The notes under the pieces are model-generated. The model worked only from the letters and a program-made list of their open reading frames with translations, was not told the DNA's origin and ran no database searches. 48,487 nucleotides of DNA from an uncultured Lachnospiraceae bacterium. GTDB taxonomy: Bacteria; Bacillota; Clostridia; Lachnospirales; Lachnospiraceae. The translations under genes and the position numbers were made by a program. Every line of letters begins with the position of its first letter. Position 1 is the stretch's first letter. Below are positions 1 to 48,487 of this stretch, in pieces. The DNA lies in assembly GCA_902801415.1 (NCBI GenBank), contig CADCIK010000020.1, positions 1-48,487 on the forward strand, read 5' to 3'.

Positions 1-2104
<2,104 letters not shown>

Positions 2105-2140
2105 CTAAGTTGTAAAACCCACAGCTTATCTAGCATTTTA

Positions 2141-2169
2141 ATTCTAGCATCGGGTACTGTAAAATACAA
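2141..2169 (-). promoter_or_regulatory. Promoter of the PFOR gene
   Basis: Read on the minus strand, TTGTAT (2164-2169) is followed after exactly 17 bp by TAGAAT (2141-2146). It lies about 70 bp upstream of the PFOR start codon, and no other gene lies between. Confidence 0.6.
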
Positions 2170-2217
2170 TGTCATTTTAGGATTGTATCCTTAAAAAACC
2201 AGTAATAATAACGAAAA

Positions 2218-2242
2218 AGAACAGGTGCCGCAGCACCTGTTT
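2218..2242 (-). terminator. Intrinsic terminator of mecA
   Basis: A perfect 8-bp stem ACAGGTGC / GCACCTGT (2221-2228 / 2233-2240) with a 4-nt loop is followed on the minus strand by a T-rich tract. It lies 24 bp past the mecA stop codon and in front of the PFOR promoter. Confidence 0.8.
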
Positions 2243-2263
2243 TCATAAAATATACAAAGAAAC

Positions 2264-2983
2264 TTACAGCTTTGAGAGGGTTTCAAGGGCATTCTGCGCA
2301 AGGATCGGACTGCAGTGCGTGACCACATATTGCTGCCTTGCGGGGCTGATCTTTTCGGGCTGTCCGTACTCGGAGAGCGCTGCCAGGGCGCTCTGCATGG
2401 AACCGACTTCGTCGGCGCCGCGCATCTTTAAAAGCAGGTAAAGGACCTGCGTCTTCTCGTCCCGGTACAGGGAGCTCTCCCCTTCGTAGGCGCCGGAGAG
2501 AAGCTTCGCGGCGCGGATCACATCGGATATGGATTCGAAGGAATAGAGCCTTGAGGTCAAAAGATAGTCGCGCTTCTCTTTCATGATCTCATCCGGCGTC
2601 TTTCCCTGCTGTCCCGCGCTGTTCTCCTTAAGTGCGTTCAGCAGCTGGCTGAGCTGCGACTGCTGCACTTTCTGGGGCAGCGCGTCCTTCTTGACCGAGG
2701 GGGCGAAATTGGAAAAGCGTGTGTCCAGCTCCTCCGGATTATCCACCTTGGTCACGATCAGGACGATACTGTCGGCGCCAAGCGGAATGGCTTCGATCAT
2801 GAGCGGATAATTCTCCGCGTCGAAGCCGCACTGTATGGCAGCCTGTTCCATCATATCGCGGAACAGGGCGCGCGCTTTTTCCGTTCCGTATGCAAGCTCG
2901 CTCAGGCGGAGCTGTCTGCTGGCCAGATCTTCTCCCGTGAGAATGCAGCGGATCTGGCTGTTGCTGATCTTTTCTATCTTCAT
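2264..2983 (-). CDS. mecA: MecA-family ClpC adaptor protein
   Basis: MecA/YpbH proteins hand substrates, and regulators such as competence or sporulation factors, to the ClpCP protease. The 239-residue product has the family outline. The N-terminal substrate-binding domain starts MKIEKISNSQIRCILTGEDL. A charged linker rich in K, Q and S covers roughly residues 95-130. The C-terminal domain has the RLYSFESISDVIRAAKLL stretch typical of the ClpC-binding half. Length matches the family (about 220-250 aa). The gene stands alone, with its own terminator and a 10-bp perfect hairpin in its leader. Its exact clients in this organism are unknown. Confidence 0.88.
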   Translation of the reverse strand: MKIEKISNSQIRCILTGEDLASRQLRLSELAYGTEKARALFRDMMEQAAIQCGFDAENYPLMIEAIPLGADSIVLIVTKVDNPEELDTRFSNFAPSVKKDALPQKVQQSQLSQLLNALKENSAGQQGKTPDEIMKEKRDYLLTSRLYSFESISDVIRAAKLLSGAYEGESSLYRDEKTQVLYLLLKMRGADEVGSMQSALAALSEYGQPEKISPARQQYVVTHCSPILAQNALETLSKL

Positions 2984-3015
2984 AATGATCCTTTGAATCT
3001 ATGCTCTGTTGCGGT

Positions 3016-3043
3016 ATACAGCAGCATGTCCCGGCTGCTGTAT
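3016..3043 (-). promoter_or_regulatory. Hairpin in the mecA leader
   Basis: A perfect 10-bp inverted repeat, ATACAGCAGC / GCTGCTGTAT, with an 8-nt loop lies about 33 bp upstream of the mecA start. It has no T tract, so it is not a normal terminator. It could be an operator or a 5' mRNA stabiliser. Confidence 0.5.
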
Positions 3044-3539
3044 TTAGTATATTTTGACCTATAGAGTGAACCCCCGTCAATAGAAGATTTGAAAGCCTGC
3101 GAACGCGCTTTGTGCGAAAATCACGAGAATGCGCAGTTTCGTATTTTAGGACCCGCGCGGTGTTGAAGGGCGGCAAATAGCTGTACTAGAATGTGTGGCG
3201 GAAGCAGATGAAACAATCTGTATCGGCGGGGAGGTGATGGCACACAACCTGTTATTCTTATTCATTTCTTAAGAACCTATTATCAATGGGAAACTCCTGT
3301 TGTCTGAGATCTATTGTCAGATCGACATGAAAAGCTTCCACAAAAGTATAAGCGTCAGATTAAAAACTGTTATTTGTGTAAAGATACAGTTTCGATGCTT
3401 CCCGGGCGGATGCCGGGCACAGCGGACAAACTCACGGGCAAATTTGGATCCTTCTGTCTCTGCAGGCCGCCGCTTATCATTGTAAGACAGTCGTCTTGCG
3501 TCTTACATCAAGTCTATAGTCATATTAGCTTCACATCTT

Positions 3540-3605
3540 GGAACGCTTCGTATATCAGTGAGCAACGCGGGACCCGCTTGCGGCAGACGGTATTCGAAGC
3601 GTTCC
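3540..3605. repeat. Structured inverted repeat upstream of the GH18 promoter
   Basis: Perfect 11-bp arms GGAACGCTTCG (3540-3550) and CGAAGCGTTCC (3595-3605) enclose 44 nt. That interior contains its own GC-rich hairpin (GCAA-c-GCGG / CCGC-TTGC, about 3562-3581). It ends 21 bp before the -35 box of the next gene. Confidence 0.7.
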
Positions 3606-3626
3606 GTCGTGTGCGGATTCTTTTGT

Positions 3627-3655
3627 TTGTTACAACAGGCATACTTTGGTATAAT
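3627..3655 (+). promoter_or_regulatory. Promoter of the GH18 gene
   Basis: TTGTTA (3627-3632), a 17-bp spacer and TATAAT (3650-3655), ending 31 bp before the start codon. This is a near-consensus vegetative promoter. Confidence 0.75.
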
Positions 3656-3686
3656 AGGCACGTATATTCTGAAAGGAGAAAAGCCT

Positions 3687-5378
3687 ATGAAAAAAGTGTT
3701 GCCGACATTTGTGATCCTGATCCTGATCGGTGTCCTTGGCACTATATTTTATAAAACATATTATGTGAAGTATTCATACAGCGCGGAGAAAGCGGATGTG
3801 AATGCATATTACGGAGTCCAGAGCGAAGACGATTATCCCGTTGTCCTCCAGGACCAGCTCTCCGATTATCACGCCCGGAAGATAGGAGAACACTTCTATC
3901 TCGATATGGCTGCTGTGAGGGGACTGATCAACGACCGTTTCTATTATTCCGAAGAGGACGGCGAACTCAGCTATTGTCTCCCCGAGACACGCGTGTACGC
4001 GCAGGAGGGAAGCAGCACGTGGAAGGATACATCCGGAAATGAGACCACAGAGGACTATCAGATCTGTGTCCAGAACGGTGAGATCCTGTACGTGGCACTG
4101 GATTTTGTGTCCAAATACAGCAATTTCTCTTACGAGACCTTTACCGCTCCCAACCGCCTCAGGTTGTACACGGAATGGGGCGAGCGCCAGGAAGCGACTG
4201 TCACAAGAGATACCAGCCTGCGGGTTTCCGGCGGCGTTAAAAGCGCGGTCGTCTGTGAAGTGCCCTCCGGGACTAAAGTGGTCATTCTCGACAAGATGGA
4301 TACCTGGTGCAAGGTGGAGACCGAGGACGCCATGATCGGCTATATCGAAAACCGGAAAATGACGGATTCGGAGACCGTAATGATGCAGCCGGTCACGACT
4401 TATACAGAACCCGAGTATAAGAGAACGGCGATGGACGGCAAAGTGAATATGGCATGGCACATGATCGCCGGAGCGGGCGGAAACGTTACTCTGGCAGACC
4501 GGATCGACAGCACGAAGTCGGTCAACGTGATCGCGCCCACCTGGTTCTCAGTCCTGAACGAAAGCGGTTCAGTGGACTCCCGCGCGACGCAGGATTATGT
4601 GAATGGCTCACATGAGAGAGGCCTGCAGGTCTGGGCGGTCCTTGATAATTTCAACGGGCCCGAAGGCGTACAGCAGAGATTTCTCGCGTCTGGAGAATCC
4701 AGAAGCGCGGTGATCAGCACTGTCATGGAAACCGTCAGGAATATGGGAATTGACGGTATCAATGTAGATATTGAGGGAATCACCGAGGATTACGGTGAGG
4801 ACTATATTGAATTTATCAGAGAGCTCTCTATTGAGTGCCGTAAGGAAGGGCTCATTCTCTCCGTAGACAACTATGTGCCTTATAATTTCAACGACCACTA
4901 CCGTATTGATGAGCAGGGCGTGTTTGCCGATTATGTCGTTGTCATGGGCTACGATGAGCACTATGGCGGAAGCCAGGAAGCAGGCAGTGTCGCGTCGATC
5001 GACTATGTGACATACGGGATCGAAGAGGCCCTCAATTATGTGACTGCAGATAAGCTGATCAACGGTATTCCCTTCTACACAAGAATCTGGAAGACGACGG
5101 CGGAAGGTGTCTCCAGCGAGGCGTACGGCATGGATCAGACGCAGACATTTATTGCCAACCACAAAATGGCTGTTGAGTGGAACGAAGCCAGCGGACAGAA
5201 CTACGCGGAGGTCTCCGAAGACGACGCCACCTATCAGATCTGGATAGAAGATGTGGAATCGATCGAAAGAAAACTGGAAGTGATGGAGGCCAATAACATC
5301 ATAGGCGTCGCGGAGTGGTGTCTCGGCATGGAAAGCAGCAATGTCTGGGACGTCATTGCCGACTATATGGGCAAGTGA
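3687..5378 (+). CDS. Membrane-anchored GH18 family protein with SH3 domain
   Basis: The protein has 563 residues. I chose the ATG at 3687 because it follows AAAGGAG, gives a signal-anchor helix (VLPTFVILILIGVLGTIF, about residues 4-21), and lies just behind a strong promoter; the upstream extension lacks these. After an N-terminal region comes a bacterial SH3-like domain (about 169-225, with TSLRVSGG). A glycoside hydrolase 18 barrel follows, with the active-site motif DGINVDIE (356-363) ending in the catalytic Glu363. Related proteins in spore formers (YaaH/SleL-like, and cell-wall GH18 proteins with an SH3 domain) act on N-acetylglucosamine polymers. A role in peptidoglycan remodelling outside the membrane is therefore likely, but the substrate is inferred. 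Confidence 0.85.
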   Translation: MKKVLPTFVILILIGVLGTIFYKTYYVKYSYSAEKADVNAYYGVQSEDDYPVVLQDQLSDYHARKIGEHFYLDMAAVRGLINDRFYYSEEDGELSYCLPETRVYAQEGSSTWKDTSGNETTEDYQICVQNGEILYVALDFVSKYSNFSYETFTAPNRLRLYTEWGERQEATVTRDTSLRVSGGVKSAVVCEVPSGTKVVILDKMDTWCKVETEDAMIGYIENRKMTDSETVMMQPVTTYTEPEYKRTAMDGKVNMAWHMIAGAGGNVTLADRIDSTKSVNVIAPTWFSVLNESGSVDSRATQDYVNGSHERGLQVWAVLDNFNGPEGVQQRFLASGESRSAVISTVMETVRNMGIDGINVDIEGITEDYGEDYIEFIRELSIECRKEGLILSVDNYVPYNFNDHYRIDEQGVFADYVVVMGYDEHYGGSQEAGSVASIDYVTYGIEEALNYVTADKLINGIPFYTRIWKTTAEGVSSEAYGMDQTQTFIANHKMAVEWNEASGQNYAEVSEDDATYQIWIEDVESIERKLEVMEANNIIGVAEWCLGMESSNVWDVIADYMGK

Positions 5379-5416
5379 CCGGGGCGGCGGCAAAGCTGCC
5401 CGGATGAAAGGAAATA

Positions 5417-6475
5417 ATGACAACAGAGTATGTGGTATTGAATGAGGAGGCGCCGGATCCGGAAGTGATCAGGCGGGCCGGCCGGATCATTAAGGACGGC
5501 GGCCTGGTGGCTTTCCCGACGGAAACAGTGTACGGACTGGGCGGAGACGCGCTCAATCCGGCGTCTTCGAAAAAGATATACGCGGCCAAGGGACGTCCGT
5601 CCGACAACCCCCTGATCGTCCATGTGTGCCGGTTTGAAGATATTGAACCCATCGTGCGCTCGATCCCGCCGCAGGCAGCGGCCCTCGCGGAAGCGTTCTG
5701 GCCCGGTCCCCTCACTATGATCTTTAAAAAGAACGACCGCGTTCCGGCGGAGACCACAGGCGGTCTTGATACTGTCGCGATCCGGTTTCCCAGCAATAAG
5801 ATCGCGCAGGCGCTGATCGATGCGTCAGGCGGCTATATCGCAGCGCCGAGCGCCAACAGGTCCGGAAGACCCAGCCCGACTCTTGCAAGGTACTGCATGG
5901 AGGACCTTGACGGAAGAGTGGAGATGATCATTGACGGCGGACAGGTGGGGATCGGACTTGAGTCGACGATCATCGACCTGACTGAGGGGGAGCCTGTTAT
6001 TTTAAGACCCGGCTATATCACCCGGGAAAAACTTGCAAAGGTCCTTGGAAATGTCGGCGTGGACCAATCGATCATCAAACCCGATTCGGGGATCAAACCC
6101 AAGGCGCCCGGCATGAAATACCGTCACTATGCGCCAAAGGGCGAGCTGGTGATCCTGGAGGGCAGCCCCGACAAGGTGGTAGCAGCGATCAACAGGGCAG
6201 CAGCAAAGGACAGGGAGAAAGGCATCCGGTCAGGCGTGATCTGTACGGACGAGACCAGAAACCTGTATGAAGCGGACTGTGTCAAGAGCGCCGGTTCGCG
6301 GGGAGACGAGGAGAGCATAGCGCGCGAATTATTCCGCATTCTCAGAGAGTTCGATGACGAAGAGGTCGGCCATATCTACTCGGAATCTTTCCGGGAGGGC
6401 GGCCTTGGGCAGGCGATCATGAACAGGCTTATGAAAGCGGCCGGCCACAAGGTGATCGATCTTGGCGCCGATTAA
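5417..6475 (+). CDS. sua5: L-threonylcarbamoyladenylate synthase (Sua5 type)
   Basis: The enzyme makes threonylcarbamoyl-AMP from threonine, bicarbonate and ATP, the first step of t6A37 modification of ANN-decoding tRNAs. The YrdC domain covers about residues 1-200, with FPTETVYGLGG, KGRPSDNPL (from about residue 57) and APSANRSGRPSPT. A C-terminal Sua5 domain (about 215-350) follows a linker containing APGMKYRHYAPKG, a Sua5 signature. At 352 residues this is the long Sua5 form, not short TsaC. A GGAAA site precedes the ATG at 5417. The gene lies 38 bp behind the GH18 gene and may be cotranscribed. Confidence 0.94.
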   Translation: MTTEYVVLNEEAPDPEVIRRAGRIIKDGGLVAFPTETVYGLGGDALNPASSKKIYAAKGRPSDNPLIVHVCRFEDIEPIVRSIPPQAAALAEAFWPGPLTMIFKKNDRVPAETTGGLDTVAIRFPSNKIAQALIDASGGYIAAPSANRSGRPSPTLARYCMEDLDGRVEMIIDGGQVGIGLESTIIDLTEGEPVILRPGYITREKLAKVLGNVGVDQSIIKPDSGIKPKAPGMKYRHYAPKGELVILEGSPDKVVAAINRAAAKDREKGIRSGVICTDETRNLYEADCVKSAGSRGDEESIARELFRILREFDDEEVGHIYSESFREGGLGQAIMNRLMKAAGHKVIDLGAD

Positions 6476-6536
6476 TTTTCGGTAAAGTTTTGGCGGCAAG
6501 AGGTGACAGGAAACCCAAGATAGAGTATTGTATATT

Positions 6537-6565
6537 TTGACCCGAAGTGGGATTCTGAATATATA
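6537..6565 (+). promoter_or_regulatory. Promoter of upp
   Basis: TTGACC (6537-6542), 17-bp spacer, TATATA (6560-6565), 43 bp upstream of the upp start codon. I see no PyrR-type leader in the short untranslated region. Confidence 0.65.
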
Positions 6566-6608
6566 GATATATAGCAGCAGGAATCATTCATACGTATGGA
6601 GGAGTAAA

Positions 6609-7238
6609 ATGGCAAAAGTAGTAGTTATGGACCACCCTATGATCAAGCATAAGATCGGCCTCATCCGCCGCAAAGAGGTCGGAACCAAGGAGTTCCGCGA
6701 AGGCATCAGCGAGATCGCAATGCTTGAGTGCTATGAGGCTACAAGACATCTTGAGCTTGAAGATATTGAGATCGAGACACCGATCTGCAAGACAACCGTA
6801 CAGGAGATCAAGGGCAAGAAGCTCGCTGTAGTTCCGATCCTCAGAGCAGGTCTGGGCATGGTAGACGGCATGCTGACCATGATCCCGGCAGCTAAGGTCG
6901 GCCACATCGGTCTGTACAGAGATCCCGAGACACTGGAGCCCGTAGAATATTACTGCAAGCTCCCGGCTGACAGCGATGAGAGAGAGATCTTCGTCGTAGA
7001 TCCCATGCTCGCGACAGGCGGCTCCGCTCTGGCAGCAGTTGATCTTCTCAAGAAGCACGGCTGCAAGAAACTGCACTTCCTCTGCATTATCGCGGCCCCC
7101 GAAGGCGTCAAGGCTTTCACAGAGGCTCACCCCGATGTAGACCTCTATATCGGCGCGCTGGATGATCACCTCAACGATCACGGCTACATCGTTCCCGGCC
7201 TGGGCGATGCGGGCGACCGTATCTTTGGCACGAAGTAA
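6609..7238 (+). CDS. upp: Uracil phosphoribosyltransferase
   Basis: This cytosolic salvage enzyme converts uracil and PRPP to UMP. The 209-residue product is full length and starts [20 protein letters not shown], as in Firmicutes Upp. It has the RAGLGMVDG segment, the PRPP loop [12 protein letters not shown] (about 127-138) and the uracil-binding C-terminus [13 protein letters not shown]. The start follows GGAGG. It is next to a dCMP deaminase and faces prs, so pyrimidine salvage and PRPP supply are grouped here. Confidence 0.97.
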
Positions 7239-7277
7239 TTTCCGACCCCGGCTTTTGTGAGAGAGGTAGTGTGACAT

Positions 7278-7775
7278 ATGGCTGTCAAAATAACGAGTAA
7301 GAGGAACGACTATATTACATGGGACGAGTACTTCATGGGAGTCGCCCAGCTGTCCGCGCTGCGATCCAAGGACCCCAACACACAGGTGGGCTCCTGTATT
7401 GTCAGCAACACGCACAAGATCCTTTCAATGGGATACAACGGATTTCCCACCGGCTGCTCGGATGACGACTTTCCGTGGGCAAGAGAGGGCGGCACGCTGG
7501 ATACCAAGTACGCGTTTGTGACGCACAGTGAGCTGAACGCGATCCTGAATTATCGGGGCGGAAGTCTTGAGGGATCGACCCTGTATGTATCCCTGTTCCC
7601 CTGCAATGAATGCGCGAAAGCGATCATTCAGAGCGGGATCAAGACCGTTGTGTATGACAGCGACAAGTATGCGGATTCCGAGACGACGATCGCCAGCAAG
7701 CGGATGTTTGACGCGGCGGGAGTCAGATACTATCAGTATCAGAGGACCGGAAGAAGAGTGGAAGTGGATCTGTAA
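7278..7775 (+). CDS. Deoxycytidylate deaminase family protein
   Basis: The enzyme deaminates dCMP to dUMP, the precursor of dTMP. The 165-residue protein has the zinc and proton-transfer motif HSE (H83, E85) and the paired cysteines PCNEC (C109, C112). TQVGSCIVS and GYNGFPTGCSDDDFPW are typical of the dCMP deaminase/ComEB group. A GAGAGG site lies upstream, 39 bp behind upp, and the gene is probably in the same operon. It ends at a strong bidirectional terminator. Confidence 0.92.
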   Translation: MAVKITSKRNDYITWDEYFMGVAQLSALRSKDPNTQVGSCIVSNTHKILSMGYNGFPTGCSDDDFPWAREGGTLDTKYAFVTHSELNAILNYRGGSLEGSTLYVSLFPCNECAKAIIQSGIKTVVYDSDKYADSETTIASKRMFDAAGVRYYQYQRTGRRVEVDL

Positions 7776-7793
7776 TTTAATACCTGGAAATGA

Positions 7794-7824
7794 AAAAAGC
7801 TGCCGCATTGTGCGGCAGCTTTTT
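7794..7824. terminator. Bidirectional terminator between dCMP deaminase and prs
   Basis: A 14-bp perfect stem includes AGCTGCCGCA / TGCGGCAGCT, with a 3-nt loop. It is flanked by A and T runs, so it can end transcription from both convergent genes. Confidence 0.92.
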
Positions 7825-7831
7825 ATTGGAT

Positions 7832-9070
7832 TTACTGGAATTTAACGCCTTCCTCACGAGCCTTGTTGTAGCGCTCTATGATCTTCAGGATCTTCTCTCT
7901 GGGATCGAGCAGGTCGCTGATGGAACTGTCGTGATTGAGGGTATCAATGATATAAGCAATATACTTGCTCATACCGCAGCACACATACCAGGGGCGCTCC
8001 TGCAGTTCGGGCTTCTGGTAAATGAGGTTGGTGGTGATGAGCTTATCGAAGATACGGATCTCTTTGCCGAGGTCATCGTCGTATCTGAGCTTATAGGCCT
8101 CGTCAAATTTCTCGATGCCGTCGGTGAACATGCCGAAGGTCTCGCAGATAAAGACTCTGCGCGCCTTGCGCTTTTTGAGCTGTCTGGCCACTTCGAGAAT
8201 GCTGTCGCCGGAGGAGAGCATGTCGTCGATCACGATCATGTCCTTGCCCTCTACGCTGGAGCCGAGGAACTCATGAGCGACAACGGGATTCTCACCGTTG
8301 ACAATGCGGGTATAATCGCGGCGCTTGTAGAACATGCCCATATCCAGACCGAGAACGTTCGCGTAGTAGACGGCGCGCTTCATGCCGCCCTCATCCGGGC
8401 TGATGACCAGCATATGCTTGTTATCGACCTGAAGGTCATCGACGCTGCGCAGAAGACCTTTGATGAATTGATAAGCCGGCTGTACGGTGTCAAAACCGTT
8501 GAGCGGGATCGCGTTCATGACGCGGGGATCATGCGCGTCGAAGGTGATGATATTGTCGACGCCCATGCGGACCAGCTCCTGCAGCGCGATCGCGCAGTCA
8601 AGAGATTCGCGTGCGGAGCGCTTGTGCTGGCGGCTCTCATAGAGATAGGGCATGATCACGGTGATCCTGCGGGCTTTACCGCCGATCGAAGCGATCGCTC
8701 TCTTGAGGTTCTGATAGTGGTCGTCAGGAGACATGTGGTTCTCAAAACCGAACATCTTATAGGTCTCGCTGTAGTTGACGACATCTGCGATCAGGTACAG
8801 GTCCATACCGCGGACGGACTCTGTCATTACGCCTTTTCCTTCACCTGTGCCGAAGCGGGGAAGGTCGCAGTTGACAATGTAGGAAGGACGCTTGTAGCCG
8901 ATATAGGCCAGAGAATCCTTGTGCTCGCTCTCGCGCTCATCTCTCCAGCGTGTAAGGTAATAGTTGATCTCAGAAGCCATTTCCTCGCATCCTTTGATCG
9001 GAACTATTCCAAGGGCACCTGCGGGCATTGTATCCAGATGTCTCTTATCATGCAGTTTGATCGGTTCCAT
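7832..9070 (-). CDS. prs: Ribose-phosphate pyrophosphokinase, long divergent form
   Basis: The enzyme makes PRPP from ribose 5-phosphate and ATP, feeding nucleotide, NAD and His/Trp synthesis. The product has 412 residues, compared with about 315 for the classical enzyme. Key sites remain: SARESLDCA, FDAHDPRVMNAIP (divalent-cation and catalytic region), SPDEGGMKRA, KRRDYT, and the PRPP loop VIDDMLSSGDSI. The extra length is an N-terminal extension of about 30 residues, insertions (for example after GFENHMSPDD) and a longer C-terminus. The allosteric sites of the classical type are hard to place, so regulation may differ. It is the last gene of a dnaD-dnaI-prs run, 35 bp behind the loader gene. 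Confidence 0.9.
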   Translation of the reverse strand: MEPIKLHDKRHLDTMPAGALGIVPIKGCEEMASEINYYLTRWRDERESEHKDSLAYIGYKRPSYIVNCDLPRFGTGEGKGVMTESVRGMDLYLIADVVNYSETYKMFGFENHMSPDDHYQNLKRAIASIGGKARRITVIMPYLYESRQHKRSARESLDCAIALQELVRMGVDNIITFDAHDPRVMNAIPLNGFDTVQPAYQFIKGLLRSVDDLQVDNKHMLVISPDEGGMKRAVYYANVLGLDMGMFYKRRDYTRIVNGENPVVAHEFLGSSVEGKDMIVIDDMLSSGDSILEVARQLKKRKARRVFICETFGMFTDGIEKFDEAYKLRYDDDLGKEIRIFDKLITTNLIYQKPELQERPWYVCCGMSKYIAYIIDTLNHDSSISDLLDPREKILKIIERYNKAREEGVKFQ

Positions 9071-9105
9071 GAATTCGTTTTCCTCGCTTTCTGGCTTAAA
9101 GTGTT

Positions 9106-10140
9106 TTATGAATTGAACAATGTCTGTGAGGACGGTTGTGTCCAGCTTGTGGATGTGGCTGCAGCGCTTCTCTGTCTGCGCTTGAGGACGCGAATGTCGC
9201 TTCCCGTCAGTTTATACAGCTCATAGTCGTTTGTGATCCTCGAAAAGACGCGGTCTGAATAGCGGGTCTGCATCTCCTTTAGAGAGAGATTGGTGGAGAT
9301 CACGGTCGACTTGCGGTTAAGGTGGCGCTCATTCAGACAGGTGAAGAGCTGTGCTGAAATGAACTGGTTGGTGAGTTCCGTTCCGAGATCGTCAATGATC
9401 AGAAGATCACAGGTATACAGATCTTCGGTGAAGCTGCGCAGTTCCTCCTTGACTCTTACGTCAAAGGAATACATGGAAAGCTTGTCGAAAAGCGCAGCCG
9501 CGCTGAAATACAGCACGGAGTGGCCGCTTTCGAGAACTTCCTTCGCGACGCAGATGGACAGAAACGACTTTCCGGTACCCACTGTACCATAAAGATAGAG
9601 GTTGCGGAAGACAGAATCGAATTCTGCTGCCATACGGCGGCATGCGCTGCTTGCGGTTCGAAAGCGCTTTAAGTCGTCGCCATGATAATAGCTTTCCGTA
9701 AGAATGTCAAAATTCTGCTCCCGGACAAGTTCCTGCAGATGGGACTGGTCGTAGAGGATCTCAATCTCCCTGCGCTTGAAACAGCGGCATTTCTGACCGC
9801 CGACAAAGCCCGTATCCTCGCAGTAAGGGCATTCGGGCTTCACGTTAAGATAATCCTCCGGATATCCGTTCGCGACCAGAAGAGCCTTTTTGCGGGCGGC
9901 GATCCTGCTGAGTTCAGGGCGCACAAAAGCGGGAGAAGCAGTCTTCCCGTCCTGCTTTTCTCCCAGTCTTTTATGAAGATAACCTACCGCGACTTCAGAG
10001 ACGCGTTCTGAGAGTTCCTTATAGGCAGGAATCTTTTCATATATCTCATCTCTGCGCTGCAGGCTCAGCTGGTGTCTGCGGCTTTGCTTCTGCATGTAAC
10101 CGCGCATGATGTCGTCATATTGCTCTCTGGTCAGTGACAC
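9106..10140 (-). CDS. DnaI/DnaC-type helicase loader ATPase
   Basis: This is a AAA+ ATPase that loads the replicative DnaB-type helicase at origins and restarted forks. The 344-residue protein has an N-terminal helical region and a zinc-ribbon-like patch CPYCEDTGF...CRC (about residues 101-119), as in DnaI. Walker A is GTVGTGKS (about 185) and Walker B is LLIIDDLGTE. Sensor-region residues STNLSLKEMQTRYSDRVFSR follow. It lies between a DnaD-domain gene and prs on the same strand, 29 bp behind the former. The last 25 residues are Ser/Thr/Gln-rich and look unconserved. Confidence 0.9.
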   Translation of the reverse strand: MSLTREQYDDIMRGYMQKQSRRHQLSLQRRDEIYEKIPAYKELSERVSEVAVGYLHKRLGEKQDGKTASPAFVRPELSRIAARKKALLVANGYPEDYLNVKPECPYCEDTGFVGGQKCRCFKRREIEILYDQSHLQELVREQNFDILTESYYHGDDLKRFRTASSACRRMAAEFDSVFRNLYLYGTVGTGKSFLSICVAKEVLESGHSVLYFSAAALFDKLSMYSFDVRVKEELRSFTEDLYTCDLLIIDDLGTELTNQFISAQLFTCLNERHLNRKSTVISTNLSLKEMQTRYSDRVFSRITNDYELYKLTGSDIRVLKRRQRSAAATSTSWTQPSSQTLFNS

Positions 10141-10169
10141 AAATTCTCCTTCGTATGAATGCGAATGGA

Positions 10170-11096
10170 TCAGTTGCCGAGGATCTCTTTCTCCAGCTGA
10201 TCGAAGTCATACTGATTCTGCTCAAACTGATTGAAAGGATTGGCGGAGGGCTTGACACCCGAAATGCCTCTGCGGCCCTTGCCAAACCCGGAAGCGGCGC
10301 GTTCTGCCTGCTTGGGAGTGGTAATGCCGTGCTCCGCCCAGTTGACAGCGACTTTTTCTATGTAGCGGAAATCCTTCTTGCCTCTGTCTATGCAGTACTG
10401 AAGCAGATAATCGATCAGCGCGTCTGAAAAATGAAGCTGTTCTGATATATAGTATACGGACTCCACTTCACTCGGCGCAAGGGGTTTGCCGATATACTGT
10501 TCGATCACGAACAAAAGCTGGGCGCGTTTGGCGCTGCTGCGGAAAGCTTCGACAGAAGCGGCGTCGGGATGCCTTGCGGAAACCTTAGGAGAGGCCAAAG
10601 AAGTGCTCTCCCGCTCAACCAAGGGAGAAGCGGCTGGAGCCGTTTCCTTAGCAGCAGTGTGCTGCGAAGGAATAGCCATGGGCTGAAGCCTGGGCATAGC
10701 GGGCATCGAAGACGCCGGATCCGCATAGGAGGACTGCATTGCAGCCGCACTGCCTGCAGGCTGCTGCGCCTCTTCCCGTCTGACGGCCGGATAGGCCGGA
10801 GTATCAACACGGGGAGTGAGCATGTGCAGGGACAGGAGTTCTCCGCTGTTTCCGTATTCAAACGCGATCAGACCGCGGCTCTCCCAATAGCGGAGAGAGC
10901 GCAGTACTTCTTTCTCTGTATGATTGAACTGGTCCGCCATGTCGCTGATGCTGGTAGGCCTTCCGGCGTTCATCATGCGAAGAAGGTAGAGATATACCTT
11001 GAGCTGTGCGTCATTGGCGTCCTTCATGTATTGATCGATGAATAAGTTGGAGATCAGAGTCGATCCCCTGTCGTTTTCGCTGTAGACCGTGAACAC
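10170..11096 (-). CDS. DnaD-domain replication initiation protein
   Basis: DnaD-family proteins act with the helicase loader in replication initiation and restart. I place the start at GTG 11096 (308 residues). It follows a GGGAGG site and begins MFTVYSENDRGSTLISNLFI, the usual DnaD N-terminus; the longer upstream frame is Cys/Arg-rich and unconserved. The N-terminal winged-helix domain is about residues 1-95. A low-complexity Ala/Pro/Ser linker follows (about 100-190). The C-terminal DnaD/DnaB_2 domain (about 205-275) contains the YIEKVAVNW signature. Its promoter is preceded by a cluster of DnaA-box-like sites. Confidence 0.88.
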   Translation of the reverse strand: MFTVYSENDRGSTLISNLFIDQYMKDANDAQLKVYLYLLRMMNAGRPTSISDMADQFNHTEKEVLRSLRYWESRGLIAFEYGNSGELLSLHMLTPRVDTPAYPAVRREEAQQPAGSAAAMQSSYADPASSMPAMPRLQPMAIPSQHTAAKETAPAASPLVERESTSLASPKVSARHPDAASVEAFRSSAKRAQLLFVIEQYIGKPLAPSEVESVYYISEQLHFSDALIDYLLQYCIDRGKKDFRYIEKVAVNWAEHGITTPKQAERAASGFGKGRRGISGVKPSANPFNQFEQNQYDFDQLEKEILGN

Positions 11097-11246
11097 TTCA
11101 CGAACCTCCCGTTTCCCCCGGCAGAAAGCACAGTCTGCTCCTGTATTTTGAAGCAGACAACAGCTCTGCGCTGTAATCCGTATATCGTAAGACCGCCGCA
11201 GGCCGATCCGGCCCATGGCGATAGTATGGCAAATTTTGATAAATGC

Positions 11247-11255
11247 AGTATAACA
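11247..11255 (-). promoter_or_regulatory. Extended -10 promoter of the dnaD-dnaI-prs unit
   Basis: On the minus strand TGTTATACT forms an extended -10 element (TATACT at 11247-11252). A TTGACT lies only 13 bp upstream, too close for a standard -35. The site sits about 150 bp before the DnaD start codon and directly downstream of the DnaA-box cluster. Confidence 0.5.
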
Positions 11256-11283
11256 CAGGCATGAAAGTCAAGAAATGGTCATA

Positions 11284-11460
11284 TTATCCATAAAATTTCC
11301 GGCGCTCCCGAATGACCGGTCTGCGGGCAGGATTGTGGATAATGTGGACAACATGGAAACATCTCCTGAACACCCTTTATTAAGGACTATTCAGGAGATG
11401 AGGATATCCACATTCAGGATCACCGCATTTTGTGGGGATGATGTGGAAAAGTGCGGATAA
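11284..11460. promoter_or_regulatory. Cluster of DnaA-box-like sites upstream of dnaD
   Basis: Six 9-mers match TTATCCACA perfectly or with one mismatch: 11284-11292 (+, TTATCCATA), 11334-11342 (-, perfect), 11343-11351 (-, TTGTCCACA), 11404-11412 (+, ATATCCACA), 11442-11450 (-, TTTTCCACA) and 11452-11460 (-, TTATCCGCA). Two pairs are abutting or nearly so. A perfect 10-bp inverted repeat (CATCTCCTGA, 11360-11369, and TCAGGAGATG, 11391-11400) lies in the middle. The cluster lies between the murC stop and the dnaD promoter. Confidence 0.8.
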
Positions 11461-11465
11461 GAAGG

Positions 11466-12854
11466 TCAGGAAACCAGATCTGCGCCGACTTCATTGATGT
11501 TTCCGGCGCCCATGGTTATCACCAAATCACCCGATTGGCAATTTTGCAGAAGATAATTTTCAATTTCTTCGAAAGTATCCAGGCACAGGCAGGGATGGCC
11601 CAGCGCTTCGATCTTTTCGGCCAGTGTATGGGAGCTGATCCCGAGAGTGTCGGTCTCTCTGGCCGGGTAGATCTTGGCCAGGATGATGTGATCGGCCAGC
11701 GTGAGCGCCTTCGCGAAATCATCCATAAGTGACTTGGTCCTTGTGTAAGTGTGGGACTGGAACACGCAGTAAAGCTCTTTGTGCGGATAGTTGGACGCAG
11801 TCCGGAGTGTCGCCTCGATCTCTGTAGGATGATGCGCGTAGTCATCAATGACTGTAAAGCCGTTTCTCGTGCCGAGCACCTGGAAGCGTCTCTCTGTTCC
11901 TGTGTATTTCTTCAGCGCGGCGGCTGCGTCGTCACGGGAAATGCCGAGACGGTCCGCGGCAGCGACGGCCGCCATGGAGTTGAACACGTTGTGCTCGCCG
12001 GGAACACTGAGGGAGATCTCCTGCCTTTTCACGCTGCCGTCACTCTCGCGGGAGCAGAGCGTATAGGTGGGATAGGCCAGCTTGTTGTAGCGGATATCCT
12101 CAGGCCAGTAATCGGCGCTGCTGTCGGGACCGTAGAGAATGACGTCGCACGAAAGACCTTCCGTGATCTCGTTATAATCGGGGATCTGCGCGTTGATGAT
12201 CAGCGCGCCGTCCTCCGGGATGAGCTGCGCAAACTTCCTGAAGGAGCGGCGGATATCTGCAAGGTCCTTGAAGAAGTCAAGATGATCCTCATCGATATCC
12301 AGGATGATGCCGATTCCGGGGAACATGTCGAGGAAACTGTTGGTGTACTCACAGGCTTCCGCGGCAAAATAGGAACTGTTTCCGATCCTTACGTTTCCGC
12401 CGATGCTGTCCAGGATCCCGCCGATCGAGAGTGTCGGATCTGTGCCTGCTTCCATGAGGATCTCGGAGATCATGGAAGTGGTGGTCGTCTTGCCGTGTGT
12501 GCCGCTGATCGCGACGGGATCTTTATAACCGCGCATGATCTGTCCCAGCAGAACGGATCTTGTTATGTGCGGAATATCGTTTTCCATGACAGCAATATAT
12601 TCGGGATTGTCGGGGCGGATCGCCGCAGTGAACACTACCAGATCGATGTCCGGCGTGATATTCTCCTTCTTCTGTCCGATGATGACGTGAATGCCGTCTG
12701 CGGCAAGAGCATCCGTGAGCGCGCTCTGCGCCCTGTCCGAACCGGAGACCTGAAAGCCTCTGCTCTTAAGTATTCTTGCCAGACCGCTCATGGAAATCCC
12801 GCCGATCCCCGAAAAATAGACGTGGATCGGGGTGTTGAAGTCGAGCTGAATCAT
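11466..12854 (-). CDS. murC: UDP-N-acetylmuramate--L-alanine ligase
   Basis: MurC adds L-Ala to UDP-MurNAc with ATP hydrolysis, the first amino-acid step of peptidoglycan precursor synthesis in the cytosol. The 462-residue protein has the N-terminal nucleotide fold with FSGIGGISMSGLA, the Mur-ligase P-loop GTHGKTTTTSM (118-128), the central motif DEDHLDFF, and the C-terminal domain with DDYAHHPTEI and VFQSHTYTRTKSL. The start at 12854 follows AGGAGG. It lies upstream of the DnaA-box region and reads towards it. Confidence 0.97.
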   Translation of the reverse strand: MIQLDFNTPIHVYFSGIGGISMSGLARILKSRGFQVSGSDRAQSALTDALAADGIHVIIGQKKENITPDIDLVVFTAAIRPDNPEYIAVMENDIPHITRSVLLGQIMRGYKDPVAISGTHGKTTTTSMISEILMEAGTDPTLSIGGILDSIGGNVRIGNSSYFAAEACEYTNSFLDMFPGIGIILDIDEDHLDFFKDLADIRRSFRKFAQLIPEDGALIINAQIPDYNEITEGLSCDVILYGPDSSADYWPEDIRYNKLAYPTYTLCSRESDGSVKRQEISLSVPGEHNVFNSMAAVAAADRLGISRDDAAAALKKYTGTERRFQVLGTRNGFTVIDDYAHHPTEIEATLRTASNYPHKELYCVFQSHTYTRTKSLMDDFAKALTLADHIILAKIYPARETDTLGISSHTLAEKIEALGHPCLCLDTFEEIENYLLQNCQSGDLVITMGAGNINEVGADLVS

Positions 12855-12887
12855 AGGCCCTCCTTTTAAATGTATTAGTCTTGCATA

Positions 12888-12916
12888 ATTATAAAGTGTG
12901 CATCAAATGATGTCGT
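12888..12916 (-). promoter_or_regulatory. Possible murC promoter
   Basis: On the minus strand TATAAT (12888-12893) has ACGACA (12911-12916) 17 bp upstream. The -35 matches only in GACA. Confidence 0.45.
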
Positions 12917-13063
12917 TCGTATCATACAATAAGATATTGGACAAGTCAAAGGCATGGACAATTGTTTGGAAAAACAGCAAAATATCTGGGAATAAAACGA
13001 AATATTGTACAAAGTAGAACAATTTGCTAAATAGAATGTACAGTTTCTTTTCTCAAGGCTGTG

Positions 13064-13072
13064 TGTTATAAT
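13064..13072 (+). promoter_or_regulatory. Extended -10 promoter of glgC
   Basis: TGTTATAAT is a perfect extended -10 element (TATAAT at 13067-13072), 67 bp upstream of the glgC ATG. The -35 region (13044-13049) is poor. The preceding 200 bp are AT-rich and contain two similar 11-mers, ATATTGGACAA (12934) and ATATTGTACAA (13002). Confidence 0.6.
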
Positions 13073-13139
13073 ATGCTTGATAAATTGTATACGTAATAAT
13101 GTATATAGTTTGTGCCAAAAACATACCAGAGGTGGCAAC

Positions 13140-14417
13140 ATGATAGTAAAGAAAGAGATGATCGCTATGCTGTTGGCAGGCGGCCAGGGAAGCAGACTGG
13201 GTATTCTTACATCAAACATGGCCAAACCGGCGGTATCATTCGGCGGAAAGTACAGGATCATTGACTTCCCGCTGAGCAACTGTATCAATTCAGGTGTGGA
13301 TACGGTCGGCGTTCTTACGCAGTATATGCCTCTTCGACTCAATACGCATGTTGGTATCGGGATTCCGTGGGATCTTGATAAGAATGTGGGCGGTGTTTCG
13401 GTTCTCTCTCCTTATGAGCAGATCAGCCATACGGAGTGGTACACCGGTACTGCAAACGCGATCTATCAGAACCTTGCTTATATGGAAAGCTTCAATCCCG
13501 ATTACGTGCTTATTTTGTCGGGAGATCATATCTACAAGATGGATTACGAAGCTATGCTTGATTTCCATAAGGAAAACAATGCGGATGTGACCATCGCTGT
13601 CATGCCGGTCCCTATGGAAGAGGCAAGCCGTTTCGGAATCATGATCACGGACGAAGACAAGAAGATCGTGGACTTTGAGGAGAAGCCCGCGCACCCGCGC
13701 AGCAATCTGGCATCTATGGGAATCTACATCTTTAACTGGAAAGTTCTCAAGGATTCGCTGATCTCCAACAAAGAGCAGCCCAATCTTGACTTCGGAAAAC
13801 ACATTATTCCGTATTGCCGCGACAATGGATCTCCTCTCTATGCGTATGAGTTTAACGGATACTGGAAGGATGTCGGGACTCTGACTTCCTATTGGGAAGC
13901 CAATATGGAGCTTATAGACATCGTTCCGGAATTCAACCTGTACGAGGAGTACTGGAAGATCTACACCAAGAGCACATCCAACGTGCCGCAGTATTTTGGC
14001 CCTGAAAGCGCGGTGGAGCGGACGATCATTGGTGAAGGAACGGAAATTTTCGGCAGAGTTTACAACTCTGTCATTGGCTGTGATGTGACGATCGAGCGAG
14101 GCGCTGAGGTCAGGGATTCGATCCTGATGAACGGAACTCACGTCGGAGCGGGCTGCAGGCTGCATAAGGTCATTGCGGCTGAGAACGTCACGATCGGGGA
14201 AGGGGCTGCCCTGGGTGAAGGCTATGACATTCCCAATGACACCAGACCTGACATTTATCGAGAGGGTATCGTAACACTGGGAGAAGGCACGGTAGTTCCG
14301 AAAGGGGTCAGCATCGGAAAGAATGTCATGATTTCCGGTGAAACGACGCCGGAGGATTATCCCGGCAGCAGGCTGGAAAGCGGCAGAACTCTGGTGAAAG
14401 AAGGTGACGTGCAATGA
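13140..14417 (+). CDS. glgC: Glucose-1-phosphate adenylyltransferase, catalytic subunit
   Basis: It makes ADP-glucose from glucose 1-phosphate and ATP for glycogen synthesis. I start at ATG 13140 ([20 protein letters not shown]; 425 residues), behind AGAGG; the extra upstream codons are leader. Motifs are the nucleotide-binding [42 protein letters not shown] and VDFEEKP. The left-handed beta-helix domain follows from about residue 300, with [18 protein letters not shown]. It overlaps glgD by four bases (ATGA), so the two subunits are translationally coupled. Confidence 0.96.
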
Positions 14418-15532
14418 GGGCAGTAGGAGTTATCTTAGCCGGCGGCAACAGCAGAAGAATGAAGGAATTGTCCAGGAAAAGGGCAGTTTGCGCGATGCCT
14501 GTAGCAGGCAGTTACCGCAGTATTGACTTTGCTCTGAGCAACATGGAGCATTCCCGAATTCAGAAGGTTGCGGTCCTGACACAGTATAATTCCAGAAGTC
14601 TGAATGAACATCTGGCATCGTCCAAGTGGTGGGATTTCGGGCGAAAGCAGGGAGGAATGTTCCTCTTTACTCCCTCCTTTGCAGACGCTAACAGTCAGTG
14701 GTACCGTGGAACAGCTGACGCGATCGCGCAGAATATCGGTTTTCTGAAGACATCGCATGAGCCCTATGTTGTGATCGCCTCCGGCGATTGTGTCTACAAG
14801 ATGGACTACAACGAGGTGCTCGAGTATCATGTCGCAAAGAGAGCGGATATCACTGTTGTGGTCAAAGAAATGCCGGAAAGCTTTAATGTGGAACGGTATG
14901 GAACAGTGCAGATGGATGCGGACGGCAGGATCCAGGAATTTGTGGAGAAACCTGTGGTCGCGCAGTATAGTACGATTTCATGTGGAATATATGTGATCAG
15001 GAGGAGACTGCTGATCGAATTACTGGAGAAAAGCATGGAAGAAAACCGGTATGATCTGGTTCAGGATATCCTCATCCGATACAGAGGCCTGAAGAAGATC
15101 TACGGTTATAAGCTGCACAACTATTGGAGCAATATCGCAACTGTTGAGGATTATTACAGGACAAACATGGATTTTCTGAATCCGGAGATCAGAGATTATT
15201 TCTTCAAACAGTATCCCGAAGTTCACTCGAAGGTCGCGGACCTTCCTCCCGCCAAATACAATGTGGGAGTACATATCAGGAACAGTCTGCTTTCAAGCGG
15301 CTGCATAGTGAACGGAACGGTAGAGAATTCTGTATTGTTCCAACAGGTCTATGTTGGCAATAATTGTGTAATTAGGAATTCCCTCATATTGAATGATGTT
15401 TACATCGGAGACAATACCATCATTGAGAACTGCGTCGTGGAGAGCGGCGGCACCATTCAGGCCAATTCCTGTTACAAAGGTGAAAATGGTATAAGGATCG
15501 TAGTGGAAAAGGGCGAACGTTATACCATTTAG
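14414..15532 (+). CDS. glgD: Glucose-1-phosphate adenylyltransferase regulatory subunit GlgD
   Basis: GlgD is the non-catalytic partner that forms a heterotetramer with GlgC in Firmicutes. The 372-residue protein keeps the fold ([48 protein letters not shown]). The substrate motif is altered: where GlgC has [10 protein letters not shown], GlgD reads [10 protein letters not shown]. The C-terminal beta-helix contains repeated hexapeptides ([20 protein letters not shown]). It directly follows glgC. Confidence 0.94.
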
Positions 15533-15546
15533 AAATGGAGAACGCT

Positions 15547-15748
15547 ATGCAGGTGACGGATGTAAGAGTTAGAAGAATTGCCAAAGAAGGCAAGATGAAG
15601 GAGCAAAAAATCAGCTGATGGTGAGTATAGAGACATCGCTCATCCCATCAATACAGAGACCAGAGCAATGCTGGAAAGCATTATTCTGGAAGAGTATGAG
15701 AAAAGTGCATTGCAGGAGGATAACTTCGCTACAGGTACGACAGCATAG
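15547..15748 (+). pseudogene. spoVG: spoVG with an internal deletion and frameshift
   Basis: SpoVG is a small RNA-binding regulator that in Bacillus affects septation and sporulation. The gene starts MQVTDVRVRRIAKEGKMK at 15547. It then shifts frame near 15601 and stops early. In another frame the sequence continues SKKSADGEYRDIAHPIN and ends EEYEKSALQEDNFATGTTA at the TAG 15746-15748. The missing middle corresponds to the SITLDxxFVVHDIRVIxGxxGLFVAMP block, about 30 codons, so I infer a loss near 90 bp. Both ends are well conserved, so the lesion is recent or artificial. It follows glgD by 14 bp behind GGAG and ends at a strong terminator. Confidence 0.9.
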
Positions 15749-15789
15749 CAGAGCACAGCGTCTTTTATCTGAATATGGAAAATGGGACA

Positions 15790-15828
15790 GTATCGCTGCA
15801 GACCGTAAAGGTTTGCAGCGATACTTTT
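15790..15828 (+). terminator. Terminator behind spoVG
   Basis: A 15-bp stem (GTATCGCTGCAGACC at 15790-15804 with GGTTTGCAGCGATAC at 15810-15824, one G-T pair) has a 5-nt loop and is followed by TTTTCTT. Confidence 0.9.
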
Positions 15829-15829
15829 C

Positions 15830-15859
15830 TTGACGATAGATATATACTTGTGGTATGTA
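15830..15859 (+). promoter_or_regulatory. Promoter of pth-mfd
   Basis: TTGACG (15830-15835), 18-bp spacer, TATGTA (15854-15859). It begins immediately behind the spoVG terminator and 58 bp before the pth start. Confidence 0.5.
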
Positions 15860-15916
15860 AGGAAATACGCGGCGCGGTGCCGCGTCAGAACAGTATTATT
15901 CGAAACGGAGATCAAG

Positions 15917-16564
15917 ATGGACACTTACTATGTAATCGCAGGACTCGGCAATCCGGGACGCAAATATGACGGATCCAGACATAATGTCGGCTTCTGTGTG
16001 ATCGATGAACTGATCGACCGGTACACTATAAGCGGACCGGTGCACTTTGGCAGATCCATGATCGGAAAGGGGACCATAGGAGGACAGAAAGTGATCCTGA
16101 TGAAACCCCTCACATATATGAACCTGAGCGGCGAAGCGGTCCGGGAGGTCTGCAGCTACTTCAAGGTGGATCACCACAGCCATCTCATCGTGATCTCTGA
16201 TGACATCGATCTTCCTGTAGGCCACCTTCGGATCCGCAGGAAGGGAAGCGCCGGCGGCCACAACGGGCTGAAGAATATCATTCAGCACCTGGGAGACAAC
16301 GAGTTTACCAGGATCCGGATCGGCGTCGGCGGAAAGCCGGACCCGTCCGCAGACCTGGCCAACCATGTTCTGGGTCATTTTTCAGGTGATGATAGGGCCG
16401 TCATGGAGGAGACTTACAAGAAGGCGGCAGACGCGGTCGTATGCGCCCTTGAAGAAGGCCCTGACAGAGCGATGAACCTCTTTAACACGAAGAAGGAAAA
16501 GAAAAAGAATGTCAACACTAACAGCCCCGCTGAAGGAGTCGGAGAATTACAATCGAATAGTTGA
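15917..16564 (+). CDS. pth: Peptidyl-tRNA hydrolase
   Basis: Pth frees tRNA from peptidyl-tRNAs dropped by ribosomes. I start at ATG 15917 (MDTYYVIAGLGNPGRKYDGS; 215 residues). It has GLGNPG, the catalytic RHNVGF (H22), the KPLTYMNLSG motif, SDDIDLPVG and KGSAGGHNGLKNI. The conserved fold ends near residue 195 (DRAMNLFN). A Lys/Asn-rich tail follows and runs 56 bp into mfd in a different frame, an unusually long overlap. Cotranscription with mfd is common in Firmicutes. Confidence 0.96.
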   Translation: MDTYYVIAGLGNPGRKYDGSRHNVGFCVIDELIDRYTISGPVHFGRSMIGKGTIGGQKVILMKPLTYMNLSGEAVREVCSYFKVDHHSHLIVISDDIDLPVGHLRIRRKGSAGGHNGLKNIIQHLGDNEFTRIRIGVGGKPDPSADLANHVLGHFSGDDRAVMEETYKKAADAVVCALEEGPDRAMNLFNTKKEKKKNVNTNSPAEGVGELQSNS

Positions 16565-19500
16565 CGCACTTTCTGTGGGCCCGGTCAGTGTTTTGACAGA
16601 AGGATGCGCGGAGGCGCAGAAGCTTCACCTGATCTACGCCCTGTCCAGGGAAGAGTCCCTCGCGGCAGCAGCGAGATTCCGCCTGATCGTGACCTACAGC
16701 GACCAGAGAGCCAGGGAGATCCAGGAGGCATATCGTTTCTATGACAGGAACACTGTGCTGTTTCCGGCCAAAGACCTGATCTTTTACCAGGCGGACTTAA
16801 GGGGCAGGGAGCTGGATACAGAGCGGATCCGATGCCTCAGGCGCCTGATGGAAGGCCGGCCCGCGACGGTGGTCACCACGTTTGCAGCGCTGATGACGCC
16901 GCAGGTGCCTCTGGATGTATTGGAGAAAAGCGTGCTGGAAGTGAGAAAGAGGGGAGAACTCTCGCTCACGGAGACGGCAAAGCGCCTGGTCTTTCTCGGC
17001 TATGAGAAGCAGTATCAGGTCGAGAAGCCGGGCCAGTTCGCGATCCGGGGTGATATCCTGGACATCTTCGAGCTGACAGAGGAGAACCCTTACAGAATTG
17101 AACTGTGGGGCGATGAGGTGGATTCGATCCGGTCTTTTGACGTGCTCAGCCAGCGGTCGATCGCCAAGCTGGAGTCGGTCAGGATCTATCCCGCGACGGA
17201 AATGATCCTGTCGGACAGAAGGCTCATGGACGGGCTGGACAGGATCCGCAAGGAAGAGAAGGAGCTGGAGAAGCGCTGGCGGGATGAAAACCGCACAGAG
17301 GAGGCGCACCGCCTCAAGACGACGGTCGCGAAGATGGAAGAAGAAGCTGTGGAATGGAAGCAGTTCAGCGCGCTTGAAAGCTATATCCATTATTTCTATC
17401 CGCTGACAGAGAATTTTCTCCATCTGTTCCCCAAGCGGACGACGACTATCTATCTGGATGAGCCTTACAGAGTGCACCAGCACGCCGGCGCGGTCGAGAC
17501 GGAATTCCGCGAGAGTATGGCCAGCCGGGCGGAGAAGGGCTATGTGCTGCCCGGTCAGATGGCGCTTCTTGCAGGCTGTGAGGAAGTGACTGCCCAGATG
17601 CTGGGGTACCGGTGTGTTGGCCTGGCAGGTCTTGCAAACGGCTGCGGCTGGATGGAGCCGGACCTTACCGTTTCGATCCACGCAAAGACCATGTCTCCGT
17701 TTAACAAGAGCTTTGACGCCCTCGAAAAGGACCTTGCGACTTTCAAGAAGAAGGGTTACAGGACAATCCTGATCTCTCCCTCGAGGACCAGGGCCAGGAG
17801 GCTGGCGCAGGACCTGACGGCGGACGGACTCATCGCGTTTTACAGTGAGAATCCGGAACGCAAGCTGGAACCCGGCGAGATCATGACCTATTACGGCCAG
17901 ATCCGCCAGGGATTTGAATATCCGTCCATCGGGTTCGCGGTCATCGCGGAGTCCGATATCTTCGGCACGCAGAGCCGGAAGAAGACCAAAAAGAAGAAAT
18001 ATGAGGGCGAGCAGATCCAGGCCTTCTCCGAGTTGAAGGTGGGCGATTACGTGGTCCATGAGGATCACGGTATCGGCATCTACAGGGGTGTGGAGAAGAT
18101 CGAGGTCAATCACATCGCCAAGGACTATATCAAGATCGAGTACGGCGGAGGCGGAACGCTCTATGTTTTGCCGACGGAGCTCTCTGTCCTGCAGAAATAC
18201 GCGTCCGCGAGTGCCGCAAAGCCCAAGCTCAACAAGCTCGGCACGCAGGAATGGGCCGGCACCAAGCGCAAAGTCAAGAGCGCGGTGGACGAGGTCGCAG
18301 AGGACCTCGTGCAGCTGTACTCGGCGCGCCGGGAGAAGAAAGGGCATCAGTTCGGCCCCGACACAGTATGGCAGAAGGAGTTCGAGGAGATGTTCCCCTA
18401 CGAGGAGACGGACGATCAGCTCACTGCCATCGAAGAGACCAAGAAAGACATGGAGAGCGACCGGATCATGGACCGCCTGATCTGCGGCGACGTCGGCTAC
18501 GGCAAAACAGAGATCGCCGTCAGGGCCGCTTTCAAGGCCGTGCAGGAGGGCATGCAGGTGGCTGTTCTCGTCCCCACGACCATCCTTGCGCAGCAGCACT
18601 ACAACACCTTCTGCGAGAGGATGCGCAGATATCCGGTCACTGTCGGTATGCTTTCCCGCTTCCGCTCTTCCGCGGAGCAGAAGCAGACTATCAAGGAAGT
18701 CTCCCAGGGACTCTGCGATATTGTTATCGGCACCCACAGACTTCTGTCCAAGGACGTCAAGTTCAAGAACCTGGGTCTTCTTGTCGTGGACGAGGAGCAG
18801 CGCTTCGGCGTGACCCACAAAGAAAAGATCAAGAAGATGAAGGAAAATGTGGACGTTCTGACCCTCTCCGCGACGCCGATCCCGCGAACCCTTCATATGA
18901 GCCTTGTGGGGATCCGAGACATGACGGTTCTGGAGGACGCGCCGGAAGGGCGTGTGCCGATCCAGACCTACGTCATGGAATACGATGAGGAGATGGTCAG
19001 GGAGGCGATCCTTCGTGAACTCTCCCGCAAGGGACAGGTATACTATGTCCACAACAAAGTTCATGACATTGAGGATGTGACATTCCGCCTGCAGCAGCTC
19101 GTGCCGGAGGCCAATATCGTCTACGCGCACGGCCAGATGAAGGAATCGGAGCTGGAGAAGATCATGTATGATTTCATTAATGGTGAGATCGACGTGCTGG
19201 TCTCCACGACCATTATCGAGACAGGTCTGGATATTTCCAACGTCAATACCATCATCATTCATGATTCGGATAAGATGGGACTGTCGCAGCTGTATCAGCT
19301 GCGCGGACGTGTCGGCCGGAGCGGCCGCACGGCATACGCCTTTTTGATGTACCGCAAGGACCGGATGCTTCGCGAGGTCGCGGAGAAGCGGCTCCGCGCC
19401 ATCAAGGAGTACACGGATCTGGGCAGCGGTTTCAGGATCGCAATGCGCGATCTCGAGATCCGCGGCGCCGGAAGCGTCCTTGGAAGGGCGCAGCACGGCC

Positions 19501-20069
19501 ACATGCAGGCGGTTGGCTACGACCTTTACTGCAAACTTCTCAACACGGCAGTCAAGCAGGCCAAGGGCGAGCCGATCAAGGAAGAGCGCATGGTGCGCGT
19601 CAACCTGAGCGCTGACGCATTTCTTCCCGAGTCCTATATCATCAATGAGGAGCAGAAGCTGGAGATCTACAAAAAGATCGCGGCCATCGAATCCACAGAC
19701 GACTACGACGATGTCAAAGAAGAGCTGGCCGACCGCTTTGGAGAGATCCCCGCGCCGGCAGGCAACCTTCTGCGCATCGCGCTGATCCGCTCCGTAGCGG
19801 CGCGTATCGGCATTACAGAGATCGTGGGCTACCCGGGAACGATCCGCTTCTACATGGATCCGAGCGCAAAGGTGCGGGGTGAAAATATCCCGTCCCTCCT
19901 TCGCAACTACAGAAAGAACCTCACATTCAGCGTCCGAGGATTCAGCAACAAAGGCCTGCCGGAGTTCCTGTACCAGTACAAGGCGGTCGGCGTCACGGTC
20001 CGCGATGAAGAGATCCTGCTGTCGTCGGTGGAGGAACTGCTGGTGGCGATGGCGAGATATCTGGCGTGA
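16509..20069 (+). CDS. mfd: Transcription-repair coupling factor
   Basis: Mfd removes stalled RNA polymerase and recruits UvrA for nucleotide excision repair. The 1186-residue protein has the complete layout. The UvrB-like module (about 1-350, LTAPLKESENYNRIVDAL onward) comes first. The RNA-polymerase-interacting domain is about 500-560 (LKVGDYVVHEDHGIGIYRGV). The translocase has Walker A GDVGYGKTE (about 660) and DEEQ box VVDEEQRFGV. The TRG region is QLYQLRGRVGRSGRTAYAF, and the C-terminal D7 domain follows. The start is supported by the conserved N-terminus, although it lies inside pth and has only a weak purine-rich ribosome site. Transcription ends at 20110-20160. Confidence 0.97.
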   Translation: MSTLTAPLKESENYNRIVDALSVGPVSVLTEGCAEAQKLHLIYALSREESLAAAARFRLIVTYSDQRAREIQEAYRFYDRNTVLFPAKDLIFYQADLRGRELDTERIRCLRRLMEGRPATVVTTFAALMTPQVPLDVLEKSVLEVRKRGELSLTETAKRLVFLGYEKQYQVEKPGQFAIRGDILDIFELTEENPYRIELWGDEVDSIRSFDVLSQRSIAKLESVRIYPATEMILSDRRLMDGLDRIRKEEKELEKRWRDENRTEEAHRLKTTVAKMEEEAVEWKQFSALESYIHYFYPLTENFLHLFPKRTTTIYLDEPYRVHQHAGAVETEFRESMASRAEKGYVLPGQMALLAGCEEVTAQMLGYRCVGLAGLANGCGWMEPDLTVSIHAKTMSPFNKSFDALEKDLATFKKKGYRTILISPSRTRARRLAQDLTADGLIAFYSENPERKLEPGEIMTYYGQIRQGFEYPSIGFAVIAESDIFGTQSRKKTKKKKYEGEQIQAFSELKVGDYVVHEDHGIGIYRGVEKIEVNHIAKDYIKIEYGGGGTLYVLPTELSVLQKYASASAAKPKLNKLGTQEWAGTKRKVKSAVDEVAEDLVQLYSARREKKGHQFGPDTVWQKEFEEMFPYEETDDQLTAIEETKKDMESDRIMDRLICGDVGYGKTEIAVRAAFKAVQEGMQVAVLVPTTILAQQHYNTFCERMRRYPVTVGMLSRFRSSAEQKQTIKEVSQGLCDIVIGTHRLLSKDVKFKNLGLLVVDEEQRFGVTHKEKIKKMKENVDVLTLSATPIPRTLHMSLVGIRDMTVLEDAPEGRVPIQTYVMEYDEEMVREAILRELSRKGQVYYVHNKVHDIEDVTFRLQQLVPEANIVYAHGQMKESELEKIMYDFINGEIDVLVSTTIIETGLDISNVNTIIIHDSDKMGLSQLYQLRGRVGRSGRTAYAFLMYRKDRMLREVAEKRLRAIKEYTDLGSGFRIAMRDLEIRGAGSVLGRAQHGHMQAVGYDLYCKLLNTAVKQAKGEPIKEERMVRVNLSADAFLPESYIINEEQKLEIYKKIAAIESTDDYDDVKEELADRFGEIPAPAGNLLRIALIRSVAARIGITEIVGYPGTIRFYMDPSAKVRGENIPSLLRNYRKNLTFSVRGFSNKGLPEFLYQYKAVGVTVRDEEILLSSVEELLVAMARYLA

Positions 20070-20109
20070 GCCTGGAAGAAGCATTCAGATTTACTATGAT
20101 TACGAAGAC

Positions 20110-20160
20110 AAGTTGGGTACAGTCAGCTGAAAAACGGCTGAATGACCCAACTTTTTTTGA
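20110..20160 (+). terminator. Terminator of mfd
   Basis: Outer stem AAGTTGGGT / ACCCAACTT and inner stem TCAGC / GCTGA form one long hairpin, followed by seven T residues. Confidence 0.92.
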
Positions 20161-20507
20161 TTATGTCAAAATAGTGCAAATTTTCTGCACGATATATTGA
20201 TATGCATTGGCGACAATTTCTGAAAAGCATGCTTCTGTGCCCAACAAGCATAAAAAAGACGAAATATCGACCAGCATGAGCGAGCACCACATTCTGGTTA
20301 TATAAAAAAATACCGTATTGATGCTATTAATATGCTCAGATGTGAATATACTGTTCATAACAAAGAAAACTAGAAAGAGTTATGAGGGAAGCCACTAAAT
20401 TGTGCTGCTGAACCGCGGGACCATCCATTAAAATCTGCTGTTGAACTGCAGTATAATCCACCGCAGCAGGCGCATGACCGGCAAACCCTTTAGAACGGAG
20501 GTCCATT
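20161..20507. other. AT-rich intergenic region with a repeated leader before the ECF gene
   Basis: I see no gene. The last 110 bp contain two related units, 20405-20427 and 20435-20460, both starting CTGCTG and ending ATCCA. A CAGCAG at 20464-20469 could pair with either CTGCTG, giving two mutually exclusive hairpins before the ribosome site ACGGAGG. This arrangement is riboswitch-like, but I could not match it to a named class. Confidence 0.45.
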
Positions 20508-21122
20508 ATGAACAGCCTTAATACAGCCGCAGCAATCAGCAATTCAAGGAGAGAGGGTTTGAGAAGACTTGTATTTTCGGGAATATTTGCAGCGCTTACT
20601 TATATTGTGTTTACATTCCTGTCAATCCCGATCCCTACGATCGCAGGAGATAAAGTTACAGTTCATCTGGGCAACGCTTTCTGTGTTCTCGGTGCTCTGA
20701 TCCTCGGAAGCGCTTACGGCGGAGCGGGCGGCGCACTCGGACTGACGATCGCAGACCTGATGGATCCCGTATATATCGTGCAGGCGCCTATTACCTTCGT
20801 GATCAAGTTCCTGATGGGAATTCTTGTCGGCGTAGTTGCACATAAGATGGGACATATCACAACCGAGAGAGATCTGTCCAAAGTTTTCCGCTGGACACTG
20901 GCAGCTGTCATTGCCGGACTTGCGTTCAACGCGGTATTTGATCCCACGATCCGCTACTTCTACAAGATCCTGATCCTGGGTAAACCTGCCGCAGAAGTTT
21001 CTTTCGCGATCAACATTGGAGTGACTCTCATTAACTCGGTGGTATCGGCGTTTGTCGCAACCGGACTTTATATGGCGCTGCGGGCGCCGCTCAAGAAGAC
21101 GGGTCTGTTTTTCTACTTCTGA
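20508..21122 (+). CDS. ECF transporter S component
   Basis: This is the substrate-binding membrane subunit of an energy-coupling-factor vitamin transporter, which would work with shared EcfA/A'/T proteins encoded elsewhere. The 204-residue protein has about six hydrophobic segments. It shows the family pattern in which a first helix is followed by IPIPTIAGDKVTVHLGNAF, then GSAYGGAGGALGLTIADL and APITFVIKFLMG. The vitamin is not clear from sequence; no pathway gene is adjacent. ACGGAGG precedes the ATG. A +1 shift at a TTTTT run (21108-21112) would add a charged tail rich in EQI repeats, ending at 21204. Confidence 0.87.
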   Translation: MNSLNTAAAISNSRREGLRRLVFSGIFAALTYIVFTFLSIPIPTIAGDKVTVHLGNAFCVLGALILGSAYGGAGGALGLTIADLMDPVYIVQAPITFVIKFLMGILVGVVAHKMGHITTERDLSKVFRWTLAAVIAGLAFNAVFDPTIRYFYKILILGKPAAEVSFAINIGVTLINSVVSAFVATGLYMALRAPLKKTGLFFYF

Positions 21123-21221
21123 ATCACGTCGGACTGGAGACCGAACAGAAGAACAGATACAAGAGCAGATAGAAGAACAGTTGGATGAACAGATAAAAGA
21201 ATAACTGCAAAATTTGTCTGA

Positions 21222-21246
21222 GGGCTGCATTAAGCAGCCCTTTTTT
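21222..21246 (+). terminator. Terminator of the ECF gene
   Basis: Stem GGGCTGC (21222-21228) / GCAGCCC (21234-21240), 5-nt loop, then six T residues. Confidence 0.92.
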
Positions 21247-21259
21247 ATTGAGCAAGCCC

Positions 21260-21293
21260 ATAAAACAAGGCCGCCGCAAAACGCGGCAGCCTT
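21260..21293 (-). terminator. Terminator of the nicotinate phosphoribosyltransferase gene
   Basis: On the minus strand the stem AAGGCTGCCGC / GCGGCGGCCTT, with one mismatch, is followed by TGTTTTAT. It is separate from the ECF terminator 25 bp away. Confidence 0.78.
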
Positions 21294-21348
21294 ATTATGA
21301 TCCGATATGGTCGTGTAAGTGAAAGCGCTTTTTGCGACAGCAGGAAGA

Positions 21349-22821
21349 TCAGCTCTGGATTCCCTGTGTTCTCTCGCCGACTTCGTCGAGCAGGCGGAGC
21401 TTGGTGTCGTACAGCTTTCTGGAGAGGTCGACGTAGATCTGGTGAGGGTTGACGAGACGTCTGGATTCCTCCCAGAGGGTGTCCTGCTCTTCCAGGCACT
21501 TCTTGCGGATGTCCATGGTCTTGGGGAAGTCGTAGACACACTCGCCGTCCTTGAACAGCGGGATCATGAGTTCCCGAAGTTCGAATTCGCCGGCTTCGAG
21601 TTTCGTCTTCTTCCAGGGCTCAGCGGGATCGAAGAGGACCAGCGGACGCTGATCGGTGAAAGTCTCTTCCTCGAGGCAGATCAGGTCGGCGATGATCTTG
21701 TGGCTTGCCTTTTCATAGACACGGTAGATCTTCTTGTCGCCGGGGTTGGTGACTTTCTCGGTGTTCTCGGAGAGCTTGATCTTGGGTTCGAATGACCCGT
21801 CGGGTCTCTGGATCGCTGCGAGCTTGTAGACGCCGCCGAAGGACGGGTTGTCTTTGGCAGTGATCAGGTGCGTGCCGACGCCCCAGGAGGTGATGGTCGC
21901 GCCCTGGTTCTTCAGGGAGTCGATCAGGTGCTCGTCCAGGTCGTTGGAGGCGGAGATGATCGCATCCGGGAAGCCTGCCTCGTCGAGCATCTTGCGAGCC
22001 TTCTTGGAGATATAGGCAAGGTCGCCGCTGTCCAGACGGATTCCGTAACCCTTTCCGAGGGTACCTTTGTCGCGCAGGTACTGGAAGGTCTTGATCGCGT
22101 TCGGGACACCGGATTTGAGTGTGTCGTATGTGTCCGCCAGCAGGATGCATGCGTTGGGATAGAGATCGCCATAGGTCTTGAAAGCGGTCAGCTCATCCGG
22201 GAAGCTCATGATCCAGCTGTGTGCGTGCGTGCCCTTGACGGGAACGTCAAAGAGCTGTCCGCACAGGACATTGGATGTTCCCACGCAGCCTGCAATGACT
22301 GCCGCACGAGCGCCGTAGGTTCCCGCGTCGGGACCCTGGGCACGGCGAAGACCGAACTCCATGATTCCGTCGCCGCGAGCCGCATAGCAGATACGCGCCG
22401 CCTTCGTGGCGATCAGGCTCTGGTGGTTGATGATGTTGAGGATCGCGGTCTCCACGAGCTGTGCCTCCATGATCGGGGCAATGACCTTGACCATGGGCTC
22501 TCTGGGGAACATGAGCGAGCCTTCGGGGATCGAGTAGATCGAACCTGTGAATTTGAAGTTTTCAAGGTAGTTGAGGAAATCCTCATCAAAAATGCCGAGA
22601 CTGCGAAGGTAGTCGACATCCTCTTTGCTGAAATGCAGCTCCTTGATGTATTTGACCAGCTGTTCGGTTCCGCACATGATCGAATAGCCGCCGCCGAAGG
22701 GATTGGTTCTGAAGAACGCGTCGAAGATAACCGTATTGTTCTCTTCCTTATTCTTAAAATATCCCTGCATCATGGTGAGCTCATACAGATCTGTGAGCAG
22801 TGTCAGGTTTTGTCTGTCCAT
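21349..22821 (-). CDS. pncB: Nicotinate phosphoribosyltransferase
   Basis: It salvages nicotinate with PRPP and ATP to nicotinate mononucleotide for NAD synthesis. The 490-residue protein has the family start NLTLLTDLYELTMMQGYF, the active-site segment EFGLRRAQGPDAG with GTSN downstream, the catalytic-region THAHSWIMSF, and GIRLDSGDL plus VGTHLITAKDNPSFGGVYKL in the phosphate-binding barrel. Length fits the clostridial/bacillar long form. The start follows GGAGG. The leader carries a perfect palindrome (22888-22897) just downstream of the promoter. Confidence 0.95.
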   Translation of the reverse strand: MDRQNLTLLTDLYELTMMQGYFKNKEENNTVIFDAFFRTNPFGGGYSIMCGTEQLVKYIKELHFSKEDVDYLRSLGIFDEDFLNYLENFKFTGSIYSIPEGSLMFPREPMVKVIAPIMEAQLVETAILNIINHQSLIATKAARICYAARGDGIMEFGLRRAQGPDAGTYGARAAVIAGCVGTSNVLCGQLFDVPVKGTHAHSWIMSFPDELTAFKTYGDLYPNACILLADTYDTLKSGVPNAIKTFQYLRDKGTLGKGYGIRLDSGDLAYISKKARKMLDEAGFPDAIISASNDLDEHLIDSLKNQGATITSWGVGTHLITAKDNPSFGGVYKLAAIQRPDGSFEPKIKLSENTEKVTNPGDKKIYRVYEKASHKIIADLICLEEETFTDQRPLVLFDPAEPWKKTKLEAGEFELRELMIPLFKDGECVYDFPKTMDIRKKCLEEQDTLWEESRRLVNPHQIYVDLSRKLYDTKLRLLDEVGERTQGIQS

Positions 22822-22887
22822 AAATTATTCCTCCAGGAGTCTGAAACGGTAGTTTCGTGACGTCATTCGAAGCCTGCAGAATGCCGA

Positions 22888-22941
22888 TGTCATGACACCA
22901 CTATTTGCACTGATGATACTACGAATTCGCAGGTTCTGCAA
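22888..22941 (-). promoter_or_regulatory. pncB promoter with a palindromic operator candidate
   Basis: Minus strand: TTGCAG (22936-22941), 17 bp, TATCAT (22913-22918). The perfect palindrome TGTCATGACA lies at 22888-22897, just past the expected transcription start. A second palindrome, TGACGTCA (22858-22865), and a GAAAC / GTTTC hairpin come before the ribosome site. Confidence 0.5.
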
Positions 22942-23247
22942 TTATTTAGACAGTTTTGCGGCAGAATCCGTTGAACGTCTTGAACATTTTGACGATTTTC
23001 CGGCCTGTCTGGTCCGGAAAGAATGGAAGAAAGCAACTCTTAGTAACAAATGAGTAAGAGGAATATGGTCAAAATAGACAAAAGATCAGACAAACTACAA
23101 ATTTTACGTTTTTGTGACAAGATACGGCGCAGTCCTTGACAGGTTTTTGGCATAAAAGTTATAATCTCATGGTTAATGTGGAGATAGTGCAGGGTCATGC
23201 GCTTATTCCATTCTACTAAAAGCTGACGAGAAAGGCGGAAAGTAAAG
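22942..23247. other. Intergenic region before ileS
   Basis: No gene and no T-box leader is visible: the TGGNACCGCG-type signature is missing. A hairpin TTTCCGG / CCGGAAA is at 22997-23020. The ileS promoter is at 23136-23165. Confidence 0.6.
23136..23165 (+). promoter_or_regulatory. Strong promoter of ileS
   Basis: Consensus TTGACA (23136-23141) and consensus TATAAT (23160-23165) are separated by 18 bp. Confidence 0.85.
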
Positions 23248-26200
23248 ATGTACAAAAAGGTAAATCCGGACCTGAATTTCGTGGAGAGAGAACACAACAC
23301 ACTGAAATTCTGGCAAGACAATCAGATTTTTGAAAAGAGCGTGAAGGAGCGCGAGGGCTGCCCGACATATATGTTCTATGACGGCCCGCCCACGGCTAAT
23401 GGAAAGCCGCACATCGGTCATGTTCTGACAAGAGTCATCAAGGACATGGTGCCGCGTTACCGCACGATGAAGGGATATCAGGTCCCCAGAAAGGCCGGCT
23501 GGGACACCCACGGACTTCCTGTGGAGCTGGAAGTTGAGAAAGAGATCGGCATCGAGGGCAAAGAGCAGATCGAAGAGTACGGCATTGCTCCCTTTGTCGA
23601 GAAATGTAAGGAAAGCGTCTGGAAGTACAAATCCATGTGGGAGGAATTCTCCGGCATCGTAGGCTTCTGGGCTGACATGGACAATCCTTATGTCACCTAT
23701 TATGACGACTATATCGAGTCCGAGTGGTGGGCGCTCAAGACGATCTGGGAGAAGGGCCTTCTTTACAAGGGCTTCAAGGTCGTTCCCTACTGCCCCAGCT
23801 GCGGAACACCCCTGTCCTCTCACGAAGTCGCGCAGGGCTACAAGACGCTCAAAGAGCGCTCTGCGATCGTTCGTTTCAAACTGACGGATGAGGACGCTTA
23901 TTTCCTGGCATGGACCACAACACCCTGGACACTTCCTTCCAACATCGCGCTCTGCGTGAACCCGGAAGATACCTATGCCAAGGTGAAAGCGATCGACGGC
24001 TTCACCTACTACATGGCGGAAGCGCTGCTGGACAAGGTGCTTGAGCCCTTAAAGGACAAGTTCACAGCAACCGAAGACGGAAAAGCGTACGAAGTTCTGG
24101 AGACCATGAAGGGTTCAGATCTGGAGTACAAGTCCTATGAGCCCCTCTATGAAGAGGCAGCCAGAAGAACGGCGCAGCAGCACAAGAAAGCATTCTTTGT
24201 ATACTGCGACGACTATGTAACTATGACAGACGGTACCGGCATCGTTCACATCGCACCGGCATTCGGTGAGGATGACGCGAGAGTCGGACGCAAATATGAC
24301 GCTCCTTTTGTACAGCTTGTCGACGCGCAGGGATGCCTGGTTGAGGGTACGCCTTTCGCAGGCATGCGCTGCAAGCCCACACAGGCGGAGATGGACAAGG
24401 GCGCGATCAGCGCTGACCCGGAAGTCCTCAGAGATCTGAGCGAGCGCGGCATCCTGTTCTCCGCTCCCAAGTTCGAGCACGACTATCCTCACTGCTGGCG
24501 CTGCGGCACACCGCTTCTTTACTATGCGCGCCAGTCCTGGTTCATCAAGATGACCGATGTCAGGGACAGCCTCGTGAGCGGCAACAAGGAGATCAACTGG
24601 ATCCCTCCGACCATCGGAGAGGGCCGTTTCGGCAACTGGCTGGAGAACATCCAGGACTGGGGCATCTCCCGTGACAGATACTGGGGCACACCCCTCAATA
24701 TCTGGGAGTGCAAGGGCTGCGGCCACCAGCTTAGTGTAGGAAGCAGAAAAGAGCTCGCTGAGCTGTCCGGAAATCCGGACGCGGAGAAGACAGAGCTCCA
24801 CAGACCTTATGTGGATGAGTTCGTGATCCGCTGCCCCGAGTGCGGCGGCGAAATGCACCGTGTTCCCGAGGTCATCGACTGCTGGTTCGATTCCGGAGCA
24901 ATGCCTTACGCACAGCTCCACTATCCTTTTGAGAACAAGGATCTCTTTGAGAAATGGTTCCCCGCTGCTTTCATCAGCGAAGCGGTCGACCAGACCCGCG
25001 GCTGGTTCTATTCCCTGCACGCGGAGTCCACGCTCCTGTTCGGCAAGCCCTGCTATGAGAACGTCATCGTTCTGGGCCTTGTCCTGGACGAGGACGGCAA
25101 CAAGATGTCCAAGAGTAAGGGCAACGCGGTTGATCCTTTCACCGCGCTCAAGACACACGGCGCGGACGCGATCCGCTGGTATTTCTATACCAACAGCGCG
25201 CCCTGGCTTCCCAACAAGTTCTCTGACAAGACTGTTAAGGAAGGCCAGCGCAAGTTCCTTGGCACACTGTGGAACACATATGCGTTCTACACTCTGTACG
25301 CGGATATCGATAACTTCGATCCCACCAAGTATGCGCTGGAATATGACAAACTGTCCGTAATGGACAAGTGGCTCCTTTCCAGGATGAATACCATGATCGC
25401 GGCGACCGACAAGAATCTCGAGCAGTACAAGATCCCTGAGGCTGCAGTAGCCCTGGAGACATTCGTCGACGAGATGTCCAACTGGTATGTCCGCCGCTGC
25501 CGTGACCGCTTCTGGGCCAAGGGCATGGAGCAGGATAAGATCAACGCGTACATGACTCTGTACACAGCGCTGGTCAACGTCTGCAAGTGCGCAGCGCCTA
25601 TGATCCCCTTCATGACAGAGGAGATCTATCAGAATATCGTCCGCAGCGTAGATGCCTCCGCACCGGAGAGCATCCACCTCTGCCTGTTCCCCGAAGCAGA
25701 CGAGGCGCATGTTGATAAAGAACTGGAAGAGAGCATGGACGAGGTCCTTCGCATCGTCGTTATGGGCCGCGCATGCCGCAATGCTTCCAACATCAAGAAC
25801 AGACAGCCGATCGCGCAGATGTTCGTCAAGGCCGATAAGGCGCTCGACTCCTTCTACCAGGAGATCATCAAGAACGAGCTCAATGTCAAAAAAGTGATCT
25901 TCACAGACGACGTCCGCGAATTTACAAGTTATACCTTCAAGCCGCAGCTCCGCACAGTCGGACCCAAGTACGGCAAGCAGCTGGGCGGCATCAGAAAATA
26001 TCTGGCAGAGCTGGATGGAAACACAGCTATGGATACGCTGAAGGCGGAAGGCGCTCTGCGCTTCGATGTCAACGGCGTTGCAGTTGAGCTGACGACAGAT
26101 GACCTGCTCATCGATACAGCCCGCAAAGAGGGCTATGTGAGCCAGGAAGACGGCACCTTCACGGTTGTGCTGGATACCAACCTGACGCCCGCGCTTGTGG

Positions 26201-26451
26201 AAGAGGGATTTGTATATGAGCTGATCAGCAAGATCCAGACGATGAGAAAAGAGTCCGGATTTGAGGTCATGGACCGCATCCGCGTCTCCCTGAGCGGCAA
26301 TGAGAAGCTGTCCAGAGTGGCGGCCGCCAACGAAGCGGCGATCGCAGGCAAGGTTCTTGCCGAAAAGATCGAGAAGGATACGACACTGGCTAACGAGAAG
26401 AAATGGGATATCAACGGTGAGAAGGTCACGATCGGTGTCCAGAAGATGTAA
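23248..26451 (+). CDS. ileS: Isoleucyl-tRNA synthetase, class-2 (IleS2-like) type
   Basis: It charges tRNA-Ile. The 1067-residue protein has the HIGH motif (55-58) in the context YDGPPTANGKPHIGH and the KMSKS motif (619-623). The editing domain contains TWTTTPWTLPSN-like AWTTTPWTLPSN. The tyrosine before DGPP, the sequence around HIGH, GWDTHGLPVE and the length over 1000 residues match the eukaryote-like IleS2 class, not the 920-residue IleS1 of Bacillus. IleS2 enzymes are known for low mupirocin sensitivity. glgP starts 14 bp downstream, so the two may be cotranscribed. Confidence 0.95.
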   Translation: MYKKVNPDLNFVEREHNTLKFWQDNQIFEKSVKEREGCPTYMFYDGPPTANGKPHIGHVLTRVIKDMVPRYRTMKGYQVPRKAGWDTHGLPVELEVEKEIGIEGKEQIEEYGIAPFVEKCKESVWKYKSMWEEFSGIVGFWADMDNPYVTYYDDYIESEWWALKTIWEKGLLYKGFKVVPYCPSCGTPLSSHEVAQGYKTLKERSAIVRFKLTDEDAYFLAWTTTPWTLPSNIALCVNPEDTYAKVKAIDGFTYYMAEALLDKVLEPLKDKFTATEDGKAYEVLETMKGSDLEYKSYEPLYEEAARRTAQQHKKAFFVYCDDYVTMTDGTGIVHIAPAFGEDDARVGRKYDAPFVQLVDAQGCLVEGTPFAGMRCKPTQAEMDKGAISADPEVLRDLSERGILFSAPKFEHDYPHCWRCGTPLLYYARQSWFIKMTDVRDSLVSGNKEINWIPPTIGEGRFGNWLENIQDWGISRDRYWGTPLNIWECKGCGHQLSVGSRKELAELSGNPDAEKTELHRPYVDEFVIRCPECGGEMHRVPEVIDCWFDSGAMPYAQLHYPFENKDLFEKWFPAAFISEAVDQTRGWFYSLHAESTLLFGKPCYENVIVLGLVLDEDGNKMSKSKGNAVDPFTALKTHGADAIRWYFYTNSAPWLPNKFSDKTVKEGQRKFLGTLWNTYAFYTLYADIDNFDPTKYALEYDKLSVMDKWLLSRMNTMIAATDKNLEQYKIPEAAVALETFVDEMSNWYVRRCRDRFWAKGMEQDKINAYMTLYTALVNVCKCAAPMIPFMTEEIYQNIVRSVDASAPESIHLCLFPEADEAHVDKELEESMDEVLRIVVMGRACRNASNIKNRQPIAQMFVKADKALDSFYQEIIKNELNVKKVIFTDDVREFTSYTFKPQLRTVGPKYGKQLGGIRKYLAELDGNTAMDTLKAEGALRFDVNGVAVELTTDDLLIDTARKEGYVSQEDGTFTVVLDTNLTPALVEEGFVYELISKIQTMRKESGFEVMDRIRVSLSGNEKLSRVAAANEAAIAGKVLAEKIEKDTTLANEKKWDINGEKVTIGVQKM

Positions 26452-26465
26452 GGAGAAATCAAAGA

Positions 26466-28976
26466 ATGGTTAAAAGACCCCAATTTACGTTTGACAAGGA
26501 TCTTTTTAAGAGAAGTGTTGAGTACAATGTCCGTACAATGTACAGACGCACCATGAAGGAAGCTACAGACCAGCAGGTCTTCCAGGCTTCCGCAATGGCT
26601 CTGAAGGATCAGATCATTGACTGCTGGATGAGAACACAGAAGGTGTTTGACGACAAGGATCCCAAGCAGGTCGTATACCTGTCCATGGAATTTCTCATGG
26701 GCCGCGCCTTCGGCAACGACGCCATCAACCTGATGGCGTATGAGCCCATCAAGCAGGCACTCAAGGAACTCGGCTTCAAGCTCAACGCGATCGAGGACCA
26801 GGAGCCCGACGCGGCGCTTGGAAACGGCGGTCTCGGAAGACTGGCAGCATGTTTCCTGGATTCTCTTGCAACCCTGAACTACCCCGCGTACGGCGCAGGC
26901 ATCCGTTATCAGTACGGAATGTTCAAGCAGGAGATCAGAGACGGTTATCAGGTAGAAGTACCGGACAACTGGCTTGAGAACGGCAATCCCCTCGAACTTC
27001 GCAGACCCGAGTACACACAGGAAGTGCATTTCGGCGGTTATGTGACCTCCTATCTGGACAGAAACGGCCGCACCATGTACAAGCAGGAAGGCTACAGCTC
27101 TGTCAAGGCCGTTCCCTATGATCTTCCGATCATCGGTTATGGCAACGGCTTTGTAGATACTCTCAGAATCTGGGACGCGGAGCCTGTAGTAAGCTTCAAG
27201 CTTGACTCTTTTGACAGAGGCGAGTACCAGAAGTCCGTCGAGCAGGAAAACCTTGCCCGCACGATCTGCAACGTCCTCTATCCCTGCGACGACCATGTAC
27301 AGGGTAAGGAGCTTCGTCTCAAACAGCAGTATTTCTTCGTATCCGCGACACTTCAGTGTGCGATCCAGAAGTACATGAAGACACACGACGACATCAGAAA
27401 GCTGCATGAGAAGTATGTCTTCCAGCTCAATGATACACACCCCACTCTGGCCATCCCCGAGCTGATGCGCATCCTCATGGATGACTATGCGCTCACATGG
27501 GATGAGGCGTGGAGCGTTGTGACTAAGAGCTGCGCGTATACAAACCACACCATCATGGCGGAAGCGCTTGAGAAATGGCCCATCGAGCTGTTCTCCAGAC
27601 TTCTTCCCAGAATCTACTCCATCGTGGAGGAGATCAACCGCAGATTTGAGCGTGAGATCCACAACCGCTATGACAATACAGGCGTAGATGTCGGCCACAA
27701 GATCTACAAGATGGGCATCATCTATGACGGACAGGTCCGCATGGCGAACCTTGCTATCGTTGCCGGCTTCTCCGTCAACGGCGTTGCGGAGCTTCACACC
27801 GCGATCCTGATGACCGAAGAGCTCAGAGACTTCTACGAGATGTTCCCTGAGAAGTTCAACAATAAGACCAACGGTATCACACAGAGAAGATTCCTGCTTC
27901 ACGGCAATCCCAACCTCGCAAAGTGGGTCACCGATAAGATCGGCGATGAGTGGATCACAGATCTGTCCCACATGAAGGAACTGGAGATCTATGCGGATGA
28001 CACCAAGGCGCAGAAGGAGTTCATGAACATCAAGTACAAGAACAAAGTCCGTCTGGCCAAGTACATCCTCGAGCACAACGGAATCGAAGTCGATCCCAGA
28101 TCGATCTTCGACGTACAGGTCAAGAGACTGCACGAGTACAAGAGACAGCTCCTCAACATCCTGCATGTTATGTACCTGTATAACCAGCTCAAAGAGAACC
28201 CCGGCATGGAGTTCAAGAAGAGAACCTTCATCTTCGGCGCGAAGGCGGCAGCCGGTTATAAGACCGCGAAGCTGACCATCAAGCTGATCAACTCCGTCGC
28301 GGACGTGATCAACAACGATCCCGATATCGAAGACAAGATCAAGGTCGTCTTCATCGAGAACTACCGTGTTTCCAATGCAGAGATCATCATCGCTGCAGCG
28401 GATGTATCCGAGCAGATCTCCACAGCTTCCAAGGAAGCTTCCGGTACCGGCAACATGAAGTTCATGCTCAACGGCGCTGTGACGCTGGGCACCATGGACG
28501 GCGCCAACGTCGAGATCGTACAGGAAGTAGGCGAAGAGAACGCGTTTATCTTCGGTCTTACCTCTCAGCAGGTCATCAATTATGAGAACTACGGCGGCTA
28601 TGATCCCAAGAAGATCTTCAACGAGGATCAGAACGTCCGCAAAGTCCTTGTACAGCTGGTTGACGGCACCTATTCTCCCGAGGATCCGGACCTGTTCCGT
28701 CCTCTGTACGATTCCCTGCTCAACAGACATGGAACCGACCGCGCGGACAGATACTTCATCCTTGCGGACTTCGAGTCCTATGCGGCAGCGCAGAGAGAAG
28801 TGGAGAAGGCTTACAACGACAGCAAGAGATGGGCGCGCATGGCAATGCTCAACGTGGCCAACGTCGGCAAGTTCTCTTCCGACAGGACCATCGAGCAGTA
28901 TGCACAGGAGATCTGGGGCCTTGAGAAGGTCATGATCCCCGCAAGAAGAGGCAGAAAGCCCAAGAAAGAGGCTTGA
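26466..28976 (+). CDS. glgP: Glycogen/maltodextrin phosphorylase
   Basis: This PLP enzyme releases glucose 1-phosphate from alpha-1,4-glucans. The 836-residue protein has LSMEFLMGRAFGNDAINL, ALGNGGLGRLAACFLDS, EKWPIELFSRLLPR and the PLP site SGTGNMKFMLNGA with Lys665, followed by GTMDGANVEI. Length is full. AAGGAG precedes the start. The positively charged C-terminus (RRGRKPKKEA) is unusual for the family but short. With glgC/glgD in the same window, both directions of glycogen turnover are encoded here. Confidence 0.96.
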   Translation: MVKRPQFTFDKDLFKRSVEYNVRTMYRRTMKEATDQQVFQASAMALKDQIIDCWMRTQKVFDDKDPKQVVYLSMEFLMGRAFGNDAINLMAYEPIKQALKELGFKLNAIEDQEPDAALGNGGLGRLAACFLDSLATLNYPAYGAGIRYQYGMFKQEIRDGYQVEVPDNWLENGNPLELRRPEYTQEVHFGGYVTSYLDRNGRTMYKQEGYSSVKAVPYDLPIIGYGNGFVDTLRIWDAEPVVSFKLDSFDRGEYQKSVEQENLARTICNVLYPCDDHVQGKELRLKQQYFFVSATLQCAIQKYMKTHDDIRKLHEKYVFQLNDTHPTLAIPELMRILMDDYALTWDEAWSVVTKSCAYTNHTIMAEALEKWPIELFSRLLPRIYSIVEEINRRFEREIHNRYDNTGVDVGHKIYKMGIIYDGQVRMANLAIVAGFSVNGVAELHTAILMTEELRDFYEMFPEKFNNKTNGITQRRFLLHGNPNLAKWVTDKIGDEWITDLSHMKELEIYADDTKAQKEFMNIKYKNKVRLAKYILEHNGIEVDPRSIFDVQVKRLHEYKRQLLNILHVMYLYNQLKENPGMEFKKRTFIFGAKAAAGYKTAKLTIKLINSVADVINNDPDIEDKIKVVFIENYRVSNAEIIIAAADVSEQISTASKEASGTGNMKFMLNGAVTLGTMDGANVEIVQEVGEENAFIFGLTSQQVINYENYGGYDPKKIFNEDQNVRKVLVQLVDGTYSPEDPDLFRPLYDSLLNRHGTDRADRYFILADFESYAAAQREVEKAYNDSKRWARMAMLNVANVGKFSSDRTIEQYAQEIWGLEKVMIPARRGRKPKKEA

Positions 28977-28995
28977 GCCCTGATGAAATAAAGAA

Positions 28996-29018
28996 AAGCC
29001 GGCCAGTGTGACCGGCAT
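28996..29018 (+). terminator. Possible weak terminator behind glgP
   Basis: GCCGG (28998-29002) / CCGGC (29012-29016) with a CA/TG inner pair forms a hairpin, but there is no real T tract. Confidence 0.35.
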
Positions 29019-29025
29019 TGGCAGT

Positions 29026-29082
29026 ACCCGGGAGTTGGAGTGCAGGCTGTCTGTGAGACAGCGGCGCTTCAAGGTCCCGGGT
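29026..29082. other. Long three-segment hairpin before ddl
   Basis: Three stacked stems share one axis: ACCCGGGA / TCCCGGGT (29026-29033 / 29075-29082), GGAGTGC / GCGCTTC (29037-29043 / 29064-29070, with two wobble pairs) and GCTGTCT / AGACAGC (29046-29052 / 29056-29062) with a GTG loop. No T tract follows, so it is not a usual terminator. It ends 26 bp before the ddl -10 box. Confidence 0.75.
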
Positions 29083-29104
29083 GCTGTGCGTTAAGGGCAA
29101 AACA

Positions 29105-29113
29105 TGCTATAAT
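29105..29113 (+). promoter_or_regulatory. Extended -10 promoter of ddl
   Basis: TGCTATAAT, a perfect extended -10 (TATAAT 29108-29113), 104 bp before the ddl start. The -35 region is poor and lies partly in the hairpin. Confidence 0.6.
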
Positions 29114-29217
29114 GGTGCGGACAGTATTTTGGCATCGGCGAAGCGCCGTTTCACAAATGGAGGCGGTGTGAAAGACATATGCGTTTTTCACAGGAAGCGC
29201 TCCGGATGGAGGTAGAT

Positions 29218-30282
29218 ATGAAGATTGTTGTTCTGTGCGGAGGACTGAGCACGGAGAGAAATATATCGTTTCTGTCGGGAACAAAAGTGTGCAGAGCACT
29301 CAGGTCAAGAGGCCATCAGGCAGTTCTGGTGGACCTTTTCATGGGACTGGAGGACGTGACGGACGATCCAGCCTCCCTGTTTGAGGAGCTGCCGGAACTC
29401 AGATCTCTGACCTTTGACGGGACAGCACCGGACCTCGAAGCGGTGAAAGAGTCCAGAAAGTGGAAGAGCCCGTCTCTGTTCGGAAAAGGCGTTTTGGAGA
29501 TCTGCCGTATGGCGGACATCGTATACGTGGCGCTGCACGGCATGAACGGCGAGGACGGCCGCGTGCAGGCGACATTTGACATGCTCGGCATCCCTTATAC
29601 CGGATCGGGCTATCTCGGCGCCGCGATCGCGATGGACAAGATGCTCACCAAGGAGATGATCAAGGATAAGGGTGTCCGGACGCCCGCCTGGAAGACCTTC
29701 CACGCCGGCGCGATCACAAGTGATGAAGACCTGAAGCAGACTGCAGAGAAGATCGCCTCCGAGATCGAGGCGCCCTGCGTTGTCAAAACACCGACCGGAG
29801 GTTCTTCTGTCGGCGTCTATATCGTGACCAGCCAGGACGCTGTCCGTCCCGCTGTTGAGAAGTGCCTGGCATTCGGACCGGATGTTCTCGTCGAGCAGAT
29901 GATCGAGGGCAGGGAGTTTACCTGCGCGGTCCTCGGAGACAGAGCGCTGCCTTCCGTGGAGATCGTTCCCAAGGTCGATTTCTACAACTATGAGAACAAG
30001 TACAAGGCGGGCGCGACGGAGGAGATCTGCCCCGGACGCTGCACGCCCGAGGTGGAGAAGCAGATGGGCGATATGGCGCTCAAGGTCCACAATGTGCTGG
30101 GACTTCGCACCTACTCCCGCAGCGATTTCATCGTGGACAAGTACGACAACGCGTGGTTCCTTGAGGTCAACACACTGCCCGGCATGACGCCCACAAGCCT
30201 TGTGCCCCAGGAGGCGGCCGCAGTGGGCATCTCCTATGAGGATCTGTGCGAGTTTATTGTCAACGACGGGCTTACAAGGTGA
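29218..30282 (+). CDS. ddl: D-alanine--D-alanine ligase
   Basis: It joins two D-Ala with ATP for the peptidoglycan stem end. I start at ATG 29218 (MKIVVLCGGLSTERNISFLS; 354 residues) behind GGAGG with good spacing. ATP-grasp signatures are GKGVLEICRMADIVYVALHG, the loop KTPTGGSSVGV, FYNYENKYKAG and FLEVNTLPGMTPTS. The usual SxEHxVSxxSG start reads STERNISFLSG, keeping the substrate-binding Glu. The Tyr in FYNYENKY favours D-Ala-D-Ala over D-Ala-D-Lac. It is followed by 20-bp tandem repeats and murF, the enzyme that uses its product. Confidence 0.95.
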   Translation: MKIVVLCGGLSTERNISFLSGTKVCRALRSRGHQAVLVDLFMGLEDVTDDPASLFEELPELRSLTFDGTAPDLEAVKESRKWKSPSLFGKGVLEICRMADIVYVALHGMNGEDGRVQATFDMLGIPYTGSGYLGAAIAMDKMLTKEMIKDKGVRTPAWKTFHAGAITSDEDLKQTAEKIASEIEAPCVVKTPTGGSSVGVYIVTSQDAVRPAVEKCLAFGPDVLVEQMIEGREFTCAVLGDRALPSVEIVPKVDFYNYENKYKAGATEEICPGRCTPEVEKQMGDMALKVHNVLGLRTYSRSDFIVDKYDNAWFLEVNTLPGMTPTSLVPQEAAAVGISYEDLCEFIVNDGLTR

Positions 30283-30350
30283 TCAGAACACTTAAAAGGT
30301 GACCAGAACACTTACAAGGTGGTCAAAACACTTACAAGGTAATAAAAAAC
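30271..30350 (+). repeat. 20-bp tandem repeats between ddl and murF
   Basis: Three units with exact 20-bp period (30271-30290, 30291-30310, 30311-30330) differ at a few bases. A fourth, degenerate unit reaches 30350, one base before murF. Each starts CTTA-x-AAGGT, so the purine-rich AAGGT is repeated four times. The first unit also encodes the end of Ddl (LTR-stop). Confidence 0.93.
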
Positions 30351-31802
30351 ATGGAAAAGCTTTATGTAAAAGAGATCCTCGAAGCGGTCGGCGGACAACT
30401 TCTTGGAAATGTGGATGTTGAAAACCGGTATATCACCAACGTGCAGACAGACAGCAGAAAGGCGGCGGCAGGCGATCTGTTCGTGGCGATCGTCGGTGAG
30501 CGTCTCGACGCGCACCGTTTTGTGCCCGGCGCTATGGAGGCCGGCGCAGAAGGATGTCTTGTCAGCACAGCGCCAGAGACGGTTCCGGAAGGAAAATTCT
30601 GCGTGCTGGTTGAGGATACAGCCAAGGCGATGGGCGATCTGGCGGCCTATTACAGGCGCCGTCTGGGTATTCCGGTTGTTGCCGTTACAGGAAGCGTCGG
30701 CAAGACGACGACCAAGGATATGGTGGCTTCCGTGCTCTCCAGCCGCTTCCGCACGCTCAAGACCGCGGGCAACCTCAACAACCATCTGGGACTTCCCATG
30801 ACTGTTTTCCGCCTGAGCGCGGAGGATGAGATCGCGGTTCTGGAGATGGGAATGAATCACCTCGGCGAGATCGACTATCTGGTCCGCATCGCCCAGCCGG
30901 ATGTAGCTGTGATCACAAATGTCGGCGACGCGCACATCGGAAACCTGGGCAGCAGGGAGAATATCCTGCGCGCCAAGTGCGAGATCTTCCGCGGCCTCAA
31001 GAAGGGCGGCACAGCCGTGCTCAACGGCGACGACGCGCTGCTTGCGACGCTGCGCCCGGGCGCTTCCAGAGTCAGCGATCCGGCCGGAAGCGATGATTTT
31101 GCAAAGATGTACGCGGAAATCGATGCCGGCGGCTTCACATACCACTGGGCGGGTGAATCAGAGGCCTGTGACTACAGAGCTGTGAACATCGACGACACGC
31201 TGTCCGATGAGGTGCGCTGCGACGCGCAGACGTCTGCGGGAACATTCCCGCTGGAGATCCCCAGCCTTGGCAGGCACATGATCTATCCGGCCATGACAGC
31301 GGCTGCGGTGGGACAGTGTTTTGGCCTCACAGATAAGGAAATCGCAGAGGGAATCAGCAATTTCCAGGCGACGCACATGCGTATGGACGTGGAGAAGTGC
31401 GAGCACGGCGTCATCCTTTACAATGACTCCTACAACGCGAACACGCAGTCTATGAAGGCGGCGCTCAGCATTCTGGCAAATTCCAGGGCAGCCCGCAAAG
31501 TTGCTGTTCTCGGCGATATGCTGGAACAGGGCGCTTTTGAAGAGAGACTGCACCGCGAAGTCGGCGAGTACGCGGCAGGCCTGCCGATCGACACGCTCGT
31601 GACAGTCGGATCGCGCGCCGGATGGCTGGCCGAGGCGGCGCTGGAACAGGATATGCAGGATGTCCGCCCCTGTGAGGACAAGGATGAGGCCAGGGAAGTA
31701 CTTGCAGAGCTTATTGGACCGGACACAGCCTTCCTCTTCAAGGCTTCCCGCGGAATGGCGCTGGAGGAGCTGTGCAGCTTCGTAAGGGAATCTTGTAGTT
31801 GA
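30351..31802 (+). CDS. murF: UDP-N-acetylmuramoyl-tripeptide--D-alanyl-D-alanine ligase
   Basis: MurF adds D-Ala-D-Ala to the UDP-MurNAc-tripeptide, completing the pentapeptide. The 483-residue protein has the N-terminal domain with TDSRKAAAGDLFVAI, the P-loop GSVGKTTTKD (114-123), FNN-like AGNLNNHLGLP, EMGMNHLGEI and the C-terminal NDSYNANTQSMKAAL and GDMLEQG. It follows ddl in the same operon. Its ribosome site is one of the repeated AAGGT motifs, and its stop overlaps the first bases of a large inverted repeat. Confidence 0.96.
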   Translation: MEKLYVKEILEAVGGQLLGNVDVENRYITNVQTDSRKAAAGDLFVAIVGERLDAHRFVPGAMEAGAEGCLVSTAPETVPEGKFCVLVEDTAKAMGDLAAYYRRRLGIPVVAVTGSVGKTTTKDMVASVLSSRFRTLKTAGNLNNHLGLPMTVFRLSAEDEIAVLEMGMNHLGEIDYLVRIAQPDVAVITNVGDAHIGNLGSRENILRAKCEIFRGLKKGGTAVLNGDDALLATLRPGASRVSDPAGSDDFAKMYAEIDAGGFTYHWAGESEACDYRAVNIDDTLSDEVRCDAQTSAGTFPLEIPSLGRHMIYPAMTAAAVGQCFGLTDKEIAEGISNFQATHMRMDVEKCEHGVILYNDSYNANTQSMKAALSILANSRAARKVAVLGDMLEQGAFEERLHREVGEYAAGLPIDTLVTVGSRAGWLAEAALEQDMQDVRPCEDKDEAREVLAELIGPDTAFLFKASRGMALEELCSFVRESCS

Positions 31803-31946
31803 AGAATATACCCCGTCATCCACTCCGGTTTCACGGGCGGGGAAGAAATATTGTAATGAAAAAGAGATGGCTCATTGGCGCCATCTCTTTTTATCTGTGG
31901 TACTTCCCCACCCGTGAAAAGTCGTTACTGACGGGGTATATTCTTC
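31801..31946. repeat. Nested triple inverted repeat between murF and pyrC
   Basis: Outer perfect 18-bp arms are at 31801-31818 and 31929-31946 (GAAGAATATACCCCGTCA and its complement). Middle 17-bp arms are at 31829-31845 and 31903-31919, with one G-T pair. The inner 13-bp stem AAAAAGAGATGGC / GCCATCTCTTTTT (31859-31871 / 31880-31892) looks like a bidirectional terminator. The whole 146 bp folds into one long hairpin. It starts at the murF stop codon and ends 37 bp before the pyrC stop. Confidence 0.9.
31859..31892. terminator. Bidirectional terminator for murF and pyrC
   Basis: This is the innermost 13-bp stem of the nested repeat, with A and T runs on both sides. It serves two convergent genes. 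Confidence 0.85.
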
Positions 31947-31982
31947 CACACAGAGGGTTTCCCTGGTTGAAAAGGCAGGTCC

Positions 31983-33254
31983 TCACCTTCGGTATACGAT
32001 TTCTCCATCCTTGATCGTAAAGCGCACAACGCCGGGAAGGCGATCGCCAATGAAGGGCGAATTGCAGGATCTGGAGGCAAACTCCGTGGGAACGGTCCAC
32101 TCCTGGTCGGGATCAAAGATGGTGAGATCCGCAGGCGCTCCTATTTCCACACGGCCGGCGTCCAGGTGATAGAAATCAGCCGGATTGCAGGTCATGCAGG
32201 CCAGCATCTGCAGCATTGTCAGGTGTCCCGGCTGCACAAGATGGCGGATCGCAAGGGAGAGGGCGGTCTCCAGACCGATCATGCCGCTGGGGGCCTGCAC
32301 AAAGGGCTTCTCTTTCTCGTAAGATGCGTGCGGCGCGTGGTCGGTGGCGATCAGGTCGATCGTGCCGTCCTGGAGGCCTCGGATGATGGCGAGCCGGTCT
32401 CTCTCGGTGCGGAGGGGCGGATTGACCTTGGCAAGAGTTCCCTTGGTAAGGATGGCGTCCTCTGTCAGAGAGAAGTGGTGCGGCGTCGCCTCCGCGTGGA
32501 TGCAGCGATGCGCGGCTCTTACCTTCCGCACATAGTCAACACCTTCCGCGGTGCTGATATGCTGGATACACAGAGGGGCATCCAGAGAGGCCGCGATCTC
32601 CACGTCGCGCGCGATCAATGTATATTCCGCCTCACGGGGAGACCCTGTGAGGCCGAGCACTTCCGCGGCTTTCCCGCCGCCGTTGATGCCGTTCTCCGTG
32701 ATCAGGCGCTTGTCCTCCTCGTGGAGGCTGACAGGAAGGTCCAGCTCCCTGGCTTTTCGAAGGGCCGATGCGAGGACTTCGCTGTCCATGATCGGGAGCC
32801 CGTCGTCTGTAAAGCCTGCAGCGCCGCAGTCGGCCAGCGCCTTCAGGTCGCAGAGCTCCTGACCGGCCATACCTTTGGTCACATTGGCACAGCTGTAGAG
32901 GTGGACGGGGAGATCCCTGCCGCGGGAGAGTATATCTCCCAGGACATCGACGGAGTCGACGGGCGGCTTGGTATTGGCCATGAGGATAATAGAGGTATAC
33001 CCGCCCTTAATGGCCGCCTCCGCGCCTGTCTGCAGGTCCTCTTTGTAGGTGAAGCCGGGATCGCGGAAGTGGGAATGGGTATCGATGAGTCCCGGGCAGG
33101 CGATCATACCGCCCGCATCGATAACGGGAACGCCGGCGGGTGCAAGCAGGTTCTTCTGTATTTTGACAAAGCGGCCGTTGTCGATCAGAATATCGCGCCG
33201 GCCCTCTGTGTCAGAGGCGGGATCAATGAGGTAACAGTTGTGTATGAACAGCAT
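31983..33254 (-). CDS. pyrC: Dihydroorotase
   Basis: It cyclises carbamoyl aspartate to dihydroorotate in pyrimidine synthesis. I start at ATG 33254 (MLFIHNCYLIDPASDTEGRR; 423 residues) behind GGAGA. Zinc-site motifs are DTHSHFRDPG (normally DxHvHxRdPG), NTKPPVDS, HEED, IQHISTAE and ATDHAPHA. Length and motifs fit the class I (Bacillus-type) enzyme. It faces murF; pyrK and pyrD lie downstream of plsC on the other strand. Confidence 0.95.
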   Translation of the reverse strand: MLFIHNCYLIDPASDTEGRRDILIDNGRFVKIQKNLLAPAGVPVIDAGGMIACPGLIDTHSHFRDPGFTYKEDLQTGAEAAIKGGYTSIILMANTKPPVDSVDVLGDILSRGRDLPVHLYSCANVTKGMAGQELCDLKALADCGAAGFTDDGLPIMDSEVLASALRKARELDLPVSLHEEDKRLITENGINGGGKAAEVLGLTGSPREAEYTLIARDVEIAASLDAPLCIQHISTAEGVDYVRKVRAAHRCIHAEATPHHFSLTEDAILTKGTLAKVNPPLRTERDRLAIIRGLQDGTIDLIATDHAPHASYEKEKPFVQAPSGMIGLETALSLAIRHLVQPGHLTMLQMLACMTCNPADFYHLDAGRVEIGAPADLTIFDPDQEWTVPTEFASRSCNSPFIGDRLPGVVRFTIKDGEIVYRR

Positions 33255-33325
33255 AGATCGTTCTCCTGTCTGGCGCTTTACGCGTGTAATGTGTGCGCCC
33301 GGTGAGGGTCTGTCGCTACAAGAAC

Positions 33326-33334
33326 AGTATAGCA
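33326..33334 (-). promoter_or_regulatory. Extended -10 promoter of pyrC
   Basis: On the minus strand TGCTATACT is an extended -10 (TATACT at 33326-33331), 71 bp before the pyrC start. No clear -35 is seen. Confidence 0.45.
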
Positions 33335-33376
33335 TGCACATAGGGGCGAGGGCACGGTGGCAGATTCCATTTTTTC

Positions 33377-33385
33377 TGGTATAAT
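33377..33385 (+). promoter_or_regulatory. Extended -10 promoter of plsC
   Basis: TGGTATAAT (TATAAT 33380-33385) lies 71 bp before the plsC start. A hairpin CACCTCG / CGAGGTG (33404-33410 / 33423-33429) sits in the leader. Confidence 0.55.
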
Positions 33386-33456
33386 TATCTTGGACTAGTA
33401 CAGCACCTCGCCGCTTGCTGAACGAGGTGTAATAAAAAAGAAAGGAAAAACCATCT

Positions 33457-34203
33457 ATGTGGGTTATACGTGCGCTTATCGCGCTTATTTTCGCCGCGGC
33501 GGTCATTCTGATCGACCTGCCGCTTCACCTGATCACCTGGCTGATCGAAAAGGCCAGTCCGGGCTCCTGCACAAAGTTCCGCCATGGCTACGCACGGTTT
33601 GCCATGAAGGGAATCTGGCTCCTTGCCGGCGGCAGGGCGACGGTCCTCGGCCTTGAAAACATCCCTGAAGATCACCCCGTTCTCTTTGTGGGCAATCACA
33701 GGAGTATCTTCGACATTATCCTGGCGGGGTCCCTGATCAAGTATCCCGTGGGATTCGTCGCCAAAAAAGAGCTGCAGGGAACGCCGATCACGCTCATCAT
33801 GGAGGAGATCCACTGCCTGTTCCTGGACAGAGAGGACCCGAGACAGGGCCTTAAGACGATCCTGACAGCGATCGATTATGTCAAGAGCGGGATCTCCATG
33901 TTCATCTTCCCCGAGGGCACAAGGTGCAAGGTAGAGGGGACATTCCTTCCCTTCCACGCGGGCAGCTTTAAGATCGCGACCAAAGCCAAGGTGCCGATCG
34001 TCCCTGTTACCATTGTCGGCATGGGAGACGTATTTGAAGACCACTATCCCCGCCTCAAATGGGCGCCTGTTGTCATTGAATTCGGCAAGCCCATTGAGAC
34101 TGCGGATATGGACCGGAACGCGCAGAAGGACCTTCCGGACAAGGTCAAGGCGCTGATGGAAGAGACTTACAAAAAGAACAGCGAGCTGATCGCGAAGAAA
34201 TAA
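33457..34203 (+). CDS. plsC: 1-acyl-sn-glycerol-3-phosphate acyltransferase
   Basis: It acylates lysophosphatidic acid to phosphatidic acid at the membrane. The 248-residue protein has an N-terminal hydrophobic helix (about residues 4-30), the catalytic motif NHRSIFD (H81, D86), the binding motif FPEGTR (151-156) and VPIVPVTIVG. AAAGGAAA precedes the ATG. It lies upstream of pyrK-pyrD-ispE and could be the head of that transcription unit. Confidence 0.92.
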   Translation: MWVIRALIALIFAAAVILIDLPLHLITWLIEKASPGSCTKFRHGYARFAMKGIWLLAGGRATVLGLENIPEDHPVLFVGNHRSIFDIILAGSLIKYPVGFVAKKELQGTPITLIMEEIHCLFLDREDPRQGLKTILTAIDYVKSGISMFIFPEGTRCKVEGTFLPFHAGSFKIATKAKVPIVPVTIVGMGDVFEDHYPRLKWAPVVIEFGKPIETADMDRNAQKDLPDKVKALMEETYKKNSELIAKK

Positions 34204-34227
34204 TGTAAGACATAATGCATTGCAGCC

Positions 34228-34253
34228 GGGGAGTCTCTTTACAGAGCCCCTTT
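34228..34253 (+). terminator. Weak hairpin between plsC and pyrK
   Basis: GGGG-agt-CTCT / AGAG-CCCC, followed by only three T residues. It may attenuate transcription and not stop it completely. Confidence 0.35.
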
Positions 34254-34276
34254 GACAACCGGCGGAGGAAACGTGC

Positions 34277-35071
34277 ATGAAAAGAAAGACCAGAATGACG
34301 GTGACATCCAACCGATGTCTCACAGATGGAATTTACAGTATGACGCTGCAATATCCGGAGGGAGAGGCGCCTGATGCAGTGAATCCGGGGCAGTTTGCGG
34401 GTATCTACACAGGCAATCCGGCCATGCTCCTCCCCAGGCCCATCAGTATCTGCGAATGGGACCCGGCCTGCAGGACGCTGCGCTTCGTCTTTCGCGTGGC
34501 AGGCGCGGGCACCGCGGAGCTGGCCGCTATGAAAGAGGGCAGCAGGACAGATATGCTTGGAGTCCTGGGCAACGGATATGACCTGTCCGCGCTGGCAGAC
34601 CGCAAAGTCCTCCTTCTGGGAGGCGGGATCGGAATTCCGCCAATGGTGGGACTTGCCGAGGCGCTGCATGATCTTCCCGGGACTGAAGTGACTGCTGCTA
34701 TGGGCTACAGAGACAACAATCTGTTCCTGACTGAGGAGCTGACTGCCTGCAGCCGCCTTCTGATCGCAACAGAGGACGGAAGCGTGGGGACCAGTGGAAA
34801 CGTACTGGATGCTGTGCGTGAGAACGCGATCGAGGCGGACGTTGTCTGCGCGTGCGGTCCCATGCCGATGCTGCGCGCGGTGGCCGGGTACGCGAAGGAG
34901 AAGGGAATTCCCGCCTATATTTCCCTGGAGGAGAGAATGGCGTGCGGCGTAGGTGCCTGCCTGGGATGCGTGACAAGGACCAGAGAAGTCGACGCGCATT
35001 CTCATGTCCGGAACGCGCGGATCTGTACGGAGGGACCTGTATTCAGAGCGGAGGAGGTGGAGATCGGATGA
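34277..35071 (+). CDS. pyrK: Dihydroorotate dehydrogenase electron-transfer subunit
   Basis: PyrK carries FAD and a [2Fe-2S] cluster and passes electrons from the PyrD-B subunit to NAD+. The 264-residue protein has the flavin motif RPISICEW, GGGIGIPPMVGLAEAL for the nucleotide, and the cluster cysteines C223, C228, C231 and C250 (MACGVGACLGC...RIC). It overlaps pyrD by four bases, as expected for partner subunits. Confidence 0.95.
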   Translation: MKRKTRMTVTSNRCLTDGIYSMTLQYPEGEAPDAVNPGQFAGIYTGNPAMLLPRPISICEWDPACRTLRFVFRVAGAGTAELAAMKEGSRTDMLGVLGNGYDLSALADRKVLLLGGGIGIPPMVGLAEALHDLPGTEVTAAMGYRDNNLFLTEELTACSRLLIATEDGSVGTSGNVLDAVRENAIEADVVCACGPMPMLRAVAGYAKEKGIPAYISLEERMACGVGACLGCVTRTREVDAHSHVRNARICTEGPVFRAEEVEIG

Positions 35072-36018
35072 GCGCTGACAGAAACAGCAGTGAATGGACG
35101 AATAAAGGCGCGCTTCCGGATATGTCCGTGGAGATCGCGGGCGTTACCCTCAAAAATCCGGTCATGACCGCGTCAGGGACCTTTGGCTCCGGTATGGAAT
35201 ACTCGGAGTTTGTAGACCTGAATCATCTCGGCGCTGTTGTGACCAAGGGCGTCGCGAATGTGCCGTGGGAGGGAAATCCCACACCCCGCGTCGCAGAGGT
35301 TTACGGGGGTATGCTCAACGCCATCGGCCTGCAGAATCCCGGGATCGACGTGTTTATTGAGAGAGATCTCGCGTTTCTCAAACAATTTGATACCAAAGTC
35401 ATTGTCAATGTGTGCGGGCACACCGAGGAGGAATACCTGGAAGTGGTGGAGCGCCTCGCGGACCAGCCGGTGGATATGCTGGAGATCAACGTCTCCTGCC
35501 CCAATGTCAAGCAGGGCGCGATCCAGTTCGGGCAGGATCCCAAGTGCCTGTGCGACATCACGGAGAAAATCAAGAGAGTTGCCGGGCAGCCCGTGATCAT
35601 GAAACTGACTCCCAATGTGACGGACATCGCGCAGATGGCCCGCGCGGCGGAGGCGGGAGGTGCGGATGCGATCTCCCTCATCAATACGCTGATGGGGATG
35701 AAGATCGACGTAGAGAAGAGAAAATTTGTACTGGCCAATAAGACAGGAGGACTGTCCGGGCCTGCCATCAAACCCGTCGCGGTCAGGATGGTCTGGCAGG
35801 CTGCGCAGGCGGTCCGCATACCGGTCATAGGCATGGGCGGCATCGCCTCTGCAGAGGACGCGGTGGAGTTCATGCTTGCAGGCGCATCGGCGGTTGCAGT
35901 CGGTGCCATGAATTTCCATGATCCCTATCTGACTCAAAAAGTCGTTGACGGTATGGAACAGTATCTGATCAGACACAACATTAGTACAGCCAGAGAACTG
36001 ACAGGAGCCGTTTTATGA
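35068..36018 (+). CDS. pyrD: Dihydroorotate dehydrogenase, class 1B catalytic subunit
   Basis: It oxidises dihydroorotate to orotate using FMN and works with PyrK. I start at ATG 35068 behind GGAGGTGG (316 residues). Motifs are TASGTFGSGMEY, TKGV, PGIDVF, the catalytic Cys144 in INVSCPNVKQG (Cys marks class 1 enzymes), KLTPNVTDI, GGLSGPAIKPVA and GMGGIASAEDA. The first 18 residues extend beyond the usual start. It overlaps both pyrK and ispE by four bases. Confidence 0.96.
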   Translation: MSADRNSSEWTNKGALPDMSVEIAGVTLKNPVMTASGTFGSGMEYSEFVDLNHLGAVVTKGVANVPWEGNPTPRVAEVYGGMLNAIGLQNPGIDVFIERDLAFLKQFDTKVIVNVCGHTEEEYLEVVERLADQPVDMLEINVSCPNVKQGAIQFGQDPKCLCDITEKIKRVAGQPVIMKLTPNVTDIAQMARAAEAGGADAISLINTLMGMKIDVEKRKFVLANKTGGLSGPAIKPVAVRMVWQAAQAVRIPVIGMGGIASAEDAVEFMLAGASAVAVGAMNFHDPYLTQKVVDGMEQYLIRHNISTARELTGAVL

Positions 36019-36902
36019 GAAAAGTACAACAGACTGCGTACGCGAAGATCAACCTGAGTCTTGACGTACTGGGACGCAGGGATGACGGATATCACATAGT
36101 CAGAATGATCATGCAGACGATCGATCTGTGCGACGAGCTGACGTTTGAGACACAGGACCGGGAATGTCCGGCCATGGAGGTCGTTCTTGAAACGGACAGC
36201 GGGGAACTCTCCTGCGGAGAGGACAATCTGATCGTGCGGGCCGTGCGCTGCATGGAAGCCCGCTACGGGATCCGCAAAGACCTGAAGATCAGACTGAAAA
36301 AGCGGATCCCTGTCGCGGCCGGAATGGCCGGCGGCAGCACGGACGCGGCAGCAGCGCTCCGGGCGGTGAGGGACCTCTTTGTGCCGGATGTGAGCGATGA
36401 GGAACTGCAGAAGATCGGCGTCACACTCGGCGCCGACATCCCCTACTGCATCACGGGAGGCACACAGCTCTCGGAAGGGATCGGAGAAAAACTCCGGGCC
36501 CTGCCCGACGCCCCGCAGTGCGGACTGGTGATCTGCAAGCCTTCTATGGGCGTTTCAACCGCGGAAGTCTACACTCGCTATGACAGCCTGACAGACGTCA
36601 GACACCCGGATGTGGACGCGCAGATCGAAGCGATCCGCCGCGGCGATTTGGAAAATATGGCAAAATGCTGTATAAATGTATTGGAGGAAGTGACAGGCGC
36701 CATTTATCCGCAGATCGGAGAGATCGAGCGGTTCTTTGAAGAGAAAGGCGCGCTTGTATCACGAATGTCAGGAAGCGGTCCGACAGTATTCGCGATTTTT
36801 ACTACTCAGGAACAGGCACAGGAAGCGGCCGCAGCTTTTGCTGAAGCGCGTAAAGAAGAAGATTGTATAGTATTCCCGTGCAGATTTGTTTATCAGATAT
36901 AG
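36015..36902 (+). CDS. ispE: 4-diphosphocytidyl-2-C-methyl-D-erythritol kinase
   Basis: IspE phosphorylates CDP-methylerythritol in the MEP isoprenoid pathway. The 295-residue GHMP kinase has AYAKINLSLDVLGRRDDGYH, the ATP loop PVAAGMAGGSTDAAAA (99-114) and the C-terminal MSGSGPTVFAIF. It is coupled to pyrD by ATGA. The pairing with pyrimidine genes is probably positional, though the pathway consumes CTP. Confidence 0.95.
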   Translation: MRKVQQTAYAKINLSLDVLGRRDDGYHIVRMIMQTIDLCDELTFETQDRECPAMEVVLETDSGELSCGEDNLIVRAVRCMEARYGIRKDLKIRLKKRIPVAAGMAGGSTDAAAALRAVRDLFVPDVSDEELQKIGVTLGADIPYCITGGTQLSEGIGEKLRALPDAPQCGLVICKPSMGVSTAEVYTRYDSLTDVRHPDVDAQIEAIRRGDLENMAKCCINVLEEVTGAIYPQIGEIERFFEEKGALVSRMSGSGPTVFAIFTTQEQAQEAAAAFAEARKEEDCIVFPCRFVYQI

Positions 36903-36914
36903 ACGGAGGGAATC

Positions 36915-37616
36915 ATGGGAGAAGTGAAGTTGCTCGCCGCAGATATGGCAATGACGGAGGAACAGCAGTCCATGCCGCTGCGCGAGGCGGTGTTCATGTC
37001 ACTGCGCAAAGCGATCCTGACCGGTAAACTCAAACCGGGAGAGCGGCTCACAGAGGTGAAACTCGGAAAGCTTCTCGGAACCAGCAGGACTCCGATCAGG
37101 GAGGCAATCCGCAAGCTGGAACTGGAAGGCCTGGTGACGATCATTCCCGGCAGCGGAGCCAGAGTGTCAGGCATGACGGTCGAGGATCTGCAGGAAGTCA
37201 TGCAGGTCCGCAGCGCGTTGGAACAGCTCAGTGCGGGACTCGCCAGTGAAAGGATCACCGGGGATGAGAAAGAGCATCTGCGGGATGCCTGCAATGCTTT
37301 TATCCGGTCCACGCAGAATGGAGACAGCCTGGCGATCGCGGAAGCGGATGTACGGTTTCATGAAGTGATCCTCAAAGCTGCCAAAAACGAGAAGCTTGCC
37401 AGCATTCTGAACGGCCTCGCGGACAATATCTACCGCTATAGATATGAATTCATCCGGGACGACGATCACTACGAGCATCTGATCAGTGAGCACAATGAGA
37501 TCTTCCGTGCGATCTACAACGGCGACCGGGAAGGCGCTGAGAAAGCCGCCCGCAGCCATATCGCCCGCCAGTGGCACTATATCAGGGAGCAGCTTCTTAG
37601 AGAAAACGGAGAATAA
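36915..37616 (+). CDS. GntR-family regulator (FadR/FCD type)
   Basis: The 233-residue protein has an N-terminal winged helix-turn-helix (about residues 20-85: MPLREAVFMSLRKAIL, then TSRTPIREAIRKLELEGLV). An FCD ligand domain follows (about 95-225), with conserved metal-type positions in DVRFHEVILKAA and SEHNEIFRAI. Such proteins sense small organic acids or sugars. The ligand here is unknown. It lies 12 bp behind ispE with a GGAGGG site, which suggests cotranscription, but I see no operator. Confidence 0.9.
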   Translation: MGEVKLLAADMAMTEEQQSMPLREAVFMSLRKAILTGKLKPGERLTEVKLGKLLGTSRTPIREAIRKLELEGLVTIIPGSGARVSGMTVEDLQEVMQVRSALEQLSAGLASERITGDEKEHLRDACNAFIRSTQNGDSLAIAEADVRFHEVILKAAKNEKLASILNGLADNIYRYRYEFIRDDDHYEHLISEHNEIFRAIYNGDREGAEKAARSHIARQWHYIREQLLRENGE

Positions 37617-37621
37617 AGAAT

Positions 37622-38050
37622 TTGGCGACAGAGATTTGGCTCACTGTGACCGGGGAACAGAAGGACAGTGACGGCAGAAGTGATCGGAACGCGGTACGAT
37701 GCCGCGCGCTCTATGAAAAGAGAGGCGAAGAGCATATCTTTACCTACAGGGAGACGGACCCTGAGAGCGGGGCGGTGACAGACTCGGAGATGCTGTTTAC
37801 GGAGAATTCCTGCAGGATCATACGAAGAGGCGCGGTCAGGACGACCATGTGCTTTTCACCCGACAGTGAATATGAGTGTATGTACGGGACGGTTTTTGGC
37901 GAGATCCCGATGAAGATCACCGCAAAGAGGGTTGCGATGAAAAAGATCGGAGACAATTTCCATGCCAGAGTCTCCTACAGATTATCATTCCAGGGGTCAG
38001 ATCCCATGGAATGCGCAGTTACGATCAAAGCAGAGCCGATCGGCTCATAA
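37622..38050 (+). CDS. DUF1934 (YwiB-like) protein
   Basis: A 142-residue predicted soluble protein of the YwiB/DUF1934 group, a calycin-like beta-barrel of unknown role. Typical traits are the opening IWLTVTGEQ, the central FTYRETD...DSEMLF and the ending YRLSFQGSDPMECAVTIKAEP. The start is a TTG at 37622 behind GGAG, five bases past the GntR stop. It ends at a bidirectional terminator. Confidence 0.78.
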   Translation: MATEIWLTVTGEQKDSDGRSDRNAVRCRALYEKRGEEHIFTYRETDPESGAVTDSEMLFTENSCRIIRRGAVRTTMCFSPDSEYECMYGTVFGEIPMKITAKRVAMKKIGDNFHARVSYRLSFQGSDPMECAVTIKAEPIGS

Positions 38051-38071
38051 GGGGAAATCATCATACATAAA

Positions 38072-38108
38072 AAGAACCGGTGGAGCATCTGCTTCACCGG
38101 TTCTTGTC
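38072..38108. terminator. Bidirectional terminator behind ywiB-like gene
   Basis: Stem AAGAACCGGTG / CACCGGTTCTT with an inner AGC / GCT pair. A and T runs on both sides suit both convergent genes. Confidence 0.88.
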
Positions 38109-38166
38109 TGTTCACTGTAATTGTGTATTCCTGTGGATCAGTATGGAATAGCGGCTGCCTTCCGGA

Positions 38167-38646
38167 TCACTTGACGGGCTTCGCGCCTGCCTTCTCCTGC
38201 AGCTTGTCCATCTGCTTGCGCAGCCAGCTCTTCTTCACAGTTGTGTCTGCCACGAGCTTCTTGCCGCGCATGCCCTTGACTTCTACGATGTAGATGCCGC
38301 TGACCATTGCCTTGACCTGCTGGTTGAGCGGGATGATATCGAATACCTTCTCGTCCGCGATCAGGTTCATGAACCTTGCGCCAACCTTGGCCTTAACGAT
38401 CGGGACCTTGGAGCGCTTCGCATACCACGGAGTAGAGTCGATCACTTCCTGGGGGAGTCCTGACTCCTTGAGCTTGAGCCGCTTCTTGTCTACCGCCATG
38501 ATGACGACGGGCTGCTTGTTAGCCTGAAGCCGCTCGTTCTGCTCGTCCTGCTTCTTCTGCAGGTTCCTGCCCATGAAATAAAGAGCGATCAGAATGCCGA
38601 TCAATATCACAAGAATTACCAGTAAAACAATTGTACCTGTTTTCAA
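38167..38646 (-). CDS. Small membrane-anchored protein of unknown function
   Basis: I do not recognise a named family. The 159-residue product starts at a TTG (38646) with an excellent AGGAGG site eight bases upstream. It has one N-terminal membrane helix (VLLVILVILIGILIALYFMG, about 8-27), then a coiled, Lys/Gln/Glu-rich stretch (29-45) and a basic soluble domain (PVVIMAVDKKRLKLKES onward, including WYAKRSKVPIVKAKVG) ending in a Lys-rich tail. The domain is probably cytosolic. The gene is monocistronic, with promoter TTGCCT-17-TAAAAT at 38679-38707. Confidence 0.75.
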   Translation of the reverse strand: MKTGTIVLLVILVILIGILIALYFMGRNLQKKQDEQNERLQANKQPVVIMAVDKKRLKLKESGLPQEVIDSTPWYAKRSKVPIVKAKVGARFMNLIADEKVFDIIPLNQQVKAMVSGIYIVEVKGMRGKKLVADTTVKKSWLRKQMDKLQEKAGAKPVK

Positions 38647-38678
38647 ATCGAAACCCTCCTACTAATACGCTGCTTAAC

Positions 38679-38707
38679 ATTTTAACATTGAATGAAAAGC
38701 AAGGCAA
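38679..38707 (-). promoter_or_regulatory. Promoter of the small membrane protein gene
   Basis: Minus strand: TTGCCT (38702-38707), 17 bp, TAAAAT (38679-38684), about 33 bp before the TTG start. Confidence 0.55.
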
Positions 38708-38794
38708 CACGCGAATGAGAAAGATATTTTGGCAAAATATAGAAAAAATGTTACGAATTTCATGATAAGTTCACATTTGCATCGGGTAAAAAGC

Positions 38795-38823
38795 TTTTAA
38801 GAACAGGCTTCTTATGCTAAACT
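38795..38823 (+). promoter_or_regulatory. Possible promoter of the FKBP-like lipoprotein gene
   Basis: TTTTAA (38795-38800), 17 bp, TAAACT (38818-38823), with a TG at the extended -10 position. Confidence 0.4.
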
Positions 38824-38884
38824 GTACTAGTTATTTCGGTTTTATTTGTAACATGTATTACATTGGAAAGGCAGAACTTTAGTT

Positions 38885-40108
38885 ATGAAGAAAAGAGTTT
38901 TAGCGGCATTTTTAACTACAGCGATCGTAATGGCTATGACCGGCTGCGGCGGCAGCACAGCTGCGGAGTCCGCAGCATCCGCTACAACACAGGCAGCTTC
39001 CGCGGAAGTGGCGGCAGAAGATGAATGGGCCAATGATCCCACAGCCTACCTGTCCGGGATCACAGCATCTGATTATGTGGAACTTCCGGCGGATTACGCC
39101 GCACTGACAGTAGAAGTCGAACCTGCTGCAGAAGTTACGGACGAGGAAGTCGAGAACCTGATCGACAGCCAGAGAGAGTCTCGCAAGGAACTGCAGGAGA
39201 TCACGAACAGATCCGCCGTACAGGAAGGCGATGTCGTTAATATCGATTATGTCGGACGCATCGACGGCGAGGAGTTTGACGGCGGAAGTGCGGAAGGATA
39301 TAATCTTGAAATCGGTTCCGGCAGCTTTATCGAAGGATTTGAGAGCGGCCTGATCGATCAGAGAGTGGGAGACACCGTGACACTGGAACTCACATTCCCG
39401 GAGGATTACGGCGATTCGACCAAGGCCGGCGTAGACGCTGAGTTTGAAGTCACTATCAATTCGATCCAGCAGTATGTTGTCCCGGATCTGACGGATGACT
39501 TTGTGGCAGGTCTCGCGCTGCAGGATGAGTTCGGAAATGTTGTCGGCACAGTCGATGAGTTCCGTACTTATGTCAGAAATTATCTGATCGAGAACAATGA
39601 GAGCCAGTACACACAGAGACTGGAAGAGGCGATCAGAACGGCGCTCATCGAGAAGAGTACCTTTAAGGAAGATGTGCCGCAGGCCATGATCGAGAGGATC
39701 TATGATTCCATGGGACAGGAGCTCTCCTCCTATGCGCAGCAGTATGGCGTCGACTTAAAGACCCTTATGCAGCTTGCGTACGGTTCCACCGAGGACAGTT
39801 ACCTGCAGGATATCAAGGATCTGGCAGCGGAGAACGCCAAGAGCAATATCGTCCTCAAGGCAGTCGCGGATGCTCAGAACCTGAGCATGAGCGACGCGGA
39901 CTTCCAGGCGGAAGTGGAGAAGGCGATCAGCAGCACGACCGGATATACATCTGTGAGCGACGTGCCCAAGGAAGACATTGAGGCCTACAGAGAGGCGCTC
40001 GATAAGAGAAGCGCTATCGATTTCCTTAAGAATAAGGCAACCGTGATCGCGCCTGTTGCAGCTGAGGGCAGCACAGACGCGGCAGCGGAAGAGGAAGCAG
40101 CACAGTAA
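38885..40108 (+). CDS. FKBP-type peptidyl-prolyl isomerase lipoprotein, trigger-factor-like
   Basis: The protein is a surface foldase candidate of 407 residues. A lipoprotein signal ends at the lipobox MTGC, with Cys21 as the lipid anchor. A Ser/Ala-rich spacer follows. An N-terminal region (about 60-110) resembles the trigger-factor arm. The FKBP domain (about 115-195) has [34 protein letters not shown] and LTFPEDYG. The helical C-terminal region resembles the trigger-factor chaperone domain. It lacks the ribosome-binding tail and is exported, so a role in folding secreted proteins is likely (inference). Confidence 0.87.
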
Positions 40109-40148
40109 TAACACAATATTTAGAAACAAAGGAGCGGGGAAATACATT

Positions 40149-41552
<1,404 letters not shown>

Positions 41553-41560
41553 GTTATATC

Positions 41561-41627
41561 ATGAGACAGGAGAGAGATCTCCTGTCTCATTGCTATATCA
41601 GACGGGAGACATCTCCCATCTGATATA
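41561..41627 (+). terminator. Tandem hairpins between asnS and guaA
   Basis: Hairpin 1 is a perfect 13-bp stem ATGAGACAGGAGA / TCTCCTGTCTCAT (41561-41573 / 41578-41590). Hairpin 2 (about 41594-41627) pairs TATATCAGA-c-GGGAGA with TCTCCC-a-TCTGATATA. Neither has a T run, so they may be attenuators, operators or stabilisers and not plain terminators. Confidence 0.6.
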
Positions 41628-41665
41628 CCTGCATCAGAAGAAAAGTGACCGGGAAAGGAGAGAGT

Positions 41666-43231
41666 ATGCCGATGAACAAAGAACTCATTATCGTTCTGGA
41701 TTTTGGCGGACAGTACAAGCAGCTGATCGCGAGAAGAGTCAGAGAATGCAATGTATATTGTGAGATCCACCCCTATACAAAGAAGCCGGCGGAGATCCTG
41801 GCGATGAATCCCAAGGGGATCATCCTGACAGGCGGTCCCAACAGCGTATACGCGGAGGACTCACCGACGTGTGATCCCGCGCTGTTTGGACTTGGTATTC
41901 CTGTTCTCGGCATCTGCTACGGATCCCAGCTCATGGCCTATAAGCTGGGCGGCAAAGTGGCGACAGCCCCTGTGAGCGAGTATGGCCATACTGCGATCGA
42001 GCTGGATGGCGTCAAGACCGACTCCAAACTCTTCAAAGGGATCGATGATCAGGGCGGTTCCACCTGCTGGATGAGCCACACGGACTACATAGCGCAAGTG
42101 CCGAGAGGATTTAAGATCACGGCACACACAGAGCACTGCCCTGTGGCTGCTATGGAGAATGCGGGCAGCAGGCTTTACGCTGTGCAGTTCCATCCGGAAG
42201 TGGTCCACACTCCTTTCGGGACACAGCTTCTCAAGAACTTCGTGCTGGATATCTGCGGATGCGCCGGCAGCTGGAAGATGTCATCCTACGTGGAAACAAC
42301 CGTGCAGGAACTGCGGGAGAGGATCGGAGACGGCAAAGTGCTCCTTGGCCTGTCAGGCGGCGTAGATTCCTCTGTGGCAGCGGCCCTGCTGGCGAGAGCG
42401 GTCGGAAAGCAGCTCACCTGCGTATTCGTTGACCACGGTCTTCTCAGAAAGGACGAAGGGGATGAAGTCGAGGCTGTATTCGGACCGGAAGGTCCCTTCG
42501 AGCTGAATTTTGTCCGCGTCAACGCGCAGGAGCGCTTTTATATCAAGCTCGCAGGCATTACTGATCCCGAGATGAAGAGAAAGATCATCGGCGCGGAGTT
42601 TATCAATGTCTTTGAAGAAGAGGCGAAGAAGATCGGCCAGGTTGATTTTCTGGCACAGGGAACCATCTATCCCGACGTGGTGGAGAGCGGGACCGGGAGC
42701 GGCGGCGCCGTGATCAAATCCCATCACAACGTGGGCGGCCTCCCCGAGCATGTGGATTTCAAGGAGATTGTTGAGCCGCTGCGGATGCTGTTTAAGGATG
42801 AAGTCAGACAGACCGGACTGGAGCTGGGCCTTCCCAGGCACCTTGTCTTCCGCCAGCCCTTCCCGGGACCGGGACTGGGCGTCCGGATTGTTGGCGATAT
42901 TACGGCCGAGAAAGTCCGGATCGTGCAGGAATCAGATGCGATCTTCAGGGAGGAACTGGATAAGGGCGGCATTGACACCGGCAAAGGACAGTTTTTTGCC
43001 GCGCTCTCTAATATGCGTTCCGTCGGCGTCATGGGAGACGGCCGCACCTACGACTATGCAGTAGTATTGCGCGGCGTTCTTACCAGCGATTTCATGACAG
43101 CGGAAGCGGCTGAGATCCCGTGGAATGTGTTGCAGATCTGCATGACGCGCATCATCAACGAGGTGAAGGGCGTCAACCGCGTACTCTATGACCTGACCAG
43201 CAAGCCTCCGGGAACGATCGAACTGGAATAA
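41666..43231 (+). CDS. guaA: GMP synthase (glutamine-hydrolysing)
   Basis: It aminates XMP to GMP. I start at ATG 41666 behind AGGAG (521 residues); a second ATG lies two codons on. The class I glutaminase domain has Cys84 in [10 protein letters not shown] and FHPEV. The ATP-pyrophosphatase domain has the P-loop LSGGVDSS (from about 229). The dimerisation domain ends KPPGTIELE, where the usual ending is TIEWE. The mobile element lies directly downstream, and guaA 3' ends are known integration hot spots. Confidence 0.97.
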
Positions 43232-43237
43232 ATATTG

Positions 43238-43280
43238 AAAGTCCGGAAACCAGCATAAACACTGGGCTTCCGGACTTTTT
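43238..43280 (+). terminator. Terminator of guaA
   Basis: Stem AAAGTCCGGAA / TTCCGGACTTT with an inner CCAG / CTGG, followed by TTCT. The arms are 43238-43248 and 43268-43278. Confidence 0.88.
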
Positions 43281-43290
43281 CTATGTCTCG

Positions 43291-43312
43291 TGAGTACATT
43301 TTGAGTACACTT
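43291..43312. repeat. Paired TGAGTACA repeats at the presumed element end
   Basis: TGAGTACA at 43291-43298 and 43302-43309, spaced 11 bp, about one helical turn. They lie between the guaA terminator and the first element gene, where integrase arm-binding sites or the att core are expected. Confidence 0.55.
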
Positions 43313-43319
43313 TTCAAAA

Positions 43320-43961
43320 TTATTCCGTTTCAGAGTCGGCATCATCGCCGTGATCACAGGTCTTATCCAGTTTCTTCTGAGACGCCTGCAGGTCCAGCTC
43401 GATCTGCTCCAGCATCTCCCGAAAATCATCAGCGACATATTTCTCATCTTCAGAAGAATTTCCTTTTGTCAGCAGCTCCTGATCCTTCAGATATCCTTCA
43501 CGGTATAAACCTTCCCAACGAATAAAATCAGACAGGACAGATGAATCTGTCACTTTTAGTGCTGGCAGCATATTCCTATTCTCATCTTCCTGACCAGCCA
43601 CAGCAAAATACTGCGAGAGTACCGGGAGCAGGCGGATGCAGCATTGCTCTTCTTTGAAGGCACCATATCTGTCTTTCGGACCATCAACCTGAATCAGTCC
43701 GGCTTTATAAGCAGTCATCAATAATCCCATCAGATCTCCGCGTGTTTCCAGACGGAGAGCGCTCTGATCCATTCCATAGATCGCACTGAAGTTTACGTTC
43801 AATGCAGCTGCAATCTTCTCGACTTGAGGAGGGAGCGGCTGCATTTTATTTGTCTCGTATTTTCGGATGGAAACAGGATGGATTCCTGTCAATTCTGCAA
43901 GTTCTCCCTGTGTAATACCCCGCTGTTTGCGGAAATATTTTATTTTTTCGCCGATTGTCAT
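43320..43961 (-). CDS. Cro/C1-type helix-turn-helix repressor of the element
   Basis: The 213-residue protein starts at ATG 43961 (MTIGEKIKYFRKQRGITQGE) with a GGGG-type site upstream. The lambda-repressor-like domain covers residues 1-65 (ITQGELAELTGIHPVSIRKYETNKM). The rest is a helical domain with acidic C-terminus, unlike LexA/CI peptidase domains, so no self-cleavage is expected. It is divergent from the xis-int operon, and three matching inverted repeats lie in the shared promoter region. It is the likely regulator of excision and its own expression. Confidence 0.87.
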   Translation of the reverse strand: MTIGEKIKYFRKQRGITQGELAELTGIHPVSIRKYETNKMQPLPPQVEKIAAALNVNFSAIYGMDQSALRLETRGDLMGLLMTAYKAGLIQVDGPKDRYGAFKEEQCCIRLLPVLSQYFAVAGQEDENRNMLPALKVTDSSVLSDFIRWEGLYREGYLKDQELLTKGNSSEDEKYVADDFREMLEQIELDLQASQKKLDKTCDHGDDADSETE

Positions 43962-44046
43962 CGTATGTAATTCCCCTCTTCTCTTCGTATTCCGTACATA
44001 TGCTTGGTCCATATAGGATCGGGAGATATCTGTCACTACATAAAAC

Positions 44047-44075
44047 ATATCACAAACATAGCGACTTGGCTACAA
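44047..44075 (-). promoter_or_regulatory. Promoter of the element repressor
   Basis: Minus strand: TTGTAG (44070-44075), 17 bp, TGATAT (44047-44052). Operator 1 (TAGC-GACTTG-GCTA, 44059-44072) covers its spacer. Confidence 0.55.
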
Positions 44076-44141
44076 AATTTCCGTTAAGACATTGACGTAG
44101 CGAGAACGCTACAATATAATGAATGTAGCTAGTAAGCTACA
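44059..44141. promoter_or_regulatory. Three-operator switch of the mobile element
   Basis: Three inverted repeats share the form TAGC-N6-GCTA: 44059-44072 (spacer GACTTG), 44097-44112 (GTAGC-GAGAAC-GCTAC) and 44124-44141 (TGTAGC-TAGTAA-GCTACA). Centres are about 39 and 28 bp apart. They overlap the repressor promoter, the spacer of the xis promoter, and the xis leader respectively. Confidence 0.88.
44092..44120 (+). promoter_or_regulatory. Promoter of the xis-int operon
   Basis: TTGACG (44092-44097), 17 bp, TATAAT (44115-44120). Operator 2 fills the spacer, so a bound repressor would block RNA polymerase. Confidence 0.87.
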
Positions 44142-44163
44142 AAACAACAGGAGGAGGAAACAC

Positions 44164-44358
44164 ATGAGATCGGAAATGAATTTTGTGACAGCGGAACAGC
44201 TCGCAGAGATAATGGGAATTTCCAAAGGGCACGCCTACAAGATTATTCACGTGCTGAATGAAGAACTGCAGACCAAAGGATTCCTGACAGTATCCGGAAG
44301 AGTGCCCCGCAAGTATCTGGAAAAACGATGCTATGGAATCGAGGAGGTGAACACCTGA
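44164..44358 (+). CDS. Small helix-turn-helix protein, excisionase-like
   Basis: 64 residues, starting at ATG 44164 behind GGAGGAGG. The motif FVTAEQLAEIMGISKGHAYKII is a MerR/Xis-type winged helix, followed by GRVPRKYLEKRCYG. Its place directly before the integrase, with a one-base stop/start overlap, fits a recombination directionality factor. It could instead act as a transcription factor. Confidence 0.75.
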   Translation: MRSEMNFVTAEQLAEIMGISKGHAYKIIHVLNEELQTKGFLTVSGRVPRKYLEKRCYGIEEVNT

Positions 44359-45316
44359 TGAAACCTGAAAAAGATAAGAAGACAGGAAAATGGCTGATTC
44401 AATATCGCTATCGTGACTGGACGGGAAAGCTCAGAAAGAGCATGAAGAGGGGATTTAACACGAGAAGGGAAGCCGAGGAATGGCTTCGGAATTTCCTGCT
44501 GAAGCAGCAGAGCAATTTCGACATGAGGTTTAAGGACTTCGCGGATCTGTACTTCAAGGATATGGAAGCGCGGCTCAGGGAGCACACCATGATCAATAAG
44601 CACTACATTATGGATGACAAGGTGCTTCCGTATTTCGGAGAAAAGAAAATGAATGAGATAACTCCGGCTGATATTCGCAAATGGCAGACGGAACTCATCA
44701 ACAAGGGATATTCCAAGACGTATCTGAAGACCATCAATACTTCTGGACCAAAGAGGAATTCAATGCATTTGCCGACTGCATTATCGATAAGCGAGAGTCA
44801 TGGCTAGCATTTCAGATTCTGTTCTGGACCGGGATGCGGATCGGGGAACTGCTGGCGCTGGAAATCAATGATGTAAATCTGCAGACCAGAGTGATCTCTG
44901 TTACCAAATCCTATCAACGGCTAAGAGGAAAAGACATTATTACACCGCCTAAGACACCGAAGAGCATCCGTGACATCACAATCCCTGAATTCCTGGTAGA
45001 GGATATCCGCGATTATCTGGAAGACCGTTATGATCCGGATCCGGATGAACCTCTGATCCCCGTTACCAAGACTTTTCTGGAAAAGGAGCTGCAGCGCGGG
45101 ATTAAGGCCAGCGGAGTCAAGAAGATTCGGCTTCATGATTTAAGGCACAGTCACGCAAGCCTTCTGATTGAACTTGGTTTCTCACCGAAGGAGATAGCGG
45201 ACCGGCTCGGACATGAAAAGATCGAAACGACTCTGAATACGTATTCCCATCTGTATCCCAACAAGCAGGCGAAAATTGCAGAACGGCTCGATCGTTTCGG
45301 CAGGGAGGAGGAATAA
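44358..45316 (+). pseudogene. int: Tyrosine integrase with an internal deletion and frameshift
   Basis: The N-terminal part (from 44358) has the AP2-like arm-binding domain (KTGKWLIQYRYRDWTGKLRK) and the SAM-like core-binding domain, up to SKTYLKTIN. Near 44738-44741 the frame changes, and the catalytic domain resumes at FWTKEEFNAFADCI. In related integrases about 30-40 residues lie between these points, so a loss of roughly 100 bp is inferred. The catalytic residues remain: Arg in TGMRIGELL, HDLRHSHAS, LGHEKIETT and Tyr in LNTYSHL. If real, the lesion would immobilise the element unless a trans-acting integrase exists. Confidence 0.88.
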
Positions 45317-45318
45317 AA

Positions 45319-45660
45319 ATGAGCTGTGAAAACAAGGACAGAAAAAGAAACCGGATTCTGAATTTTCGGGTTTCGGAAGAGGAACTTCGCCTGATTGATG
45401 CAAAAGTCGCAGTCAGCGGACTGGCCAAGGGTGATTACTTCATCAGGATGCTCTATGGAGAGACGGTTGTGATCCGCGTAGGCAAATATCAGAGCGACCG
45501 TTTGGCCGTGGAACTGAAAAAACTCCGGACAGCACTGGAGAAGGTATCGGATCTGGAAGAAATACGTGACGCAGTTGAAAGGTGCAGTGCTCTTGTGGAA
45601 GAAATGATCCGCATCAGTACCAAAACACCGGACAAGGATAATTCGCATGGGAAATCCTGA
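45319..45660 (+). CDS. MobC-like ribbon-helix-helix mobilization protein
   Basis: A 113-residue basic protein starting at 45319; its AGGAGGAGG ribosome site lies in the end of int. The N-terminus NRILNFRVSEEELRLIDAKV is a ribbon-helix-helix DNA-binding unit with the pattern common in relaxosome accessory proteins (MobC). A helical C-terminus follows. It probably helps the relaxase bind oriT. It overlaps the next gene by 14 bp. Confidence 0.75.
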   Translation: MSCENKDRKRNRILNFRVSEEELRLIDAKVAVSGLAKGDYFIRMLYGETVVIRVGKYQSDRLAVELKKLRTALEKVSDLEEIRDAVERCSALVEEMIRISTKTPDKDNSHGKS

Positions 45661-46372
45661 AAAAGTAAAAAGAACTGCCCCGAAATCAGCTGGTGGCACA
45701 GCTGAGGGGCGGTTCCGATCAAAAAATGACAGTCATAGTATAGCGAACCAAAGAAGCAGCGACAATATTTTTCAGACAATAAAAAACAAAATAACCACAA
45801 GAGAGGCGGCAGAATTTTACGGGCTGAAGGTTGGAAGAAACGGGATGGCGTGCTGCCCGTTTCATCCGGATCGTAATCCAAGTTTGAAGGTGGATGAACG
45901 GTTTCACTGTTTCGGATGCGGAGCAGATGGCGATGTGATTGACTACGCGGCAAAGCTGTTTCATCTGACCAATATTGAGGCAGCCAGAAAACTGGCAGGA
46001 ATTCACATATCAGAAAAAACATTTCGGCCAATACGATTCCCGGCGGCAAAGCAAAGACAGACAGATTGCAGAGTCAATGAGAAATTCGAAAGGTGGCGGT
46101 CCTGGGCGATCAGTGTCTTGACGATGTATGTGAACAGTATGCAGGGTTGGAAAGAACGATTTGCCCCGAAATCCGAATCGGAGGAATGGAATCCGCTGTT
46201 CGTGGAATCCCTCAGCAATCTCGACGCATATAACTATTTTCTGGACGTTCTCTATTACGGATCAGATGCGGAACAGAGAGGATTCTTTCTTGAAATGAAG
46301 GAGGTCATCAGAAATCTTGAAAGACGAGAACAAAAATGGAACAGAGAATCTGCAGATGGAAGACCTGCTTGA
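45647..46372 (+). CDS. CHC2 zinc-finger (primase-like) protein
   Basis: 241 residues. After a Lys/Ser-rich start, residues about 47-105 form a DnaG-type CHC2 zinc finger (CCPFHPDRNPSLKVDERFHC, then FGCGADGDVIDYAAKLF). There is no Toprim catalytic domain, so it is not a full primase. Proteins like this are commonly paired with VirE-like ATPases in mobile elements and probably help replicate the excised circle. The end overlaps the next gene by 56 bp. Confidence 0.83.
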   Translation: MGNPEKVKRTAPKSAGGTAEGRFRSKNDSHSIANQRSSDNIFQTIKNKITTREAAEFYGLKVGRNGMACCPFHPDRNPSLKVDERFHCFGCGADGDVIDYAAKLFHLTNIEAARKLAGIHISEKTFRPIRFPAAKQRQTDCRVNEKFERWRSWAISVLTMYVNSMQGWKERFAPKSESEEWNPLFVESLSNLDAYNYFLDVLYYGSDAEQRGFFLEMKEVIRNLERREQKWNRESADGRPA

Positions 46373-47637
46373 TCAGGAACTGCGGAATGCGGGGAGACTA
46401 TCTGTGGAAGATGTCACAAAAGAACTGGAACGAACCGAAAAAGGACTGCCAAGGCAATCTATTCAGAACTGTGTGACTGTGCTTCAGAAGGATCCGATTC
46501 TTGCTGGCAGTATCCGCCGGAACGAGCTGACCGACAAGATAGAGATCGTAAAGGATGTCGGCTGGAAACGCCGGGGAGAAGCAATCACAGATACAGATGT
46601 CAATCAGATCCGGCTTTATCTGGAAAACCATTACGGACTGACGAGGGAAAAGCAGATCCGTGCAGCACTGGACATTGTCAGCAGTGAGAATTCCTTTCAT
46701 CCGATCCGGGACTACCTGAACACATTGGAATGGGATGGCGTGGAACGGATCCGCCATCTGCTTCCGAAGTATCTCGGTGCAGAGGAAAGCGATTACGTCT
46801 ATGAAATGACAAAGCTGATGATGCTCGGAGCGATCAGCAGAGTGTTTCATCCCGGCTGTAAATTTGAAATCATGTTGTGTCTCGTCGGCGGGCAGGGAGC
46901 TGGAAAGTCAACGCTTCTTAGATTCCTGGCGATTCGTGACGAATGGTTCACCGATGATCTTCGGAGACTGGATGATGACAATGTCTATCGGAAAATGCAG
47001 GGTCACTGGTTCATCGAGATGGCGGAAATGCTGGCGACCACCAGCGCCAAGAGCATTGAACTCATCAAATCATTTCTGAGCAGGACAAAAGAAGCAGTGT
47101 GTCTTTCTAGGAACATCCAACAACGTGAATTTCCTACCGTACGACAAGACAGGGAACCGGCGATTTGCCCCGGTGCAGATTGATGCGAGTCGTGCAGAAC
47201 ATCATCCGCTCGAAAATGAGCAGGAATGCCGTCAATATATTATCGACTGCTGGGCAGAGGCAATGACCATTTATCGAAGCGGAGATTTCAAGCTGACATT
47301 TCCGAAGGAGATGGAGGAAACCGTCAGGGCTATGCAGATGGAATATATGCCGGACGATTCCACATTCGGTGTGATTCAACATTTTCTTGACACATTCAGC
47401 GGAAACGAAGTGTGTGCCATTCAGATCTATGAAGAGGCATTTGGCCAGACCTATGATCCGAGAAACCGCAGCGTTCTGCAGCCAATTTCCAATACGATGA
47501 ATGCAGGTATGCCGGGCTGGAGCACGAAAACAAAATCCCACAGATTTGTGAATTATGGGACACAGAGAGCATGGATCAGACTGTCAGAGGAAGAAGGATT
47601 CATGCAGGTGCCGGATAATGCAGACATTCCTTTCTGA
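46317..47637 (+). pseudogene. VirE-like (virulence-associated E) ATPase with frameshift
   Basis: The first frame (TTG start at 46317 behind AAGGAGG, somewhat distant; ATG 46353 is an alternative) contains NYGLTREKQIRAALDI, the YLNTLEWDGVERI signature, the P-loop CLVGGQGAGKSTLLRFLA and WFIEMAEMLATTSAKSIELI. After SRTKEA near 47096 the frame is lost. It resumes from 47098 as CVFLGTSNNVNFLPYDKTGN, RRFAPVQ and continues to 47637. About 15 codons of the linking TYKVPY...RQ stretch are missing by family comparison (about 45 bp). These superfamily 3-like ATPases are replication proteins of mobile elements. Confidence 0.87.
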
Positions 47638-47651
47638 GAGACGATGAAATT

Positions 47652-47716
47652 GTAAACGGGCAAACGTAAACGAGATAAAAAAGATGTTTTTTATCTCGTT
47701 TACAGTTTACGTTTAC
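47652..47716 (+). terminator. Long terminator with GTAAAC repeats
   Basis: A perfect 17-bp stem GTAAACGAGATAAAAAA (47666-47682) pairs with 47687-47703 around a GATG loop. Further GTAAAC/GTTTAC copies flank it (47652-47657, 47705-47710, 47711-47716). It ends the replication operon; the repeated hexamers could also be protein sites. Confidence 0.82.
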
Positions 47717-48007
47717 AAATCTGATTGAAGAAGTAGACGAACAGGTGCAAAGAAAAAAGCCGTGCCGGAAACTGCAATCAGAAATCAAAATCCACGCCGG
47801 ATATGGCGATAACCCGGCAACAGCCGAAAGAAAAAATCATGCAAACTCAGATCAGAAACATTTCAAAACTCATACAGGAAACAAATCAGAAGAGCCCTCG
47901 GCGACTGAGAGCGAAATACTCCCTTTGCACAAACCTGCGGTTTATACAAAGGGTTTCGTCCTCCGGAGGCCCTCCGGGGGCTCGCAATAGCGAGAGGAGA
48001 GAAATCC
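47717..48007. other. Probable oriT region before the relaxase
   Basis: I see no gene I can support. The right part carries a nested hairpin CCCTTTG-cac-AAACC / GGTTT-ata-CAAAGGG (47921-47953), the palindrome CCTCCGGAGG (47960-47969) and the hairpin CTCGC-AATA-GCGAG (47981-47994), just upstream of the relaxase start. Such structure next to a relaxase gene is typical of transfer origins. The nick site is not identified. Confidence 0.65.
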
Positions 48008-48487
48008 ATGCCAAGACATTCCTTCATCAGGATGACAAAGCTGACCGACGTGAAGGGGCGTGTGGACTATATCAGCAATCCGAAAAGACAGGAACATCTG
48101 TATGCCGTCTACACCACAGTAAAGTCGGAGTTCTGGCAGTATCTGTCGGAACAGGCGCAGCACGATTTCTGGAAGAGCAATCAAAAAACGGGCAAGTGTA
48201 TTGAAGGGCGGGAGCTGATCATCGCCCTCCCGGAAAGCCTGCGAGAAAAAGATCCGGAGCTTCTGCTCCAGTTGTTTACAGAGACGTTCCGGCAGAAATA
48301 CGGCGTGCAGTGTACAGCAGCGCTTCACCACAATAAGGCAATGACCAACTATCACATCCACTTAGTCTTTGCGGACCGGGAAATGCTGGAGAAGACAGAC
48401 GTGAAGCGGGCAGGCCGGAACATGTTTTTCGATGAAGCAGGACGTCATGTTCGGACGAAAAAGGAAATTTTAGATGCGGACGGCAAT
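48008..48487 (+). CDS. MobA/MobL-type relaxase, N-terminal part
   Basis: The gene runs off the window; 160 codons are visible without a stop. The start ATG 48008 follows GAGGAGA and reads MPRHSFIRMTKLTDVKGRVD. The early YISNPKRQEHLYAVY supplies a candidate active-site Tyr region. NYHIHLVFADRE carries the His pair of relaxase motif III, with LHHNKAMT before it. The enzyme would nick the adjacent oriT and lead the strand into a helper conjugation system. Confidence 0.87.
   Translation, partial: MPRHSFIRMTKLTDVKGRVDYISNPKRQEHLYAVYTTVKSEFWQYLSEQAQHDFWKSNQKTGKCIEGRELIIALPESLREKDPELLLQLFTETFRQKYGVQCTAALHHNKAMTNYHIHLVFADREMLEKTDVKRAGRNMFFDEAGRHVRTKKEILDADGN

Follow-up and report, generated by a model that had tools for sequence, protein, structure and literature searches.

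Why should a dense group of DnaA boxes lie between a gene for cell-wall synthesis and the genes for helicase loading, and do these boxes serve to control the latter? The locus is situated on contig C20 of a 2.39-Mb draft genome (86% complete, 116 contigs), and this contig is the window, by which we mean the whole stretch of 48,487 nucleotides analysed here; the best named matches of the window's DnaD profile are from Lachnospiraceae. On the minus strand murC is followed by a gap of about 370 bp and then by dnaD, dnaI and prs. The upstream neighbour murC (11466..12854, minus strand) was recognized by TIGR01082 and by Pfam Mur ligase domains, and the box cluster begins right after its stop codon. 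The dnaD-like primosome gene (10170..11096, minus strand) encodes a DnaD-domain protein (TIGR01446, PF07261), and from the sequence we read its start as the GTG at 11096, preceded by GGGAGG. Behind it lies a dnaI/dnaC-like helicase loader (9106..10140, minus strand), a DnaI/DnaC-like AAA+ protein that matches NF005304 and, more weakly and under that profile's cut-off, DnaI NF006505. The third gene of the presumed operon is prs, for PRPP synthetase (7832..9070, minus strand; NF005299). The initial annotation of this DNA had counted prs as part of the operon, and 70 of 80 named loci indeed have prs behind dnaI in the same orientation, so the link to PRPP is structurally sound; in the other ten, four are without prs with more than 1.5 kb in view, four are too short and two have no dnaI in sight. 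The DnaD of the window (310 residues as aligned) is shorter than that of 18 of the 19 aligned relatives, and it matches the profile to about position 272 only and again over a short C-terminal tail. A search of viral contigs with the DnaD protein gave no relative, and an Rfam search of the window gave nothing at gathering thresholds.

Six sites with at most one mismatch to the DnaA box, one of them exact, had been described within 177 bp and in both orientations, and our motif scan returned exactly these six, at 11284+, 11334-, 11343-, 11404+, 11442- and 11452-. Such a density is far from what base composition gives: dinucleotide shuffles of the murC-dnaD gap (11103-11465) contain on average 0.11 sites, with a maximum of 3 in 5,000 shuffles. 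The whole window holds 16 sites with at most one mismatch versus 7.38 expected, a number reached in none of 100 shuffles; six of the 16 belong to the cluster, and in the rest of the window no stretch of the length of the gap has more than one. DnaA-box clusters have been defined, in the portion of the source accessible to us, as at least three boxes with a mean spacing below 100 bp (PMC7561715), and the present group, with at least three boxes so spaced and away from dnaA/oriC, is a DnaA-box cluster outside oriC.

The six sites are not equally maintained among the eight closest sisters, which were chosen by us and to which alone the following counts apply. Toward dnaD, the site next to murC, TTATCCGCA (11452..11460, minus strand, one mismatch), was found in none of the eight. 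The distal box TTTTCCACA (11442..11450, minus strand) occupies a conserved slot in all eight, and the convergent box ATATCCACA (11404..11412, plus strand), spaced 38 nt from the distal one, occupies its slot in six. Both proximal tandem boxes, TTGTCCACA (11343..11351, minus strand) and the exact TTATCCACA (11334..11342, minus strand), the latter in register with the -10 element, are present in all eight sisters, and the last site, TTATCCATA (11284..11292, plus strand), again in none. Four of the six window sites therefore occupy conserved positions and form the core, since the sites at 11452 and 11284 are absent from all the sisters and may be chance occurrences. When slots were scored from the called -10 over 24 loci of the genus, the counts were 6 for 11442, 4 for 11404, 9 for 11343, 12 for 11334 and 0 for both 11452 and 11284; the low values are due to spacing and promoter calls, which vary across the wider genus.

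Beyond the genus, a motif survey upstream of dnaD bore out the expectation that the sites are conserved in relatives with the same gene order. A dnaD search through 200 family genomes, made up of the window's own and a single genome per genus for 199 others, gave matches in 199, and we examined 69 of the 199 other genera, 29 among the best DnaD matches and 40 picked from the lower-ranked listed ones. At least three boxes were found in the murC-dnaD gap in 56 of these genera (3-10 per gap) and at least two in 63, while six genera have one or none; the two genera without any box have gaps of 26 and 73 bp. As 13 of the 69 have fewer than three boxes, the full box set is not essential. Taken over 157 distinct upstream regions from the genus, family, order and named sets (169 located minus duplicates and cut ones, mutually non-independent), at least three boxes occur in 144, with a mean of 4.64 versus 0.12 in shuffles. 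For the named loci this count also covered the last 60 bp of murC; in a stricter repeat without those bases, the gap alone has 2-8 boxes per 180 bp in the 71 named loci with murC located, at least three of them in 68, and the remainder of each locus has 0-2. A pattern of tandem boxes, run through 30 whole genomes, fell into the murC-dnaD gap in 45 of its 79 matches (counted by us from the table, with overlapping triplets counted twice), and a reversed control pattern gave 3 matches. A one-mismatch box, TGTTGATAA, also recurs in many relatives within the murC reading frame, about 52 bp before the end of the gene; the coding stretch around it is conserved, and this box was excluded from the 69-genus and the strict 71-locus gap counts.

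The distribution of the cluster reaches the order and follows the gap itself. Outside the family at least three gap boxes were found in 20 of 24 loci of the order and in 6 of 20 further regions, and among 20 other families of the order looked at, ten have the cluster in at least one member and ten in none. Of the 14 further regions without a cluster, seven have no murC in sight beside dnaD (one of them, L289, ends early at a contig end), four have a gap below 40 bp, L287 and L292 have two boxes each, and in L288 dnaD was not located. No gap boxes were present in any of the 11 regions in which the gap is below 40 bp or no murC was found beside dnaD. Outside the order, at most one box was found in the 600 bp upstream of dnaD at 22 loci, the best matches among 196 genomes (for one of them only 170 bp upstream are in view), and in all 19 loci looked at, from 246 genomes, there was no dnaD within up to 1.5 kb of murC. 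Across much of Lachnospirales the helicase-loader operon has a real and widely conserved array of what are, by their sequence, DnaA boxes.

An extended -10 promoter had been proposed just below the cluster. The element, TGTTATACT (11247..11255, minus strand), was found in the sequence and is conserved in relatives; no -35 was paired with it in a sigma-70 scan, which returned no -35/-10 pair versus 1.1 expected. In the common layout, going from murC toward dnaD, the murC stop is followed by two boxes in tandem (9-bp period) and, about 38 bp beyond them, by a convergent box; after a spacer come two or three further boxes in tandem, then a TTTGaCTATTTC element, the extended -10 and dnaD. The distance from the -10 to the start of dnaD ranges across genera from 32 to 153 bp. 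The register of the boxes was scored in three slots of 6 bp, with starts at -97, -88 and -79 from the -10, which were defined after viewing 29 of the 69 genera. A strong -10 is present in 38 of the 40 genera not used for this definition, and 20 of those have a box in a slot, while permuted promoter offsets gave a mean of 10.0 and a largest value of 18 in 2,000 permutations. With both sets of genera together the count is 40 of 65 versus 19.8 permuted (largest 30), and the other 25 fall outside the three slots. The window boxes, at -96 and -87 relative to the -10, fit. The proximal tandem boxes therefore tend to keep register with the extended -10 in part of the genera, about half to two thirds of them. 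Between the boxes and the -10 the window has TGACCATTTC (11272..11281, minus strand), a variant of the conserved element, which in its TTTGaCTATTTC form is clearest in the named set. In the form TGACTATTTC, with at most one mismatch, this element was observed in 38 of the 157 promoters versus 86 times elsewhere in 1.8 million strand-bases, and the window copy differs from it by one change.

The boxes had also been said to surround a perfect inverted repeat. The repeat exists, with arms at 11360-11379 and 11381-11400 that are 80% complementary and have an 11-bp perfect outer part, and an RNA fold of 11340-11410 reaches -28.5 kcal/mol (z -4.8). As an RNA hairpin (11360..11400, minus strand) it has a stem that covaries across eight genus sequences and is formed by the fold in seven of them; the T tail behind it is short, and a terminator scan left it unlisted, giving 11312-11298 and 11158-11133 on the minus strand instead. 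We propose that this hairpin may end murC in the window's genus, and since it is separate and covarying, the inverted repeat is most likely an RNA element and not a DnaA feature.

A different hairpin is found in the relatives, in which the distal box itself takes part. In the RNA fold it pairs with TGTGGA in 94 of 155 loci that have a distal box, with a T-rich tail in 45, and the spacing between box and TGTGGA is 37-40 nt in 92 of 102 loci with the motif. Box and TGTGGA were the criteria of selection, and therefore their own invariance is not evidence. For hairpins from outside the window's genus, 82 in number, pairing of the first four positions above the boxes is kept in 72, 65, 65 and 65, through several types of base pair, and the 12 bases that follow the stem contain a mean of 7.8 T. 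Many relatives outside the window's genus possess a murC intrinsic terminator with a DnaA box as the base of its stem. In 20 loci of the window's genus, a set that includes six named or duplicate loci assigned by eye, the same pairs are formed in 11, 8, 0 and 8 cases and the T content goes down to 3.5, while the boxes are kept: the box-based hairpin has decayed there and the boxes remain.

The presence of the boxes could thus be attributed to something other than control of the genes behind them. If the murC terminator alone explained them, the inverted boxes would be no more than the arms of its stem, as the frequent pairing of the distal box and the T-rich tails behind it would suggest. We give this very little credence: outside the window's genus there is variation and covariation just above the boxes, within that genus pairing and T tail are largely lost and the boxes stay, and the proximal tandem boxes are left unaccounted for. 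For the cluster as a whole, boxes that outlast the hairpin contradict it. Chance, or shared ancestry without function, is more improbable still. It would agree with two of the six window sites being without conservation and with the 13 genera that have fewer than three boxes, but the boxes persist in 56 of 69 genera between diverged loops and spacers, and both the gap shuffles and the genus survey contradict it. Equally hard to believe is that the cluster is a replication origin or a second origin, a question that the initial annotation had raised and for which dense tandem boxes adjoining helicase-loader genes could speak. The gene dnaA is found elsewhere, on contig C8, surrounded by six exact boxes, and GC skew in the window is positive in 20 of 20 bins (in one of them only 0.001), that is, without a switch; in G032, a relative assembled as a single contig, the switch in skew is located at dnaA, and dnaD is about 239 kb away. 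We accordingly rejected the cluster as oriC, as it is not linked to dnaA/dnaN and shows no skew switch in the window. A DnaA-trio of at least four units between the boxes and the -10 was found in none of the 157 regions, in a search whose positive control saw only two of five dnaA loci.

The main rival is titration, in which the cluster would mainly buffer free DnaA and its position before dnaD would be incidental to transcription. Three to ten boxes per gap are many for a simple operator, and no more than about 0.52 Mb separates dnaD from dnaA in eight of nine single-contig genomes (the distances are about 46, 234, 239, 250, 279, 287, 471, 519 and, in G500, 1,260 kb; a tenth genome, G539, was dropped as it gave no dnaA match). 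DnaA-box clusters of B. subtilis act as DnaA sinks, according to the accessible passages of two studies (PMC5295017, PMC11019786). In its pure form, titration predicts no promoter register, yet a register is seen, and it accounts neither for the tie of the boxes to the murC-dnaD gap nor for their absence where the gap is missing. We therefore consider it unlikely as the main role, about as one would a minority opinion, while as a side effect it may coexist with an operator.

Control of the helicase-loader operon dnaD-dnaI-prs by a DnaA operator, with some titration, is on the evidence of sequence comparison the probable explanation. Conservation with the same gene order, together with the promoter register kept in many genera, makes it the best reading, and from these we infer that DnaA would bind the array and regulate the operon. 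The site closest to the promoter, 11284, is not conserved in the sisters, and repression from it is for that reason not supported. DnaA would bind the distal boxes right after murC, the convergent box about 38 bp on and the tandem run of two or three boxes, which starts 75-96 bp upstream of the extended -10, and DnaA bound at this array would set transcription of dnaD-dnaI-prs. As to the sign of regulation, activation or a DnaA-bridged loop seems to us somewhat more likely than steric repression; this is a judgement that leans only weakly to one side, and it follows from the position of the conserved boxes, which precede the expected transcription start by about 85-110 bp and stay clear of the promoter core.

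The genome's own DnaA has the DNA-binding domain PF08299. YabA, which is a DnaA regulator of B. subtilis, scored over the cut-off in none of the 41 genomes searched, the window's own included (there was one weak match, and the B. subtilis control was positive). DnaD of B. subtilis inhibits cooperative DnaA binding, as stated in the accessible part of the source (PMC5295017), and the circuit would therefore be a feedback, in which the amount of free DnaA would decide how much loader is made, and the loader would in turn restrain DnaA. By this analogy, and with YabA at 0 of 41, a feedback between DnaA and DnaD is plausible. A wider model is possible, though we would hold it as a whole to be rather doubtful: throughout a large share of Lachnospirales, for which the search gave no YabA, DnaA would set dnaD-dnaI-prs through the promoter-phased array and DnaD would restrain DnaA, giving a closed circuit that couples initiation timing with the supply of loader and PRPP, and in many members the array would double as the murC terminator, so that a single sequence would be an operator in the DNA and, in the RNA, a stem that keeps cell-wall genes apart from replication genes. 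If true, DnaA control of the helicase-loader operon through a conserved operator would be a concrete control point in a large, mostly gut bacterial group, and a protein-binding site and an RNA terminator would have been written in the same bases and later separated.

To our knowledge, no promoter register is known for datA and DARS of E. coli. These are likewise non-coding DnaA-box loci, which modulate free or active DnaA (PMC12371093, accessible part). Nearer to the present cluster are the sda, ywlC, trmE-noc, ywcI-sacT and yydA regions of B. subtilis, which in the accessible text of the source also have several boxes outside oriC near promoters; there DnaA activates sda and appears to repress other targets (PMC4447404). 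None of the eight high-affinity regions named in that text is at dnaD, dnaB or dnaI (PMC4447404), whereas here the helicase-loader operon is concerned, in a layout that recurs across genera. As dnaB-dnaI and dnaD are missing from those regions, the best-studied relative, so far as this source was available, offers no direct precedent. Elsewhere, replication genes regulated by DnaA include dnaA, dnaN and nrdAB (RNR) and, in Caulobacter, the dnaB helicase, and the likeness lies in DnaA as a regulator of replication supply; the Caulobacter target is the helicase and not its loader, the bacteria are of other phyla, and the accessible excerpt does not mention a box-in-terminator layout (PMC8203912). 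The bipartite oriC of C. difficile has the same box consensus and several boxes together, but it flanks dnaA and has a DnaA-trio (PMC7561715, as far as its text was accessible), while the murC-dnaD cluster is not at dnaA. C. difficile, which belongs to the same class as the host, lacks homologues of several known DnaA regulators, and in 2020 it was unknown how DnaA activity is regulated there, according to the same accessible text (PMC7561715). A search of titles and abstract openings found no literature on DnaA boxes at dnaD/dnaI or in Lachnospiraceae; most subscription papers, the primary B. subtilis regulon papers among them, lay outside this search. The element is of a known kind, and its target and layout did not turn up in the searchable literature.

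During the comparison of relatives a second recurring module was observed away from both dnaD and dnaA. It consists of a tandem pair and, 52-54 bp upstream of the pair on its strand, a single box, and was present in 16 of the 29 tandem loci checked (L064, L068, L071-L075, L080, L083, L084, L086, L087, L236, L239/L249, which are one site, and L258), with the tandem at position 1501 in most. In the window's own genome the tandem pattern found no second module. In some loci it adjoins hpf or secA, an NlpC/P60 gene, or DUF1858 and mecA. The skew of G032 has no switch at the second module, which is therefore not an origin in G032. Two further motifs stand behind the tandem, no more than about 130 nt from it: a palindrome GAACN4GT, which we take to be LexA-like, in 9 of 15 loci, and either TGTCGAA or its complement, presumably resembling a Spo0A box, in 6 of 15.
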